Of a stretch of DNA of 64,000 nucleotides, positions 1-64,000 are shown piece after piece. The translations under genes were made by a program, and so were the position numbers. The notes under the pieces are model-generated. The model was not told the origin of the DNA and made no database searches. It saw only the letters and a program-made list of their open reading frames with translations. Origin of the DNA: Synergistaceae bacterium (lineage in GTDB: Bacteria > Synergistota > Synergistia > Synergistales > Aminobacteriaceae); the NCBI GenBank assembly GCA_018436595.1, contig JAHDLC010000034.1, positions 1-64,000 of the forward strand, written 5' to 3'. Numbering within the stretch: position 1 is the stretch's first letter; the number at the start of each line of letters is the position of its first letter.

Positions 1-125
1 ATGCATTACTCACCCGTCCGCTACTATATGACACTTCAGCAAGCTTCCATGTCATACCGTTCAACTTGCATGTGTTAAGCACGCCGCCAGCGTTCGTCCT
101 GAGCCAGGATCAAACTCTCAAATAA
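1..125 (-). rRNA. rrs: 16S ribosomal RNA, 5' end (partial)
   Basis: The reverse complement carries the universal bacterial 16S start: the 27F primer site lies at 99-118, followed by the conserved GACGAACGCTGGCGGCGTG block and GCGGACGGGTGAGTAA near the window edge. Placing 27F at 16S positions 8-27 puts the mature 5' end near base 125. Only about the first 125 nt are present; the gene continues beyond base 1. Confidence 0.97.
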
Positions 126-208
126 ATAGCAACAGGACCTCGCTTGCATCTTTATGCACTGTATTCTTTTTTCAAGTTCCGGCGTCGCCCCGTGAGGCAA
201 CGGCGAAG

Positions 209-237
209 AATATACCACGCCCAAAAGGGTTTGGCAA
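209..237 (-). promoter_or_regulatory. Sigma-70-type promoter of the rRNA operon
   Basis: On the minus strand a -35 box TTGCCA (232-237) and a -10 box TATATT (209-214) are separated by exactly 17 bases. Transcription would start near 202 and give a leader of about 75 nt before mature 16S. It reads away from the penicillin-binding protein gene. Confidence 0.75.
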
Positions 238-279
238 GCCCCCTTTTTTATTTTCGACGAAAAAAATTTTCCCGATGGG

Positions 280-288
280 TGGTATAAT
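280..288 (+). promoter_or_regulatory. Extended -10 promoter for the penicillin-binding protein gene
   Basis: TGGTATAAT is a perfect TGN-extended -10 element (TATAAT at 283-288). No recognisable -35 hexamer lies 16-18 bases upstream, where the sequence is A-rich. It sits about 70 bases before the gene start and is divergent from the rRNA promoter. Confidence 0.6.
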
Positions 289-360
289 CAGTCAGAATAT
301 GATGCAACCTGATTCCGATGCGTCCCCGAGGGGATGTTTTCTGTTTTAAGGAGGTATACC

Positions 361-2661
361 ATGGCCCGTGTTTCCAGCTCGCCTTCAGAGAGAGAACCGT
401 CGTCTTCAGGACGGCGGAAGGAGAAACCGCCCAAGAAACGATCGCTGCTCAAGTCGCTGTTTCTCGTACTGTTTTTAGTGGTTCTTGTTGCCGGGGCGGC
501 TGTATCCGTCTTTCTGGCCCTCTACCTGAGGGATATTTCTGAGGACTTGCCCTCCGCCACGGAGATGCTGGCCCACAAGGCCAACGTGGCGAGCGTGATT
601 TACGACAGGAACGGAGAACCTGTCGCCCGGCTGTTTACCGAAAACCGCCAGCCTGTGGAGCTACGCAATGTGTCACCCTGGATCATAAAATCAATCCTCG
701 CAGCGGAAGACTCTTCATTTTATCAGCATGGCGGCATCCGCCTTCTTTCCATTGCCCGGGCCTTTGTGGAAAACCTTTCGAACCGGGGGGTCAAGCAGGG
801 AGGAAGCACCATAACCCAGCAGCTTGCCAGAAACCTATTCCTCAGCCAGGAACGTACTTTTGAACGCAAAGCCAAAGAGGCCATTCTCACCGTACGAATG
901 GAACAGCTCTTTACCAAGGACCGGATAATGGAGATGTACCTGAACACGATTTACTTCGGCCATGGCGCCTGGGGTGTGGATACTGCCGCCCGAACTTATT
1001 TCGGCAAGCCAGCCTCGGAAATTACGCTTCCGGAAGCGGCAATAATCGCAGGACTAGTCGCAGCACCTGGAAGATACAGCCCCTTATCAAACTTCAAAAA
1101 TTCAAAAATTCGTCAGAAATTTGTTCTTGAGAGGCTGCACACTCTTGGCTGGATCAATGAGAAAGAGCGTGACGAGGCCTACGCGGCCGAGCTTGAGTTC
1201 AAGCATGTGCCAAACAAGGTGCAGGAGTTCAACCGGGCGCCCTATTTCGTGGCCCACCTGCTGTTCAACGAGCTGCTGCCGAAGTACGGCCCCGACCTGG
1301 TCTACTCGGGAGGCATGGAGATTTATACCACCCTGGACCTGAAGATGCAGGAGGCCGCCGAGAAAGCCATGAAGGGCCTGAAGAGCCAGGGGGCCATCGT
1401 GGGCATGGATCCCGAAACAGGAGAAGTTCTGGCCATGGTGGGGGGCCACGATTTCGCCAAAAGCAAGTTCAATCGGGCGACCCAGGCTTTCCGCCAGCCG
1501 GGATCGGGCTTCAAGCCCGTTGTGTATGCGGCGGCGGTCGAGTCGGGGCTGCTGCCGTCGGACCACTTCCTTGACATGAAGATCGAGTATGAAAAGAAGG
1601 GCCCGAACATGACGACATGGTCGCCTGATAATTACAGCGGGAAATTCAGCGGCGAGGTGACCCTCGAGTACGCCCTGATCCATTCGATAAATACGGTTGC
1701 GGTTCGGCTGATCGACTATATTGGAGCGAAGAATATCCTGAACACGGCCCGGAACCTCGGGATCACGTCGCCCCACGTGCCTGCCGACCTGTCCCTCGCC
1801 CTTGGGACCGCAAGCATCACGCCCCTCGAGATGGCGGTGGTCTTTTCCGCTTTCGCCAATAACGGAAAGACGGTGACACCCCTGATGATACGGGAGATCC
1901 GGTCCGGAAACGGCGATATACTCGAGACCAGGAGCCCCTCTTCGACCCCGGGGATTTCTCCCGAGACGGCGGTGACGGTGCGGTCCATGCTGATTGATGC
2001 GGTCCGTGCCGGAACGGGAAGCCGGGCCCAGATCAAGGACAGGGAGACCTTCGGCAAGACGGGCACCACGAACGATTACAGCGACGCGTGGTTTCTCGGC
2101 GGCATACCGGGGCTGACGGCGGTGGTGTACGCCGGGAACGACGACCACAAGCCCCTTGCCAAGAAGGGAGCCACGGGCGGGGTCATCGCCGCACCGGTGT
2201 GGAAGACTTTTGTGGAGGAAGCGGTGAAAGGCCTTGAACTGCCCTCAAAGTTTTCGATTCCGAAGGATGCGGATGTGGAAAGCGTCAAGATCTGCCGTAA
2301 GTCAGGATTCCGGGCGATCAAGGGCTGTTCGGCGGTTACCGTGTACATGAAGAAAAACGCCGCCCCGAGTACGACCTGCCCGATCCACGGCGGCGATATG
2401 TATGCCAGTTCCCAGGATCCGAACGCTCCGCGGCTGATACTTGTGCATAACGACAGCGAGACCTATGCTTCGTCGGGTCTGTATACCGACGCCGGTACGG
2501 CGGGACCTCCTCCCGAGACCGGGCCTGTGAAGGTAAGCAAGCCGACGGGCCCGACCGAGGCGGTGGCGCCTTCGGACATGGCGTACAAGGACCCGAACCC
2601 GGCGGATTCCGTGGAGGACAAGTACCAGAAGCTGCTGAAGCAGTACGGGATTACGAACTGA
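361..2661 (+). CDS. mrcA: Class A penicillin-binding protein (PBP1A-type transglycosylase/transpeptidase)
   Basis: Bifunctional cell-wall synthase of 766 aa: it polymerises lipid II glycan strands and cross-links peptides outside the inner membrane. A Lys/Arg-rich cytoplasmic tail is followed by one membrane anchor (about residues 30-55). The GT51 domain shows EDSSFYQHGG (catalytic Glu at about 116) and GGSTITQQLARN. The transpeptidase domain has SGFK (Ser about 382), SIN (about 442) and KTGTT (Lys about 566). ATG at 361 is chosen over an in-frame ATG at 334 because AAGGAGG (348-354) is correctly spaced only for 361. The C-terminal tail is Pro/Thr-rich. It is the only plus-strand gene and is monocistronic, ending at a strong terminator. 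Confidence 0.97.
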   Translation: MARVSSSPSEREPSSSGRRKEKPPKKRSLLKSLFLVLFLVVLVAGAAVSVFLALYLRDISEDLPSATEMLAHKANVASVIYDRNGEPVARLFTENRQPVELRNVSPWIIKSILAAEDSSFYQHGGIRLLSIARAFVENLSNRGVKQGGSTITQQLARNLFLSQERTFERKAKEAILTVRMEQLFTKDRIMEMYLNTIYFGHGAWGVDTAARTYFGKPASEITLPEAAIIAGLVAAPGRYSPLSNFKNSKIRQKFVLERLHTLGWINEKERDEAYAAELEFKHVPNKVQEFNRAPYFVAHLLFNELLPKYGPDLVYSGGMEIYTTLDLKMQEAAEKAMKGLKSQGAIVGMDPETGEVLAMVGGHDFAKSKFNRATQAFRQPGSGFKPVVYAAAVESGLLPSDHFLDMKIEYEKKGPNMTTWSPDNYSGKFSGEVTLEYALIHSINTVAVRLIDYIGAKNILNTARNLGITSPHVPADLSLALGTASITPLEMAVVFSAFANNGKTVTPLMIREIRSGNGDILETRSPSSTPGISPETAVTVRSMLIDAVRAGTGSRAQIKDRETFGKTGTTNDYSDAWFLGGIPGLTAVVYAGNDDHKPLAKKGATGGVIAAPVWKTFVEEAVKGLELPSKFSIPKDADVESVKICRKSGFRAIKGCSAVTVYMKKNAAPSTTCPIHGGDMYASSQDPNAPRLILVHNDSETYASSGLYTDAGTAGPPPETGPVKVSKPTGPTEAVAPSDMAYKDPNPADSVEDKYQKLLKQYGITN

Positions 2662-2676
2662 CGTTCCGGAAGCTGA

Positions 2677-2706
2677 ACAGGGCCCCGAGAGGGGCCCTGT
2701 TTTTTT
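2677..2706 (+). terminator. Rho-independent terminator after the penicillin-binding protein gene
   Basis: A perfect 10-bp stem ACAGGGCCCC/GGGGCCCTGT with a GAGA tetraloop is followed directly by TTTTTT, starting 15 bases after the stop codon. Confidence 0.93.
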
Positions 2707-2766
2707 GGAAGGGACAGAAAACCGGATGCGGGAGCCTCCGCTTCGCACAGTGATGAAAAAAAACGG

Positions 2767-3312
2767 TGTCATCCCGAGGCCGGGTTTATGGCCGAGGGAT
2801 CTCGGTTTGAGCAGCTTTAGAATCAAGAGCAGATCCTTCACTTCGTTCAGGATGACAGCAAAAACGAGATCCCTCCCCCCCTCCGGGGATGCTTCGCGAT
2901 CGCTTCGCTCACTCGGGATGACAACATTTTGTCATCCCGCGAGGCCGGGGTTATGGTTTTGTCATCCTGAGGGCGTTTTTGCCCGAAGGATCTCGGTTTG
3001 AGGAGCTTTAGAATCAAGAGCAGATCCTTCACTTCGTTCAGGATGACAAGCAAAAACGGGATCCCTCCTCGCTCCGCTCGTTCGGGATGACAAGCCTAAG
3101 AGCAGATCCTTCGCGTTCGCTCAGGATGACAGCAAAAACGGGATCCTCCACCCCCGGGGACGCTTCGCGATCCGGCGGAAAAGCACGCCGTCAGGATGAA
3201 AGGAAAGGGCAAACCAAATCAGATCCCTCGGTCGCTTCGCTCACTCGGGATGACAAACAAGGGCAAAAGCGAGACTCCTCGTCGCAAAAGACTGCTCCCC
3301 GGAATGACTCTT
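2767..3312. repeat. Interspersed hairpin-repeat cluster 1
   Basis: About 545 bases without a credible gene, filled with copies of a repeat whose outer arms are GATCC and GGATGACA (or the reverse, GTCATCC...GGATCT) enclosing varied inner stems. Both orientations occur. A segment of about 80 bases is duplicated (about 2799-2879 and 2989-3069) with few differences. The cluster lies between the 3' ends of two convergent genes. ORFs across it are repeat translations. Confidence 0.9.
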
Positions 3313-3320
3313 CTTCCCCC

Positions 3321-4715
3321 CTACACCCTGCCCCGTATGCCGTCAAGGATAATTTTCTGCTCCGCCGAGGCGACGATGCGCCGTGTGTAGTCCAGGGCGT
3401 CGGGGTTGACGCTGATGCTGTCAATTCCCATGGCGACGAGCTTTTCGGCGAAGTCCGGGAAGACGGAAGGTCCTTCGCCGCAGATGGAGCACGGTATGCC
3501 CGCTTTCCGGGCCGCCCGGACGGCCATGGATATGGCCTCCAGGACGGAGGGGTGACGCTCGTCGAAGTAGCCCATGGCGTCGAGCTTGGCTGAGTCGCGA
3601 TCCACGCCGAGAATGAGCTGGGTGAGGTCGTTGCTTCCGATGGTGAACCCGTCGCAGCTGGCGGCGAACCGGTCGGCCTGCAGCACGACCGACGGGACTT
3701 CCACCATGAGCCAGACCTTGAAGGACGGGCCGGAGACGAGCCCTTCGGATTCGAGGATTCCCCTGACCTGCTCCATTTCCCTCAGGGTTCGGACGAAGGG
3801 GATGATGACCGAGAGGTTGGTGAGGCCGAAGGTATCCCTAACTTTCTTCACGGCGCGGCATTCGAGACGGAAGCCCTGTTCGTAATCGGAGGAGACGTAT
3901 CGGGACGCTCCCCTCCAGCCGAGCATGGGGTTGGATTCAAGGGGTTCGATATCCTGTCCGCCCCGGAGCTTGCGGAAGTCGTTGGTCCGGAAGTCGCTGA
4001 AGCGCATGAGCACGGGCCTGGGAGAAAATCCCGAGGCGACGGCGGCGATGCCTTCGGCGAGCTTGTCCACGAAGAGGGTCTCCTGTTTGGTGCGGACAAG
4101 GTAGATGGGATGGATGCCGATGTCGCCGGTGAAAATAAATTCTGTCCTGAGGAGGCCGACACCGTCGGCGGGCAGGGCAGAGCACCGCTCCACCGATGCC
4201 GGGCCTTCAAGGTTGAGAAGTATCTTGGTGGCGGTGACGCTCTGGGGAGCCGTCGGCTGAAGGACCTGCGCGGGCTGTCGGGGTGCGGCGGCAGGTCCGC
4301 TGGAGACGACGGTTTCATGGGATGGAGCCGTCTTTTCCTCTCCCTGGAACACCACTCCCCTGGTGGCGTCCACTATCACGTCCTGTCCTTCGGCGAGGAC
4401 CGCCGTGGCGTTCCGGGCGCCCACGATGCAGGGTATTCCCAGCTCCCGGGAGAGTATGGCGGCGTGGCATGTGCGGCCCCCTTCGTCGGTGACGACGGCG
4501 CCGGCCTTTCGGAGCGCGGGGATCATGTCCGGCGTGGTCATGGTGGTCACGAGGATGTCGCCGTCGGTGATCTTCACCGCGTCGGCTGATCCGGGTACAA
4601 GGACGACCTTTCCGGCGGCGAGGCCGGGAGAGGCTGCGAGGCCCCTGCAGAGGAGCTTCCGTTCGGGAGTTCCAGCGGCCGGGGAGGAGTTCTCGTGCTT
4701 CCCGTTCTTTGTCAT
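3321..4715 (-). CDS. PEP-utilising enzyme lacking the ATP-grasp domain (PEP synthase C-terminal half)
   Basis: A 464-aa protein matching only the C-terminal half of PEP synthase (PpsA, near 790 aa). It has the swivelling phosphohistidine domain with GGRTCHAAIL (His84, regulatory-type Thr82) and the PEP-binding TIM barrel with IGSNDLTQL and the active-site motif SICGEG (Cys412). The N-terminal ATP/pyruvate-binding domain is absent, and the frame opens with its own start and AAAGGACC ribosome site, so it does not look like a broken gene. It follows ppdK and two PPSR regulators. It may accept a phosphoryl group from a separate partner or act in a phosphotransfer relay; substrate unknown. Confidence 0.85.
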   Translation of the reverse strand: MTKNGKHENSSPAAGTPERKLLCRGLAASPGLAAGKVVLVPGSADAVKITDGDILVTTMTTPDMIPALRKAGAVVTDEGGRTCHAAILSRELGIPCIVGARNATAVLAEGQDVIVDATRGVVFQGEEKTAPSHETVVSSGPAAAPRQPAQVLQPTAPQSVTATKILLNLEGPASVERCSALPADGVGLLRTEFIFTGDIGIHPIYLVRTKQETLFVDKLAEGIAAVASGFSPRPVLMRFSDFRTNDFRKLRGGQDIEPLESNPMLGWRGASRYVSSDYEQGFRLECRAVKKVRDTFGLTNLSVIIPFVRTLREMEQVRGILESEGLVSGPSFKVWLMVEVPSVVLQADRFAASCDGFTIGSNDLTQLILGVDRDSAKLDAMGYFDERHPSVLEAISMAVRAARKAGIPCSICGEGPSVFPDFAEKLVAMGIDSISVNPDALDYTRRIVASAEQKIILDGIRGRV

Positions 4716-4739
4716 GATCTCAGGTCCTTTCAGAAAGTT

Positions 4740-4776
4740 CCGCGCCGGGGGGTGCCCCGGCGCGGTGGCTCTTTTT
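4740..4776. other. Strong GC hairpin between ppdK and the PEP-utilising gene
   Basis: An 11-bp perfect stem CCGCGCCGGGG/CCCCGGCGCGG with a GGTG loop (4740-4765). A short T run (4772-4776) follows on the plus strand only. In the direction of the genes (minus) no U tract follows, so it is more likely an mRNA-stability or processing element than a terminator for ppdK. Confidence 0.5.
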
Positions 4777-4781
4777 CTGTT

Positions 4782-7430
4782 CTAGCTTATCTTGCCCATG
4801 GCCGCGTGAGCGGCGGAAATACGGGCGACAGGCACTCTGAAGGGCGAGCAGCTCACGTAGTTAAGGCCCGCCGCATGGCAGAAGGCGATGCTGGAGGGGT
4901 TGCCTCCGTGCTCGCCGCAGATGCCGATGGAGAGCTTGGAGTTGACTTTGCGGCCCTTCTCCACGGCGATTTCCATGAGGGCGCCCACTCCGTCCCGGTC
5001 GAGCTCGTGGAAGGGGTTGACGGGCAGGATGCCCTTGTCCTCGTAGTGGCCGAGGAACTTGCCCTCGGCGTCGTCCCGGGAGTAGCCGAAGGTGGTCTGG
5101 GTGAGGTCGTTTGTGCCGAAGCTGAAGAACTCGGCATATTCGGCGATCTGGTCGGCAACGAAGGCGGCGTGGGGAACCTCGATCATGGTGCCCACGAGGT
5201 AGCTGAACTTCTTGCCTGATTTTTCCATGTAGTCCCTGGCGATTTCGTCGATCTGCTTTCTGAAGAACTCCATTTCCGTTTTCACGCCGACGAGGGGGAT
5301 CATGATCTCGGGATGGATGTCGATGCCCTCGTCCACGAGCTGCAGAACGGCCTCGAAGATGGCGCTTGCCTGCATGGCGGGGATTTCAGGATAGACCACT
5401 CCGAGACGGCATCCCCGGAAGCCGAGCATGGGGTTGGATTCCTTGAGGGCTTCCACCTTGGCCATGACCTTGCGGACCCTGTCGGCCTCGGGCGAGTGTT
5501 CTTTCCCCGCTGCGACGAGTTCGGCGAGCTCTTCCTCGAGGTCCCTCTCCTTGGGCATGAACTCGTGGAGGGGCGGGTCGAGGAGACGGATGATGACGGG
5601 AAGTCCCTGCATCTCCTTCAGGATGCCGTAGAAGTCTTCCTTCTGCATGACCTTGAGCTCATCGAGGGCGGCGACGCGCTCTTCATAGCTGTCGGCCACC
5701 ACGAGGCGCTGCATGACGGGAAGGCGGTCGGCGGCCATGAACATGTGCTCCGTGCGGCAGAGGCCGATGCCCCTGGCGCCGAAGGACCGGGCACGCCTGG
5801 CGTCCTCGGGGGTGTCGCCGTTGGCCCAGACCTGGAGACGGGCATATTCGTCGGCCCAGGAAAGGACGGTCTTGAAGTCGTCGCTGAAGGAGGCTTCCAT
5901 GAGCGGGGCACCGCCGAGAAGAACGCGGCCCGTGCTGCCGTCCACGGTGATGGTGTCTCCCTTGCGGACGACCTTGTCGCCCTTTGAGATGGTCTCTTTG
6001 TTCAGGTCGATGAAGATGTCCTCGCATCCGCTGACGCAGGGCTTGCCGAGCCCCCGTGCGACCACGGCGGCGTGGCTTGTCATGCCTCCGCGGCTGGTGA
6101 CGATGGCTTCGGCGGCGAACAGGCCGTGGATGTCGTCGGGGCAGGTCTCGGGCCGGGCAAGGATGACTTTCTTGCCGGTCTTGGCCAGCTCGACGGCGTC
6201 GTCGGCATCGAAGCAGACAACGCCCACGCCGGCGCCGGGAGATGCGGGAAGCCCCTTGGCGAGCACTTCATTCTCTGCCTTCGGGTCGACCTGCCGGTGC
6301 AGGAGCATTTCCACCTGCTCCGGGGTGACCCTGCCGACGGCGGTCTTCTTGTCGATGAGCCCCTCGTTCACCATGTCCACGGCGATCTTCACCGCAGCAC
6401 CGGCGGAACGCTTGCCGTTGCGGGTCTGGAGGATGTACAGCTTGTTGCGCTCGATGGTGAACTCGATGTCCTGCATGTCCTTGTAGGCCTTCTCAAGGTT
6501 GGTGGTAATCTCGAAAAGCTCGTCGTAGACAGCGGGCATGGCGTCCTTGAGCTGGGCGATGGGAAGAGGGGTCCTGATGCCGGCCACCACGTCCTCGCCC
6601 TGGGCGTTCACAAGAAACTCGCCGTAGAGTTCCTTGGTTCCATCAGAGGGGTTGCGGGTGAAGCACACCCCGGTTCCGCAGTCGTCGCCGAGATTTCCGT
6701 AGACCATGGAGACGATGTTGACCGCCGTGCCGAGGGTGTGGGGGATCTTGTGGAGCTTCCGGTAGGTGATGGCCCGGGGATTTCCCCAGCTCTTGAATAC
6801 CGCCTCCACGGCGTTGCGGAGCTGCTTCCAGGGATCCGACGGGAAGTCGAACCCTGCCGCCTTTTTAAAGATCTCCTTGAACTTCGCCACGATCTCCACA
6901 AGACTCTTTTCGGGAATCTCATTGTCGAAGGTCACGCCGAGTCCCTTCTTGACGTGTTCAAGCACTTCTTCGAAGGCGTCTCCGTTGACACCGTGGACCA
7001 CGTTGCCGTACATCTGGATGAAGCGGCGGTAGCTGTCGAAAGCGAAACGCCTGTCGCTGGCGGCCTTGGCGAGGGACTCAACCGACTCGTCGTTGAGCCC
7101 GAGGTTGAGCACCGTGTCCATCATGCCGGGCATGGAAATGGGAGCACCGGACCGGACAGACACGAGGAGGGGATTCTGCCCCGAGCCGAACGTCTTTCCC
7201 GTTTCCTTCTCGAGGGCCCGCATGGCGGCAGTCACGTCGTCCCAGATGGAGTCGAGGAATTTCTCGTCCTTGCCGTATTCAAGGCAGGCGTGGGTCGTCA
7301 AAATGAACCCCTGGGGAACGGGAAGGTTGTACTGGACCATCTGGGCCAGGTTGGCTCCCTTGCCTCCCAGGAGATTTTTCATCTCCGCGTTGCCTTCTTT
7401 GAAACTGTACACATACTTCTCTGCGTTCAT
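4782..7430 (-). CDS. ppdK: Pyruvate, phosphate dikinase
   Basis: Interconverts pyruvate + ATP + Pi with PEP + AMP + PPi in the cytoplasm. At 882 aa it has the standard full length. Visible parts: the N-terminal nucleotide-binding domain (GGKGANLAQM near residue 23), the phosphohistidine swivelling domain GGMTSHAAVVARG (catalytic His453, regulatory Thr451) and the C-terminal PEP barrel ending with GICGEHGGNP. ATG at 7430 lies 2 bases after the upstream stop and is preceded by GGAGGTG, which is inside the upstream gene, so translation is probably coupled. Two PPSR-type regulators directly upstream imply control by Thr phosphorylation. Confidence 0.97.
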   Translation of the reverse strand: MNAEKYVYSFKEGNAEMKNLLGGKGANLAQMVQYNLPVPQGFILTTHACLEYGKDEKFLDSIWDDVTAAMRALEKETGKTFGSGQNPLLVSVRSGAPISMPGMMDTVLNLGLNDESVESLAKAASDRRFAFDSYRRFIQMYGNVVHGVNGDAFEEVLEHVKKGLGVTFDNEIPEKSLVEIVAKFKEIFKKAAGFDFPSDPWKQLRNAVEAVFKSWGNPRAITYRKLHKIPHTLGTAVNIVSMVYGNLGDDCGTGVCFTRNPSDGTKELYGEFLVNAQGEDVVAGIRTPLPIAQLKDAMPAVYDELFEITTNLEKAYKDMQDIEFTIERNKLYILQTRNGKRSAGAAVKIAVDMVNEGLIDKKTAVGRVTPEQVEMLLHRQVDPKAENEVLAKGLPASPGAGVGVVCFDADDAVELAKTGKKVILARPETCPDDIHGLFAAEAIVTSRGGMTSHAAVVARGLGKPCVSGCEDIFIDLNKETISKGDKVVRKGDTITVDGSTGRVLLGGAPLMEASFSDDFKTVLSWADEYARLQVWANGDTPEDARRARSFGARGIGLCRTEHMFMAADRLPVMQRLVVADSYEERVAALDELKVMQKEDFYGILKEMQGLPVIIRLLDPPLHEFMPKERDLEEELAELVAAGKEHSPEADRVRKVMAKVEALKESNPMLGFRGCRLGVVYPEIPAMQASAIFEAVLQLVDEGIDIHPEIMIPLVGVKTEMEFFRKQIDEIARDYMEKSGKKFSYLVGTMIEVPHAAFVADQIAEYAEFFSFGTNDLTQTTFGYSRDDAEGKFLGHYEDKGILPVNPFHELDRDGVGALMEIAVEKGRKVNSKLSIGICGEHGGNPSSIAFCHAAGLNYVSCSPFRVPVARISAAHAAMGKIS

Positions 7431-7432
7431 CT

Positions 7433-8317
7433 CTATTTCGCACCTCCATGGAATGAATGTCTCTCTTTGGCCCCGGCGAGCAGGGCGAGTATTTCGTGAG
7501 CCGTTTCCTCGATGGCCCGTCTGGTGACATCGAAAACGACGATGCCGAGATGTTCCATTATACCCGAAGCGTACTCGATTTCTCTTAAAATTTCTTCAGA
7601 ACGTACATAGGCGCTTTCTTCCGGGGCCAATCCCATCATGGACATGCGTCTCGTCCTGATTTCTCCGAGAGAGCCCGGAGACCTGATCAGCCCCACGATG
7701 CGGGAGGGATGGATGCGGAAAAGCTGCGGAGGGGGCTCGATTCCGGGTACCAGGGGAACATTGGCCGCCATGACTCCCCTGTGGGCAAGGTACATGCAGA
7801 GCGGGGACTTCCCGGTTCTCGATATGCCCACGATAACCACATCCGCCTCTTTGAGGATTGAGGGGTTTCCCCCGTCATCGGCGGCGATGGTGTACTCCAC
7901 GGCCCGCACCCGCCGGAAATATTCGCTGTCCATAGGGTGAAGCAGTGCCCGGTCCTCTTTCGCACCCTTGCCTGCGGCCTGCTCCACTCCACTGAGAACG
8001 GGCGAGAAAGCATCATACTGGTCAATGCCCCGGTGAAGGCAGGTTTTGTTTACGAGCCGCCGGAATTCTCCGGAAAGAAAGCAGTGAAGCACTACGGCAT
8101 CAGAACCGGAGGCTTCGTCAAGAACCTCCATGATTCTGTCTTCTCCGGAAAGGGAGCCGAACCGGGTTATTTCAATGCCCGTCTTGTCGAAGCGGCGGGC
8201 AATCCAGGACGCACACGCCTCGGCTACTTCGGAGAGACAGTCCGAAAGCACATAGAGATCCACGTTTTCTTCGTCCGGGAAAGAACAGCCGTTCCGTCGT
8301 TCACCGAAGGTGACCAC
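7433..8317 (-). CDS. Divergent second PPSR-type kinase/pyrophosphorylase (DUF299 family)
   Basis: Paralogue (294 aa) of the adjacent PPSR. It keeps the P-loop VGISRTGKSPLCMYLAHRG and the following AANVPLVPG segment, plus the C-terminal helix pattern (RAIEETAHEILALL). The N-terminal SDSTGET block of the canonical protein is changed to SDCLSEV and the first half is poorly conserved. PPSR proteins phosphorylate and dephosphorylate a Thr two residues before the catalytic His of PPDK or PEP synthase. The start is the GTG at 8317, 13 bases after the upstream stop; a later GTG (V20 region) is possible. Which dikinase it controls cannot be read from sequence. Confidence 0.88.
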   Translation of the reverse strand: MVTFGERRNGCSFPDEENVDLYVLSDCLSEVAEACASWIARRFDKTGIEITRFGSLSGEDRIMEVLDEASGSDAVVLHCFLSGEFRRLVNKTCLHRGIDQYDAFSPVLSGVEQAAGKGAKEDRALLHPMDSEYFRRVRAVEYTIAADDGGNPSILKEADVVIVGISRTGKSPLCMYLAHRGVMAANVPLVPGIEPPPQLFRIHPSRIVGLIRSPGSLGEIRTRRMSMMGLAPEESAYVRSEEILREIEYASGIMEHLGIVVFDVTRRAIEETAHEILALLAGAKERHSFHGGAK

Positions 8318-8330
8318 CCGCCTTTTCGTC

Positions 8331-9137
8331 TCAGCGCGCCCTGAGGAAGTCCAGTATCTCCTGGGCGGTCTCTTCCACCGCCCTGTCGGTTACGTCGTAT
8401 ATGCGGGCTCCCAGGGACTTGAGGTAGTCGGTGGCGGCCCGCAGTTCCCGCTCCACCCGCTCCCTGGTGGCGTAGGCTGAAGCTGACGGTTCGAGGCCGA
8501 GAAGCCGGAGCCGCTCCTGGCGGATCTGGATGAGCCTCTCCGCCGAGATGATGAGGCCGACTATTTTGGACGACGGCACCTTCCTGATGATCTCCGGAGG
8601 ATCCACCTCGGGAATGAGGGGAATGTTGGCGGCCTTGAAGCCCTTGTTGGCAATGTACATGGAGAGGGGGGTCTTCCCGGTCCGCGAAACGCCGAGGATG
8701 ACCAGGTCCGCATCGGGGAGGGATTCGGTGCTCCGGCCGTCGTCGCACTGGATGGCGAATTCCACGGCCTTGATCTTCTGGAAGTAGTCTTCGTCCAGCT
8801 TCCGCAGCAGTCCCGGAGCCTGGAGGGGTTTTCTCCCGAGCCGCAGCTCCAGGGCATCCACCATGGGGCCGAGGAGATCGACGAAGGGGATTCCCGCCGC
8901 CGCGCTTTTTTCCGCCAGGGCCAAACGGGTATGCTTGTCCACCAGGGTGCAGACGACAAGAGAAGGAACGGCGGCCGCCCTTGACACGATTTCGTCAATC
9001 TTTCCGGGACCTTCCACATACCGGTACCGGACGATTTTTGAGAAATCGGTGTCGAACTGGCTGATGGCGGCCAGGGCTACATATTCCGCCGTCTCGCCGG
9101 TAGAATCGGAAACGATAAAGAGGGTCAGGGTTTCCAA
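8331..9137 (-). CDS. Pyruvate, phosphate dikinase regulatory protein (PPSR, DUF299)
   Basis: Bifunctional ADP-dependent Thr kinase and Pi-dependent pyrophosphorylase that switches PPDK/PEP synthase off and on. It has the canonical N-terminus LFIVSDSTGETAEYVALAA and P-loop ILGVSRTGKTPLSMYIANKG (about residue 150), then IPLIPEVDPP. TTG at 9137 is preferred (AAGGAG at 9149-9154, 11-base spacer) because it gives the family's usual N-terminus; the frame is open to another TTG at 9173. It heads the four-gene PEP/pyruvate block after glyS. Confidence 0.93.
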   Translation of the reverse strand: METLTLFIVSDSTGETAEYVALAAISQFDTDFSKIVRYRYVEGPGKIDEIVSRAAAVPSLVVCTLVDKHTRLALAEKSAAAGIPFVDLLGPMVDALELRLGRKPLQAPGLLRKLDEDYFQKIKAVEFAIQCDDGRSTESLPDADLVILGVSRTGKTPLSMYIANKGFKAANIPLIPEVDPPEIIRKVPSSKIVGLIISAERLIQIRQERLRLLGLEPSASAYATRERVERELRAATDYLKSLGARIYDVTDRAVEETAQEILDFLRAR

Positions 9138-9184
9138 GGACGTCCACTCTCCTTCGGTTCGGTGATGGTGCAACTCTTTTGAAT

Positions 9185-9220
9185 GGGGGGCCGCCGGAAC
9201 GGGTTCTCCGCCGGCCCCCC
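9185..9220 (-). other. Strong GC hairpin between glyS and PPSR
   Basis: A long inverted repeat GGGGGGCCGCCGGAA/TTCTCCGCCGGCCCCCC, imperfect in the middle, follows the glyS stop. There is no U tract in the transcribed direction (ATTCAAAAG follows), so termination is not supported. It may protect the 3' end of the upstream message. Confidence 0.45.
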
Positions 9221-9231
9221 CGGAGAACCTG

Positions 9232-11298
9232 TCAGGCCCCCTTGAGCACTCCCACGTCCCCCACCTTGAGGAAGAGGGCGCTGCACATGCCGAGGAGGGC
9301 TATGCGGTTGGATTTTATCCTTTCGTCGGGGTCCATGACAAGGACATCGTCGAAGAAGGCTGTGACGAAGGGCGACAGCTCGGCGAGATACCCCGCGAGG
9401 CCGTTCCAGTCCTGTTTCTCCATGGCGCCGTCCACGAGGGGAAGGATTCTCTGCATCTCCCCGTAGAGGGCCGTCTCCGCATCCTTTGCGAAGAGGGAGG
9501 GATCGACGGCTCCCGTTTCCCCGCCGCTCTTGGATATGATGTTCCGCACCCGCACCGCAGAGGTGACCAGGTTGGTGAACCACTCCACCCCCTGGAGCTT
9601 CGAGAAGACTTCCAGGAACCGGAGGACCTGGAGGGGCCGGTGTCCCGTGACGGATATGGCGAGGGAGGCGAGTTCGTGGCCGAACCCCTTTTCCTTGACC
9701 TGCATGAGCAGACGCTGGGAAAGGAAGGAGAGGATCTTCTCCCCTGTCTCGGGCGATGCGTCCAGGAGGTTCATGGACTGAGCCGAGAGCCGGGATACGT
9801 CCACGTCCAGCCCGAGTCCCCAGATGATCTCGTTGATGCACCTGGCAGCCCGCCGGAGACCATAGGGGTCCTGGGAACCGCTGGGCTCGAGCCCCACTTT
9901 GTGGCAGCTCACGATGACGTGGGTCCGTTCGGCGAGGCCGATCAGGGCTCCCGGCACGCCGCCGGGGAGTTCGCTGCCGGCGACCTTGGGAAGGTACTGG
10001 TCGTAGAGCGCCCGGGCCACTTTTTCCGGCTCGCCGTTGCGGAGGGCGTATTCCCTTCCCATGAGCCCCTGGAGTTCGGGAAATTCATAGACCATGTTGG
10101 TGACGAGGTCGGCCTTGGCGAGGTAGGCCGCCCGGTCCACCACGGGCACGAGGTCGTTCAGCCCCATGTCTCCGCAGAGCCGGAGGGCCAGTTCCCTGGT
10201 GGTCATGACCTTGTCGTGGAGAGAGCCGAGCTTTTCCTGGTAGACGATGTTTTTCAGCCGCTCCACGTTGGCGGCGAGGGGGTTTTTCAGGTCTTCCGCC
10301 CAGAAGAAGGCTGCGTCCTCGAGGCGGGCCCTGAGGACCCGCTCGTTGCCCTCCCGGACCACGGCCATGTTGGACGCCAGGTTGTTGCTCACACCCACGA
10401 AGTAGGGGAGGAGTTTGCCGTTCTTTCCCCGGACGGAGAAATACTTCTGGTTCTTTTTCATGGAGGTGGTGAGCACCTCTTCAGGCATTTCCAGGTACTT
10501 CCTGCTGAAGGACCCGAAGAAGGGCACGGGGTACTCCACCAGGTAGAGGTTTTCGTTGATGACTTCGGGGTCAAGCTCCACGGAGCCGTCAAGATCCTTC
10601 TCAAGGGAGGCGATGCCGGCGAGCATCTTCTGGCGCCGCTTGTCCTGGTCGAGGATGACGTAGTTGTCATAGAGCTTGTCCATAAAGTCCGCCCCATCGG
10701 CTATGGGGATGTTCCGGGCACCCATGAACCGGTGCCCCACGGTGGCGTTTCCGCTCCGGATTCCTCCGTACTCGAAGGGGATGACCTCCCGGTCCGCCAT
10801 GGCGAGGATCCACCTGATGGGCCTTGCGAAGCGGACGGTGGGGTCGTCCCAGTACATGTTCTTGGGAAAGACGAGCTTCCTGATGAGCCCGGGCAGAAGT
10901 TCCGGGAGGATATCAAGGGTCCTCCCCCCGGGCTCGGAGACTTCGGCGCAGGCGTAGCGCACGCCGTCCACTTCCATCGGGGCAAGCTGTTCGATGGAGA
11001 CGCCCCGGCTCCTGGCGAAGCCGTGGGCCGCCCTGGTGGGATTGCCGTTGACATCGAAGGCGGCGTTCCATGCCGGGCCCTTGAAGGTATTGACAAGGTC
11101 GCTCTGCCGCTCGTCGGCGTCCCGCACGAGAAGGGCGATCCTGCGGGGCGTGGCGAAGGCGGACAGGCTCTTGAAGCCTATCCTTGCGGCAGCCAGGTCG
11201 TCCCTGGCGGTCTTCTCGAGAAATTCGAGGGTGTCCGGCAGGAAGCGTGAGGGGATTTCTTCGGTTCCGATTTCGAGAAGGATGTTTTTCAGCACCAT
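9232..11298 (-). CDS. glyS: Glycine--tRNA ligase beta subunit
   Basis: Large subunit of the alpha2-beta2 glycyl-tRNA synthetase, carrying tRNA recognition. 688 aa from the ATG at 11298, whose N-terminus LLEIGTEEIPSRFLP is the family signature. AGGAGG with a 9-base spacer precedes it. The open frame extends about 60 codons further into glyQ but that part is glyQ in another frame. The interior shows VDRAAYLAKADLVTNMVYEFPELQG and the C-terminal half matches the usual length (680-700). It starts 5 bases after glyQ. Confidence 0.97.
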   Translation of the reverse strand: MVLKNILLEIGTEEIPSRFLPDTLEFLEKTARDDLAAARIGFKSLSAFATPRRIALLVRDADERQSDLVNTFKGPAWNAAFDVNGNPTRAAHGFARSRGVSIEQLAPMEVDGVRYACAEVSEPGGRTLDILPELLPGLIRKLVFPKNMYWDDPTVRFARPIRWILAMADREVIPFEYGGIRSGNATVGHRFMGARNIPIADGADFMDKLYDNYVILDQDKRRQKMLAGIASLEKDLDGSVELDPEVINENLYLVEYPVPFFGSFSRKYLEMPEEVLTTSMKKNQKYFSVRGKNGKLLPYFVGVSNNLASNMAVVREGNERVLRARLEDAAFFWAEDLKNPLAANVERLKNIVYQEKLGSLHDKVMTTRELALRLCGDMGLNDLVPVVDRAAYLAKADLVTNMVYEFPELQGLMGREYALRNGEPEKVARALYDQYLPKVAGSELPGGVPGALIGLAERTHVIVSCHKVGLEPSGSQDPYGLRRAARCINEIIWGLGLDVDVSRLSAQSMNLLDASPETGEKILSFLSQRLLMQVKEKGFGHELASLAISVTGHRPLQVLRFLEVFSKLQGVEWFTNLVTSAVRVRNIISKSGGETGAVDPSLFAKDAETALYGEMQRILPLVDGAMEKQDWNGLAGYLAELSPFVTAFFDDVLVMDPDERIKSNRIALLGMCSALFLKVGDVGVLKGA

Positions 11299-11303
11299 GA
11301 CGA

Positions 11304-12197
11304 TTACCTCCTGGCCGACTCGCCGGCGAATTTTCCGCGGAAAGGATGGCCCATGGCCCGTCTCTGGGCGGCATAGGCGGCACAGCATTTGCCCGCGAGA
11401 AGCCGGATCCTGCCGATGTACCCCGTCCGCTCGGTGACGCTGATGGCGTTCCGGGCGTCGAGGAGGTTGAAGGTGTGGGAGCATTTCAGGACGTAGTCGT
11501 AGGCAGGCAGCACGAATCCCTTGTCCAGGACGCGGAGGGCCTCCGCCTCGTACATGCCGAAGAGCTGGAAAAGCATCTTCGTGTCGGCGATCTCGAAGTT
11601 GTAGTGGGAGTACTCCACTTCACCCTTGTGGTGGATGTCGCCGTATTTCATGTCGTCCACCCACTGGAGGTCGTAGACGTTCTCCACCTTCTGGACGAAC
11701 ATGGCGATGCGTTCGATGCCGTAGGTGATCTCGGCAGGCACGAGGTCCATGTCGATGCCCCCCACCTGCTGGAAGTAGGTGAACTGGGTGACCTCCATGC
11801 CGTCGAGCCAGACTTCCCAGCCCAGTCCCCAGGCGCCCACCGTGGGGGATTCCCAGTCGTCCTCGACGAAGCGGATGTCGTGGGCGGCCGGTTCTATGCC
11901 CAGGGCGGCGAGGCTCTGGAGGTAGAGGTCGATGATGTTGGCCGGCGCCGGCTTGATGATGACCTGGTACTGGTAGTAGTGCTGCAGGCGGTTGGGGTTC
12001 TCGCCGTACCTGCCGTCGGCGGGCCGCCGGGACGGCTCCACGTAGCCCACCCTCCACGGCTCGGGCCCGAGGACCCGGAGGCACGTGGCGGGGTTCATGG
12101 TGCCTGCGCCCACCTCTATGTCATAGGGCTGCTGGACGACGCATCCCTGCTCCGCCCAGAACCGTTCGAGCCGAAAGATGATTTCCTGGAAATTCAC
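11304..12197 (-). CDS. glyQ: Glycine--tRNA ligase alpha subunit
   Basis: Catalytic subunit that activates glycine. 297 aa with the class II core: [20 protein letters not shown], then [19 protein letters not shown] and [22 protein letters not shown] at 12197 is preceded by GAGGAGGGATC and gives the usual N-terminus [13 protein letters not shown]; an earlier in-frame start at 12269 lacks a ribosome site. Followed by glyS with a 5-base gap, the normal pair for the two-subunit enzyme. Confidence 0.97.
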
Positions 12198-12252
12198 GCC
12201 TGATCCCTCCTCAATGGAAATGCCTTGTAAAAGAACGGGAAGAGCTCCCCGG

Positions 12253-12969
12253 TCATTTCTGGTATTCAAACATGTTCTTCATTCTTTTGCAGCCGTCCTT
12301 CCAGAATTCCCTGTCGTTTCCGGGAAACGGAAAGAGCCGCTTCACCTCGTCGAAGGGACATTCCGCCGCCGAGACAAGAAGCTTTCTCTGCCCGTCCGCC
12401 AGGCGGGAGCCTCCGCTGCGGCGGGCGCATTCGGGGCAGTTCAGCCCTTCCGCGTTCCATACGGCATCGCCGAGGGGCTTCCCGCAGGAGAGACAACAGG
12501 TGAGCGAAGGGGCCAGGCCCCAAAGATCCAGCCACTTGCGCAAGAAGCGCCACTCCACCGTTTGCGGGTCCGCCCCGTCCCTGACCAGGATGGAAGACCA
12601 GTAAAAAAGGGCGGCCAGTTCATCGCAGGGAAGTCCGGGAACGAGATGGAGACAGAGAAGCCTGTCCCATTCCAGAAGCGCCCGGAGCTTTTCCGGCGAC
12701 GACCGAAGGGACCAGAAATCTTCCTTCACGTCCACCGACTTAAGATAAAACCTTCTCGTTCCTTTGTAAAGATTGAAGTTGCCCCACGAGAGAGGTTCCA
12801 TCCCCCCGCCGAACCGGATTCTTCCCCGGCCGGCGCCGGGAGCGGAAACCCAGACAGGGCCTATGCCCTTGAGGAGGAGGTAGAGGGAGACGTTCCCTTC
12901 GGGACCGGCATCCCGGCGGAGGACGACCCCGGACTGGCGGACGAGCCCCTGGGGAACGGTGTCGCTCAC
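12253..12969 (-). CDS. recO: DNA repair protein RecO
   Basis: RecFOR-pathway mediator that helps load RecA on gapped DNA. 238 aa: an N-terminal OB-fold region followed by an alpha-helical domain with the zinc-finger pair CLSCG...CPEC. GTG at 12969 overlaps the era stop (GTGA), the same coupling used by its neighbours. The N-terminus is less conserved than the zinc region, which is usual for RecO. The era-recO-glyQ-glyS order is common in Firmicutes-like and Synergistota genomes. Confidence 0.9.
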
Positions 12970-13895
12970 GGCGAACGTTCTTTGATACCCAGCTTCCGGA
13001 GGTCCGACTCGGATCTGCGCCAGTCCGACCGGATCTTCACCCAGAGATCGAGGTAGACCCTGTGGCCTGTGAGGGCCTGGATCTCGAGCCTGGCGAGACG
13101 GCCTATCTCCCGGAGACGGGTGCCTTTGTCGCCGATGATGATCCGCTTCTGCCCCTCCCGCTCCACATGGATGGTGGCCCGGATGAAGAGGACCTCCCGT
13201 TCCGGGTATTCGTCGGGGCTCTTGTATTCCTCGATCTCCACCGCCGCGCTGTGGGGGACTTCCTCGTGGGTGAGCCGGAGGACCTTCTCCCGGATGATTT
13301 CCGAGGCGATGAACTTCTCCGGTCGGTCGACAAAGATATCTTCGTCGTAAAAGGGAGGCCCTTCGGGAAGATGCTTCACGATCACGGACACGAGTTCCGG
13401 AATGCCCCTGCCGGTTTTGGCCGAAACGGCCACGGCCCCCGCCGGTGAAATCCGGGTCCCGTACAGGGCGGCCACCCTGTCGGGGAGGTCCTTGTCCTTT
13501 TGGCTGTCGCACTTGTTGACCACAAGCAGGATGGGAGTCTCCGCCTTCTCGAGGCAGGCCAGAATTTCCTCGTCCTCGGGGCCGATGGACCGGTCCCCGC
13601 TTTCAACCACGTAGCAGACAAGGTTTGCGTCGTTCATGGAGTCCACGGCGGCGTCCACGATGGTCCGGCCGAGGGCGTGCTTCGGCAGGTGGATTCCCGG
13701 TGTGTCGGTGAAGACGATCTGGAAGCCGTCGCCGTTGTAGACGCAGCGGATGACGTTCCGGGTGGTCTGGGGCTTGTCGGAGACAATGGAGGCCTTGTAG
13801 GCGATCAGGCGGTTGACGAGGGACGACTTTCCCACGTTGGGCCGCCCGGCGAGGACCACGATGCCAGACCGGAAATGAGCCGTGCCGTTCGTCAT
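12966..13895 (-). CDS. era: GTPase Era
   Basis: Ribosome-assembly GTPase that binds 16S rRNA near its 3' end during 30S maturation. 309 aa. G1 GRPNVGKS is at residues 17-24, G2 region KPQTTRN, G3 DTPG, G4 NKCD, and SAKTGRG follows. The C-terminal KH domain has IIIGDKGTRLREIGRLAR. It starts at an ATG overlapping the cdd stop (ATGA). The downstream recO overlaps by GTGA. Confidence 0.97.
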   Translation of the reverse strand: MTNGTAHFRSGIVVLAGRPNVGKSSLVNRLIAYKASIVSDKPQTTRNVIRCVYNGDGFQIVFTDTPGIHLPKHALGRTIVDAAVDSMNDANLVCYVVESGDRSIGPEDEEILACLEKAETPILLVVNKCDSQKDKDLPDRVAALYGTRISPAGAVAVSAKTGRGIPELVSVIVKHLPEGPPFYDEDIFVDRPEKFIASEIIREKVLRLTHEEVPHSAAVEIEEYKSPDEYPEREVLFIRATIHVEREGQKRIIIGDKGTRLREIGRLARLEIQALTGHRVYLDLWVKIRSDWRRSESDLRKLGIKERSP

Positions 13896-14341
13896 GACCG
13901 GAGCTCCCTTTCAAGAAGGAAGGGTGCGGGGAAAAGGGCCGCCAGGCTCAGCACGGCTGTCCCGGCACCCTCCCGGAGGACCACCAGCATGGAGGGGTTG
14001 AACTCGGCGAGGAACTGCCTGCAGGCCCCGCAGGGAAGGCATGGCTCCCCTTCCGCACCGGCGATGGCCACGGCAAGGGGTCTGCCCCCGCCGGACGCCG
14101 CGAGGTTCCCTGCGGCGATACGCTCCGCGCAGAGGGAGAGGCCATAGGAGGCATTCTCCACGTTGCACCCCATGACGTAACCCGGCCGTCCCTCCACGAG
14201 CAGGGCGGCACCCACGGAAAACCGGGAATAGGGAGCGTAGGCGAAGGCGCGGGCCTCCTCCGCCGCCCGGAGCAGGTCTTCGGCGGGGGGGTAGTCTTCC
14301 GGCCAGGGGACGCGGTAGGGGTCAAGGCAGAGGGTGGTCAT
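13892..14341 (-). CDS. cdd: Cytidine deaminase
   Basis: Deaminates (deoxy)cytidine to (deoxy)uridine for pyrimidine salvage. 149 aa from the ATG at 14341, which overlaps the upstream stop (ATGA) and follows GGAGGG. Zinc ligands and the proton shuttle are present: CAERIA (Cys71, Glu73) and PCGAC (Cys104, Cys107); the substrate loop reads CNVENASYG. The family's tetrameric form uses three Cys ligands, as here. Confidence 0.95.
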   Translation of the reverse strand: MTTLCLDPYRVPWPEDYPPAEDLLRAAEEARAFAYAPYSRFSVGAALLVEGRPGYVMGCNVENASYGLSLCAERIAAGNLAASGGGRPLAVAIAGAEGEPCLPCGACRQFLAEFNPSMLVVLREGAGTAVLSLAALFPAPFLLERELRS

Positions 14342-15639
14342 TCGCCGCCCTCCGGAAAGAAGAACCCGTTGTCCTTCGGCCGGAGCCGGAGCAGTTTGAT
14401 CCTGTGGTCCTCCACCTCGAGGACCTCGATCTCCCAAACCTGCCCTTCACCCGGAGAGGTGTAAAGAATTTTTTCTCCCGGGGAGGGAAAATCTCCTGAA
14501 ATGGAGAGGACCAGTCCGCCGAGGCTTTCGGCGTCCTCCGACTCGAAGGACGAGCCGAGGAAGTCGCTGAGGTCTTCGAGGCTCAGGTGTCCCTGGACGA
14601 GATAGGATCCGTCTTCATCGGGAAGGAGGGTGGGTTTTTCCTTGTCGTACTCGTCCTGGATCTCGCCCACGATCTCCTCGAGCAGGTCCTCGAGGGTGGC
14701 GATGCCCGCCACGCCGCCGTATTCGTCCACCACGATGGCCATGTGGACGTGGCGTCCCTTCATGGTGTTGAAGAGCTCCACCACCCTCATGCTCTCGGGG
14801 ACGAAAAGGGCCTGGCGCATGATGGTAGAGACGGGCACGGTGAGGTTGCCGGCGAGGAGGCTGGGTATGGTGTCCTTCACGTAGAGGATGCCCACGATGT
14901 CGTCGGGGCTTTCGTCATAGACGGGGACCCGGCTGTGGCCGTGTTCCTGGAAGATCCGCATGGCCTCGGCCACCGTGGCTTCGGAGGAGACGGCGTCCAT
15001 GTCCGTCCGGGGCACCATGATCTCGTAGACCCGGGTTTCCTCGAAGGAAATGATGCCGTGGATCATCTTCCGCTCAACTTCCTCCAGGGCGCCCGATTCC
15101 TCGCCGATGTTGACCATCTGCTCGAATTCCTCCCTGGTGACGAAGGGATGCCGGGCCTTGAGGTCAACCTTGAAGATCACCCCGAGGCCGCGGACCACGT
15201 GGACCATGATCCACAGGAAGGGGGCGAGCAGGATGTCCAGCAGCCTGAGCAGGGGCAGGGAAAAGGCCAGTATGGCGTCCGACCGGACGATGGCCACGCT
15301 CTTCGGGAAGATCTCTCCGAAGACCACGATGAGCACCGTCATGGCGGCGACGGATACGAAGAGCCCCCGCTGGCCGAGCAGCAGAATGGCCACGGATGTG
15401 GCCACGGCACTCGCTGCTATGTTCACCAGGTTGTTCGATATGAGGACGATGGTGAGAGCCCGCTGGATGTCCCGGAGCAGCCATTCGAAAAACCGTCTCT
15501 GGTATGGATAGCGCTCCATGAGGGCCAGGATCTTTCCCCGGCCGGAAGACGTGATGGCCGTCTCGGAGGCACTGAAAAACGCAGAGAGGACAAGCAGCAG
15601 GATCAGCAGGAGGATCGATTCTGTAATCATCACGTTCAC
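14338..15639 (-). CDS. CorC/HlyC-type membrane protein with DUF21, CBS pair and C-terminal transporter domain
   Basis: Inner-membrane protein of 433 aa. The DUF21 domain with about four hydrophobic segments fills residues 1-150 ([14 protein letters not shown] is typical). It is followed by two CBS motifs (about 205-325; [22 protein letters not shown]) and a CorC_HlyC domain at the end. Homologues are linked to Mg/Co efflux or resistance; the exact substrate is not known here. GTG at 15639 overlaps the ybeY stop (GTGA); a downstream ATG at 15630 is possible. The ybeY-corC-cdd-era chain is contiguous. Confidence 0.92.
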
Positions 15640-16160
15640 TGCTCCACTCCCCCTTTGCCGGACTCCGCGGCGGCGTCGAGGAGGGCACGGCGGATCGTTT
15701 CCTGGGCGGCTTCCATGGCGGTTCGCCGTTCGTCGGTGTCATGGTCCCACGCCAGGAGATGAAGAAAGCCGTGGGCGATCATGAGGGCCATCTCTTCCAG
15801 GAAGGCCTGTTCCGTGGGGGTGTTCTTCCGGACATAGTCGGGGCAGATGACGATGTCCCCAAGGGGGAGAACCGGCATTCCCTTTTCAGGGCGGAACTCT
15901 CCGTCTTCCTCCCACAGGGGAAAGGAAAGGACATCCGTAGGTTCGGGAAGTCCCCTGTGGAGGCGATTCTGCTCTTCCATTTCCTCGAGGGAGAGAAGGG
16001 TGACCGAAATTTCCGCCGCCGGCGGAAGGGTTCCGGGTCGGGCGAGTTTCTCCAGGGCGGCCGAGAGAACGCCGTCCGCTGCTGAAAGCATGTCCCCCAG
16101 GGGGGCTCTACTTGCGGGATCGGCGTCTTCGCTGTTATCGAGACGCAAGTGAACCTTCAA
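15636..16160 (-). CDS. ybeY: Endoribonuclease YbeY
   Basis: Single-strand endoribonuclease involved in 16S 3'-end maturation and ribosome quality control. 174 aa, with the three-histidine metal site HGFLHLLAWDHD near residues 129-140 (family HGxLHLxGxDH). The TTG start at 16160 is set by AGGAGG about 9 bases upstream and overlaps the end of the upstream HD gene by 26 bases. The TDVLSFPL motif precedes the active site. Grouped with era and phoH as in many bacteria. Confidence 0.95.
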   Translation of the reverse strand: MKVHLRLDNSEDADPASRAPLGDMLSAADGVLSAALEKLARPGTLPPAAEISVTLLSLEEMEEQNRLHRGLPEPTDVLSFPLWEEDGEFRPEKGMPVLPLGDIVICPDYVRKNTPTEQAFLEEMALMIAHGFLHLLAWDHDTDERRTAMEAAQETIRRALLDAAAESGKGGVEQ

Positions 16161-18249
16161 TTGATTCTTCCTCCTGTTTTTTCAGTTTCTGTTCGAGCTG
16201 GTCCTTGTCCTGTATTTCCTTGACCTTCCTCGTATGGTACATGGACTGGAAGGCGTACAGCAGCGTCTGCCGTATCACCGCAAGGTCGCGGATGGTGAAA
16301 TCCACGTCGTCAAGCTGTCCTTCCGACATCTTGGCCTCCACCACGCCCTCGATGGTTTTCTCCAGGTCGGGCACCGATGTGGACGCCCTCATCTCAGCCC
16401 TCACCGCCGCCTCGATGGAGTCCACGAGCATCAGCAGCCCCGTTTCCCTCGTCCGGGGACGGGGACCGGGATAGCAGAACTGGTCCCGGGGGACCGAGAG
16501 CCCCATGCTCCGGGCCTTCCTGTAAAAATAGGACAGGCAGGTGGTGCCGTGGTGTTCCGCGATGAAGGCGCGGATCATCTCGGGCAGGTGGTACTCTTCC
16601 GCCAGTTCCAGCCCTTCCCGGATGTGGGCGATGATCACCAGGGCAGAAAGGGACGGCTTGAGCTCGTCATGGATGTTTTCGTTGCCCATCTGGTTTTCCA
16701 CGAAAAACTGGGGCCGCCGGAGCTTGCCGATGTCGTGAAAATATGCCCCGGCCTTGAGCAGGTTCGAGTTCATGCCGAGCTTGTCCGCCACCACCTCTGC
16801 CAGGGTCCCCAGCATGAGACAGTGATGGTAGGTCCCCGGGGCTTCGATCTGGAGCTTCTTCAGGAGGGGGTTCGACGGATGGCTCAGCTCCATGAGGCGG
16901 AGGGGCGAGAGGACGTCAAAGGTGTTCTCCAGCAGGGGGAGCACTGCGATGACCAGGGTGCTCCACCCGGCGTTGCCCAGGACCAGGTACAGGAGCAGTT
17001 CGGGGTAGATGCCGAGGTCGAAGGCCCACCGGATGAAAAGCCCCACGGCGGCCTGGAGCAGTCCGAGGATGAAGAGCTGCTGCCAGAGGTGGCTCCGGGA
17101 GTGTATTTCCCGAAGGGAATAATATCCCGCGATGGAGCTGATGAGGCCCATAAGGGAGACAAGCACCACATGGAGGGCTGAAAGCCCCGTCACCACGATG
17201 GCGCCGAGGATGCTTCCCCCCAGGACCACGGGCAGGGCGAGGCCGGCCGGCAGGGTGAGGTAGGCGCATCCTGCGAGGAAGAGGCTGCCCATTCCCTGGA
17301 TGTTGAACATGGACGAGAAGTATTCCACCACCCAGCTCAGCCCTACGGCGAAGGAGAGGTACAGCCAGGGGATGTTCTGCCGCGCCGACGGCCTGAAGCT
17401 GGTCTGGAGAAGCACCCAGAGGGGCCAGAAGGGAAGGGCGAGCAGGGCGAAGAGAATCTGCTTCCAGGGGAAGGTCACCTGGGAGTATCCCTGCATTTTC
17501 AGTATCCGGGCAACCTGGGGCGTCACGGTCTGTCCCTTTTCGATGAGCACATCGCCGGGCGCCACGGACCGCTCCACCGGCTGGAGGGATTCGGCAAGCT
17601 CGCCCCGGAGGGTCTCGGTGAGATCGTCGTCTATCCGGGTAAGGGGCTGGAGGATTTCATCAAGAATCTGGAAAATGACGTTGTTCATCTCCATGGGAAG
17701 GGAGAGTTTTTCTATCTCCTTCCAGATGGTTTCCGGCGTCGGCGCGATGGGCAGGCCGTCGCCGCCGGCATTCTTGAGAAAATCGCTGCTGATCCGGGCG
17801 GCTTCGGTGAGGATTTTCTTCCGGTTTTCCTCGGGCATGGTCTTCAGCAGCTCGGCGAGGCCGGTCGTCAGGGAGAGGGGGGCAAGGTCGCCCTTGGCCA
17901 TGGCCTCTATCTTGACGATAAGGCGGTCCATGGCGGCCCCGTCCCGTACGAGGACGCCCGCCACGGTCTCCCCCACCCTGGAGCGGAGCACCCTTGTGCC
18001 CTCGTCGTCAAGGTAGCTCATGGGATAAAGGGCGAAGTACGACCGGGGAGAGGTTTCGCCGAGAATAAAGCCGGTGGCGCGGTCGGTGATCATCCAGCGC
18101 AGGAGGACGATGGACAGGGCGAAAGAGATGAGGATGAGCACGCCGGAAGCCCGGAACAGGGGATACTGTTCCGTGAAAAGGGCGGCGAATCCCTTCTTTC
18201 GGATCTGCCCGAAGGCGCCTTTAGTGGGATTGTTCCCGCTGCTGCTCAT
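16135..18249 (-). CDS. 7TM-HD membrane phosphohydrolase (PgpH-type, probable c-di-AMP phosphodiesterase)
   Basis: 704 aa. One N-terminal membrane segment (about 33-53), a periplasmic 7TMR-HDED region, a cluster of about seven hydrophobic segments (roughly 265-450) and a cytoplasmic HD domain with HHCLMLG and FHDIGKLRRPQ. PgpH homologues hydrolyse cyclic di-AMP, and the phoH-pgpH-ybeY order is the classic context. It overlaps phoH by 29 bases at its start and ybeY at its end. The enzymatic call is family-based; no cyclic-dinucleotide cyclase is in the window. Confidence 0.9.
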   Translation of the reverse strand: MSSSGNNPTKGAFGQIRKKGFAALFTEQYPLFRASGVLILISFALSIVLLRWMITDRATGFILGETSPRSYFALYPMSYLDDEGTRVLRSRVGETVAGVLVRDGAAMDRLIVKIEAMAKGDLAPLSLTTGLAELLKTMPEENRKKILTEAARISSDFLKNAGGDGLPIAPTPETIWKEIEKLSLPMEMNNVIFQILDEILQPLTRIDDDLTETLRGELAESLQPVERSVAPGDVLIEKGQTVTPQVARILKMQGYSQVTFPWKQILFALLALPFWPLWVLLQTSFRPSARQNIPWLYLSFAVGLSWVVEYFSSMFNIQGMGSLFLAGCAYLTLPAGLALPVVLGGSILGAIVVTGLSALHVVLVSLMGLISSIAGYYSLREIHSRSHLWQQLFILGLLQAAVGLFIRWAFDLGIYPELLLYLVLGNAGWSTLVIAVLPLLENTFDVLSPLRLMELSHPSNPLLKKLQIEAPGTYHHCLMLGTLAEVVADKLGMNSNLLKAGAYFHDIGKLRRPQFFVENQMGNENIHDELKPSLSALVIIAHIREGLELAEEYHLPEMIRAFIAEHHGTTCLSYFYRKARSMGLSVPRDQFCYPGPRPRTRETGLLMLVDSIEAAVRAEMRASTSVPDLEKTIEGVVEAKMSEGQLDDVDFTIRDLAVIRQTLLYAFQSMYHTRKVKEIQDKDQLEQKLKKQEEESIEGSLASR

Positions 18250-19231
18250 AGCGTTCGTAAGCCTTCACCACCTGCTGGACGATCTCGTGGCGCACCACGT
18301 CGGAATGGGTGAGGTAGAAAAAGGCGATGCCCTCGATCCCGTCGAGAATATCCTTCACCTGCTTGAGGCCCGACAGTTTTCCCGAGGGAAGGTCCACCTG
18401 GGTGATGTCGCCGGTGATGACCGCCTTTGACCCGAAGCCGAGGCGGGTAAGGAACATCTTCATCTGCTCCGGGGTGGTGTTCTGGGCCTCGTCGAGAATG
18501 ATGAAGCTGTCGTTGAGGGTCCGCCCCCTCATGTAGGCAAGGGGTGCGATTTCGATAACTCCCTTGTCCACGTAACGGAGGAACCGCTCCGGGGAGAGGA
18601 GGTCGTAAAAGGCGTCGTACAGCGGCCGGACGTAGGGTTCCACCTTTTCCCGGAGGTCGCCGGGAAGGTAGCCAAGGCTCTCCCCCGCCTCCACCGCCGG
18701 GCGGACGAGGACGATGCGGCTGATGGCCGCCGCCTTGAGCAGGGCCACGGCATGGCAGACCGCCAGGTACGTCTTGCCCGTGCCCGCCGGTCCGATGGCG
18801 AAGACGATGTGGTTGCTCCGCACAGCCTCGAGGTATTTTCTCTGCCCCTCGGTCTTTGCCCTGATGGGCTTTCCCCGGGCGGTGGTGCAGATGACCTCGG
18901 AGAAGAGGGGGGCGAGATCCACCGCCCCCTTCTCCGCTATCATGTCCATGGCGTAGCGCACATCGGCCAGATGGAGGGGATGCCCCTTTCCGGCGATCTT
19001 GTGGAGCTGCTCCAGGAGGGAATGGACCATGTCCACCACCCCGCTGTCCGGGCCGCGGACGGCGACCCGGTTTCCCCTCACGACAAGCCGGACGGGGTAT
19101 CGCTCTTCGATGGCGGTGATGTTTTCGTCATCCTTTCCGGCAAACCGGGACATGGAATCGATGTCCGAAAACTCGACTTCCTTGATGGAAAACCCTGTCT
19201 CGACCGTGTCGCTTTCGTTAAAATTCGTCAT
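18221..19231 (-). CDS. phoH: PhoH family ATPase
   Basis: 336-aa PhoH-like P-loop ATPase linked to RNA metabolism alongside YbeY. An N-terminal KH-like/DUF region is followed by Walker A GPAGTGKT (about 147-154), VRPAVEAGESLGYLPGD, Walker B IILDEAQNTTPEQMKMFLTR and ITGDITQVDLP. The ATG at 19231 has only a weak ribosome site (AAAGGCGG, far upstream). It lies 30 bases after oadA and overlaps pgpH by 29 bases. Confidence 0.95.
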   Translation of the reverse strand: MTNFNESDTVETGFSIKEVEFSDIDSMSRFAGKDDENITAIEERYPVRLVVRGNRVAVRGPDSGVVDMVHSLLEQLHKIAGKGHPLHLADVRYAMDMIAEKGAVDLAPLFSEVICTTARGKPIRAKTEGQRKYLEAVRSNHIVFAIGPAGTGKTYLAVCHAVALLKAAAISRIVLVRPAVEAGESLGYLPGDLREKVEPYVRPLYDAFYDLLSPERFLRYVDKGVIEIAPLAYMRGRTLNDSFIILDEAQNTTPEQMKMFLTRLGFGSKAVITGDITQVDLPSGKLSGLKQVKDILDGIEGIAFFYLTHSDVVRHEIVQQVVKAYERYEQQREQSH

Positions 19232-19261
19232 AGGGCCGGTTCGTCGCCGCCTTTCGCCCCG

Positions 19262-20776
19262 CTATACGGGATACCCCGCGCCGTCCACCAGTTCGGCCAC
19301 GCCCACGTCCACCTTCATCTCCCGGGCGAACTTCCTCATGAGGAAATCCTTCGCCACGGCGGGGAACAGGACATAGCTGAGCACGTCCTCGGGCTGGAGA
19401 ACCCAGGGGGCCACGGCCTTCGCGGCCGCGTCAAGCTCGGGGGCGATGTTCTCCGCCGGCCTGCAGGTGATGGGGGTCTCGTCGCCGATGACCTTTTTCT
19501 GGATCGCCGGGTCAAGCTCTGCGGGAGGCTTGCCGTACTGGCCGAGGAAGTAGCTGCGCACTTCCTTGGGGACGATCTTCCAGCGCTCGCCCACGAGCAC
19601 GTTGAGGGTGGCCTGGGTGCCCACGATCTGGCTGGTGGGAGTCACGAGGGGAGGATAGCCCATTTCCTTCCGGACCCGGGGAACTTCGTTGAGCACGTCC
19701 GGCAGCCGGTGGAGGGCGTTCTGGTCCTTGAGCTGACTGACCAGGTTGGAGTACATGCCGCCGGGGATCTGGTACATGAGAACGTTGATGTCCACTCCGC
19801 CGAGGTCGACGAAGATCTTGGAGTACTTTTCCCTCACCTTCTTGAAGTGGGTTGCGATGGGAACGAGCTTTTCAAGGTCGATGTCCGTGTCGAACTCCCC
19901 GCCCTTCATGCCCGCCACCAGGGACTCGATGGGAGGCTGGCTGGTGCCCTGGGCGAAGGGGGAGATGGCGCAGTCCACCACGTCGGCCCCCGCTTCAAGG
20001 CCGGCGAAATAGGCCATGGAGGCCATGCCGCTGGTATAGTGGGAGTGGATCTGCACGGGCAGCCCCGTCTCCTTCTTGATGGTCCGAACGAGGGCGGCGG
20101 TCTCCACCGGGCTGATGATGCCGGCCATGTCCTTGATGCAGATGGAATCGGCGCCCATGGACTTCATGTCCCGGGAAAGCTTGGCGAAGGCGTCAAGGGA
20201 ATGCACCGGCGACAGGGTGAAGGAGAATGCGAGCTGCAGGTGGGCACCTTCCTTCTTGATCTGGTCGGCGGCCACTTCCATGTTCCGGAGGTCGTTGAGG
20301 GCGTCGAAGACCCGGATGATGTCAAGGCCGTTGCCCACGGCCCGCTTGACGAACTCACGGACGGTGTCGTCGGCGTAATGACGGTAGCCCACAACGTTCT
20401 GCCCCCGGAGGAGCATCTGGAGCTTGGTCTTTTTAAAGAACTTCCTGAGGGTGCGGAGCCTCTCCCAGGGATCTTCGTCGAGAAAGCGCATGCAGGTATC
20501 GAAGGTGGCGCCGCCCCATACTTCCATGGAGTGGAAGCCCACGTCATCCATCATCTCCGCGATGGGAGCCATGTCGACGATGCTCATGCGGGTGGCCATA
20601 AGGGACTGGTGTCCGTCCCGGAGGCTCGTGTCTGTGATGCCTACCTTGCGGGGTGCCCCATGGGGGGCGAAGGATTCGGCGGTTACGGTTTCATGCGCCT
20701 CCTGGACTACCACCGATTTGGCCGGAGCGGCAGGAACGGCGGGAGCCGCTGCCTTGTTCTTTTTCCCGTTCGTCAT
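19262..20776 (-). CDS. Oxaloacetate decarboxylase alpha / pyruvate carboxylase subunit B carboxyltransferase
   Basis: 504-aa biotin-dependent carboxyltransferase. The HMGL-like TIM barrel starts VGITDTSLRDGHQSLMATRM and carries the metal/substrate motifs of this family (CIKDMAGI, IHSHYTSGMA). A conserved carboxylase domain follows. The usual C-terminal biotinyl domain (EAMKM) is absent, so the biotin carrier must be a separate protein. An Ala/Pro-rich segment of about 20 residues is at the N-terminus instead. GGAGGAG precedes the ATG at 20776. It may act as a Na+-pumping decarboxylase or in anaplerosis; no partner subunits are adjacent. Confidence 0.92.
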   Translation of the reverse strand: MTNGKKNKAAAPAVPAAPAKSVVVQEAHETVTAESFAPHGAPRKVGITDTSLRDGHQSLMATRMSIVDMAPIAEMMDDVGFHSMEVWGGATFDTCMRFLDEDPWERLRTLRKFFKKTKLQMLLRGQNVVGYRHYADDTVREFVKRAVGNGLDIIRVFDALNDLRNMEVAADQIKKEGAHLQLAFSFTLSPVHSLDAFAKLSRDMKSMGADSICIKDMAGIISPVETAALVRTIKKETGLPVQIHSHYTSGMASMAYFAGLEAGADVVDCAISPFAQGTSQPPIESLVAGMKGGEFDTDIDLEKLVPIATHFKKVREKYSKIFVDLGGVDINVLMYQIPGGMYSNLVSQLKDQNALHRLPDVLNEVPRVRKEMGYPPLVTPTSQIVGTQATLNVLVGERWKIVPKEVRSYFLGQYGKPPAELDPAIQKKVIGDETPITCRPAENIAPELDAAAKAVAPWVLQPEDVLSYVLFPAVAKDFLMRKFAREMKVDVGVAELVDGAGYPV

Positions 20777-20824
20777 GTACTTTTCTCCTCCATAGTGTTG
20801 TTGTTATGTTCCCTGCTTTTGTTC

Positions 20825-21637
20825 TCAATCCGCCGTGAGAGGCGAAGACTTCGCTTTTTCCCAGAGCCGGTCCAGCTCTTCAAGGGTGTACTCGCTCCAG
20901 GGGCGGGCTTCTTCCGCCACGTAGCGCTCCACTCTCCTGAACCGCCCGGCAAATTTCCGGTTGGCCCTTCCGAGGGCGGAATCGGGGTTCACGCCGAGAT
21001 GGCGGGCAAGGTTGACGGCGGCGAAGAGAAGGTCGCCCATCTCGTCCTCTATTTTTTCAGGGGCTCCGTCCTCCGCCGCTTCCCGGAGTTCGTTCATTTC
21101 CTCCTCCACTTTACCATACAGTGGGGAAAGATCTCCCTTCGGCCAGTCGAACCCGACATGGGCCGCCTTTCCCTGGATGCGGTAGGCCTTGGCCAGGGGA
21201 GGCATTCCCTCGGGGACACCCGCGAGGAGGGACGTGTCCTTTTTCTTTTTGTTTTCCTTTTCCTCGGTCTTGATCTGCTCCCAGTTTCGGAGCACCTCGC
21301 CGCTCGAGTTGGCATGGACGTCGCCGAATACGTGGGGGTGCCGGCGGACCAGCTTGTCCACCAGGCCCCGGATGACGTCCTCCACGGAGAAAAGTCCCAT
21401 CTCCGAGGCGATCTGGGCCACGAAGACCACCTGGAGCAGCACGTCGCCGCACTCCTCCCGGATGTCGGGGCTGTCGCCCTTCGTCACAGCATCCACGAGC
21501 TCGTAGGCTTCCTCCACAATGTAGGCGCGCAGGCTTTCGAGGGTCTGCTCCCTGTCCCATGGGCACCCGTCCGGCGCCCGCAGGCGGCTCATCACCGAGA
21601 CGAGCTCGCCGAAGGCGCTGCCGCAGCTTTCGTTCAT
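20825..21637 (-). CDS. mazG: Nucleoside triphosphate pyrophosphohydrolase MazG
   Basis: 270-aa tandem MazG protein that hydrolyses (d)NTPs to monophosphates, a housecleaning and stringent-response role. The N-terminal repeat has CPWDREQTLESLRAYIVEEAYE with the metal-binding EECGDVLLQVV; the C-terminal repeat has KIEDEMGDLLFAAVNLARHL. A charged linker (EEKENKKKKD) separates them. It starts directly after the mfd stop, with no spacer. Confidence 0.95.
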   Translation of the reverse strand: MNESCGSAFGELVSVMSRLRAPDGCPWDREQTLESLRAYIVEEAYELVDAVTKGDSPDIREECGDVLLQVVFVAQIASEMGLFSVEDVIRGLVDKLVRRHPHVFGDVHANSSGEVLRNWEQIKTEEKENKKKKDTSLLAGVPEGMPPLAKAYRIQGKAAHVGFDWPKGDLSPLYGKVEEEMNELREAAEDGAPEKIEDEMGDLLFAAVNLARHLGVNPDSALGRANRKFAGRFRRVERYVAEEARPWSEYTLEELDRLWEKAKSSPLTAD

Positions 21638-24600
21638 TCACCGCACCTGCTTTCCATGACGGAGAACGGAAAGAACGTCGGCCAGACCTGTATATCCGCC
21701 CGGGCCGGTGACCTTTCCTTCCGATGCATACCAGTTCCTTCTTTTTTTCAGATCGTCGAACGCAGGACCACTGCCCCGAAGGACCGTGTCTCGTTTCCCG
21801 CATTCCACAGACAAGATACCATACTTTCCGCCCCGTGACCGCAGCAAAGATACTGAAAAGAGATTCTTCAGGGCCTCCGGCAGGGGGCCGAACCTGTCCT
21901 GCACTTCCTTTTCAAGCTCCCGGAGCTCCTCGGGCCCGTCCACGCGGAGCAGCCTGCGGTAGAGGGCGATCCGGATGGTCTCCTGGGGTATGTAGGATGC
22001 CTGAATGAGGCACGGGATGTCCGCCGTCACCTCCGCCGATGACGGGAGGGTTCCCCGGAGCTTCGCGATCTCCTCCTCCAGCATGGCGTAGTACAGGTAC
22101 GAGTCGGCCCTGCCCCTTTCGGTGCCGTGCTGGGACGTGCCGAGCAGGTCGCCGCTCCCCCGGATCCGGAGGTCCTCCAGGGCGAGATCGTACCCCGCTC
22201 CCCCTTCGTTGAGGGTGGTGATGGCGTCCAGCCGCTCGAGGGTCTCCTTTCCCAGGGGGTGCCCCTCGGGATAGAGGAAGTAGGCGAAGGACGATTCCTC
22301 CCTGCGGCCCACCCTGCCCCTGAGCTGGTACATCTGGGCAAGGCCGAGCTCCTGGCAGTCCTCCACGATGAGGGTATTGGCCCCGGGAACGTCAAGTCCG
22401 CTCTCGATGATCGTGGTGCAGAGAAGGATGTCAAGTTGTCTATTATAGAATTTCAGCATGGTCTCTTCAAGCTCGCTTTCCTTCATCCTGCCGTGGGCGA
22501 TCCCGAGGGCAGCGGAGGGAAAGAGCTTCCGCAGAAAGGACGCCCGCTCGTCGAGCCTGTAGATCCGGTTGGACACGTAGAAGACCTGGCCGCCCCGCTC
22601 AAGTTCCCGGGCGACGGCCGATCTTACGATTCCCGTATTCCAGGGTCCCGCCGCCGTGATGACCGGCACCCGGTTGTGGGGCGGCTCGTTGAGCAGGGAG
22701 ATGCTCCTCATACCCTTCAGGGAGAGGGCGAGGGTCCGGGGGATGGGGGTGGCGGAGAGCATGAGCACGTCCACGTTCTCCCGGGCTTCCTTGAGCTTTT
22801 CCTTTGACAGCACGCCGAAGCGGTGCTCCTCGTCCACCACGATAAGGCCGAGATCCTTGAAGGCCACGTCCTTCTGGAGCATCCGTGCCGTGCCGATGAG
22901 TATGTCCACCCTGCCAGAAGCGGTTTCCTCCAGCACCGTGCGCTGCTCTTTTTTTGACGAGAATCTGGAGAGAAGGGCCACGTTCACCGGGAACCCCGTC
23001 ATGCGGGCGGTGAAGGACATGTAGTGCTGCTGGGCGAGGATGGTGGTAGGCACGAGCACAGCGGCCTGCTTCCCGCCCTGGACGGCCTTGAAGGCGGCCC
23101 TGACGGCCACCTCTGTCTTGCCGTAGCCCACGTCGCCCACGAGAAGCCGGTCCATGGGATAGGGGCTTTCCATGTCGGCGGCCACCTCGGCCGAGGCGGT
23201 GAGCTGGTCTTTGGTCTCCACGTGGGGGAAGGCCTCTTCGAACTCCCGGTACAGGCCGTCGGGAGGCGGAAAGGCGAACCCCTCCACCAGCTCCCGCTTC
23301 GCGTAAAGCTCCAGCAGCCCACGGATCTCCTGCTGCACCCGCTCCCTGGTCTTGGCCACGCTCTTTTTCCACTTGACGCCCCGGAGGGAGTCGAGGCGGA
23401 CGTCGCCGCTCATGTGGTCCGGCAGGGGAGTGATCTTGTGGAGCTGGAGGACGGGAAGGAAGAGCCGCTGGCTGCCGTCGAACTCGAGGATCAGGCTGTC
23501 CATCATCTCCCCGGCGACGGACACTTCCTCGGAGCCCCGGAAGACACAGAGGCCGTAATCCTCGTGGACCAGGAGCTGCCCTTCGGAAAGCCGGTCGCTC
23601 CATTCCCGGGGAGGAGCGGAGAGCATTCCTCCACCGGTTATCTTCTCCGATATCCCCGCCAGCTCAAGGTCGGAAATATAGGCGATGCGGGATACGGGAT
23701 CGAGGAAGCCCTTCGAGAGGGTGCCGTCCACGGGAAAGACGGAAGCCTCCTCGCCGAAGGAGAGAATGCGCCGGTTCTTCGTGGCGAGGAAGAGGGAATA
23801 ACCGTCTTTCTTCCAGGAGTCGCCCATCCACCAGAACTTGTCCATGTTGCCCCGGAAGGGGGGGATCTCTTCCAGGCTCACCCCGGCCTCGGAGAAGGAG
23901 GCCGACGCGGTGACCCTGAGCCTGGGTCTCGATGCGAGACGGAGAAAGAGTTCGTTCCACCCGGGAAGGGCGACGCCCCTGCCCTCGGCTTCCACTATGT
24001 CCTTCCAGAGCAGGGCGTAGGAGTCGGCGGACACTTCTGTCTTCGCGGGCTCGAAGAAGACGGAGACGGCGTTTTCGGGGAAAAAGGAGAACAGGGAGGC
24101 TTCCTTCGACGTGCTGAGGGAGTGGATGTCGGCCCCGTCGAGCAGGCCCACGCTGGTCTGGGTGCGGGGCGAGAAGCTGCGGACGCTTTCGACGGTTTCG
24201 TCGAAGAACTCGAACCGCAGGGGATGGGCATAGGCCGGGTCGAACACATCGAGGATGTACCCCCGGAAGATGAACTGTCCCGGAGCCCAGACAATGTCGG
24301 ACCGCTCATATCCGGCATGGACGAGCCAGTCGAGAAGGTTCTCCCGCCGGTATTCCTTCCCGGTGGTGATGCGGATGTCCCGGCTGCCCTTGTAGACGGG
24401 ACCGAGAAGGGCTCCCCCGCTCGCCGCCAGGATGCCCCCTTCTTCCTTCCACCGTGCAAGGGTTTCACCCCGCTGGACGGGAAGGGCACGGTCCTGGACG
24501 CCGTGGGGCGTCAGGGGAATCTCGTGCAGCAAAAGTACCCGCTCTCCCGGGAAAAGGGTCTCCCAGTCGGAGCAGAACAGGGCCGCCTGTTTCGTGTCGG

Positions 24601-24751
24601 GAAAGATGACCAGGGCGGGTGAGGCGGGGTTTCTGCAGATCCAGCACCGTGCCGCTCCGTCGAGGGGAAGGTGAAGGGCCGTGCCTCCCGTCCAGAGGCG
24701 CTCATCGAGATCCCAGATTCTGTTTCCCGCCGGGGCGGAAGCGTTTCTCAT
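21638..24751 (-). CDS. mfd: Transcription-repair coupling factor Mfd
   Basis: Removes stalled RNA polymerase and recruits UvrA for strand-specific repair. 1037 aa: a UvrB-like N-terminal region, the RNA-polymerase-interacting CarD-like domain (about 400-470), then a RecG-like translocase with Walker A VGDVGYGKTEVA and DEEH box VVDEEHRFG, motif VI QLRGRVGR, and a TRCF C-terminal domain. It is shorter than E. coli Mfd (1148), mainly in the N-terminal part. ATG at 24751 is favoured (GGAG, 6-base spacer) over the ATG at 24763. It begins only a few bases after a terminator hairpin and U tract. Confidence 0.96.
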   Translation of the reverse strand: MRNASAPAGNRIWDLDERLWTGGTALHLPLDGAARCWICRNPASPALVIFPDTKQAALFCSDWETLFPGERVLLLHEIPLTPHGVQDRALPVQRGETLARWKEEGGILAASGGALLGPVYKGSRDIRITTGKEYRRENLLDWLVHAGYERSDIVWAPGQFIFRGYILDVFDPAYAHPLRFEFFDETVESVRSFSPRTQTSVGLLDGADIHSLSTSKEASLFSFFPENAVSVFFEPAKTEVSADSYALLWKDIVEAEGRGVALPGWNELFLRLASRPRLRVTASASFSEAGVSLEEIPPFRGNMDKFWWMGDSWKKDGYSLFLATKNRRILSFGEEASVFPVDGTLSKGFLDPVSRIAYISDLELAGISEKITGGGMLSAPPREWSDRLSEGQLLVHEDYGLCVFRGSEEVSVAGEMMDSLILEFDGSQRLFLPVLQLHKITPLPDHMSGDVRLDSLRGVKWKKSVAKTRERVQQEIRGLLELYAKRELVEGFAFPPPDGLYREFEEAFPHVETKDQLTASAEVAADMESPYPMDRLLVGDVGYGKTEVAVRAAFKAVQGGKQAAVLVPTTILAQQHYMSFTARMTGFPVNVALLSRFSSKKEQRTVLEETASGRVDILIGTARMLQKDVAFKDLGLIVVDEEHRFGVLSKEKLKEARENVDVLMLSATPIPRTLALSLKGMRSISLLNEPPHNRVPVITAAGPWNTGIVRSAVARELERGGQVFYVSNRIYRLDERASFLRKLFPSAALGIAHGRMKESELEETMLKFYNRQLDILLCTTIIESGLDVPGANTLIVEDCQELGLAQMYQLRGRVGRREESSFAYFLYPEGHPLGKETLERLDAITTLNEGGAGYDLALEDLRIRGSGDLLGTSQHGTERGRADSYLYYAMLEEEIAKLRGTLPSSAEVTADIPCLIQASYIPQETIRIALYRRLLRVDGPEELRELEKEVQDRFGPLPEALKNLFSVSLLRSRGGKYGILSVECGKRDTVLRGSGPAFDDLKKRRNWYASEGKVTGPGGYTGLADVLSVLRHGKQVR

Positions 24752-24768
24752 AGCATTCTCCATCCTGC

Positions 24769-24795
24769 AAAAAAGGCGGCGGGTATCCCGCCGCC
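24769..24795 (-). terminator. Rho-independent terminator between pth and mfd
   Basis: A perfect 9-bp stem GGCGGCGGG/CCCGCCGCC (24775-24795) with a 3-base loop is followed by TTTTTT (24769-24774) in the transcribed direction, right after the pth stop and 5 to 17 bases before the possible mfd starts. mfd expression from upstream requires read-through, or a promoter inside pth. Confidence 0.88.
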
Positions 24796-24798
24796 TCG

Positions 24799-25365
24799 TC
24801 AGACCGTTGCGTTGATAGCGTTCATCGCCTTGTCGGCGCCTTCGGTGCACCAGAGCTCCACCGCGTCGGCTGCCCTGTCAAGAAGATCGGGCAGTCCGGA
24901 CCGCTCGCCGGGCGAAAAAGATCCGAGGACCCAGGACACCATGTTCTCTCCGGGGGCTGCTCCCACGCCGATCCGCAGCCTGCAGACCTCCAGTGTTCCC
25001 GCCGTCCCGAGGACGGACAGCATCCCCTTGTGGCCCCCGGCGGAGCCTTTCTTCCGCAGCCTGAGCTTTCCGTAGGGAAGGGCCACGTCGTCGTACACCA
25101 CCAGAACGTCGTCCTCCCAGGAGAGGGAGAAATAGTCCGCCGCCTCCCGGAGGGCCCTGCCGCTGAGGTTCATGTACGTCAGCGGCTTGAGGAGCAGCAG
25201 TTTTTCCCCGTTCCGGAAATGGGTCCAGGCCATGGAGGAAAACTGCATCCTCGGGGAGCCGCAGGAATACCGGCCCACAAGGTGATCCACCACGAGCCAT
25301 CCCGCATTGTGCCTTGAAAAGACATACTCCGGCCCGGGATTGCCCAATCCGGCGATGATCTTCAA
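24799..25365 (-). CDS. pth: Peptidyl-tRNA hydrolase
   Basis: Cleaves peptidyl-tRNA released from ribosomes. 188 aa with IIAGLGNPGPEYVFSRHNAGW (catalytic His of the RHNAG motif), LLLKPLTYMNLSG and VVYDDVALPYGKLRLR, then GSAGGHKG. TTG at 25365 follows GGAGGAG, which lies in the 3' end of rplY; the genes are 6 bases apart. The rplY-pth pairing is widespread. Confidence 0.96.
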   Translation of the reverse strand: MKIIAGLGNPGPEYVFSRHNAGWLVVDHLVGRYSCGSPRMQFSSMAWTHFRNGEKLLLLKPLTYMNLSGRALREAADYFSLSWEDDVLVVYDDVALPYGKLRLRKKGSAGGHKGMLSVLGTAGTLEVCRLRIGVGAAPGENMVSWVLGSFSPGERSGLPDLLDRAADAVELWCTEGADKAMNAINATV

Positions 25366-25371
25366 CCGGGG

Positions 25372-26025
25372 TTACTCCTCCTCTTCCTTGGCCTTTCCCT
25401 TGGCGACGACTTCCACTTCCTTCTGTTCCTCTGCCGTCTCTTCGCCTTCGGCGACGCCTCTCGGGATGATCACGGCGACCACGACTTCATCCGGGTCGGA
25501 GAGGACGGCGGCTCCCTCGGGAACGGCGATGTCCTTCACGTGGACCTGGGCACCGAGCTTCATGGAAGAGACGTCCACGGCCACGGAATCAGGGATCTGC
25601 CCGGGAAGCACTTCCATGGAAATTTCACGGAGGAGATGGTCGATAACGCCGCCGAGCTTCACTCCGGCGCAGGAGTCGCGCCCGACAAGTTCCACGGGAA
25701 CGTTCACCGAAATCTTGTGGCCCTTCACGAGCTGCAGGAAGTCGATGTGAAGAATTCTGCCGGTGATGGTGTCTTTCTGGACCTCTCTCATGAGCCCCAT
25801 CTCCTCCTTGCCGCCGGGGAGGGTGAGAAGCATGGTCTGAGTCTCCCAGTGGCCGGAAGCGGCAATCTTGGAAATATCCGATACCTTCACCTTGGCCGGC
25901 ACGGACTCGCGGTACTCGGGACCATAGACGACACAGGGAACATACCCCGCGGGGCGCAGCTTGCTGCAGGCTTCCTTGCCTTTTCCTTCACGCGCTTCAA
26001 GAACGACTTTCATAATTTCCGACAT
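25372..26025 (-). CDS. rplY: 50S ribosomal protein L25/general stress protein Ctc
   Basis: Binds 5S rRNA on the large subunit. 217 aa from the ATG at 26025 (AAGGAGG upstream). The N-terminal L25 domain begins VVLEAREGKGKEACSKLR, and a TL5/Ctc C-terminal beta domain follows (GVKLGGVIDHLLREISMEVLP). The last 20 residues are a Glu/Lys-rich tail, common in the long form of the family. Located between prs and pth, as in many bacteria. Confidence 0.95.
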   Translation of the reverse strand: MSEIMKVVLEAREGKGKEACSKLRPAGYVPCVVYGPEYRESVPAKVKVSDISKIAASGHWETQTMLLTLPGGKEEMGLMREVQKDTITGRILHIDFLQLVKGHKISVNVPVELVGRDSCAGVKLGGVIDHLLREISMEVLPGQIPDSVAVDVSSMKLGAQVHVKDIAVPEGAAVLSDPDEVVVAVIIPRGVAEGEETAEEQKEVEVVAKGKAKEEEE

Positions 26026-26086
26026 AACCGACACATCCTCCTTAAAATACGATCCCCGCCGCAGAAGCAGGAAAATCAACAACAGC

Positions 26087-27058
26087 CTAGTCGAAGAGGC
26101 TGCTCACCGAACGGTCGCTGTGGACCCTCAGAATGGCTTCCGCGAAAAGGGGGGCTATTGACAATTGAATGATTTTATCCGATTTCTTGCTCTCAGGCAA
26201 TGGGATTGTGTCGGTCAAAACGACCTCGTCGATCCCGGAATTTTCGAGACGCTCCAGCGCAGGCCCCGAGAGCACTCCGTGTGTGGCACAGGCGAACACT
26301 TTCACCGCACCCCGCTCCTTGATAAGGGCGGCGGCATTGCAGATGGTCCCGGCGGTGTCGATGATGTCGTCCACCAGGACAGCAGTCTTTCCGGCGACGT
26401 CGCCGATGATGTCCATGACCTCGCAGAGATTGGCCACTTCGTGGGACCGCCGCTTGTCGACGATGGCCAGGTCCGCCTTCAGGCTGCCTGCGAACTTCCT
26501 GGCCCGGACCACCCCTCCCACGTCGGGGGCCACTACCACCAGGGCACCGCAGGCGCGGCTCTCGGCGATGCTCTCCTTGAAGTAGCTTCCGAGAAGGGGC
26601 ATGCCCGTGAGATGATCCACGGGAATGTCGAAAAAGCCCTGGATCTGCCCGGCATGAAGGTCGGCGGAGATGACCCTGTCGGCCCCGGCGCCGGTGAGCA
26701 GGTTGGCCATGAGCTTGGCGGAGATGGGATCCCTGGGCTTGGTCTTCCTGTCCTGCCGGGCGTACCCGAAGTACGGGCAGACTACGTTGATCCGGTAGGC
26801 CGATGCCCGCTTCAGGGCATCGATCATGATCAGGAGCTCCACCAGGTTCTCGTTCACGGGGTTGCAGGTGGGCTGCACGACGAAGACGTCCGCCCCCCGG
26901 ACGCTCTCCTCAATGGAAAGACCGATCTCTCCGTCGGAAAAGCGGAAGTGCTTCGCCCGTGAGAGCTCGATCCCCAGTTCACTGCAGATTCTGCGCGCAA
27001 AGGACGGATGAGCCGTTCCGGAAAAGATCTTCAGCTCCCGCGTGTTGGTCCCCATCAT
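26087..27058 (-). CDS. prs: Ribose-phosphate pyrophosphokinase
   Basis: Makes PRPP from ribose-5-phosphate and ATP for nucleotide, His and Trp synthesis. 323 aa with the class I landmarks: FSDGEI, NENLVELLIMIDALKRASA, YFGYARQDRKTKPRDPIS, the DLHAGQIQGFFDIPVDHL flexible loop and the PRPP site VLVDDIIDTAGT. Its ATG overlaps the glmU stop (ATGA); a second ATG follows immediately. Confidence 0.96.
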   Translation of the reverse strand: MMGTNTRELKIFSGTAHPSFARRICSELGIELSRAKHFRFSDGEIGLSIEESVRGADVFVVQPTCNPVNENLVELLIMIDALKRASAYRINVVCPYFGYARQDRKTKPRDPISAKLMANLLTGAGADRVISADLHAGQIQGFFDIPVDHLTGMPLLGSYFKESIAESRACGALVVVAPDVGGVVRARKFAGSLKADLAIVDKRRSHEVANLCEVMDIIGDVAGKTAVLVDDIIDTAGTICNAAALIKERGAVKVFACATHGVLSGPALERLENSGIDEVVLTDTIPLPESKKSDKIIQLSIAPLFAEAILRVHSDRSVSSLFD

Positions 27059-28476
27059 TTCTGGTGTCCTCCTCCATTCGCCGTTTTCCGTTTTCGTTCA
27101 GCCCATCCTTCGATATTCCGCTGCCGTGCCCGGCCGACCGCGAGGGCCCCGTCGGGTACATCCTGGGTGACCACCGAGCCCGCCGCCGTGGTGGCGTCGT
27201 CCCCCAGGGTCACCGGCGCCACGAGCATGGTATCGCTGCCCACGAAGCACCGGTCGCCTATCACCGTGGGGTTCTTGTTCACCCCGTCGTAGTTGCAGGT
27301 GATGGTGCCCGCGCCGATGTTGGTATCCTCGCCCACCGTGGCGTCCCCCATGTAGGCGAGATGGGGAACCTTGCTCCCCCTGCCGATGCGGGATTTCTTG
27401 ATTTCCACGAACTTGCCCCCCTGGGCTTTTTCGGCGAACTCAGCCCCGTCCCGGATGACGATGAAGGGCCCCACCTTCGAGCCGTCGCCCAGCACGCTGT
27501 CGCTGAGGACGGCATGGCTCACCACCTCGGCGCCGCACCCCAGGGTCATGTTCCTGAGGACGGAAAAACCGCCGATACGGCTGCCCCTGCCGATGGACGT
27601 GCGGCCCCATATCTGCACGAAGGGGTCCACGGAGACATCCCCGGAAATGGTCACCCTGGGGCCGATCCACACCGATGAAGGGTCCAGCATCCTGACGCCC
27701 GCCGCGAGATGACGGTCCACCACGGCCTCCCGGATCAGGGAGACCGCCTCGGAAAGCTGGCGGGGGGTGTTGATGCCCCGGAACTCGTCCTCGCTTCCGG
27801 AATTCACGGCGCGGACGATCAAGCCGTCCCGGACCATCATGGCGATGATGTCGGGAAGATAGTATTCTCCCTGGGCGTTTTCGTTGTCAAGACGGTAAAT
27901 ATGGGGAAGAAGGGAGGAGACTTTGAAAATGTAGATGCCGCTGTTGACTTCCGAGAGGAGCTTCTGCTCTTCGGAGGCGTCCTTCTCTTCCACGATGGAC
28001 ACCCCGTTCTGTGACCGGACGACCCTTCCGTAGCCGAAGGGGTTGGGGGCGTGGAAGCTGATGAAGGAACAGTCCGCCCCTTCCTTTTTATGGTCCTCCA
28101 CCAGGCGGGCGAGGGTGGCCTCGGTGAGCAGCGGGACATCCCCCGGAAGGACGAGCAGGTGGTCGAAACCAGCCCACCACTCCTTGGCGATCTGGACGGC
28201 ATGGCCCGTGCCGAGCTGCTGGTGCTGCCAGATGGGGACCGTTCCGGGCCATTCCTCGGAAAGATAGTCCCTGACCATCTCGCCCTTGTGCCCCACCACG
28301 ACCGCGGAGGCGTTCACGGCCCCCTCCGCCCCGAGCTGTTCGAGGACACGGAGGACGTAAAAGAGAACCGGCTGGTCAAGGGCAGGAAGCAGAACCTTCG
28401 GGAGGTCGCTCTTCATCCTGGTTCCCTTCCCCGCCGCAAGAACCAGAGCCCCTGTGACTCCTTCAGAGCCTGACAA
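27055..28476 (-). CDS. glmU: Bifunctional GlcNAc-1-P uridyltransferase / GlcN-1-P acetyltransferase
   Basis: Makes UDP-GlcNAc for peptidoglycan and lipopolysaccharide. An N-terminal pyrophosphorylase (LVLAAGKGTRMKSDLPKVL, then LLVLPGDVPLL) is joined to a left-handed beta-helix acetyltransferase with hexapeptide repeats ending in DGALAVGRARQRN. TTG at 28476 is preferred because AAAGG lies 10 bases upstream; the frame is open to a GTG at 28488 without spacing for a ribosome site. Its product also feeds the sugar pathways encoded further right. Overlaps prs by 4 bases. Confidence 0.95.
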   Translation of the reverse strand: MSGSEGVTGALVLAAGKGTRMKSDLPKVLLPALDQPVLFYVLRVLEQLGAEGAVNASAVVVGHKGEMVRDYLSEEWPGTVPIWQHQQLGTGHAVQIAKEWWAGFDHLLVLPGDVPLLTEATLARLVEDHKKEGADCSFISFHAPNPFGYGRVVRSQNGVSIVEEKDASEEQKLLSEVNSGIYIFKVSSLLPHIYRLDNENAQGEYYLPDIIAMMVRDGLIVRAVNSGSEDEFRGINTPRQLSEAVSLIREAVVDRHLAAGVRMLDPSSVWIGPRVTISGDVSVDPFVQIWGRTSIGRGSRIGGFSVLRNMTLGCGAEVVSHAVLSDSVLGDGSKVGPFIVIRDGAEFAEKAQGGKFVEIKKSRIGRGSKVPHLAYMGDATVGEDTNIGAGTITCNYDGVNKNPTVIGDRCFVGSDTMLVAPVTLGDDATTAAGSVVTQDVPDGALAVGRARQRNIEGWAERKRKTANGGGHQK

Positions 28477-28515
28477 AAGAATCAACACCTTTGTGTGTGA
28501 ATTTTAGGCAACGAC

Positions 28516-28544
28516 AAAAAAAGGGAGCCGCTCCTGGTCCCCTT
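28516..28544 (-). terminator. Terminator of tRNA-Gln
   Basis: In the minus direction a GC-rich imperfect stem (AAGGGGA.../...TCCCTTT with inner GGAG/CTCC) is followed by seven U residues (28516-28522), 14 bases after the tRNA 3' end and ahead of glmU. Confidence 0.65.
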
Positions 28545-28557
28545 ACTCAATGCTGTC

Positions 28558-28631
28558 TGGCTGGGGTGGCTGGATTCGAACCAGCGATGGCGGATCCAAA
28601 GTCCGCTGCCTTGCCGCTTGGCTACACCCCA
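28558..28631 (-). tRNA. tRNA-Gln (UUG anticodon)
   Basis: Clover-leaf of 74 nt including an encoded CCA end (28558-28560). Acceptor stem TGGGGTG/CACCCCA, D-loop with AGCCAAGCGGCAAGGC, anticodon loop CTTTGGA giving UUG, and T-arm GGTTCGAATCC. Confidence 0.97.
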
Positions 28632-28641
28632 TCGCAACCAC

Positions 28642-28672
28642 AATATAGTAACAGAGGTTCTTGGGGTGTCAA
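28642..28672 (-). promoter_or_regulatory. Promoter of tRNA-Gln
   Basis: A consensus -35 TTGACA (28667-28672) is followed after 16 bases by TACTAT (28645-28650), which overlaps TATATT (28642-28647). The predicted start is within a few bases of the mature tRNA 5' end at 28631. Confidence 0.7.
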
Positions 28673-28789
28673 GAAATACAACTTCTCTCAACATTTTCCC
28701 GCAACCTATTGTACTGCGAAAAGGTCCTGGTCCGAAACAGACCTGGAAAAAGCCGCCCCGAGCGAGCGGAGGGAATCCGGCCCCTGGTT

Positions 28790-29172
28790 TGTCATCCCGA
28801 ACGGAATCTCAAGGATTGTCATCCTGAGCGGATGCGAAGGATCTCGTACTTGACCTTGCCTGTCATCCTGACGGCATGTATTTCCGCCGGATCGCGCAGC
28901 ATCCCCGGAGGGGAAGGATCTCGTATTTGATTCTTGAATGCTGAATGCGGTCAAAGGCGAGATCCTTCGGGCAAAAAACGCCCTCAGGATGACAGGCACA
29001 AGCGACTCGTTCGGGACGACATTACTATTCATCATGAGCGGAACTTCAAGGTTTGTCATCCTGAGCGGATGCGATCGCGCTCGCGTAGCACCCAGAGCGA
29101 AGCGGAGGGAGCATCCCCCAGGGGAAGGATCTCGCCCTTAACCCCCCTCAGCCCGAGATCCTTCCCTGCCCA
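28790..29172. repeat. Interspersed hairpin-repeat cluster 2
   Basis: Same repeat family as cluster 1. The gap of about 520 bases between the tRNA promoter and the end of the ptmE-like gene is largely these units in both orientations (GTCATCCTGAG...GGATCTCG and GAGATCCTTC...AGGATGACA). One unit at about 28959-28993 is the same as one in cluster 3. No credible gene. Bases 28680-28789 show nothing recognisable. Confidence 0.88.
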
Positions 29173-29201
29173 TTCCGGAGCGATTCTTCAACTCCACGAA
29201 A

Positions 29202-30257
29202 CTACTGAAGGACCTGCTTGTATTCCCCCCACTGTCCGATGTCGATCCACTTCCGGTGCACCGGGAAGACGCCGATCCTTCCGCCCTTTTTCCTGACCCG
29301 GCCGATGAGGTCCGGCATGTCGAGCTTTTCACCCCCCCCTATCAGGTCGATGCACTCCGGTTCCAGGATATATACGCCGGTGTTCACGATCAAAGGGACG
29401 TCGGGCTTTTCCTCGATCGTTTCGAATTCGCCCCCCGAGAGATGAATAACGCCATAGGGAACACTCACTTTCTTCAGTGCTCCTATTATGGTGAAGGCAT
29501 AGCCGTTTTCCCTGTGAAACTCAAGGGCGGAGAGATAGTCCACGTCCACCAGGATGTCGCAGTTGCTTACGAAAAATGTTTTTGAAAGGCTGTCCTTCAT
29601 CAGGGCGAGGCTCCCCGCCGTACCGAGAAATGTCTCTTCTTCCACGCAGGACACCGAGAACGGCAAATCGCTCCGCTCGGCAAGGTAGGTCTTGATGAAA
29701 TCCTTCCGGTAATTGATGGAAAGAAGGAATTCCGAAAAACCCCGCTTTCCGAAGGACTCCATGATCAGTTCCAGCATGGGCTTGTCGCCGATGGGAAGGA
29801 GGGGCTTGGGAACGATCCTCGTGATGGGGTCGAGACGGCTTCCCCTGCCGCCGGCCATAACCACGACCTTGTTCTCCTGCCGTTCGACCTCTGCTTCTTC
29901 CGAGAGGACGTCCTCGAGGTAAATCACCCCCACAGGCTCCCCTTTTTTCCCCACCACCGGAACCCTGCTTATCCCATGCCGCTCCATGAGGGATCTCGCC
30001 CTGCCGAGGGAATAGGACGACACCGTCTTGGGGGAAGGATTACACACCTCCCCGACAGGCGTGGAGAGCGGTTTTCCCGCGCTGATGCACCGCCGGACGT
30101 CACCGTCGGTCAGCGTTCCGGAAAGTTTTCCGGAATCGTCGACGATCAACAGAATCTGGGAGGATGTGTCATTCAGTAACTGCACTGCTTCCAGGACGCT
30201 CTTTGCACCCTGAAGAAGAAGTTTCTTCACATCATGCTGCTTTGAATATTCCATCAT
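29202..30257 (-). CDS. CBS-domain sugar-1-phosphate nucleotidyltransferase (PtmE-like)
   Basis: 351 aa: two CBS motifs (about 8-125; VDDSGKLSGTLTDGDVRRCI, ISRVPVVGKKGEPVGVIYLED) fused to a nucleotidyltransferase domain (VVVMAGGRGSRLDPITRIVPKPLLPIGDKPMLE; here MAGGRGSRL is the nucleotide loop). In Campylobacter the legionaminic-acid protein PtmE has this CBS plus nucleotidyltransferase build and makes a GDP-linked glucosamine precursor. Location in a leg cluster supports the same role. The nucleotide specificity cannot be read directly. It starts by ATGA overlap with legF. Confidence 0.88.
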   Translation of the reverse strand: MMEYSKQHDVKKLLLQGAKSVLEAVQLLNDTSSQILLIVDDSGKLSGTLTDGDVRRCISAGKPLSTPVGEVCNPSPKTVSSYSLGRARSLMERHGISRVPVVGKKGEPVGVIYLEDVLSEEAEVERQENKVVVMAGGRGSRLDPITRIVPKPLLPIGDKPMLELIMESFGKRGFSEFLLSINYRKDFIKTYLAERSDLPFSVSCVEEETFLGTAGSLALMKDSLSKTFFVSNCDILVDVDYLSALEFHRENGYAFTIIGALKKVSVPYGVIHLSGGEFETIEEKPDVPLIVNTGVYILEPECIDLIGGGEKLDMPDLIGRVRKKGGRIGVFPVHRKWIDIGQWGEYKQVLQ

Positions 30258-31051
30258 TCCTTCACCCTCCCTTCACACCCGGCCACCGCCTGAGCCATCA
30301 GCGTTTTCTTTTTCTCCTGAAGGCCATAAGGGAGGAGATGTTCCCCGTGCTCAAGAAGCAGGTTCATCATCTCCAGGTCCTCCTCATGGTCGATGTCGAT
30401 GATGCCGAAATCCCGCATGATGAACACGTCGAAATCCAGTGCTGCCGGCGATTTGACGCCCCTGCCAAAGACATCCGGGTTGTACGCGTAAATGGAGGCG
30501 TTCATGTCGAACACCTCCGACGCCTGCTGACGGGCCACAAAAGAGGACGGCTTGCACAGGGAAAATCGTCCGTCGCCGTTTCTTTCCACCATGTTGAAAT
30601 AGGGGTTCCTCCGGGCGGGTACGACGGAAAAGACAACGTCCTTTTTCCCCCTGAAGAATACGTCGCAGGTTCTCTCGATATCTTCCGGCGTGCGGAGAGG
30701 AGATGTAATGTCAAGATCGACCACGGCTTCGAAGGTCCGTCCCGTATCCCTGGACGCGTGGGAGAGCACCTCGCCGATAACGTCCATTTTCGCCACCCTG
30801 TCCCCGGCAAGTTCGTTTCTCCGCTTATGGAAGTATGCCCCGGGAGCGAACCGCCCGGCCGTCTCGAGGATCTCGTCGGAGTCGCTGTCCACCGCCAGCG
30901 TTTTTCGTACTTCGCCATCGTCCCGGAAGGCCGAGGCGGCGTCAAAGAGCGTCCAGGCGACCAGCGGCACACCGCAGAGAGGACGGATGTTCTTATTCTT
31001 TATGCCCTTGGATCCGCCCCTTCCGCAGACGGTGAACAGTATCTCCTTCAT
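30254..31051 (-). CDS. legF: CMP-nonulosonate cytidylyltransferase (LegF/NeuA-like)
   Basis: 265 aa. The N-terminus VCGRGGSKGIKNKNIRPLCG is the CMP-sialic-acid synthetase signature, followed by DLDITSPLRTPEDIE with the metal-binding Asp and ARRNPYFNMVE. It would activate the finished nonulosonic acid as the CMP-sugar donor. It overlaps the Gfo/Idh gene upstream and the ptmE-like gene downstream by ATGA. legF is chosen over neuA because legB and legC homologues are in the same operon. Confidence 0.85.
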   Translation of the reverse strand: MKEILFTVCGRGGSKGIKNKNIRPLCGVPLVAWTLFDAASAFRDDGEVRKTLAVDSDSDEILETAGRFAPGAYFHKRRNELAGDRVAKMDVIGEVLSHASRDTGRTFEAVVDLDITSPLRTPEDIERTCDVFFRGKKDVVFSVVPARRNPYFNMVERNGDGRFSLCKPSSFVARQQASEVFDMNASIYAYNPDVFGRGVKSPAALDFDVFIMRDFGIIDIDHEEDLEMMNLLLEHGEHLLPYGLQEKKKTLMAQAVAGCEGRVKE

Positions 31052-31971
31052 TCTATTTCTCCTCCTTCTGCGATGTGCAGTGTCGCCAGCCCGTCCTCCA
31101 GGGAGTTGAAGGACGGACCTCCCCTTTCAGAAAGATTCAGGAAATATGTCATTTCCTTCTCGTAGAGGTCCACCTGCGGAAAGGTCGTCGTTTCTCCCGA
31201 CAGAAGGGAGGTCACGGTCCGCCGCAGAAGGTCGCAGAGGAAGGTATCATCCTCGCAGAACAGCTCCAGTTCCCGGCGGGGCTTTCGTCCGAAATAATCC
31301 AGGTGGACTTCCACCAGCCGCCCCCCGCATGTCATGATATAGGCTGCCCCATCGTCACAGTCGGTCTCGAGGGACGAATACTTGCCGGACACCCGGACGA
31401 CCTTCTCCGGTTCGCCAAAGAGCCACCGGGCGTAGTCAAGCTCGTGGATCAGGTCGAGGGGCACGCCGCCGCCAAGCTCCCGCCGGGCGCTGTAGACGGT
31501 CCGGTAGTCCCTGCCCTTCCGCCAGTCGGGAAGATAGGAGGAGCAGAGCAGTCGGGCCGCAAAGACCTTTCCGGGCAGGCGGGCTTTTAAGTGCTCGATT
31601 ATCGGATGAAACCGCATCGGGCAGGCAACATGGATCGTCTTTCCTGAAAGTGAACGGGGAATGTCGGATGCTACAGAGGAGCTATGAAAAACAGGTTTCT
31701 CGATGAAAATGGACTTTCCCAGGGACTCGGCCTTGAGCAGCGTTTCAAAGTGCATCATCGTGGGGTTGGTAATGAATACCAGGTCATAGGGCGGCTCCAG
31801 GTCATCCCAGGAGGCACAACGTCTGTCCGCCAGACCTTCGGGCATTTCCCCGCCACGGCCGGAGCGTAGGGCGTGAATCTCCACTTTTTGGCCGCGAATC
31901 CCGAGAAGATGCCTCAGGTTTCGGGCATGACGCATCCCGATGGACCCCATGCCGAAGAAACAGGCTTTCAT
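31048..31971 (-). CDS. Gfo/Idh/MocA-family oxidoreductase (intact motifs)
   Basis: 307 aa from the ATG at 31971, which overlaps the upstream stop (ATGA) with GGAG at correct spacing. The Rossmann fold FFGMGSIGMRHARNL is followed by the catalytic IEKPV motif and the GGGVPLDLIHELDY segment carrying the catalytic-type Asp and His. It should oxidise or reduce a sugar or sugar nucleotide with NAD(P). Similar dehydrogenases occur in flagellar glycan loci, but substrate is unknown. It shares a YLPDW motif with the next gene, its paralogue. Confidence 0.8.
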   Translation of the reverse strand: MKACFFGMGSIGMRHARNLRHLLGIRGQKVEIHALRSGRGGEMPEGLADRRCASWDDLEPPYDLVFITNPTMMHFETLLKAESLGKSIFIEKPVFHSSSVASDIPRSLSGKTIHVACPMRFHPIIEHLKARLPGKVFAARLLCSSYLPDWRKGRDYRTVYSARRELGGGVPLDLIHELDYARWLFGEPEKVVRVSGKYSSLETDCDDGAAYIMTCGGRLVEVHLDYFGRKPRRELELFCEDDTFLCDLLRRTVTSLLSGETTTFPQVDLYEKEMTYFLNLSERGGPSFNSLEDGLATLHIAEGGEIE

Positions 31972-33005
31972 TGCTCTCTCCACACCCTCTCGAGTTCGTC
32001 CACCAGCCGAAGGATCTCCCGGTGGCGGGCATAGCTATAGCCTCGCTCTGCCGTTTCACCGCTGACCAGACTGAAAAAATGGCGCAGCTCCTCAAGGTAA
32101 GGGCTTTCGCTGATGAATTCCGCATATCCGGCCTGCCGTTCGAGTTCCTTTTCTTGAAGCAGGGGATGAACCGGTTCCCCTGACGGGGAAAGATAACAAA
32201 GAGACCGGCTGTTTCCCTCCCACAGGATCGTTCCTTCCTCACCGCTGATCCGCAGATTCCTGACCGCCTTCCTCGAGACGCAGTCAACAGTGAGATTCCC
32301 CGCGGTTCCATCGGCGTGGCGCAGAAGGACCTGGCAGGTGTCCGGGTACGGCAAATTCAGGGAGCTGGTCCGGGACCAGGAGCAGCTGAAGTCCGTCACT
32401 TTTCCGAAGCACTCCGTCAGCCAGGGAAGTTCAATGCACAGAATTTCCCGGATGGCGTTCGTCCGGGGCGAACCGACGAAAAACTCGTCATACTTTTCCC
32501 ATGGGTGCCAGTCCGGCAGATACTGCCCGACGTGGTAGGTATAAAACTTCCTCGCCCCCGTCTTCTCATGGTTTCCGATGATCCACCGGTTTTCCGAGCG
32601 GTAGAGGGGGGTCGAGGAGAGAAAAGCCACGGGAAATCCTTTCTCCTCCAAGGGCAAAATTGCGTCATACCCGTCATCCAGAAGGTCAAGCTCGGAGAAA
32701 GTGTGGATGCCCATCCGAATAGCCTCCGTCAAGAAGGGGGCATGCGCCTCGGGAGACGTTGAGACGATCAACGATTGGGGGGCGAAGCTCTCAAGCGCCT
32801 CCCTGAAGCCATCGAAGGTCAGGCAATCGAACTCACGAGCGACAAATTCCCTCCTTTCCTCCCGGCAGTCGACAACCGCGAGGGAGAGGTCAGGGAAGAA
32901 TCTTGAAAGGAGGCGAAGGCGCCGGCGCCCCATGGAGCCGAGCCCAACGATGAGTGCTCTTGAAATAGTCTTTTGTAGCTCCTCATTGCATGGCGCTGAC
33001 TTCAT
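31968..33005 (-). CDS. Gfo/Idh/MocA-like protein with degenerate active site
   Basis: 345 aa. The Rossmann glycine motif is intact (LIVGLGSMGRRRLRLL), but the EKP catalytic motif is replaced by SELDL and the Asp/His helix seen in the paralogue is replaced by AIREILCIELPWL. The YLPDW motif and C-terminal layout are shared with the downstream gene. It may bind cofactor and act as a structural partner of the intact dehydrogenase. GGAGGTTTTGA precedes the ATG at 33005. Confidence 0.75.
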   Translation of the reverse strand: MKSAPCNEELQKTISRALIVGLGSMGRRRLRLLSRFFPDLSLAVVDCREERREFVAREFDCLTFDGFREALESFAPQSLIVSTSPEAHAPFLTEAIRMGIHTFSELDLLDDGYDAILPLEEKGFPVAFLSSTPLYRSENRWIIGNHEKTGARKFYTYHVGQYLPDWHPWEKYDEFFVGSPRTNAIREILCIELPWLTECFGKVTDFSCSWSRTSSLNLPYPDTCQVLLRHADGTAGNLTVDCVSRKAVRNLRISGEEGTILWEGNSRSLCYLSPSGEPVHPLLQEKELERQAGYAEFISESPYLEELRHFFSLVSGETAERGYSYARHREILRLVDELERVWREQ

Positions 33006-33064
33006 TCAAAACCTCCAGAAAGAGGAAAAAACCTTCTTGATTCAGGATACAATACTGGATTCCC

Positions 33065-33205
33065 TTATGAAATATACAATCCACGTTCCCTTCTCCGGGA
33101 AAAAAATAGGCTCGCCAAATTCTCTCTTTCATAGTGAAAGGGCGCAAAATACGTCTCTCGTATGCTGATTGATTGATTTTCTGTTTGTTTGATGTTGCTG
33201 CTCAT
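33065..33205 (-). CDS. Possible small protein (46 aa), unrecognised
   Basis: A short frame in the A+T-rich gap of 219 bases between the methyltransferase and the Gfo/Idh pair. GGGGAGGGATTCTAC before its ATG (33205) is a good ribosome site, located in the last codons of the methyltransferase. The product is polar with an Arg-rich stretch (SRRRERG) and no recognisable domain. It could be the N-terminal remnant of a lost gene or chance. The rest of the gap shows no terminator or promoter I can support. Confidence 0.25.
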   Translation of the reverse strand: MSSNIKQTENQSISIRETYFAPFHYERENLASLFFSRRRERGLYIS

Positions 33206-33224
33206 GTAGAATCCCTCCCCGGTA

Positions 33225-34190
33225 TCAAATACCCAAGATGATCTGCATCTTGTATCCCAGTTTATTCTTCTGAATAAAATCTCCGGAAAGGAATGAAAGG
33301 TCCCTCCCTCCATCCCTGTCGCCAAAGTAGGGATCTTCATAGTCAAAGTGCTTACCCAGGACATTGCTTTCGTCGATCACGGTTTCTAGAAAGAGAATTT
33401 TGAACCCGTTCTTCTCGCACAAAGAGGTGATCGAATCTGGGGTGTAGAGGTTGACGTGCTCTATTCCGTCAAACATATTGCACCTTTCGTGAAGCGTCCG
33501 TGCCGCAAGGGACCATGCGTTTGGTATTTGAAGAAAAACGACTCCTTTCGGAGAGAGAATCTTTCGCAGTGTGTGAAGGTACTCGGCGCCGCCTTTTATA
33601 TGCTCGAAGACATCCCACAATGTTATCGCATCGAAGGAAACGTCGAACTCTATTGCCTCTACTGGTACGTCCCATATTCGGTGCCCTCTTTCACGGGCGA
33701 TGGCGACCTCGGCCTGGTTCAGCTCCACACCTGCAGTCTTCCAACCTCTTTGAGACGCAATATCAAGGAAGTAACCTCCCGAGCAGCCAATGTCGAGCAA
33801 TCTCCCTTTTTCTGTAAAACACGAAAGCACATCCAGCCCCCTGGAATAGATAGAGTTATAAAAGTCACTCTCACTCTCGTGCGCCGAAGCCTGGCAAGAA
33901 CTATTGTTTTTATAATACTCGACAAGGGCGTCATCCTTAAAGACGGGATTCAAGTAAACCATTCCGCAATCACCGCACTTGACGTATGTTCCGCCGTTTT
34001 TCTCGAACATGCGGCGCGGAGCATGCGCATAACATACCGGGCATGACCTGTAGTGAGTCAGACGATCTTCTACAAGCCCCGTCGACGGGTCGATAAAAGA
34101 TCGTCTGTAAGCATCCGTTGTATCGTACATATTTCTTCTTCGACGATGCAGCTCCGTAGCATCGCTTTCCCGTATAGTGAATTCCGACAT
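33225..34190 (-). CDS. Zinc-ribbon class I SAM-dependent methyltransferase
   Basis: 321 aa. An N-terminal zinc ribbon (CPVC...CGDC, about residues 49-80) precedes a methyltransferase_23-type fold with LLDIGCSGGYFLDIA (SAM motif I), a GVELN acidic loop and DAITLWDVFEHI. It starts directly after the hisF-like stop with AGGAGGGCG. In Campylobacter flagellar legionaminic acid, an acetamidino group can be N-methylated; a methyltransferase next to an amidino triad fits that. O-methylation is also possible. Base composition is clearly more A+T-rich than the housekeeping genes. Confidence 0.85.
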   Translation of the reverse strand: MSEFTIRESDATELHRRRRNMYDTTDAYRRSFIDPSTGLVEDRLTHYRSCPVCYAHAPRRMFEKNGGTYVKCGDCGMVYLNPVFKDDALVEYYKNNSSCQASAHESESDFYNSIYSRGLDVLSCFTEKGRLLDIGCSGGYFLDIASQRGWKTAGVELNQAEVAIARERGHRIWDVPVEAIEFDVSFDAITLWDVFEHIKGGAEYLHTLRKILSPKGVVFLQIPNAWSLAARTLHERCNMFDGIEHVNLYTPDSITSLCEKNGFKILFLETVIDESNVLGKHFDYEDPYFGDRDGGRDLSFLSGDFIQKNKLGYKMQIILGI

Positions 34191-35006
34191 TTAGTTCGCC
34201 CTCCTGAAAAGATTTCTCAAAGACTCCGAAATTTCTCCATTCCAACATGGCAGATCGACCCCTTCGGAAAGAAGCTCCTCTCGGGCGCGGCAGAGTCCGT
34301 CTCCGACAAAGTTGAAGAGATTCGCCGTGGCAACTGCATCCACCCGTCCGTCACGCAGACCTTCTAGAAAGTGCGGCGCCTTCCCCACCCCCCCTGTCAG
34401 GATCAGCGGAACGGGAATATCCGGAGGTAGGGCGTCCAGCATCTCCATATCCAGCCCCTGCCCCGTGCCGTCACGGTCGATGGAGTTGAGGTAGATTTCT
34501 CCTACGCCGAGCGAGAGTGCCATTCTTACACTCTCCTCGATCAACCCTTCCACAGGGTGCCCGCCGTTCTTCATCCGAACCTCATACCCTTCGTCGGTCA
34601 GTTTCACGTCCAGGGAAGCGACTACTGCCTGGCTTCCGTAAAGCGAGACTATCTTTCGCACCTCGTCCTGACGGGTAAAGAGCGCCGTGTTGATCACAAT
34701 CTTGTCCGCTCCAGAGGTGAAGAGCCTTCGGGCATCCTCGACACTTCGAACGCCTCCTCCCGCCGTTATGGGTATGAAGCATTCCTCGGTAAGGGCGGCA
34801 AGGCACTCTGTAAAGGCTTCAATCTTCCTCTCTCCTCTGGAAACATCCAAAACCATCAACTCATCGATTGCCAACGTAATCCTTGAGAAGACATAGTTCC
34901 TCTTCAGCCAGTCGAGCCCACCGACCTTTTGGAGCCGAAAGTTTCTGCTCAGCATGAAGGAGCCTTCATCGTACAGCAGTGTAAAGATAATTCGTTTTTT
35001 CAACAA
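34191..35006 (-). CDS. HisF-like synthase subunit of a sugar amidotransferase system
   Basis: 271-aa TIM barrel aligned along its length with imidazole glycerol phosphate synthase HisF (KRII, ITAGGGVRSVEDARRL, GADKIVINTA, NSIDRDGTGQG, LILTGGVGKAPHFLEG). The first catalytic Asp of HisF (Asp11, in CLDV) is replaced: the segment reads FTLLY. The second (Asp130 equivalent, SLDVK) remains, as do the gate residues Arg5, Glu (DEL), Lys (GADK) and Glu (GEI). It is read as the ammonia-delivery partner of the neighbouring amidotransferase, not a histidine enzyme. TTG start overlapping hisH. Confidence 0.85.
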   Translation of the reverse strand: MLKKRIIFTLLYDEGSFMLSRNFRLQKVGGLDWLKRNYVFSRITLAIDELMVLDVSRGERKIEAFTECLAALTEECFIPITAGGGVRSVEDARRLFTSGADKIVINTALFTRQDEVRKIVSLYGSQAVVASLDVKLTDEGYEVRMKNGGHPVEGLIEESVRMALSLGVGEIYLNSIDRDGTGQGLDMEMLDALPPDIPVPLILTGGVGKAPHFLEGLRDGRVDAVATANLFNFVGDGLCRAREELLSEGVDLPCWNGEISESLRNLFRRAN

Positions 35007-35641
35007 TGGTCGCTCATCCTCAAAAAATTGCGCAACAAAAGCAGCCCGTTGGACTGGCTCTTCTCAGGGTGAAACTGTGCACCGCAAATATTCCCCCTCT
35101 GAACTGCCGCCAGAAAGGGCTCTCCGTAGACGCATATCGCTTCATTATAATCATCCTTTCTCCTCTGAGAGACCCTGTAGGAGTGAACGAAGTAGAAACC
35201 AGCATCCTCCGGAATCTCCTCGAAAAGTCCCTCACGCCGGGACATTGAGACCGTGTTGAAGCCTACATGCGGTATTTTCAAACCCTTCATTTTCTCTTCC
35301 GGGAAACGTTCGACGATTCCTCTGAGTAGCCCCAACCCCTCAGCGCCGCCCTCCTCCGTTCCGAAATCGAAGAGAAGTTGCATTCCAAGGCAGATACCCA
35401 GCAGATACGTGCCCCGCTCCAGAACTCCCTCCAGAAGAGCCTTGTCTAAATGCTTCAAGCGGATTCTCTCCATCGCCTTCCTGAAAGAACCCACTCCGGG
35501 AAGAACAAGGCAGGACGAAGTGGTGATGACGAAAGGATCGTCGGTAACCTCGACCTCGCATCCGAGGTACCGAAAGGCATTCAGAACGGAGAGCATGTTC
35601 CCCATTCCGTAATCGACGACGACCACCCTTTTTCCGCGCAT
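35000..35641 (-). CDS. HisH-like glutamine amidotransferase subunit
   Basis: 213-aa class I glutaminase. The nucleophile is in GICLGMQLLF (Cys84) and the His/Glu pair in GAQFHPEKSQ (His191). It should hydrolyse glutamine and pass ammonia to the HisF-like barrel. The start codon shares one base with the amidotransferase stop (TAATG). Homologues in Pseudomonas (WbpG system) and Campylobacter (beside pseA) accompany an N-acetyl sugar amidotransferase, the same trio as here. Confidence 0.88.
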   Translation of the reverse strand: MRGKRVVVVDYGMGNMLSVLNAFRYLGCEVEVTDDPFVITTSSCLVLPGVGSFRKAMERIRLKHLDKALLEGVLERGTYLLGICLGMQLLFDFGTEEGGAEGLGLLRGIVERFPEEKMKGLKIPHVGFNTVSMSRREGLFEEIPEDAGFYFVHSYRVSQRRKDDYNEAICVYGEPFLAAVQRGNICGAQFHPEKSQSNGLLLLRNFLRMSDHC

Positions 35642-36753
35642 TACTCTACCGTGAACAGAGGTGCCCAGCGCCCCTCTTTTTTTTCGAACAGATCCTTGTT
35701 GACCCAGCGGTCGAGAACTGCGTCGAACTCCTGCCGTGTCATTTGGTAGTATTCGAGATAGGTCGGAACGAATTCTTCGGGGTACTGCCCATCGTAGAGG
35801 CGCACCAGATTGACGCCCTGTCCCCTAGTCATCGCGCCACGACGGATTTCGATGCCCACATCCTGAGTCGCTCTCCCGAAGCCGAACTTCAAGTACATCA
35901 TATAGGTGTGCAGCGCGTAGAGTGCCTGATCGTTCTGTGCGAAGTTGGTGAAGGTGCCGCTGTTCGACTCACTTGCTTCCTGAAGCCCGCACTTTTCCTT
36001 GGCAACGAGGTAGTTCCTATAGGGATCCCACGACTCGAAGTACGACCAGTGCGTGATGCTCAGGTCTTTCCCCGCAAGCTCTCTCTCCGAGGGAAACTTG
36101 AAGAAGGAGAGTTGTCCCTCCGAGAGTCTCGAAGCATTCAGCACCTTCTCGTACCCTCCTTCGAGGTAGATTCTCCGCATGTACTCGATGGAGTATATCG
36201 CGCGGTTCTTCGACTCGGTGGAACCGCCATACTCCACCTCGCCATCCTCACCGTAGAAGAGAAGAGGGATGTTCAAGTTCACGGCCATGCGAACTACTGC
36301 GGCCTGAATTGAGATCAGCCAGCCATAATAAGGAAATCCCTTTTCGACGAATCCCGCCCTGTTGAGCACCCTCATAGCTTCCGAGTCAGGATTGATCTGA
36401 ATGTGGTTGAATCCGCTATTGATGAAGTTCCTGAGATTCGTGTTTCCCAGCTCAAGGGAGAGCGCCGGAGTGACTGTGATGCAAAGAGGTTTCATTCCAT
36501 AGTCGTCCCTGAGGCGGCATGCTACATATGAACCGTCCTTGCCTCCACTGACGGGAACTACGCAGTCGAATCCTCCCTCCTTTGATCTGAACTTGTCCAG
36601 AAGTTCGCGAAGCTCGTCCTGGCGCTTCGCCCAGTCCAGCCTTTTTTTTTCCTCTGCCCACTGGCAGGCGTTGCACCAACCGCGTGTATCGAATGTCACC
36701 CTTGGACGGGTGGACATGTTCAAGCAGTTTGTACACCAAAAAACATTTGCCAT
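35641..36753 (-). CDS. N-acetyl sugar amidotransferase (WbpG/PseA-like)
   Basis: 370-aa PP-loop enzyme. Two zinc knuckles (CTNC, CNAC; residues 7-30) precede the ATP pyrophosphatase loop VPVSGGKDGSY (Ser about 69). Family members convert an acetamido group to an acetamidino group using ammonia from a HisH/HisF pair. ATG at 36753 follows AAGGAG with 9 bases; an ATG at 36762 abuts that site and is less likely. Specific target here is probably the C5 or C7 N-acetyl of a nonulosonate, which is inference. Confidence 0.9.
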   Translation of the reverse strand: MANVFWCTNCLNMSTRPRVTFDTRGWCNACQWAEEKKRLDWAKRQDELRELLDKFRSKEGGFDCVVPVSGGKDGSYVACRLRDDYGMKPLCITVTPALSLELGNTNLRNFINSGFNHIQINPDSEAMRVLNRAGFVEKGFPYYGWLISIQAAVVRMAVNLNIPLLFYGEDGEVEYGGSTESKNRAIYSIEYMRRIYLEGGYEKVLNASRLSEGQLSFFKFPSERELAGKDLSITHWSYFESWDPYRNYLVAKEKCGLQEASESNSGTFTNFAQNDQALYALHTYMMYLKFGFGRATQDVGIEIRRGAMTRGQGVNLVRLYDGQYPEEFVPTYLEYYQMTRQEFDAVLDRWVNKDLFEKKEGRWAPLFTVE

Positions 36754-36804
36754 GCTCCGCATCTCCTTCGTTTCTTGTTATTTTCAGGTAAACGCTGAAT
36801 CAGC

Positions 36805-37452
36805 TCACTGTTTGACACATAATCTAGCCGGGTTTCCAAAAACCTTTGTAAAACACGGCACATCTCGAATCACGACCGCCCCGGCCCCGACGACAGCTTT
36901 CTGCCCTACGATTACCCCGGGAAGAAGAACCGCGCCTGCTCCGATGAACGCACCTTCCTTAACCCGGGTGTTTCCGCACAGGATGGCTCCGGGACCGATA
37001 AAACTGCCGGCTTCCACACTGCAGTCATGTTCGAGAACAGCCCGGGTGTTCACCACGGAGTTCTCGCCGACGGCCGCGTTTCGCTGCAAGACCGATCCCG
37101 CCATTATCTGGCTTCCTTCCTCGAGATTCACCGCCGGAGAAACAACAGCTGACGGATGGACCAGTGAAAGAAAAGAATAGCCTTGAGCCCTGAACCTGCG
37201 GAAGAGATCATTCCGCAGCGTCATCCCCGGAACAGCGCCGACACCGTTCACCAGGACAATTGCTTCCGGAGGCATGGAAAGGACAAAATCATCGTCTCCG
37301 AGCACTGGGATGCCTTCCCAAGTCTCCCCCGGATGCTTCTCGGGATCAATGACGCCCATGGGGCATATTCCGCCGGTCAGGAGGAGATCCAGCACCACCG
37401 AGGCATGTCCTCCCGCACCGAGGATCAACACCCTGGCCGAAAGGTTATTCAT
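36805..37452 (-). CDS. NeuD-like sugar O/N-acyltransferase (possible LegH function)
   Basis: 215 aa. An N-terminal Rossmann-like PglD/NeuD fold (LILGAGGHASVVLDLL) leads into a left-handed beta-helix of hexapeptide repeats (VVNTRAVLEHDCSVEAGSFI). Such proteins acetylate a 4-amino sugar nucleotide or the nonulosonate. In this operon it is the best candidate for the N-acetyl step between aminotransferase and epimerase. ATG at 37452 overlaps the neuB-type stop by 8 bases; the frame is open to 37515. Confidence 0.85.
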   Translation of the reverse strand: MNNLSARVLILGAGGHASVVLDLLLTGGICPMGVIDPEKHPGETWEGIPVLGDDDFVLSMPPEAIVLVNGVGAVPGMTLRNDLFRRFRAQGYSFLSLVHPSAVVSPAVNLEEGSQIMAGSVLQRNAAVGENSVVNTRAVLEHDCSVEAGSFIGPGAILCGNTRVKEGAFIGAGAVLLPGVIVGQKAVVGAGAVVIRDVPCFTKVFGNPARLCVKQ

Positions 37453-38518
37453 TGATGCCTTCATCGGGTTCATAGTCTTTCCCCGCCGTCCTGCCGAGCA
37501 ATTCCCAGAATTCAAAGGGAGACATGCCGTTACCGGGCCGCTTGAAGGCTATGTCATCACTGGTGAACCGTTCCCCTTTTCTTACCGGCCGTGACGCTAC
37601 GATGCTCTTTCTCACCAACTCCCTGGTATCCCATTCCGACCTGGACGGCACCTTTGCGCCGGTGCCAAGGGAACACTCCGCCAAACGCACTTCCTTAACC
37701 AAACGGGAAAACAAAACCGGATCAAGGGATGCCCTGTGGTCAGGGCCTGCCTGTTCCCGATCCAGTGTAAAATGTTTCTCAATTATGCAGGCACCGAGAG
37801 CCACGGCTGCGATCGAGACCGCCGTTCCCTCGGTGTGATCCGAGTATCCTACCGGAAGACAGAAAGCGTTCCTTAATGTGACCATTGCCTTGAGGTTAAC
37901 TTCGTCCACAGGAGCCGGATATTCGGAAGTACAGTGCAGCAGTGAGACTTTGTTCATCAGGGCGGCGCGGCCTTCTCCCGACGCAAAAGCACGAAGAAAA
38001 GAACCGGGGGATGGAGCACAGTGAGGTTCCGTATAACCGAAGGCGAGACATGAAAGCGCTGTCTCGACCTCGCCGAGGGTGGCCATGCCGGTGGAGAGGA
38101 TGACGGATACTCCTTTCCGGGCGGCACTAAGCAGGAGCGGGCCATTTGTTATCTCGCCCGATCCGAGTTTGACCGTCTTCATTCCAAGGCCGTCCGTCAA
38201 AAAGTCGAGGCTCCCCTGGTCGAAAGGACTGGAGAGAAATTCCATTCCTCTCCTTCTGCACTGTTCAAGGAGCGCTTCGTGAATCACAGGGGACAGTTCG
38301 AGCTTTGAGAGCATTTCCCACTGGGTTTCTTTTTCACCGGTCGTTTTTTTCTGGTACTCCGCCTTGGGCGCATTTTTCCGGACAAGGGCGGAAGCTGTAA
38401 ACGTCTGGAATTTGACCGCATCGGCCCCGGCGTCGGCTGCCGCGTCGACAAGCCGGAGGGCCGTTTCCTGTGAGCCGTTATGGTTTACTCCGGCCTCAGC
38501 TATGATATAGACACTCAT
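37445..38518 (-). CDS. legI: N,N'-diacetyllegionaminate synthase (NeuB family)
   Basis: 357 aa. The PEP-condensing TIM barrel begins VYIIAEAGVNHNG and holds VKLGSGEITNGPLL, HCTSEYPAP and GYSDHTEG; a C-terminal SAF (antifreeze-like) domain ends the protein (VRKGERFTSDDIAFKRP). It condenses PEP with a 6-deoxy-ManNAc derivative to give the nine-carbon acid. ATG at 38518 is chosen from GGAG spacing and from the normal N-terminus. legI rather than neuB follows from adjacent legB/legC. Confidence 0.9.
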   Translation of the reverse strand: MSVYIIAEAGVNHNGSQETALRLVDAAADAGADAVKFQTFTASALVRKNAPKAEYQKKTTGEKETQWEMLSKLELSPVIHEALLEQCRRRGMEFLSSPFDQGSLDFLTDGLGMKTVKLGSGEITNGPLLLSAARKGVSVILSTGMATLGEVETALSCLAFGYTEPHCAPSPGSFLRAFASGEGRAALMNKVSLLHCTSEYPAPVDEVNLKAMVTLRNAFCLPVGYSDHTEGTAVSIAAVALGACIIEKHFTLDREQAGPDHRASLDPVLFSRLVKEVRLAECSLGTGAKVPSRSEWDTRELVRKSIVASRPVRKGERFTSDDIAFKRPGNGMSPFEFWELLGRTAGKDYEPDEGINE

Positions 38519-38522
38519 CTCA

Positions 38523-39674
38523 TCACTCCGTCCATGGGATGGCATGGAAACGCTTCGACGGTTCCAGGACTGCAGTTTTCAGGTACTCCGCCATCAACGC
38601 TGAAGGGGCGGGAAGGTCCGGCGATATCTTGCCCGTCTGGCGGCGCCTGGTAAGGGCATGGCGCACCGCTGACTCCACTCCGTCCGTTTCACAGCGGCAG
38701 TCGATCACAAGCCCATTCCGAAGGCGCCCTTCCTGCCTTCCCCCGATGTTCACCACCGGGACGCCGAAGAGAGGCGCTTCCATGATGCCGCTTGAGGAAT
38801 TGCCGATAATGGCATCTGATATCGAAAGCATACCCCAATATCGTTTCCTCCCCAGTGACTGGACAAAGACCCGTTTTTCCGGAGCGAGCCTGCAGAATTC
38901 GAGCATCCGCTCGTTGATTATCCGTCCGTCAGTGTCGGCGTTGGCTCCGGTGAAGACAATAGTTGCCGACGGGAAACAGTCCAGCGCAAAGAGGAGACGT
39001 TCTATCTGCTCTTCTGCAGGCAAAGGAGAGCGGGTTTCAGGGTGATAGGTTACGACGAAGAGGGGTGATGAAAGGAGAATGCCAAGGTGCTGCTCCAGTT
39101 CTTTCCTGGCCGGCAGTTCCGTCTCCCTGATCCCGTCAAGGCACGCCGGACCGACGACGAAGACCGAATCGGGAACCTCCCCCATCTGGATCACCCGCCG
39201 CCGGTAATCTTCATGAGCCACAAAGTGGAGGGAACTCATCTTGGTGATGGCGTGCCGGAAGGCGTCATCGTAAGCGCCGAGGGTGATCTCGCCTCCGTGG
39301 ATGTGGGCGACGTGGATACCCGCGAGCACGGCCGCCGCCGCGGCACCGAGCATCTCGTACCGGTCGCCCAAAATGACCAGAATGTCCGGTTTCAGTTCAT
39401 CAAGAGCGTCCGCGAAACCAATGATGCCGAGGCCAAGGGACTTGGTCACCGCAACGGGTGAATCGCCGGAGAGAAGCATCTCCACCCGTTTGTGGATGGG
39501 AAAGCCGTCCTCCTCGATCTCCTTCCAGGTCAGGCCGAACTCGGGCGACAGGTGCGCACCGGTAACAATAACCTGCAGCTCCAGGTCCGGATCGTCCAGG
39601 ATTTCCTTCATCAGCGGGCTGAGAAGACCGTATTCAGCCCTTGTGGCGGTTATGACGGCGATTTTCCGGGCCAT
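38523..39674 (-). CDS. legG: Hydrolysing sugar-nucleotide 2-epimerase (LegG/NeuC family)
   Basis: 383 aa, GT-B-like fold. Begins IAVITATRAEYGLLSPLM, with HIHGGEITLGAYDD and GNSSSGIMEAPLFGVPVVNIG, the NeuC signature. It would invert C2 and release the nucleotide to provide the ManNAc-type substrate for the next enzyme. AAGGTGAGGCA precedes the ATG; gaps to both neighbours are 4 bases. Confidence 0.92.
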   Translation of the reverse strand: MARKIAVITATRAEYGLLSPLMKEILDDPDLELQVIVTGAHLSPEFGLTWKEIEEDGFPIHKRVEMLLSGDSPVAVTKSLGLGIIGFADALDELKPDILVILGDRYEMLGAAAAAVLAGIHVAHIHGGEITLGAYDDAFRHAITKMSSLHFVAHEDYRRRVIQMGEVPDSVFVVGPACLDGIRETELPARKELEQHLGILLSSPLFVVTYHPETRSPLPAEEQIERLLFALDCFPSATIVFTGANADTDGRIINERMLEFCRLAPEKRVFVQSLGRKRYWGMLSISDAIIGNSSSGIMEAPLFGVPVVNIGGRQEGRLRNGLVIDCRCETDGVESAVRHALTRRRQTGKISPDLPAPSALMAEYLKTAVLEPSKRFHAIPWTE

Positions 39675-39678
39675 TGCC

Positions 39679-40782
39679 TCACCTTCTCATGGAAAGGACG
39701 GCATCACGGATAATCTCCGCCGCCCGAAGGGTGGATTCTTCATCGTTGACCGTGGAAGCGGGAATGTTGATGCCCTGTTCGAATATACGCTCGGCATGGG
39801 GATAAGAAAACCGGCAAGAGTCTTTCAGGTAGGGATAGGTGTGCAAAGGAGAAAAGAGTCTGCGGGTGGGCACGCCTTTTTCCCGAAGTTTTTCCTGAAG
39901 TTCCGGAACGGCGCCGCCGGAAAGGGAGAATGACGGAAGCCACCAGGCACTCTGCGCTCCCGGAAGCTCTTTCTGGAATTCCACCTCCGGAAGGCCGGCA
40001 AGGACTTCCCGGTAGATCCGGGCAAAGGCCGCCTTCTTTTCCAGGAAAAAATCGATGCGCTCCATCTGGGCGAGGCCGAGGGCGGCCTCGAGGTTCGTCA
40101 TGCGGTAGTTGTACCCCATTTCAGGGTGGAAATATCCCTTTGACGCATCCCGTGCCTGGTTGGCGAGAAAACGGATGTGGTTCAGGTTCTCCCTGTCACG
40201 GGCAACGACCATGCCTCCCCCGCCGGTGGTGATGAGTTTGTTTCCGTTGAAGCTGAAGCAGCCGAAATTCCCCAGGGTTCCGGAGGGTTTCCCTTTCCAC
40301 GTTCCTCCAAGGCTCTCGGTGGCGTCTTCGATGATGACGAGTCCCCGCTCTTCCGCAATCCTTCCCAGTTTGTCCATGCCGCAGAGGTTGCCGTAGAGGT
40401 GGACGGGCAGAATCGCCCGGGTTCTGGGTGTAACGGCTGCCTCAGCCAGCTCGGGATCAAGGGTCCATGTTTCGGGGTCCACGTCAACAAGCACAGGGGT
40501 CGCCCCGGTGTACAGGATGGGGTTGACGGAAGCGGCAAAGGAAAGGGCGGGCACGATGACCTCGTCCCCCGGTCCCACCCCCGCCTCGGCAAGGGCAATG
40601 TGGAGGGCTGCGGTACCGCTCTGGACCGAGACGCAGTCCTCCATCCCGAGGTACCTGGCGAACCGCTGCTCGAACTCCGGCACGAAGGGGCCTGCGGTGG
40701 AAACATAGGTGGAATCCACGCACTCCATGAGTTTCGCCTTTTCCGCCCCTCCAAGGTTTGGTGCGTCAAGAAGCAGGAACAT
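39679..40782 (-). CDS. legC: DegT/DnrJ/EryC1 PLP-dependent sugar aminotransferase (LegC-like)
   Basis: 367 aa. Aspartate-aminotransferase fold with the PLP lysine in SFNGNKLITTGGGGMVV, phosphate-binding SGTAALHIAL and LEDATESLGG-type region (IIEDATESLGG). It aminates the 4-keto sugar made by the dehydratase. ATG at 40782 is chosen because AAGGTG lies 6 bases upstream; an in-frame GTG at 40791 coincides with that site. Confidence 0.93.
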   Translation of the reverse strand: MFLLLDAPNLGGAEKAKLMECVDSTYVSTAGPFVPEFEQRFARYLGMEDCVSVQSGTAALHIALAEAGVGPGDEVIVPALSFAASVNPILYTGATPVLVDVDPETWTLDPELAEAAVTPRTRAILPVHLYGNLCGMDKLGRIAEERGLVIIEDATESLGGTWKGKPSGTLGNFGCFSFNGNKLITTGGGGMVVARDRENLNHIRFLANQARDASKGYFHPEMGYNYRMTNLEAALGLAQMERIDFFLEKKAAFARIYREVLAGLPEVEFQKELPGAQSAWWLPSFSLSGGAVPELQEKLREKGVPTRRLFSPLHTYPYLKDSCRFSYPHAERIFEQGINIPASTVNDEESTLRAAEIIRDAVLSMRR

Positions 40783-40794
40783 GTCGTTCACCTT

Positions 40795-41766
40795 CTATAC
40801 GTTATAGATGCCGCTCTTGTAGAGCGCCCTGCGACCCTTCATCCATTCGGCGGTACGCTTCAGGCCTTCCTCGAGGGAAACGGCGGCCTTCCACCCCGTG
40901 AGGGCGTTCATCTTCGACGGATTCGAAAGCAGCCGCTCCACTTCGCTCTTCTCTGGGCGAATCCGCTGTTCATCGGAAGTTATGCGGAAAGATTTCCCCA
41001 TGATTTTTCCGATGAGCAGGGAGAGGTCTCCCATGGAAATTTCCGTGCCCGTGCCGAGGTTCAGTACCTCGCCCACGGCACCGGGAGCTTCCGACGCGGC
41101 CAGGAATCCCAGGACCGTATCGTCCACGAAGGTCAGGTCCCGGGTTGGGGAAAGGTTCCCCAGGGAGATTTCCTCTTTTCCGTCGAGGAGCTGGCTGATG
41201 ATGGTGGGGATGATGGCCCGCGCCGACTGCCTCGGGCCGTAGGTGTTAAAGGGCCGGACCACCGTCACGGGAAGGCCGAAGGAGCGATAATAGGAGAGTG
41301 CGAGATAATCCGCCGAGGCCTTGGTGGCCGAATAGGGGGACTGGGGGGTTATGGGGTGTCCTTCGTCGATGGGGACATATCGGGCCGTTCCGTAGACTTC
41401 GCTGGTGGAGGTGTGGATCACCCGCTCAACTCCGCAATCCCGGGCGGCCTGGAGGACGTTGTAGGTCCCCTCCACGTTGGTCTTCACATAGGCCAGGGGA
41501 GAAACGTAGGAATAGGGTATGCCGATGAGGGCCGCTAGGTGAAAGACCCTATCACAGCCATGAACGGCCTGCCGAACGAGGTCGAAATCACGGATATCTC
41601 CCGAAACGATGTCCATTTCTTTGGCGTATTCGGACTCCTCAAGCCATCCCCAGGAGTTTTTCGAGTTGTACCGAAGAAAGGCCCGGACTTCGTGGCCCCG
41701 CTCCGCCAGTTTTTCGGCCAGTTGCGAACCAATGAACCCCCCGGCTCCTGTGACACATATCTTCAT
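40795..41766 (-). CDS. legB: NAD-dependent sugar-nucleotide 4,6-dehydratase (LegB-like)
   Basis: 323-aa extended SDR: nucleotide motif CVTGAGGFIGSQLAE (residues 3-17), TSEVYG and the YSATK catalytic pair, then NTYGPRQS. It makes the 4-keto-6-deoxy intermediate that starts the legionaminic-acid branch. First gene of the sugar operon in transcription order, starting about 70 bases after the fla terminator. ATG at 41766 (GGGGGAAG upstream) gives the correct N-terminus; the open frame runs further upstream through the terminator. Confidence 0.92.
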   Translation of the reverse strand: MKICVTGAGGFIGSQLAEKLAERGHEVRAFLRYNSKNSWGWLEESEYAKEMDIVSGDIRDFDLVRQAVHGCDRVFHLAALIGIPYSYVSPLAYVKTNVEGTYNVLQAARDCGVERVIHTSTSEVYGTARYVPIDEGHPITPQSPYSATKASADYLALSYYRSFGLPVTVVRPFNTYGPRQSARAIIPTIISQLLDGKEEISLGNLSPTRDLTFVDDTVLGFLAASEAPGAVGEVLNLGTGTEISMGDLSLLIGKIMGKSFRITSDEQRIRPEKSEVERLLSNPSKMNALTGWKAAVSLEEGLKRTAEWMKGRRALYKSGIYNV

Positions 41767-41833
41767 GCGGCTTCCCCCATAATGGACTGTTCCGGAAAAT
41801 TTTAATCCCATTCCAGTATCGTCCGTTTGAGGG

Positions 41834-41871
41834 AAAAAATAAAGAGGCGGCCGCTTCTGCGGGCGCCTCTG
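41834..41871 (-). terminator. Terminator after flaG
   Basis: In the minus direction a 12-bp stem AGAGGCGCCCGC/GCGGCCGCCTCT (one mismatch) with an AGAA loop is followed by TTTATTTTTT. It separates the flagellar genes from the sugar operon. Confidence 0.9.
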
Positions 41872-41888
41872 GCAGTACATCGCAAATA

Positions 41889-42242
41889 TCAGGCATTCAC
41901 ATCGAGAAGGGCGCCGAAAAGCTCCCTGATATTCTCCATGAAACGGACCACTTCGTCGGGCGGAATCTTCCGGACCACTTCGTCCTTGGAGGTATCGATG
42001 ACCGACACCTGGTAGACATCCGCCTCCTTCTTGTACTCGTACTTCAGGCTCCTGTCGAAGGCCACCGCCAGCTTGTTTGCCTGGTCGACGGCATCCTGCA
42101 CCTGCTTTTCCGATACCGGTCTGACCGGAGGTTCCGCAGTCTTTTTCAGCGCAGGAACTTCGGAAACTTTTCCAACGGCCGCAATACCGGCTGAAGGCTT
42201 GTCCGGTGAAACCTGTGAAACGGCTGAACGAAGTATTTCCAT
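41889..42242 (-). CDS. flaG: FlaG family flagellar protein
   Basis: 117 aa. The C-terminal half shows the FlaG pattern (LAVAFDRSLKYEYKKEADVYQVSVID, then DEVVRKIPPDEVVRFM). FlaG proteins affect filament length. The N-terminal half is Ala/Pro-rich and low-complexity. GGGAGGTGCA precedes the ATG. It lies after flagellin but beyond a terminator hairpin. Confidence 0.88.
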   Translation of the reverse strand: MEILRSAVSQVSPDKPSAGIAAVGKVSEVPALKKTAEPPVRPVSEKQVQDAVDQANKLAVAFDRSLKYEYKKEADVYQVSVIDTSKDEVVRKIPPDEVVRFMENIRELFGALLDVNA

Positions 42243-42265
42243 TATTGCACCTCCCTGTCTCTAGT

Positions 42266-42296
42266 AAAAAGAGGGGAGAAAATCTCCCCTCTTTTT
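42266..42296 (-). terminator. Terminator between flagellin and flaG
   Basis: A perfect palindrome: AAAAAGAGGGGAGA, 3-base loop, TCTCCCCTCTTTTT. It works in either direction. It should end most flagellin messages, leaving flaG to read-through or its own promoter. Confidence 0.93.
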
Positions 42297-42314
42297 CTGT
42301 AGCGTGCTAGAGAT

Positions 42315-44636
42315 TTACCGGAGGAGCTGCAGCACGTTCTGGGGAAGCTGGTTCGCCTGGGCAAGCATGGAGTTGCCGGCCTGCATCAGGATGTTCAGCT
42401 TCGTGAAGTTCATCATTTCCTTCGCCATGTCGAGGTCGCGGATGCGGCTCTCGGCTGCCTGGAGGTTCGTGCCGGCGACGGTCAGGTTGTTGATGGTATG
42501 CTCCAGCCTGTTCTGGTAGGCGCCGAGCTTGGCCCTCTGGCCGGACACCCGGTCGATGGCGCTGTCGATAACGGTGATGGAGCGGGCTGCGGACTCGCGG
42601 TCAGTGACGAGCACGTTGTTGATGCCAAGGGCCTTGGCACCCATGTCGCCGATGTCGATGCCCATGTCTTCCTTCTCGTTGGCGCCGATCTGGAAAACGG
42701 TGGTGTTGTCCGCAAGATGGATGACCGTCTCATAGATACCGGAATCCCTGGAAAGCCTGAAGCCGAGGGCGCTCTCGGACCACTCCACCTTCGTGTTGGC
42801 CATGGCGTCGAATTCAATGTCCACATTCTTGTGGACCACGCCGAAGAGCATGTTACCGGTGACCTTGACGTTGGAGGCGATGGTAGCCCCATTGTGGGCG
42901 TCGTTGATGCTCACCCGGTACTGGCTCTCGCTGGAATTCTGGATCACGTTGAGGCTGAGGGCCTTGATAATGTCCTCGTCGCCCGCGAAGTTCAGCTCGC
43001 CTGCCTTGCCGGCGATGGCGGAGCGGATGACGAAGGTGCCGTCCACGGATTCGGGGGTATTGTAGGTCGAATCTTCAACGAAGTCCACGAACCGGTCGGT
43101 GTTACTGTCGAGGTACTGAGCCTGGCCGAGGCCGAAAGCTACAGCGTTGTTGAGCTTGAACTCGATGTCCCGAAGGGTGTCGGTGGAATTCAGGGTAACC
43201 ACAGCCTGTTTCCCGTTCCCCTGGGTGATGGTGATGTTCTGGGGATCCTCGATCATGAAACGGCCGTTAGCATCCCAGAACTTGTCAAGGTCACGGAGCT
43301 GCACATCGCCCTTGGCCACCTGACCGACGAATGCTGCCTCGAAACCGGCAAGGACTGCATTAGCGGCTGTAAAGTTGTCGTTCAGCTGCAGTACGATGTC
43401 GGACTCGTACAGCGTACCGTTGGCAGTATTGAGGTAGAAGTTCCTGAAGTGGACATCTTTACCGAGAACTGCTACATCGTCAAGAGTAAAGACTCTATCC
43501 TGCAAGGTTTGTCCTGCAGTAGACCCCCAGTTGCCAAACCATTCGGGGTTTGTAGTGCCGGAGATGGTGACAGTGGCATCGGTTGCCGCAGCAGAGCCGA
43601 CAAATGCCAAAACAATTTTATTGCCGATGGAGTAACTATCTGCTCCGTTCGCACCAGCAGCACTAATCGCCAATGTGCTGGCTCCGAGACCAAGGGCGGA
43701 GAGGTTTGCCCCGGCAGAACCGACCAAAAGGTTATCGTTCACTTTTGTAGAAACAGTCCCGTCCTGGTTCAGTATATTGCTGGTGGCACGGAAGGTAACC
43801 TGGTTGGTGCCGGTATTAACTGCCACAACCTCGAGATAAACAGACGCACCGCCAATTCCTGCTGCGGTGGCAGCAACAAGGTCAAGCCCCGCATCGGTAC
43901 CAAACCTCTGAAGTGACGTGAGGGTTGTGTCTGTTGCGGCTGCTGCACGGGTGATATTGTACGTTCCCGCAGGAAGGCTGTCCACCCTGATGCTTTGAAC
44001 ACCTGCTGCTTCGTTCTTGGTGACGTTCATGATCACGTTATCGTGCTTGATCTTGAAGATGTCGCTCTTCTGGATCTGGGCTTCGCCGGGGTCGGCAATG
44101 ATGCTGATCTTGAAGTTGCCCTCGGCGGCGGATTTCTGGCCGAACTGGTCGATCTGGCGCAGGGCGCCCCGTACAAGGGCCTTGGTCTCAAGCTTGTCTG
44201 AGGACCACAGCACGGATGCGCTGCCGTCGAGCAGCTTCTTTTTGTTGAACTGGGTGGTGGTAGCAATCCTGGTGACTTCTTCCTTCAGCTGATCCACTTC
44301 GAGCTGGATGTAGCTCCGGTCCTGGCTGGTGAGCGTGTCGTTGGCGGCCTGGACGGAAAGCTCGCGCATGCGCTGGAGAATGGAATGGGTCTCGTTCAGG
44401 GCGCCTTCAGCGGTCTGGATCATGGAGATGCCGTCCTGGCTGTTCCGCACTGCCTGGTCGAGGCCCCGGACCTGGGCGCGCATCTTCTCGCTGATGGCGA
44501 GGCCGGCGGCGTCGTCGGCGGCACTGTTGATCCGCAGACCGGTGGACAGCTTTTCAATAGACTTTTGAAGGGATGCATTCGTTGAAGAAACGGAATTGTA
44601 CGCAAAAAGCGCAGGTATGTTGTGGTATATTCTCAT
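42315..44636 (-). CDS. Flagellin with large central variable domain
   Basis: Filament subunit of 773 aa, longer than usual (about 275-500). The N-terminal D0/D1 region is canonical ([20 protein letters not shown], then [14 protein letters not shown]), as is the C-terminal one ([15 protein letters not shown]...QLLR). About 450 residues between them form a variable domain rich in Ser, Thr, Ala and Gly, with part (about 43480-43960) of lower G+C. These exposed residues are likely Maf glycosylation sites. ATG at 44636 is preferred over 44642 because AAGGAGG has an 8-base spacer. Transcribed from a sigma-28 promoter within maf and probably repressed by CsrA. Confidence 0.96.
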
Positions 44637-44643
44637 ATTCATA

Positions 44644-44677
44644 ACCTCCTTGTTTTGTTCCGGGCTTCCATGCCCAG
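44644..44677 (-). promoter_or_regulatory. Probable dual CsrA-binding site in the flagellin leader
   Basis: The leader has a hairpin CTGGGC/GCCCGG (44660-44677) whose loop ATGGAA presents a GGA, and downstream ACAAGGAGGT (44644-44653), which overlaps the ribosome site and nearly matches the CsrA consensus ACARGGAUGU. The two GGA motifs are exactly 20 nt apart, suitable for one CsrA dimer. csrA and fliW lie just upstream. Confidence 0.65.
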
Positions 44678-44743
44678 ATGCTGAAACTTAACTGCCTTCT
44701 TTATCGTGTTGCTGTAAGACCGGTTCGAGTCTGCGGGAAAAAC

Positions 44744-44753
44744 ATCACCTCCT
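44744..44753 (-). promoter_or_regulatory. Orphan perfect Shine-Dalgarno sequence in the flagellin leader
   Basis: AGGAGGTGAT is a full 10-base complement of the anti-Shine-Dalgarno tail. No start codon sits at 5-11 bases; the ATG overlapping its end is only 2 bases from AGGAGG and would give a 14-residue product. It may be a ribosome standby site or a third GGA site for CsrA. Confidence 0.45.
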
Positions 44754-44762
44754 GGTATCGGT

Positions 44763-47435
44763 TTATTGATCTTCCGTTTGGTTATCGGACGGGTCCATAG
44801 AAAACTTTATACCCTTTTTCCCCATGTAGTTAAGAAATTCTACGGGGAATTCTATTTTTTTCTCAACAAGAAGGGGCAGCTTGGAAATGATTCTGTCGAG
44901 AATTTCCACAGAGCAATCCGCAATCTTTTTGTCGGCAGCCTCGGTACAATTGACAGCAGTCTTCATAAGCCACTGCAAGTACAAAAGTTCCGATGCCGAA
45001 AAAAGTTCCAGATTGTCCCATACAAGCCCTTCGACAATCATGAGAGCTTTGTACAGATCTCCTTCAAGAAGAGCGTCTTCAGCCTCATTTCGCTGCAGCA
45101 AAATAGAGAACTCTTTTTTTGGGGTATTCTGCATTTTTTGAAACTCAAGAACAAGGTTTTTCTGCCTGCCCATGGCTGCTTTCTGAAGTGCAGGAATCTC
45201 CGGGTCATCGGGAAGGTATTCTTTCGCGTTTGCAAAGAGACTGGCCGCTTCTTCAATTTGGGGGAAGACACAGAGGTCATCCGCTGCAGCCATTTTTCCC
45301 CAATCCTTGAAAAAGGCGCCGATTGTTGCAGTCGGCAACTCCGCCCCTTCCATGCTGTAGTAGGCCTTTTTCATGAACCTGCGTGCCTCGTCCGCTCTTC
45401 CTTGAGAAAACAGGATAAGGGCCGCCTTCCAGAGTCCGTCCGGCGACCAGTCCTCACGAAGAGGATCTTTGCAGGAAAGGATATCAGAAAGTTCAACAGG
45501 GAAAGCCTTCCCTTCGGTGAAAGATCCGTACAGTCGCAAGAAATCCTCTTCTCCGTTACCTTCGATACACTTGAGCTCTGAAAAATCACCTTCTGTCATT
45601 GCTTTCGCAAGATCCCGTGCATAGGTCAGCCACTGACGAAGAAAACGAACCGCAAAAGCATGGGAATCACCGATCTCCTCATGCATCTGCTTCCAGCGCT
45701 CCACCTGCTCCACCGTCTCGAGGAAACGGTTCTCCGCCAGGACAGTCCCCGAAAGGTGAGTGTAACTCTGCCCGATGAAAGAAACGACCGGGTTCATTGC
45801 GTGGATTTGGTCGAGAATGCTGGCGGTTTTAAACGCTAGGGCCTGCCTTTTATTCGGAAGAAGAGCTGGAGCAGTGCATTTTTTGATCGCTCCGCGAAAC
45901 GCCTGGAGCCTTTCTTCAATCTTGTCTAACTGGGAAAAGGCGACGCTGAAACGTGCTGGAAGATCATCCCGAATCTTTTTTTTCGTCTCTACCCCCTCAC
46001 AGCGAAAAACGGAAAAATCCTGTTTGAGGATGTTTTTTTCAATGTATTCCGCAAACGGAATTATCTTTGTTCCCTCTATGAGAGCTCCCCCTTCGGTACA
46101 ATCAAATACGGGAGTTCTGGTTTGATTAATGATCATCCGTTCAAAGATCTGGATGAACGTAAGCCAGATAGTGCTCGTCTCAACCATTCCTCCAAGAGAT
46201 CCGGGAACGGACATTCCGCTTCTTCGAAGCATCTGTTCTGTGGCAAGCTCTGAATCGGGAACAGTGTTTGAAGCATGGGAAATACCATCTTGTCCGTAGG
46301 CAAGATCCTGACCTATCAGAGCAACGGAAGGAGCATTGCATGCTAATGCGAGACTCAGCGCCATATGAGCAACCGACAGCCCTGAATATAGAACCTGCTC
46401 TCCAAGCACGGAACCAGTAAACCAGTTGTCGACAGGAGTATCCATCTTGCCCACTACAATGCTGTATCCCGGCCACCGCCCGGCGATCAGTGGATAGCTT
46501 ACCGACTGAGAGAGGAGAAGTATCTGTTCGCACTTTTCGCGGTGCTTCTCCAAAACTCTGGGGACCCATGCGGAATAAATGATATAAGGTCGTTCAATTG
46601 TGGTCACAACATGTGGAACGATCCCCTTTTCAAGAAGATGAAAGAGGACTGTGTCACAAGCCACGATGACGGACTTGTCCTGGATATCCTTCAGCAGATG
46701 AACATTTTTTTCGAGGGAGGGGCCGGCGGCAACACAGACAAAGGGCTTGCCGCCGTAATTTTCCATCAGGTCGGCAATTCTGGGTGACCTAAGAATTCGG
46801 GGTGTGTTCAGAACCGAATGGCGGAAGCCGAGGAGAGTGTCCTCGGGGGAGTTTCCCAGCATGGTGAGCCGGTAGATGATCTCTTTTTTCAGAGTATCTC
46901 TCAGCTCCGATAAAGCTTCGTGGTTCTCTTCACCGTCATGAGAGAACACCACAGCTTTGCTCACCGGATAGATACCGATCGGCACAACATTCCAGGAAAA
47001 CACCTCGTCTATGAGGGATCTGTCCTTATCGACGACAAAACTGACTCGGGCTCCCTGGGGCAATGCCTGGAACACCGACGTCTGTGAGAGGGTGAGGAGC
47101 AGCAGGTCCAGAGACGGCTCTATGACCACCACTGAGAGGGCTTCCCGGGGAAGGGAGCGGAGGACGTGAAAGAGATAGGGCGCGCACCCGGTGCCGAAGA
47201 CCAGGTACACCGCCGAAGGAGCGGCTTTGCTCCGTTTTTCGAGGAGGCTTTTCTTTTCGAAAAAGGGTTTTTCCGTAAGCCCCTCCACCCACCGGCCGGC
47301 GGGAGTCTCCCGGAAGACCGGTTCCCTGAGGGCAGGAAGTTCATCCATGTACTGCCGGAGGCGGGCTGCCAGCTTCGGCTGGGATTTCTCCAGGGTCCGG
47401 AGATTCTGTTCCAGGAGTGCGGGGATGTCTTTCAT
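44763..47435 (-). CDS. Motility accessory factor (Maf, DUF115) flagellin glycosyltransferase
   Basis: 890 aa. The DUF115/MAF_flag10 core is at about 225-400 (VCVAAGPSLEKNVHLLKD, then VACDTVLFHLLEKGIVPHVVTTIERP); flanking N- and C-terminal regions are Maf-like helical. Maf proteins transfer CMP-nonulosonates to Ser/Thr of flagellin in the cytoplasm. It lies between csrA and flagellin and is longer than the Campylobacter proteins (about 600-650). Its ATG overlaps the csrA stop. The last codons contain the flagellin sigma-28 promoter. Much of the gene is more A+T-rich than its flanks. Confidence 0.9.
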   Translation of the reverse strand: MKDIPALLEQNLRTLEKSQPKLAARLRQYMDELPALREPVFRETPAGRWVEGLTEKPFFEKKSLLEKRSKAAPSAVYLVFGTGCAPYLFHVLRSLPREALSVVVIEPSLDLLLLTLSQTSVFQALPQGARVSFVVDKDRSLIDEVFSWNVVPIGIYPVSKAVVFSHDGEENHEALSELRDTLKKEIIYRLTMLGNSPEDTLLGFRHSVLNTPRILRSPRIADLMENYGGKPFVCVAAGPSLEKNVHLLKDIQDKSVIVACDTVLFHLLEKGIVPHVVTTIERPYIIYSAWVPRVLEKHREKCEQILLLSQSVSYPLIAGRWPGYSIVVGKMDTPVDNWFTGSVLGEQVLYSGLSVAHMALSLALACNAPSVALIGQDLAYGQDGISHASNTVPDSELATEQMLRRSGMSVPGSLGGMVETSTIWLTFIQIFERMIINQTRTPVFDCTEGGALIEGTKIIPFAEYIEKNILKQDFSVFRCEGVETKKKIRDDLPARFSVAFSQLDKIEERLQAFRGAIKKCTAPALLPNKRQALAFKTASILDQIHAMNPVVSFIGQSYTHLSGTVLAENRFLETVEQVERWKQMHEEIGDSHAFAVRFLRQWLTYARDLAKAMTEGDFSELKCIEGNGEEDFLRLYGSFTEGKAFPVELSDILSCKDPLREDWSPDGLWKAALILFSQGRADEARRFMKKAYYSMEGAELPTATIGAFFKDWGKMAAADDLCVFPQIEEAASLFANAKEYLPDDPEIPALQKAAMGRQKNLVLEFQKMQNTPKKEFSILLQRNEAEDALLEGDLYKALMIVEGLVWDNLELFSASELLYLQWLMKTAVNCTEAADKKIADCSVEILDRIISKLPLLVEKKIEFPVEFLNYMGKKGIKFSMDPSDNQTEDQ
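44782..44809 (-). promoter_or_regulatory. Sigma-28 promoter of flagellin, inside the maf 3' end
   Basis: Minus strand: -35 TAAAGTTT (44802-44809, 8/8 consensus), 12 bases, then -10 TCCGATAA (44782-44789, 7/8). The start would be near 44775, giving a leader of about 139 nt that includes the CsrA and orphan Shine-Dalgarno elements. Confidence 0.8.
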
Positions 47436-47689
47436 TTCGGGTCTCCTCCGTTTGAATCGTCCTCCCTGCGGAGGAGGGTTTTGAGCACGTCCATGGCTTG
47501 GGGGGCCGCCTTGACGGATTCTATGTTCGTTTTGGCGACCTCGGCAAGGAGTTCCATGCGGAAGACGGGCACGTTCCGGGGGGCGTTGATGCCGATGCGC
47601 ACCGTGTCTCCCCGGACTTCGATGACGGATATCTCGATGTCGTCCCCTATGCGGATGGCCTCGCCGGGCTTGCGGCTGAGCACGAGCAT
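47432..47689 (-). CDS. csrA: Carbon storage regulator CsrA
   Basis: 85-aa RNA-binding dimer protein: MLVLSRKPGEAIRIGDDIEI and the RNA-contact strand with IGINAPRNVPVFR. It has an extension of about 20 residues past the usual 61-75. It binds GGA-containing leaders; the flagellin leader here is the likely target. It sits 4 bases after fliW and overlaps maf by ATGA, so antagonist, regulator and glycosyltransferase are co-expressed. Confidence 0.96.
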   Translation of the reverse strand: MLVLSRKPGEAIRIGDDIEISVIEVRGDTVRIGINAPRNVPVFRMELLAEVAKTNIESVKAAPQAMDVLKTLLRREDDSNGGDPK

Positions 47690-47693
47690 GATG

Positions 47694-48191
47694 CTACGCT
47701 CCCGGGGCGGCGTCGGCGGTGGTTTCGGAGGCCGCTTTCAGGCGCATGGATTCCCTCATGGTGTCGCTGAGGACGGGAGTGCGGACGTCGTACTCTTCGT
47801 TCTGGGCGATGACCTGGCAGGCGATGCGCTTTTTGTGGTTGATCACCACTGGCGCCCGGAGGTTGGCCGTCATATCCCATGGCGCCGCCGGAGGGATGGA
47901 GAGGACGATCAGGAGGGCCAGGTCGGCCACGTCCGTGGTTTCAAGCATGGCGATCTCCCCTTCGGGAAGGCGGGCATTGTAGTTGGACTTCACCGTCTGG
48001 GGCACGACCACGGGCAGGGCCACATCGCCGTCGGAGAGGCTCTGCAGCCACTTGATGGGGCTGTCGTCTTCCCCGGCAAGGGCCCATTTTTTGTGGGTTT
48101 CGAAGCCGGGTATCCCCTTGGGGAAATGGATCAGGTCTTCGTCGTTGACGGTGAACCGGCCGAAGCGGGTGGTTTCTATTTTTTCGGGCAC
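47694..48191 (-). CDS. fliW: Flagellar assembly factor FliW
   Basis: 165 aa. Recognised by TTRFGRFTVNDEDLIHFPKG and IPGFE near the N-terminus and VNLRAPVVIN-type text (ANLRAPVVINHKKRIACQVI). FliW binds CsrA, and flagellin displaces it, giving feedback on flagellin translation. GTG at 48191 is chosen because GGAGG lies 8 bases upstream; the GTG at 48200 is inside that site. The C-terminal tail is Ala/Thr-rich. Confidence 0.94.
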   Translation of the reverse strand: MPEKIETTRFGRFTVNDEDLIHFPKGIPGFETHKKWALAGEDDSPIKWLQSLSDGDVALPVVVPQTVKSNYNARLPEGEIAMLETTDVADLALLIVLSIPPAAPWDMTANLRAPVVINHKKRIACQVIAQNEEYDVRTPVLSDTMRESMRLKAASETTADAAPGA

Positions 48192-48260
48192 GAAAGGCAC
48201 CTCCGGAATACGGAATCTGTTGATTTTTTCTTTTCTGGTGCAGGGGAGTTCAAAAACAAA

Positions 48261-48685
48261 AGCGAGATCCTCACGTCGCTGCGCTCCTCAGGATGACAAG
48301 CAGAAGCAGAAGCGAGATCCCTCCCCTGCGGGGATGCTACGCGATCGCTGCGCTCGGGATGACAACCTAAGGGCGAGATCCTTCCCCTCCGGGGACGCGA
48401 TCGGCCATGAAACCGGCCTCAGGATGACAAGCAAAAAACAAAAGCGAGATCCTTCCCCTCCGGGCATGCTACGCGATCGCTGCGCTCGGGATGACAACCT
48501 AAGGGCAAGATCCTTCGGCCATGAAACCGGCCTCAGGATGACATGCAAAAAACAAAAACGAGATCCCTCCCCTGCGGGGATGCTGCGCGATCGCTGCGCT
48601 CGGGATGACGGCAAAAACAAAATCGAGATCCTTCGGGCAAAAAACGCCCTCAGGATGACAAATCCGGAGGCGTCCTCAGGATAAC
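48261..48685. repeat. Interspersed hairpin-repeat cluster 3
   Basis: About seven units fill the gap between flgL and fliW, all in one orientation: GAGATCC(C/T)TC, a variable inner stem, then (T/C)(A/G)GGATGACA, separated by spacers of about 15-25 bases with A-rich text. Inner stems include GGGC/GCCC, GGCC/GGCC, CCCC/GGGG and GCGATCGC. ORFs through it are repeat translations. No credible gene. Confidence 0.92.
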
Positions 48686-48695
48686 TACGACTATT

Positions 48696-51600
48696 CTACC
48701 TCAAAAAGTCCACCAGGGTGGGCTGGACGATCTTGGCGATGACGGCCAGGCTGGACTGGTAGATGGCCTGGGCCATGGCGAACTTGGTGCTGGTTTCCGC
48801 CATGTCGATGTCCGAGACCTTGCTGTAGAGCTCGGTGATGTAGATGTTGTTCTGCTTGAAGCGGCTCTGGTTGTTTTCGTACCGCTTGAGCAGCGCCCCC
48901 TGGGATGTCCGGCACTTGAGCAGGGTGTCGATGAACTTGTCGATCTGGCCGAGCATGATGTTGCTCAGGCCTTCCCTGTCCTCGGCCTTGACGGAGTTGA
49001 CCAGGTTGTCCAGGACGCCGAAGAAGTCGGTTTTCCTGGTGTCGGAGGCTGTCCGGACCACCACGTTCTGGTTGTACCGTGCCGAGGGGGACCCCGCGCG
49101 GGAGGGCATGGCGGTGACGGTGCCGGTGAGGGCGGCCTGGGCGCTGCCGCTGACTTCGACGGAGTATCCCCGGGGCGATGTGAGCACCAGGTACCGGGCA
49201 CCCCCGTCGTCCACGAGGTCAGCCTTGACGTCCTGCCCCTGGAACCGGGCGTTTATGGCGGCGGTCACGTCCTCGATGTCGATGGCACCGGAGTCGTTGC
49301 TGTCGAAGATGACGTTCAGGTCAATCGTGTGGGAGTACCCGTCCACCGAGATGGTGAGCAGGTCGCCCGCGGCGGGAGCCCATGCGGAGACGTCCGCGTC
49401 ACCCCGGAGGGCGTTGTCCATCTGCAGGACCGCCGAGGCCGCGTCCCCTTCCACGTCGTACAGAGAGATCGGGGAGCCGTCACGGGCGGCAATGCTGATC
49501 ATGGCGTTCGATCCCGTTGCGGGAAGCTCGGGGTCGAAGTAATTCACGTCAAGCCAGCTTCCGGCGGCGCTGCGGATCTTGTCGGCGATGATTTTCGGCG
49601 TATCCCCTGCCGAGACGGCCACGTCCACGGTCCGGCCGAGGGATTCGATGCGGATGGTGCCCGCGCCCGAGGTGCTGTTGTCGGGGATGGGCATGCTCGT
49701 AATCCCCGAGGAAATGCCCATCTGCATGGCGATGCCCGCGGTGTAGGACGGCGAGAAGGACGGGTCGGAGATGGGGAGGTCCACTATCCTGAGGGATTCC
49801 CCGTTTTTGGCGTAGAGGGAGACCCGGCCTGAGGCGGCATCGAGGACGGTGTACCCCAGGAGGGCTTCGCCGGCGGCGCCGTTGACCTGTTTCACGATCT
49901 GCTCCATGACCTTTGCCTGGTCCACCCTGGGCGGCGTGGATGACATGACCTCGTCGGGATAGAGCTTCACGGTGAAGTCTTCGCCGCCCACGGTGACCCG
50001 GACGAGGGCCGCCATGTTGGGGTCCACGCAGGGGATGGAGGGGAAGACGGTGTCGACACCGGAGTCGTTCCTGCTCTGGACTGCCGTGGAAAAGCCCAGG
50101 TCCAGGGCGTAGCCCGCCGTGTTCTTGTCAAAGACCACCAGGGGTTCGTTGGCCGAGGGGCGGAGGATGAGGCGCTTCGTCAGTTCTTCCTGGCTGCCGG
50201 ATGTGCCGAGGCCGGTTTCTGAATGGTCTTCCTGCACCACCACTTCGAGCCAGTCGCCCGCCACCTGGCGGATGCGCTCCGCAAGTTCGTCGATGGTGAG
50301 GTTGACGCCGCCGTTGATCTTGAGTTCGGCCCTGTTGTCGCCGCTTTCGAACCGGAGGTGGAGGTCGTTCCCTATGGCGATGAGTTCCCCGTCGCCGAAC
50401 TGGCGGCTCTTGAGGGAGGTTTCCATGCCGAGGAGGGAGGCGAAGTCGATGTGGCTGTGGTCCACGGGGCGCTCCACGGGAAGGGAGGTCACGGTGACCG
50501 TGTCCTCCGTGGAGGCGGAGAAGAGTTCCCTGGCAGCCCCGGTGAGCTCCATGCTGAACTGGGTTCCCGGTTCGTCGGCCGTGACAACGAGCCTGTCACC
50601 GTCGGCTGAGACCCGGGCGGCGACGCCGAGAACGGTAGTGAGCTTGCCCGCTATGGTGTCCAGGGTGTCCGTCCCGTCGATGGTGAAGGTGATGTCCTCG
50701 CCCTGCTGGAAGAAGACCCTGATGGTGCCGTCGGCGGGAGTCCACGCCGAGGCGTCGAGGCCGAGGATGGTCTGGGCCTGCTGCACCCGGTCAGTGTCGG
50801 GCCACCCCGTCACCTGGATGGGTTCTCCCGTGTGGCTGGTGAAGACAAGCCGCTGGGTTCCGACGTCCATGTCCTTTTCCACCGATACGGAGAGCAGGCG
50901 GCTCGCGTCGCCCATGTTCAGGCTTTCGTTGATCAGCTCGGCAATCCTGTCCAGGGTGAGGCCCTGGAGTTCGCCGGAGTCACGGAACCGGTTGTAGTCG
51001 GTGAGGTCGTCGACGCCGTTGATGTTTTCGTCGGTCCAGTCTTCGGAGAGACGGACCTTGACGCTCCGGCTGCCCACGGCGATCTGGAGGATTTCGTCCC
51101 TGCCGGTCCAGGCGAAGTCGAGAGGAACCTCCACGCTGGTGAGGGTGTTGGATGTGTATTCCACGGGGAAGACTTCCCGTCCGTGGAAGGACACGTCGCC
51201 GATGACGCCCTTTTCCACTTCGTAGCTCACCTTGCCGATATTGCCCATGTAGGCGACATTGCCCGAGGCATCCCGCTCGAAGGGGCGGACGCCGGTGGAC
51301 AGTCCGGAGAGGAGATACCTGCCTTCGACGGAGTAGTTTGCCGTATTGCGGAGCTCTTCCTGGAGTTCGCTGATCTCCGCCGCGATGGCTTCCGTCTCCC
51401 CTTCCCCGAGGGCACCGTTGCCGGCGTAGATGGTGAGCTCCCGGATGCGGTGGGAGATATCCATCATCTGGTTGAAGGCCGTGTCCGTGTTGGAGAGCCA
51501 CGATACAGCATCGTCCTGGTTTCGGATGTACTGTTCGTTTTCCAGTATGGCGGTCTCGAGGGAAAGCTCCCGGACCACGTCTATGGGGTTGTCCGACGGC

Positions 51601-51716
51601 CGCGAATGCTTCTTGCCCGTGGCGAGCTGGTGCTGGTATTCGAGCAGCCGGGACAGGTTGTTGTGCATGTCCGACAGCATGAGGTTCTGGATCATGGGGT
51701 TGCTGACGCGCTGCAT
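48696..51716 (-). CDS. flgL: Giant hook-associated protein 3 (FlgL)
   Basis: Hook-filament junction protein. 1006 aa, against about 300-520 normally. The N-terminal (RVSNPMIQNLMLSDMHNNLS) and C-terminal (TKFAMAQAIYQSSLAVIAKIVQPTLVDFL) coiled-coil ends are typical. The roughly 700-residue insert has about six related beta-hairpin-plus-helix units (near 208-268, 327-360, 450-490, 570-615, 686-725, 784-825). Two units carry EF-hand-like loops (229-240 DENINGVDDLTD; 805-816 DSNDSGAIDIED). GGGAGGGAG precedes the ATG, 12 bases after flgK. Confidence 0.94.
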   Translation of the reverse strand: MQRVSNPMIQNLMLSDMHNNLSRLLEYQHQLATGKKHSRPSDNPIDVVRELSLETAILENEQYIRNQDDAVSWLSNTDTAFNQMMDISHRIRELTIYAGNGALGEGETEAIAAEISELQEELRNTANYSVEGRYLLSGLSTGVRPFERDASGNVAYMGNIGKVSYEVEKGVIGDVSFHGREVFPVEYTSNTLTSVEVPLDFAWTGRDEILQIAVGSRSVKVRLSEDWTDENINGVDDLTDYNRFRDSGELQGLTLDRIAELINESLNMGDASRLLSVSVEKDMDVGTQRLVFTSHTGEPIQVTGWPDTDRVQQAQTILGLDASAWTPADGTIRVFFQQGEDITFTIDGTDTLDTIAGKLTTVLGVAARVSADGDRLVVTADEPGTQFSMELTGAARELFSASTEDTVTVTSLPVERPVDHSHIDFASLLGMETSLKSRQFGDGELIAIGNDLHLRFESGDNRAELKINGGVNLTIDELAERIRQVAGDWLEVVVQEDHSETGLGTSGSQEELTKRLILRPSANEPLVVFDKNTAGYALDLGFSTAVQSRNDSGVDTVFPSIPCVDPNMAALVRVTVGGEDFTVKLYPDEVMSSTPPRVDQAKVMEQIVKQVNGAAGEALLGYTVLDAASGRVSLYAKNGESLRIVDLPISDPSFSPSYTAGIAMQMGISSGITSMPIPDNSTSGAGTIRIESLGRTVDVAVSAGDTPKIIADKIRSAAGSWLDVNYFDPELPATGSNAMISIAARDGSPISLYDVEGDAASAVLQMDNALRGDADVSAWAPAAGDLLTISVDGYSHTIDLNVIFDSNDSGAIDIEDVTAAINARFQGQDVKADLVDDGGARYLVLTSPRGYSVEVSGSAQAALTGTVTAMPSRAGSPSARYNQNVVVRTASDTRKTDFFGVLDNLVNSVKAEDREGLSNIMLGQIDKFIDTLLKCRTSQGALLKRYENNQSRFKQNNIYITELYSKVSDIDMAETSTKFAMAQAIYQSSLAVIAKIVQPTLVDFLR

Positions 51717-51728
51717 GGTTCTCCCTCC

Positions 51729-54221
51729 CTACCGGCCCACGAGGCCCATGCCGTTGATGATGCGGTCAAGCATCTCGTCGACTGTGGTTATGTACCGTGC
51801 CATGGCGTTGAAGGCCTGCTGGAACTTGATGATACTCATCATTTCTTCGTCGATGTTGACCCCCATGACCGACTGCCGCTGGTTGGTGATCTGGCTGATG
51901 AGGGTATCCTGGTTTTTCTGCATGGTGGCGGCCCGGTCTCCCTGGGCGCCGAGGCTCGCGATGAAGGACTCGTAGAACTCGTTGAAGTCCGCGCTTCTGC
52001 TCTGGAGGACCTTGGTCTGCTTGAGCTGGGCCATGCGGAGGGCGTTGCTGCCGTCCCCGGAGCCGTTGGAGAAGCCGTTTCCGTCGCCCGAGGCGGCCGC
52101 GATGAGACTGCGGTCCTCGTCGATCTCCCTGTTGATTTCAAACAGGCGGCTCGCGCCGTACTGGACCGCTATAGGGTCGAAGTAGGCCACCCCTGTGACG
52201 GATTCGCTCTCCCCCACTCCGTAGCCGCCATAATGGAGGGCGTTCATCTCCTTGACGAGACCGTAGGCCATTTCGTCGAGGACGTCGAGGAAGTTGAGGA
52301 TGATGTCGTCCCGGGCCTCGAGGGCGCCCCTGATGGCCCCTCCCGTGACGTGGTGCTTCACGGTGATGTCCGATTCGCCCACGGCCCGAAGCTCCAGCCG
52401 GATGCCCGGAGAGACTTCCTCGAGGGTGCCTGCGGAGTAGTCGTTGAGGACCGGAACGCGCCTGGCGTCCCGCACCATGTTGCTTTCCGAAAGATAGAGT
52501 TTTCCGTCGAAGGTGAAGGCGGCGTCCCGGGCATATTCCCTGTAGTTGGTGCTGCCGTCGCCGTTGAGGAACCCGAGGCGCTTGGCAATCTGGAGGCTGC
52601 CGTTTTCGTCACCGAGGACGTTGATCCGGTGAGCCTCCCCGGCCACGTTGCTTTCGAGGGACAGGAAGTAGGTGTTCGTGGCGGCGTCCAGCTCGATGGA
52701 TGCATGGAGCCAGTCCTCGGGCCTGGAAAGGCCGTTTTCACCGTCGGAAAAGGCGCTGTTGATCTTGTTCTTTATGGTTTCCAGGGTATCCTCCTCCACC
52801 ACTTCGATGGAAACGGAAGGAGCGGAGTTTTCCATTCCGAGGGCGGAGACGAGGCCGCCCTTGATGTCCGTTATGGAGAGAAGGTGGTTCAGCGGACTGG
52901 AAAGGGTCATCTGGGTGCCGGCAGTGTTGAGCGTCGCGGTGATTTCGCCGCCGAAACTCGTGGTGAGGAACCCCTGGAGGTCGGTCAGCGTGAGGTCGGA
53001 GGCAGCGGACGACGCCGCATTGACGCCGTCGGAGAGATCCCACGTACCGGTTCCGTCGTTCCACGTCACGGAAATTTCCCTTTCGAAGGATCCGGCGGAT
53101 ACTCTGAAAGAATGGCTTTCTCCCGGAATCCCCGCGGGGAGGACCGTGCCTCCGGTCAGGACCGAGGAGACGGACCTGGTGCCCTGGCTTCCCACCTGGA
53201 GGGTGAAGGTGCCCCTGAGGTTGAGGGCTTCCGTCATGGTTTCGGGCTTGATCCGGTCCGGACAGGTGGATTCGCCGTACCCCACAGTCCAGGCGGATTC
53301 GGAGGCAAGGCGCTGGACGTTCACGGTGTGCACCGCTTCGGGGGCTCCCTGTTCGATGGTAGCGAAGAGCACCGACGGGTCGGAGACGTGGTCGAAGAGG
53401 TTGTCCTCCACCTGGACGTCGAAGAAGCCGGTGTTTCCTGCCACGGGAACGGTGACGAGATGCCGGGTCTGGTCTCCCTGGACGAGAAGCTTGCCTCCCA
53501 GGTCGATTTTGAATTCCCCGTCCCCTTCGAGGCAGGGAGGGTTCACAGAGATGTCGATGAGCTTCGAAAGCTTGTCCACCAGCAGGTCCCGCTTGTCCAT
53601 GAGGTCGTTGGGATTGCCCCCCACGCCCTGAACCTGCCTGATGGTGGTGTTGATGCCGGCGATCTGGTCGATGAGGGTGTTGGCCTCGTCCACCATGAGA
53701 TCGATCTCCCTGTTGAGTGAGGTCCGGTATTCGTCGTAGTTTCTGACGAGCTGGCCGAGGTAGACGGTGAGGTTCTTGGTTTTTTCCACCATGTCCTCCC
53801 GGACGGCGGAGTCGTCGGGTCTCTTGCTGAGTTCCTGGAGGCTCGACCAGTAGGTGTCAAGGGCGGTTTTCAGCCCCTCACCGGCAGGTTCGTTGACGTA
53901 AACTTCTACAGTGGACAGGGCGTTCTGGACCTGGTCCCAGTAGCCCTTGACGGTCATTTCTTCCCTGTACTGGATGTCGAGGAAGGCGTCCCTGAGGCGG
54001 ACGATGGCGTCGATCTGCACGCCCGTGCCCACCTGCCCCGGGATATCGGGCCGGTTGAAGGCGGGGTTGGTGAAGGGGCTCGTGGTGGAGGGTTCCACCC
54101 TCTGGCGGGAGTACCCTTCCACGTCCGCATTGGAGATGTTGTGCCCCGCCGTCTCCATGCCCCGGCGGAAATAGTCCATGGCACGCCGTCCCATTTCAAG
54201 TCCGAAGAAGTTGTTCCACAT
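51729..54221 (-). CDS. flgK: Flagellar hook-associated protein 1 (FlgK)
   Basis: First hook-filament junction protein. 830 aa, longer than the typical 450-650. N-terminal rod/hook motif (ETAGHNISNADVEGYSRQRV), the long coiled coil of D1 (NREIDLMVDEANTLIDQIAGIN) and the C-terminal signature NIDEEMMSIIKFQQAFNAMA are all present. The central insert has Thr/Ser-rich beta-type sequence like its partner FlgL. It follows flgN with an AGGAGGG site. Confidence 0.95.
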   Translation of the reverse strand: MWNNFFGLEMGRRAMDYFRRGMETAGHNISNADVEGYSRQRVEPSTTSPFTNPAFNRPDIPGQVGTGVQIDAIVRLRDAFLDIQYREEMTVKGYWDQVQNALSTVEVYVNEPAGEGLKTALDTYWSSLQELSKRPDDSAVREDMVEKTKNLTVYLGQLVRNYDEYRTSLNREIDLMVDEANTLIDQIAGINTTIRQVQGVGGNPNDLMDKRDLLVDKLSKLIDISVNPPCLEGDGEFKIDLGGKLLVQGDQTRHLVTVPVAGNTGFFDVQVEDNLFDHVSDPSVLFATIEQGAPEAVHTVNVQRLASESAWTVGYGESTCPDRIKPETMTEALNLRGTFTLQVGSQGTRSVSSVLTGGTVLPAGIPGESHSFRVSAGSFEREISVTWNDGTGTWDLSDGVNAASSAASDLTLTDLQGFLTTSFGGEITATLNTAGTQMTLSSPLNHLLSITDIKGGLVSALGMENSAPSVSIEVVEEDTLETIKNKINSAFSDGENGLSRPEDWLHASIELDAATNTYFLSLESNVAGEAHRINVLGDENGSLQIAKRLGFLNGDGSTNYREYARDAAFTFDGKLYLSESNMVRDARRVPVLNDYSAGTLEEVSPGIRLELRAVGESDITVKHHVTGGAIRGALEARDDIILNFLDVLDEMAYGLVKEMNALHYGGYGVGESESVTGVAYFDPIAVQYGASRLFEINREIDEDRSLIAAASGDGNGFSNGSGDGSNALRMAQLKQTKVLQSRSADFNEFYESFIASLGAQGDRAATMQKNQDTLISQITNQRQSVMGVNIDEEMMSIIKFQQAFNAMARYITTVDEMLDRIINGMGLVGR

Positions 54222-54235
54222 GGCCTATGGCCCTC

Positions 54236-54685
54236 CTAACCCCGAAAGTCCACTCCCGGCCGGGAGGGGTACATTCCCTGAAGCCGTCTCCATTCGGCGA
54301 TCATCATGCCGCCGAGACGCTGGTTTTCATCCACGAGGCCCGCCAGAATCTGCATTTCCGACTGGAGTTTCCGCACGGCCATCTCCAGTTCGGCTGCCCT
54401 TTCTTTCAGGGAGACACTTTCCTCCCCCCGGAGGCGTTCGCAGATGGCGGAAACCTTCGGCTCGCAGCCGAGCTGGGCCGCCAACTCTCCCGCCATTTTG
54501 CCCCTCTGGTTCTCCAGGGCTTCGGCGGAAAAACCGATTTTCTGCAGTTCCCGGAAGAGATCCTGTAATAATTCGAGGCGCCCGTTCCGGAGCGCCTCTC
54601 GTTGCTGCACGGTGACATCCGCAAGAGCCCGCAGCGCTTCTGCCTGCCGGGCAAGCACCGCGCCCAGGGCAGCGGGAGACGCCAC
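54236..54685 (-). CDS. flgN: FlgN-type flagellar export chaperone
   Basis: 149-aa, almost wholly helical protein with heptad-like patterns; FlgN chaperones FlgK and FlgL to the export apparatus. Sequence identity is low in this family; the assignment leans on size, coiled coil and position between flgM and flgK. GTG start 2 bases after the flgM stop, with GGAGGAATAGAG upstream. Confidence 0.8.
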   Translation of the reverse strand: MASPAALGAVLARQAEALRALADVTVQQREALRNGRLELLQDLFRELQKIGFSAEALENQRGKMAGELAAQLGCEPKVSAICERLRGEESVSLKERAAELEMAVRKLQSEMQILAGLVDENQRLGGMMIAEWRRLQGMYPSRPGVDFRG

Positions 54686-54687
54686 CT

Positions 54688-54975
54688 CTATTCCTCCCCG
54701 TTCAGCAGGCCGGCGACGATGAGACTTCGGGCGACCTTCTCGAGGTCGGGAGCGTAGGTCCCTTCCTGGATCTGTTTTCTGAAGCCTTCGACAAGATCTT
54801 CGCGGACGTCGGGAATCTTCTTCAGCTCCGCCGAGACCTTGGAGAGCTCCACGGCGAAGGAGCTGAACTCCACGCCGTCCCTGCCCCCCTCTCCGGAGGC
54901 CGACTGGTAGCTTTTCTTCACGTTGATCTTGTTTACCGCTTTCGGTCCGTATACTCCAGGAATCTTCTCAATCAT
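54688..54975 (-). CDS. flgM: Anti-sigma-28 factor FlgM
   Basis: 95 aa. The C-terminal sigma-binding segment reads KIPDVREDLVEGFRKQIQEG and continues with the typical VARSLI; the N-terminal half is polar and probably disordered. It holds sigma-28 until hook completion and is then exported. ATG at 54975 has GGGGTG at 6 bases; a GTG at 54984 is possible. It has its own sigma-28 promoter. Confidence 0.9.
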   Translation of the reverse strand: MIEKIPGVYGPKAVNKINVKKSYQSASGEGGRDGVEFSSFAVELSKVSAELKKIPDVREDLVEGFRKQIQEGTYAPDLEKVARSLIVAGLLNGEE

Positions 54976-55017
54976 GTCGATCACCCCGTACAGGAGAAAC
55001 TTTTCTCTTCACAATGG

Positions 55018-55045
55018 TTATCGGACGACAACCTTTCAGGCTTTA
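55018..55045 (-). promoter_or_regulatory. Sigma-28 promoter before flgM
   Basis: Minus strand: TAAAGCCT (55038-55045), 12 bases, TCCGATAA (55018-55025). Same 12-base spacing and same -10 as the flagellin promoter. The -35 spans the last codons and the stop of comF. Confidence 0.72.
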
Positions 55046-55662
55046 GGGGCAATGGTCCAGGCAAGGGCGAGAACCGCCCTTCCTCCTCCGCGGGCCGCGG
55101 CGTCGGCGGCCCGGAGCAGTGTGGTGCCCGTGGTGGAGACATCGTCCACGAGCACGGCTCTCTTTCCCGCAAGTTCTTTTCCCCGGGGAAGGATCGCCCC
55201 GGCGGGCATGCGCCTTCGCTCCCCTTCCTCCAGGGAGGTTTGGGCTGTCCGGAGGCCGTTCCACTGCAGGCCGTCCGCCACGGGAACGCCCCATTCCCGG
55301 GAAATTCCCTCGGCGAGGGCCCGGGACTGGTTGTATCCCCTTCCGCTGTCGGCGTGGAGTGGTACGGGTACGAGAATATCGCAGGGAGGAACCGGAAATA
55401 TCCTGCCGAGGGCCCGGCCCATGACAACGCCGAGGGGACGGTTCCGGCCGTATTTCAGTTCGAGGACGAGGTCCCGGAGTATTCCTTCGTGGATTCCTCC
55501 CGCCTCGAGGGTCAGGGAGCCGAGGTCCGCCGGAAGGGGCGGCGCCAGAAGGGGCAGAAGACAGGTAACGCAGGCCGGCACACCCAGGGCCCCGCAGAAA
55601 GGGCAGGCGGTCGGCCAAAGGAGGTGGGTTCCGAAGCGGAGGACCGCCTCAGGAATACTCAA
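55036..55662 (-). CDS. ComF family phosphoribosyltransferase-like protein
   Basis: 208 aa. An N-terminal zinc-ribbon-like pair (CPFCG...CVTC) is followed by a phosphoribosyltransferase fold with RGYNQSRALAEGIS and the PRPP-loop AVLVDDVSTTGTTL. ComF proteins are linked to DNA uptake or DNA repair. TTG at 55662 with GGAGG nearby overlaps the GNAT stop by 14 bases. The longer open frame upstream is the GNAT gene read in another frame. Confidence 0.85.
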   Translation of the reverse strand: MSIPEAVLRFGTHLLWPTACPFCGALGVPACVTCLLPLLAPPLPADLGSLTLEAGGIHEGILRDLVLELKYGRNRPLGVVMGRALGRIFPVPPCDILVPVPLHADSGRGYNQSRALAEGISREWGVPVADGLQWNGLRTAQTSLEEGERRRMPAGAILPRGKELAGKRAVLVDDVSTTGTTLLRAADAAARGGGRAVLALAWTIAPKA

Positions 55663-56068
55663 TGGGCCTCCGGAGAAGCATGAGGGCCCCTTCCTTCGGG
55701 GCGAACCCGTGGGGGGTGAGGAAGGAAGAGAGTTCGCTGGTGTAGGTGATGATGAGGGGAATGTGCTTGACCGCCGGGTGGCCGAGGGCGTAATCCAGCA
55801 GCGAGGTGCCCACCTTCTTCCCCTGGTGGTCCGGGTGGACCATGATGTCCCACAGGGAAGCCCTGTAGACAAAGTCGGTGAGTATGCGGCAGAAGGCAAC
55901 AAGGTGATCGTCATGCCGTACGCTGAAGCACATGGACGTGCCTTCCAGCATCCTGGCGATGTCGTCCTGGGAACGGCTCTTGCCCCACCGGGTGAACCGG
56001 TAGAGGTTGGCCAGCTCCTCCGGGGAGACGGCGTGCTTGCTGTCGTAGAAAAAGTACCCGCCGTTCAT
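55649..56068 (-). CDS. GNAT family N-acetyltransferase
   Basis: 139 aa. The acetyl-CoA loop is seen as VHPDHQGKKVGTSLL with the typical preceding strand (ASLWDIMVHP) and a C-terminal hydrophobic strand. Substrate not recognised. The ATG at 56068 overlaps the stop of the zinc-ribbon gene (ATGA), linking it to the comF-flgM chain. Confidence 0.85.
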   Translation of the reverse strand: MNGGYFFYDSKHAVSPEELANLYRFTRWGKSRSQDDIARMLEGTSMCFSVRHDDHLVAFCRILTDFVYRASLWDIMVHPDHQGKKVGTSLLDYALGHPAVKHIPLIITYTSELSSFLTPHGFAPKEGALMLLRRPIEYS

Positions 56069-56283
56069 GACCTGTCCTCGTCAGCCGGCCGGCCGGCAAG
56101 GGCCATGCCGCACACGATTTTCCGCAGGTCGGTTTTCCGGGCGTCCGACGACACGGGAAGCTGCACCACCTGCCCGGTACCGCAGCACGGGCAGATCCAG
56201 GTGGCCCTCGCCATGCCGTCCGCGTCCGGGGTTCCCGCGATGACCTTCGATTCTCCGCAAACCTGGCACGCCACGATCAGCAT
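56065..56283 (-). CDS. Small zinc-ribbon protein
   Basis: 72 aa with two CxxC knuckles (CQVCGES at residues 6-9, CPCCGTG at about 31-34), a pattern for zinc binding. GGAGGCTGAAAA precedes the ATG, and ATGA overlap with the GNAT gene downstream supports expression. No specific function recognised. Confidence 0.7.
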   Translation of the reverse strand: MLIVACQVCGESKVIAGTPDADGMARATWICPCCGTGQVVQLPVSSDARKTDLRKIVCGMALAGRPADEDRS

Positions 56284-56300
56284 TTTTCAGCCTCCAGCCT

Positions 56301-57470
56301 TTATTGTTCCTCCGCCGGGCGTATGGAGATTGCCACCCGCACGGGACCTTCCGTATAGATGTCTTCCGCCGCGGAAATCTCAACTGTGAGTTTCCCTTCC
56401 GCTTTTCGTATGGTGTCCACCGCATCGAAAAATTCCGTGGCATCCAGGGCGCCCACTTTCCCGGTGGCGGGGTCCGGTTTGATTGAATCCTGGACTGCCT
56501 TTCTGTTCACCATCCGCAGTATGAGATGGAGCTCGGCCTCGGCGTTCTCGCCCACCGTCCCGGGATCCACGGCCTGGACATAGAGGACTTCACCCTTCCG
56601 GTAGACGAGCACGCTGTCGCTGACCTCGTAGGTTATCCTGATGTCCTCCCCGAAGACGGCGTTCGCAACGGCGACGGTGCGGACGAATTTCCGGCCCTGC
56701 TGTTCCGTACAGGCGGCGATGCTCTCCATTTCTTTTTCGATGTCGGCGGCGAGGACGATCTCCGAGGGGCTGAGACCTGTTCTGGCGGCGATGACGTATT
56801 CCGCCTGGCGCCGCAGATCCTGGAAGATCTGCTCCGCCTCCGACCGGCCGCTCATGGGTTCCACGGCCATCTGGCCGAGGATCTCTTTGGCGAAGACGGC
56901 GATGCGGCCGCTCCGGATCTGGATAAGGCCCTTCCTGAGCTCCTCGGCCTCGGTCTTGAGCTCTTCCACGGAAGCGGCGAGGGCTTTCTTTTCTTCTTCG
57001 AGCTGATCCCGCTCTTTCTGGGTGGTATCAAGGCTCTGCCGGATTTCCTCGAGAAGGGGCTGGGCGGTGGCGAGTTCCTTCTGGACGGAGAGGAGCTTCT
57101 CCTCCTGCTCCTTGAGGCGCTTTTCGCTGTCCAGAAGGTTGAGGGCCATGAGCTGGGATTCGCTCCGGCTTTCCTGGAGGTCCCTGGTGAGGGACTGGAG
57201 CTGCCCCTGGATAAATTTCATGCTGAAGAGGGCTGTGCGAACGTTTTCCGAGATGACGGTCATGGTGATCAGGATGGCGATGGAGATGAACATTCCGGTG
57301 ATGGCGGTGATGAGACGGCTGGTGTCCCGGGGGCGAAGGCCGAAGAGGGAGATCCGCTTTTTCCCGATGCGCATTCCGAGGACGTCGCCGAGGTACGCAA
57401 GAATGCCGCTGACCACGATCAGCGTGAGGATGAGTCTCCAGTTCATGTCTGACCAGAGTTGCAGCTGCAT
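56301..57470 (-). CDS. DUF3084 family membrane coiled-coil protein
   Basis: 389 aa. Two N-terminal hydrophobic segments (about 10-30 and 52-75), a short loop KKRISLFGLRPRDTSR between them, a long coiled coil (about 85-185; Leu/Glu/Gln-rich) and a C-terminal beta domain. The family has no established function. GGGAGGATCGCC before ATG 57470 is strong. It heads a run that continues through comF into flgM. Confidence 0.85.
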   Translation of the reverse strand: MQLQLWSDMNWRLILTLIVVSGILAYLGDVLGMRIGKKRISLFGLRPRDTSRLITAITGMFISIAILITMTVISENVRTALFSMKFIQGQLQSLTRDLQESRSESQLMALNLLDSEKRLKEQEEKLLSVQKELATAQPLLEEIRQSLDTTQKERDQLEEEKKALAASVEELKTEAEELRKGLIQIRSGRIAVFAKEILGQMAVEPMSGRSEAEQIFQDLRRQAEYVIAARTGLSPSEIVLAADIEKEMESIAACTEQQGRKFVRTVAVANAVFGEDIRITYEVSDSVLVYRKGEVLYVQAVDPGTVGENAEAELHLILRMVNRKAVQDSIKPDPATGKVGALDATEFFDAVDTIRKAEGKLTVEISAAEDIYTEGPVRVAISIRPAEEQ

Positions 57471-57542
57471 GGCGATCCTCCCGGCCGTTCCGGCTTGTCC
57501 GCCTTCCGGAGCATGAGAGGCCCCGAAATGAACGGATGACTT

Positions 57543-57555
57543 GTCTATTATAGAC
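57543..57555 (-). promoter_or_regulatory. Palindromic TATAAT element upstream of the DUF3084 gene
   Basis: GTCTATTATAGAC is a perfect inverted repeat; on the minus strand it contains TATAAT (57547-57552), 77 bases before the gene. No convincing -35 at 16-18 bases, so either a weak promoter or an operator. Confidence 0.4.
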
Positions 57556-57628
57556 GAGTCTCCCGGAATGGGCCACGAAATTTCACTGATTTTTCAGGTG
57601 TGAGGGAAAGTAAACCTGGAAACAAATG

Positions 57629-57880
57629 CAGATTCTTCGTCGCGAAAAACCGCTCCTCAGAATGACAGGAAAGCAGGCTACCAAGGGTTGCCGTCCTGAA
57701 CGAAGTTATCACCCATCCTCCCGAGCGAAGGCGAGGGATGCCGTTTTTGGACTCTGAAATCAAAGGCAGATCCCTCCTCGCTCCGCTCGTTCGGGATGAC
57801 AGAAAAAACACTCGTTCGGGACAACAGAAAAGAACACTCGTTCGGGACAACAGAAAAGAATGCTCGTTCGGGATGAAGGA
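57629..57880. repeat. Interspersed hairpin-repeat cluster 4 with 26-base tandem repeats
   Basis: The same repeat family between the DUF3084 and YkgJ-like genes, here with GATTCTT/AGAATGACA and GATCCCTC/GGGATGACA variants. It ends in three near-identical tandem units of about 26 bases containing CTCGTTCGGGAC (57800-57877). No gene. Confidence 0.85.
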
Positions 57881-57891
57881 AATCCCGGCCC

Positions 57892-58308
57892 TCAGAGGAG
57901 GTCCGGGAAGGGGCAGGCGGCCATGGCCAGGGCAATTTCCTCTGCGGAGTGGAATTCTCCCCCGTTCATGCCGGGGCAGCTTCGCGCCGCCTCGTCCCAT
58001 GCCTCCGGCGAGGCCAGCAGGACGGGCCAGAAAGGGAAGAGGCTGCACTGGAGGGGGCGGACAGGATAGATCCTGCACAGGTTTGTGACGGCGTCATGGA
58101 AGACGCACTCGCCCCCGCTCTTTTCCTTCAGGCTGGGGGCCCGCCACTTGCCGGTGACGAAACGATTCCTGAATTCGCCGGCGTCAACGCCGAGAAAGGC
58201 GGCCATGGCCGCCTCTTCTTCCGGTGTGAAATAGATTGCCCCCGGCTCTCCACGGCAGCACCGGCCGCATCCGAGGCAGGTAAACCGGAGTCCCTCCTCC
58301 CACCACAC
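57892..58308 (-). CDS. YkgJ-like zinc/iron-chelating cysteine-cluster protein
   Basis: 138 aa with the CLGCGRCCRGEPG cluster near the N-terminus and further Cys at C...IYPVRPLQCSLFP and SCPGM, the pattern of the CxxCxxCC family that binds a metal cluster. Function unknown in general. GTG at 58308 directly follows the flgJ stop; there is no other plausible start before the cluster. Confidence 0.85.
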   Translation of the reverse strand: MWWEEGLRFTCLGCGRCCRGEPGAIYFTPEEEAAMAAFLGVDAGEFRNRFVTGKWRAPSLKEKSGGECVFHDAVTNLCRIYPVRPLQCSLFPFWPVLLASPEAWDEAARSCPGMNGGEFHSAEEIALAMAACPFPDLL

Positions 58309-58653
58309 CTAGGAGGGGCTTCCTTTCTCTTTTTCTTTCCCCTCCAGGTGGGGAACGAGAGATTCGTAGAGCATTTTCCACATGCCCGAACCTCCGCTGC
58401 GGCTAAGATATTCCGAGGACATTTCCACTGAGAGGTCTTCCAGGGGGCCGAAGGGCCGGTCCCGGTCCTCCCGGCCGCCGATCTCCCGGGCATTGGATGC
58501 CATCTTTTTCCAGATTTCCGCCAGGAGAATGGATTCGAACTGCTGGCAGGCCTCCTTTAGCCTATCGTGTTCTTTTTTTGCCTTTCCTTCGTCGGGCGAT
58601 CCGGAGGGACGGGACGAGAGGGTCGCCGCCGCAAGGGGATGAAAGAGAGTCAC
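58309..58653 (-). CDS. flgJ: Rod-binding protein FlgJ (rod-capping domain only)
   Basis: 114 aa matching the N-terminal rod-binding half of FlgJ (CQQFESILLAEIWKKM, then PFGPLEDLSVEMSSEYLSRSGG); no muramidase domain, a common form outside Proteobacteria. The start is a GTG at 58653, 2 bases after the flgI stop, with a weak ribosome site. It ends the rod/ring run. Confidence 0.85.
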   Translation of the reverse strand: MTLFHPLAAATLSSRPSGSPDEGKAKKEHDRLKEACQQFESILLAEIWKKMASNAREIGGREDRDRPFGPLEDLSVEMSSEYLSRSGGSGMWKMLYESLVPHLEGKEKEKGSPS

Positions 58654-58655
58654 GG

Positions 58656-59768
58656 CTACATCACCACCAGTTCGCCGTGGAGCGCCCCGGCCTCTTTGAC
58701 GGCCTGGAGGATGGCGATGACGTCCCTCGGAGAGGCACCCACCGAGTTGAGGGCGTCCACGAGCTCCTTCACGGTGCTTGTGGAATCAAGGGCAATAAGC
58801 TGGGCTGCACTTTCCTGGGCCTGCACGTCCGTGCGGGGCTGAACGGCGGTCCTCCCGCCGGAGAAGGGCTGGGGCTGGACCACTTCAGGGCTTTCGGTGA
58901 CCTGGACGGTGAGGTTGCCGTGAGCGACGGCCACGGAACTGATCCTCACGTTCCCGCCCATGACCACGGTGCCCGTCCGTTCGTTGACTGCCACCCTGGC
59001 CGCGCTGTCGGGCCGGAGAGACAGTCCCTCGATCCGGGCAAGGAAGGAGGCAGGGGACACTGCATACTGGGGCGGGACGTTGACGGCCACCCGTCCGGCA
59101 TCCACAGCAAAGGCCACGGCGCCGAAGGCGCTGTTGATGGCCCGGGCCATCCGGTCGGAGGTGGTGAAGTCGGGGTTCCGCAGCAGGAGGCTGACCTGCC
59201 TGCCCATCAGGGTGAAGTCTGTCTGGACGTCCCGCTCGACAATGGCGCCTCCGGGAACGCGCCCCACGGTGACCACGTTCTTTGACACCGATGCTGCAGC
59301 GCCGGCGGCGGCGAATCCGCCAACCATGACGGGACCCTGGGCCACGGCGTACACAGCGCCGTCGGCCCCCTTGAGGGGAACCTGGAGCAGGGTGCCCCCC
59401 TGGAGGCTCTTGGCGTCACCCATGGTGCTCACGGTGACGTCGATCCTCTGCCCGGGACGGGCGAAGGGGGGAAGATCGGCGGTAATGGTGACCACCGCCA
59501 CATTTTTGCTCTTCACGGCCTTGTCGTTCAGGGTCACGCCGAACTGGCTCATGAGGTTCCGTATCATCTGGGTCGCCATGGTCCCCTTGTCGCCCGTGCC
59601 CTGAAGGCCCATGACGATGCCTACGCCAACGAGCTGGTTCGACCGGACGCCTTCCACGTCGGCAAGGTCCTTTATCCGGACGGTGGGGTGTATTTCCGCT
59701 CCTGCGGACATGGAGGCCCCAAGGAGAAGAAGGAGAAGGACTGCAGCGACTCTGCCCGTGAGTTTCAT
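58656..59768 (-). CDS. flgI: Flagellar P-ring protein FlgI
   Basis: 370 aa with a signal peptide (VAAVLLLLLLGASMSAGA). Family blocks: VRIKDLADVEGVRSNQLVGV, GLQGTGDKG, DVTVSTMGDAKSLQGGTL, and C-terminal KELVDALNSVGASPRDVIAI. Forms the periplasmic P ring and implies a peptidoglycan layer under an outer membrane. Follows flgH with a 13-base gap. Confidence 0.96.
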   Translation of the reverse strand: MKLTGRVAAVLLLLLLGASMSAGAEIHPTVRIKDLADVEGVRSNQLVGVGIVMGLQGTGDKGTMATQMIRNLMSQFGVTLNDKAVKSKNVAVVTITADLPPFARPGQRIDVTVSTMGDAKSLQGGTLLQVPLKGADGAVYAVAQGPVMVGGFAAAGAAASVSKNVVTVGRVPGGAIVERDVQTDFTLMGRQVSLLLRNPDFTTSDRMARAINSAFGAVAFAVDAGRVAVNVPPQYAVSPASFLARIEGLSLRPDSAARVAVNERTGTVVMGGNVRISSVAVAHGNLTVQVTESPEVVQPQPFSGGRTAVQPRTDVQAQESAAQLIALDSTSTVKELVDALNSVGASPRDVIAILQAVKEAGALHGELVVM

Positions 59769-59781
59769 ATTCCGCTCCTCC

Positions 59782-60360
59782 CTAGAAAATGGTCTGCAGG
59801 ATCTGGGTCAGGATTCCGGGCTTCTGGAGGCGGGTAAGCGCTCCCTTGCCCTTGACGCCGATTTCCGCGTTGGCGATCTTGTCGCTCGATATCTGGTTGT
59901 AGCTGTCCACGTCCTGGGGACGGATGACCCCCACCACCTGGAGCTGGAGCGTTTCCTCGTGGGTGGCGATGTCCCTGGTTCCCTCGATGATGAGGTTGCC
60001 GTTCGGCAGTATGTCGGTAACCAGGCAGGTGATCTGGGTCTGGGCGGTATGGGTCCGTTCCGTGGATCCGTCGCCCTTCATGTTGCTTTTCGAGCTGAAG
60101 CCGAAGGCCTTGATGAAGTCGAAGATCCCCACGCCGTCCGCCACGTTGCTGTCGTTCGACTTGGAGACGTCGGTCTTTCCCTGGTCCTTTGTCCTCGTTC
60201 TCTCGTTCACCACTACGGTGACGATGTCCCCCACGCTGGTGGGACGCCTGTCGGCCACCCAGTTCGACCTGTCGTCCCACAGGGAACGGGCCTGGGCCTG
60301 AAAGGGCGTTGCCCCGAACAAAAGAAGCAGCGCTGCTGCCGCAAGGATTATTTTTTTCAC
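59782..60360 (-). CDS. flgH: Flagellar L-ring protein FlgH without lipobox
   Basis: 192 aa. A signal peptide (LAAAALLLLFGATPFQAQA) precedes the L-ring domain (VGDIVTVVVNERTRTKDQGK, then GNLIIEGTRDI). The conserved Cys of most FlgH lipoproteins is absent; the likely cleavage is after QAQA. GTG at 60360 overlaps the flgA stop (GTGA) with GGAGGTG upstream. The encoded ring implies an outer membrane. Confidence 0.93.
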   Translation of the reverse strand: MKKIILAAAALLLLFGATPFQAQARSLWDDRSNWVADRRPTSVGDIVTVVVNERTRTKDQGKTDVSKSNDSNVADGVGIFDFIKAFGFSSKSNMKGDGSTERTHTAQTQITCLVTDILPNGNLIIEGTRDIATHEETLQLQVVGVIRPQDVDSYNQISSDKIANAEIGVKGKGALTRLQKPGILTQILQTIF

Positions 60361-61277
60361 TCTGATTGCACCTCCGCACGTCCCGGCGCTACTGCCACCG
60401 CCTGGATGACCTTTCTGCTCTGCAGGTTCCGTACGCGGATGGACTCTCCTTCGCACCCGGCGTCGAGAGCCTCTCCCCGGACTTCTATGCGGAATCCCGC
60501 TTTCCTGACGGAGATGATGACGGGATCCCCTCTTTGAATTATCGGCGCGGAAGAGAATAAGTTGAGGGCTATGGGCTCACCGGCGGAAAGATTCCTCCGG
60601 GCCACTGTGCCGAGGACATCCTCCACCGCCGACGCCAGGGGCGTCGAGCGGAGAATCCTCACGGACTGGACCGTCACGTCGTCCCTGTCCAGGACCTTTC
60701 CCCGCTCCACCGGTCGGGCCGCCACCACGGCAGGACGGCTCCAGGAGAGCCTCACCGCAAGGGACCGTTCGGACCCGGTGCCGTCGTCGTATTTCAGCGT
60801 GACCGATCCCGTTCCCGGAGCGATGGAAAGAGGACCGACGGGCTTTCCGGGAGGGATGTCTCCGAGAGGCTCCGCTTCCACCTGCCATTCCCATCCTGAA
60901 AGCCGTTTGATGACCGCGGAAAGAGACTCGTCAAGGGAGACCGCCACTTCCGGCGGCATGATGAGCTTGAGCCGGATGCCTCCGATCCCCTGTTCCGATA
61001 TGGCGACAAGGAGGGCATCCCGGGTGAGGATTCCGTTCGGTGGAACGGAAAGCCTCACGGCCCCCGCTTTCCGGACAAGTTCCGGCTCACCGGTGAGAAG
61101 GGCCGCTTCGGAGAGGGGGAAGGGATCCGACGTTACGACCGGGGTTGCCCCCATTTCAAGGACAAGGTCGGCGGCAAGGACGGGAACTTCAGTGAAGAGG
61201 ATCAGGAAGGCGGCCAGGAGAGGAAAAAAAAGGCGGGACCGAAATGCATCCCGCTGTCGTTTTCTTTTTCCGTTCAC
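60357..61277 (-). CDS. flgA: Flagellar P-ring assembly chaperone FlgA
   Basis: 306 aa. Signal peptide after a basic start (LFFPLLAAFLILFTEVPVLA). The C-terminal SAF domain reads RPVERGKVLDRDDVT, followed by RNLSAGEPI and RVRN. GTG at 61277 is 8 bases after the flgG stop; the much longer open frame upstream is flgG in another frame. It overlaps flgH by GTGA. Confidence 0.9.
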   Translation of the reverse strand: MNGKRKRQRDAFRSRLFFPLLAAFLILFTEVPVLAADLVLEMGATPVVTSDPFPLSEAALLTGEPELVRKAGAVRLSVPPNGILTRDALLVAISEQGIGGIRLKLIMPPEVAVSLDESLSAVIKRLSGWEWQVEAEPLGDIPPGKPVGPLSIAPGTGSVTLKYDDGTGSERSLAVRLSWSRPAVVAARPVERGKVLDRDDVTVQSVRILRSTPLASAVEDVLGTVARRNLSAGEPIALNLFSSAPIIQRGDPVIISVRKAGFRIEVRGEALDAGCEGESIRVRNLQSRKVIQAVAVAPGRAEVQSE

Positions 61278-61285
61278 GGCGGCGC

Positions 61286-62074
61286 TTACCTCTTCAGCCC
61301 GTTGGCGATGCGGAGCAGTTCGTCCGCCGTCTGAACACCCTTTGAGTTTGCCTCGTAGGCCCTCTGGGCTATGATGAGGGAGACCATTTCGTCCACCACC
61401 TGGACGTTGGACATTTCGAGGACTCCCTGGTGAAGCTGGCCGAGACCTTCTTCCCCGGGAAGTCCCGCGATGGGAGCTCCGCTGGCGGGCGTCTCGACGA
61501 AGAGGTTCTTCCCCATCGCCCTGAGGCCTCCGGGATTGACGAACCGGACAAGTTCGATCTGGCCCACTTCCTCCGCCTCCTCCTGGCCCGCGATGCTGAC
61601 CGTGACGAGGCCTTCGGGGCTGACCATGATCTCCGTGGCGTCCTCGGGGATGACAAGGGCCGGCTCGAGGAGAAGACCGTCCTCGTTGACCACCTGGCCG
61701 TCGGAATCCACGTTCCAGTTGCCCGCCCTGGTGAAGGCTATTTCGCCGTTGGGGAGGAGGACCTGGTAAAATCCGTCTCCCTCGATGGCGATGTCGAGGG
61801 GCTGTTCGGTTACCTGGAGGTTGCCCTGGCCCATGAAGCGGGAGGTTCCCACAACACGGGTTCCAAGGCCGACCTGCACGCCGTTGGGTACCATGGAGGC
61901 CGGTTCCACGGGTGCGCCTGGTTCCCGGTTGATCTGGTACAGAAGATCGGCGAAATCCGCCCGTTTTCTTTTGAATCCGGCGGTGTTCACGTTGGCGAGG
62001 TTGTTGGTCGTGACGTCCAGGTTGGTCTGCTGGGCGATCATTCCGCTTGCGCTTGTCCACAGGGCTCTGAGCAT
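61286..62074 (-). CDS. flgG: Distal rod protein FlgG
   Basis: 262 aa. N-terminal hook/rod motif NLDVTTNNLANVNTAGFKR, middle domain LDIAIEGDGFYQV, and C-terminal LEMSNVQVVDEMVSLIIAQR with NSKGVQTADELL. Canonical FlgG length. GGGAGGGAG precedes the ATG. Confidence 0.96.
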   Translation of the reverse strand: MLRALWTSASGMIAQQTNLDVTTNNLANVNTAGFKRKRADFADLLYQINREPGAPVEPASMVPNGVQVGLGTRVVGTSRFMGQGNLQVTEQPLDIAIEGDGFYQVLLPNGEIAFTRAGNWNVDSDGQVVNEDGLLLEPALVIPEDATEIMVSPEGLVTVSIAGQEEAEEVGQIELVRFVNPGGLRAMGKNLFVETPASGAPIAGLPGEEGLGQLHQGVLEMSNVQVVDEMVSLIIAQRAYEANSKGVQTADELLRIANGLKR

Positions 62075-62090
62075 ATTTTTCTCCCTCCCG

Positions 62091-62906
62091 CTAGCTGGTC
62101 CTGCCGAAGGACGTGATCAGCTTGCCTGTCAGTTCGTCATGGGTCATGAGGGTCTTTGACGACGCCTCGTAGGCCCGCTGGGCTTCCACCATCCGCACCA
62201 TTTCCTCCACCACGTTGACGTTGGACATCTCCAGCGCACCGGGTTCAAGGGTTATCTGCTCCGGCTCGAGGGCTGCGGGAGCCCCGGAATTCTCCGTGGC
62301 CTCGAGGGTCGTCCTGCCCGCCTGCCGGAGGTAGGTGGGATTGGGAAAGGTCACCACCTGGAGCACGTCGACCGCTTCTCCATCGGCGATGATCTGGCCG
62401 CCTCCGCCGATGGCCACCCGGGCGGCGTCTCCGAACTCCACCGGGCCCCCGTCGCCCAGAACCAGGAGGCCGTCATGGGTGACGAGCTGCCCCTCGGGGC
62501 TCCGCTGAAAATGGCCCGACCTGGTATAGAAGATGTTTCCGGCGCCGTCCTGGACGGTAAAGTAGCCTTCGCCGACGATCGCCGCGTCGAGGGGGGCATC
62601 GGTCACCTGGAGGGCCCCCTCCTCGGTGCTCATGTAAGTTTCGGACATGACGTTCGCGAGGCTGAGGTCGCCGATGAGGAACTTTCCCCTGAAGCCGAGC
62701 TGGAAGGGGGCGGACACGAGCTTGATGGATCCGTCTTCGGAAGGTTTTTCCACACGGTCCATGAGCACTTCGGGGAAGGACTTGTTGACGGGGATGCGCT
62801 TCCGGAATCCCGATGAGCTGACGTTTGCCAGGTTGTTGGCCGTCACGTCGTGCATGGTTTCCTGCACGATCATGGCTGAAGCGGCCGCGTAAAGGCCTCG
62901 GTGCAT
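62091..62906 (-). CDS. flgF: Proximal rod protein of the FlgF/FlgG family
   Basis: 271 aa. Rod motif HDVTANNLANVSSSGFRKR and C-terminal NVNVVEEMVRMVEAQRAYE. Closely similar to FlgG next door, but diverged in the middle; position before flgG supports FlgF (FlhO in Bacillus, which also lies next to an mreB homologue). ATG at 62906 with GGGAGGGAATTTC; the open frame upstream is not used. Confidence 0.9.
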   Translation of the reverse strand: MHRGLYAAASAMIVQETMHDVTANNLANVSSSGFRKRIPVNKSFPEVLMDRVEKPSEDGSIKLVSAPFQLGFRGKFLIGDLSLANVMSETYMSTEEGALQVTDAPLDAAIVGEGYFTVQDGAGNIFYTRSGHFQRSPEGQLVTHDGLLVLGDGGPVEFGDAARVAIGGGGQIIADGEAVDVLQVVTFPNPTYLRQAGRTTLEATENSGAPAALEPEQITLEPGALEMSNVNVVEEMVRMVEAQRAYEASSKTLMTHDELTGKLITSFGRTS

Positions 62907-62988
62907 GAAATTCCCTCCCGGTGGGCTCTGCGGAGGCGGGGGCCGCCGATCCTTCCGGATCAATCCGTCCCCGCCCGACCGCCGGGGA

Positions 62989-64000
62989 TCAGAATTTCCG
63001 TCGTCTGCCCTTTCTTTTGTTGACGAGAATGCCGCTCCTTCCCAGGGCCTGGAGCTTGTCGATCTCGGCAAGGGCCTTGCCCGTGCCGAGGGCGACGCAT
63101 TCCATGGGATCGTCCGCCGTGAAGCAGTTGATGCCCGTGTGCCTGGTGATGAGCTCGGGGAGGCCTCTCAGCAGCGAACCGCCGCCCGTGAGGACGATTC
63201 CCCTGTCTATTATATCGGCGGAGAGTTCCGGCGGCGTTAGCTCCAGAACATTCCGAACTCCATCGATCAATGACTGGACCATCTCGCCGATGGCCATGGA
63301 GACGCTGGCGCTGGAGACCTCGATCTGCCTGGGAAGGCCCTGGACAAGGTCCCGCCCCTTGAGAACCATCAATGTCTCCTCTTCTTCCTGGAGGCAGGTT
63401 CCGATCATGATCTTGAGGTTTTCCGCGGTCTGTTCGCCGATGGCGAGGCTGTACTGCTTCCGAAGGTAGCGCATGATGCCTTCGTCGAAACGGTCGCCCC
63501 CGATGCGGAGGGACTTGGACACCACGATGCCCCCGAGGGATATGACGGCGATGTCTGTGGTGCCGCCGCCGATATCCACCACCATTTTGCCCCGGGGCTC
63601 TTCCACGTTGAGATTTGCCCCTATAGCGGCTGCCATGGGCTCTTCGATGAGGTAGGCTTCCTTGGCTCCCACTTCCACGGCGGCCTCGAGGACCGCCCGG
63701 CGCTCAACGTCGGTGGCTCCTGACGGGACGCAGATCATGACCCGGTTGCGGAAGAAGCGGCTGAAGCCCCGCTGGACCCGGCGCATGAAGTGGTGCAGCA
63801 TGGCTTCCGTCATGGTATAGTCTGCGATGACGCCGTCCCGCAGCGGGCGCACCGATGTAATGCTTCCCGGTGTACGGCCCACCATGTTCTTGGCCTCGTA
63901 GCCCACGGCGAGAATTTTTCCGGTATCAAGGTCCACGGCCACCACGGAGGGTTCCCTCAGGACGATACCCTTGTTTTTCACATAAATTAGTACGGTTGCT
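62989..64000 (-). CDS. mreB: Rod-shape-determining protein MreB/Mbl (5' end off the window)
   Basis: Actin-like cytoskeletal ATPase that guides wall growth. The frame is open through base 64000, and the residues just before the first in-frame start read TVLIYVKNKGIVLREPSVV, the normal N-terminal region of MreB, so the true start lies outside. Visible motifs: VCVPSGATDVERRA-type segment, IEEPMAAAIGA, DIGGGTTDIAVISLGG and LTGGGSLLRGLPEL. It precedes flgF/flgG, the arrangement known for mbl-flhO-flhP in Bacillus. Confidence 0.96.
   Translation of the reverse strand, partial: ATVLIYVKNKGIVLREPSVVAVDLDTGKILAVGYEAKNMVGRTPGSITSVRPLRDGVIADYTMTEAMLHHFMRRVQRGFSRFFRNRVMICVPSGATDVERRAVLEAAVEVGAKEAYLIEEPMAAAIGANLNVEEPRGKMVVDIGGGTTDIAVISLGGIVVSKSLRIGGDRFDEGIMRYLRKQYSLAIGEQTAENLKIMIGTCLQEEEETLMVLKGRDLVQGLPRQIEVSSASVSMAIGEMVQSLIDGVRNVLELTPPELSADIIDRGIVLTGGGSLLRGLPELITRHTGINCFTADDPMECVALGTGKALAEIDKLQALGRSGILVNKRKGRRRKF

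Follow-up and report, generated by a model that had tools for sequence, protein, structure and literature searches.

This locus raises the question of what a protein with the fold of a histidine-biosynthesis enzyme, HisF, is doing beside a sugar amidotransferase, near a flagellin gene. In the 64,000-nucleotide stretch of Synergistaceae DNA analysed here (the window), the coordinates of the HisF-like ORF are exact and its reading frame is intact, and the encoded protein begins M-L-K-K-R, as its relatives do (Table 1). Our answer, developed below, is that this HisF copy probably now passes ammonia to the sugar-modifying enzyme.

Table 1. The HisF-like gene of the window and the genes around it.
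Feature	Coordinates	Strand	Remarks
CBS-domain sugar-1-P nucleotidyltransferase (PtmE-like)	29202..30257	-	sequence and profile
Cytidylyltransferase, CMP-legionaminate synthetase-like	30254..31051	-	PF02348
SAM-dependent methyltransferase	33225..34190	-	start codon abuts the HisF-like stop
HisF-like (beta/alpha)8 barrel	34191..35006	-	271 aa, TTG start
HisH-type glutaminase	35000..35641	-	213 aa; C84, H191, E193 and PGVG oxyanion motif intact; over TIGR01855 cut-off
N-acetyl sugar amidotransferase (NASAT, WbuX/WbpG type)	35641..36762	-	373 aa; PP-loop SGGKD and four invariant Cys
NeuD/PglB-type sugar N-acetyltransferase (LegH-like)	36805..37515	-	profile match
NeuB/LegI nonulosonic acid synthase	37445..38545	-	profile match
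NeuC/LegG hydrolysing 2-epimerase	38523..39674	-	profile match
LegC-family aminotransferase	39679..40791	-	389 bits, cut-off 420
LegB-type NAD-dependent 4,6-dehydratase	40795..41880	-	472 bits, cut-off 475
Flagellin, presumed glycan acceptor	42315..44642	-	775 aa, sequence

A preliminary description of this DNA had claimed that the first catalytic Asp of HisF was lost while the ammonia gate and the second catalytic Asp were retained, and alignment bore this out. The CLDV segment of T. maritima HisF (residues 9-12) reads TLLY in the window protein, with L11 at the position of D11, whereas D130 (window D133) and the gate residues R5, E46, K99 and E167 (window R5, E49, K102 and E170) are kept. 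HisF homologues from genomes show the same residues as the T. maritima reference sequence, and the alignments from a PDB search are consistent with it. The identity of the gate residues and their T. maritima numbering we take to be established knowledge of imidazole glycerol phosphate synthase (IGPS) (Douangamath 2002; Chaudhuri 2001); a literature search for one paper naming all of them together found none. In HisF, D11 serves as general acid and D130 as general base (PMC11350729). A displaced Asp at D13, the nearest acidic residue, was rejected as a substitute for D11, since it is not conserved (in the window clade described below, just 50% of members have Asp there). Further changes, which the preliminary description missed, are K19 to Leu, G20 to Ser, T21 to Arg, A54 to Arg and S225 to Asn, with N22 and F23 of loop 1 still present. 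In HisF, G20A or T21G each lowers kcat about 100-fold and K19A has little effect (PMC11350729); K19, N22 and F23 of IGPS touch the PRFAR-like ligand or active-site residues (PMC8115485).

The AlphaFold2 model of the window protein is a barrel (mean pLDDT 92.9, pTM 0.90) that matches HisF crystal structures with TM scores of 0.77-0.84 of the query, and it places L11 in strand beta-1 (5-13) and D133 in beta-5 (128-137), the same strands as D11 and D130 of HisF. The protein scores 128.9 bits against PF00977 (His_biosynth), above the gathering cut-off of 23.6. Against TIGR00735, the IGPS cyclase subunit HisF, it reaches 149.6 bits, below the cut-off of 294.55, and one of the two Asp of the catalytic pair that characterises that family is gone (L11/D133). 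It also falls below the cut-offs of TIGR03572 (WbuZ; 213 bits, cut-off 299.7), as do three tested members of its clade, and of NF038364 (AglZ/HisF2; 161.9 bits, cut-off 310). By its position adjoining NASAT and HisH it fits the broad HisF2/WbuZ kind of accessory protein of acetamidino systems. That kind is already known, and the deep subfamily of the window gene lies below every curated cut-off.

The three genes form a run of overlapping ORFs in the order NASAT-HisH-HisF, in which HisH begins within the amidotransferase stop codon, at its final base, and the HisF-like ORF overlaps the HisH stop by 7 nt; the NASAT scores 352 bits against TIGR03573 (NASAT/WbuX), above the cut-off of 203. A legionaminic-acid cassette (LegB, LegC, NeuC, NeuB, NeuD, the cytidylyltransferase and the CBS nucleotidyltransferase) adjoins the flagellin gene, and the same genes accompany most triads of the window clade in other phyla. 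These shared genes therefore point to a legionaminate acetamidino system, a kind known from Campylobacter and Legionella. Two adjoining Gfo/Idh/MocA oxidoreductases also lie in the cassette (31048-33005), and many clade members are accompanied by a relative of the first one. An N-methyl group is known on some acetimidoyl-legionaminic acids, and it is possible that the SAM-dependent methyltransferase could N-methylate the acetamidino group.

To place this gene among others, NASAT-linked HisFs were surveyed using the amidotransferase as bait, with a Synergistota profile (A1); the HisF-like neighbours at the best 80 matching loci from GTDB species were read together with the Synergistota cases. 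Because the bait was the amidotransferase and not HisF, HisF residues were not selected for. Among 92 NASAT-linked HisFs, 49 had lost D11 and kept D130, 40 had lost D130 (replaced by Glu, Gln or His) and kept D11, one had both replaced and two kept both. The four gate residues were kept in all 92 and in the canonical controls, and both Asp were kept in those controls, which are mostly from Synergistota (51/51 Synergistota sequences and 13 full-length sequences from clade genomes). Every D11-less HisF at the Synergistota loci that were read was a NASAT neighbour. Six later plasmid-borne cases fit this picture (four D130E, one D11L, one with both replaced). Canonical HisF has 61 invariant positions, 11 of which keep a conservation of 98% or more throughout the three NASAT-linked groups; these 11 include all four gate residues, a retention beyond chance by a hypergeometric test that ignores phylogeny (p = 0.0006), the other survivors being six glycines and one proline. 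The HisH catalytic residues were intact wherever aligned (Cys in 77/77; His and Glu in 73/73, with four gapped).

Several loci of the survey deserve mention in their own right. At L152:4967-6520, beside two NASAT genes, a single 518-aa ORF fuses a D130E-type HisF (N-terminal) to HisH (C-terminal); yeast HIS7 has the opposite order, HisH-HisF. Some loci (L104, L105, L116 and L124-L126) hold a pair of adjacent NASAT systems whose HisFs differ, one lacking D11 and the other D130. A D130Q paralogue adjoining NASAT at L148:9159-9935 scores 296.6 against the hisF cut-off of 294.55 and would be annotated as an IGPS cyclase, and in public records D130-less copies beside NASAT are named IGPS cyclase subunit.

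An unrooted maximum-likelihood tree was built without columns 11 and 130. The window protein falls in a multi-phylum clade of 28 members (support 100/100), HisF paralogues beside HisH and NASAT and mostly within legionaminic-acid cassettes. Three further groups comprise another 21 D11-less sequences, 43 D130-less sequences (100/100) and the canonical sequences (100/96), and the D11-less rows together make up one side of a branch (99/88). If the ancestor had both Asp, each residue must have been lost at least once, making two or more separate losses. In the window clade position 19 is Leu or Gln, and G20S (100%), T21R (100%), A54R (86%) and S225N (86%) are characteristic, while in the D130-less group C9 is Arg or Lys throughout. 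D130E is a conservative change, and cyclase inactivity is less certain for the D130-less group. It seems to us about an even call that HisF was turned from cyclase into non-cyclase ammonia conduit at least twice, through loss of D11 or of D130 with the gate untouched, that the window gene stands for a third subfamily, as yet unmodelled and associated with legionaminate, and that its rebuilt C-terminal face may dock the PP-loop sugar amidotransferase. We found no description of reciprocal Asp loss in the open-access literature on HisF2, WbuZ or acetamidino systems; most subscription papers lay outside this scope, and for them the search is weak evidence.

The closest known systems differ from this one in defined ways. 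The AglZ/HisF2 acetamidino proteins (NF038364; P. aeruginosa HisF2, Methanococcus AglZ) share the arrangement of a HisF paralogue beside HisH and a WbpG-type NASAT, and the second D11-less group of the survey scores closer to them; the window protein differs in sitting in its separate 28-member clade with K19, G20 and A54 also replaced. WbuZ, the glycosyl amidation-associated protein (TIGR03572; E. coli O145 type), is the best-scoring curated family and has the same WbuX and HisH triad; its cassette is for FucNAc, whereas that of the window is for legionaminate. With IGPS HisH-HisF the window system has in common the fold, the gate residues and a glutaminase partner with intact triad, but the general acid D11 and loop-1 residues are missing. 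The window NASAT is a relative of that from Legionella pneumophila (PDB 8wex; E 1e-56), which was solved alone in a paper that leaves HisH and HisF unmentioned (PMC10607449). In the NASAT reaction the N-acetyl group of a sugar is ligated with ammonia, probably with conversion of ATP to AMP (PMC10607449). In a Sphingomonas colony-morphology screen, transposon insertions in WbuX, AglZ/HisF2-type and HisH genes were all recovered (PMC11340318).

Considering these results, we regard it as likely that the window gene encodes a cyclase-dead HisF paralogue that conducts and gates ammonia within a three-part amidotransferase formed with HisH and NASAT, a reading in which docking and channelling are inferred. 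In the proposed process, HisH, whose active site is intact by sequence, would hydrolyse glutamine, and the ammonia would cross the retained R5/E46/K99/E167 gate and the barrel, as in IGPS, and leave by the face that once served the cyclase, the proposed docking place of NASAT. NASAT would then activate the sugar N-acetyl group with ATP and add the ammonia, as described for NASATs, forming an acetamidino group. The cassette makes a legionaminic-acid precursor or CMP-legionaminate, bound for flagellin, the most likely substrate, and the product would be acetamidino-legionaminic acid. The cyclase general acid D11 and the loop-1 residues, now lost, would have been dispensable for such a protein. 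The preliminary description had likewise proposed ammonia service to the adjacent sugar amidotransferase, free of imidazole-glycerol-phosphate chemistry. That proposal is well supported, by inference, from the overlapping triad, the intact HisH triad, the gate (92/92), the replacement of at least one cyclase Asp (90/92) and the separate canonical HisF described below. The interpretation as a whole is supported in part: the Asp loss itself is general to NASAT-linked HisFs of the HisF2/WbuZ kind and not peculiar to this locus, and another branch arrives at a comparable state through replacement of Asp130.

Some features count against a simple conduit. D130, the GGG loops, N103, D176 and F23 of the cyclase face are still present, and a pure conduit would not obviously need them. 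The barrel might have a new role in catalysis or binding, in which its C-terminal face (D133, phosphate loops) binds a nucleotide sugar or adenylated intermediate and joins in amidination. D130, G81/G82, G177, G202/G203, N103 and D176 are near-invariant in the window clade, and the clade-specific G20S, T21R, A54R, S225N and H228N (86-100%) look less like decay than like the outcome of selection for another ligand or partner. However, NASAT already has an ATP site, the PP-loop, and a large pocket for its substrate (PMC10607449), and the kept glycines may be structural; we consider such a role unlikely. Less likely again is that the barrel merely activates the HisH glutaminase allosterically, with ammonia released to solvent. 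The cluster of gate residues is close to the interface with HisH, and the allosteric networks of IGPS include fK99, fD98 and fR5 (PMC9052757), and therefore gate conservation could reflect allostery. Against this, the PRFAR effector site is partly dismantled (K19, G20, T21 and A54 replaced), and tunnel-mouth residues invariant across three divergent groups are most simply explained by a conduit.

The genome has a his cluster on another contig with HisH-, HisA- and HisF-type genes, whose HisF scores over the cut-off with D11 and D130 intact, and the idea that the window gene is the sole HisF was rejected. An over-cut-off canonical HisF was found in 14 of 16 genomes with window-clade members, the other two being single-cell assemblies of 0.7 and 1.1 Mb. 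The dN/dS of the window gene against an 82%-identical relative in a related genome is 0.11, which indicates purifying selection (0.056 for the amidotransferase pair) and, with the intact frame, led us to reject a pseudogene. A decaying or backup HisF of histidine biosynthesis is thus scarcely credible despite homology to HisF (PF00977; 35% identity to the canonical HisF of the same genome), given this dN/dS, the his cluster and the loss of D11 across the whole clade.

Five genomes with a NASAT that lacks a HisF neighbour were traced; a NASAT-type HisF was found elsewhere in three, and only canonical HisF in two. The latter (L127, L128) are Lachnospiraceae with legionaminate cassettes that contain NASAT and no dedicated HisH or HisF. 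A NASAT with no HisH/HisF neighbours occurs in a genome that has a window-type HisF (I11, Q19, SRNF motif) together with HisH elsewhere (L108 and L175). The plasmid loci L219, L220 and L223 had no HisF beside NASAT. On the Azospirillum plasmid (L223:2157-5116), with no HisH or HisF near, a glutamine-hydrolysing asparagine synthase gene directly precedes NASAT, and this asparagine-synthase-like amidotransferase is a possible alternative ammonia supplier. From L127, L128 and the HisF-less plasmid NASATs, therefore, ammonia delivery by HisF is usual and not universal.

If the conduit reading is true, these residues provide a simple test for mis-annotated hisF genes, such as the D130-less copies beside NASAT. 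The barrel of a classic metabolic enzyme would then have found new use as a gated pipe for ammonia, its original chemistry abolished by two different routes. Nature would thereby have separated conduit from catalysis, two functions with a long history of study in IGPS, in a form that single mutants could test.
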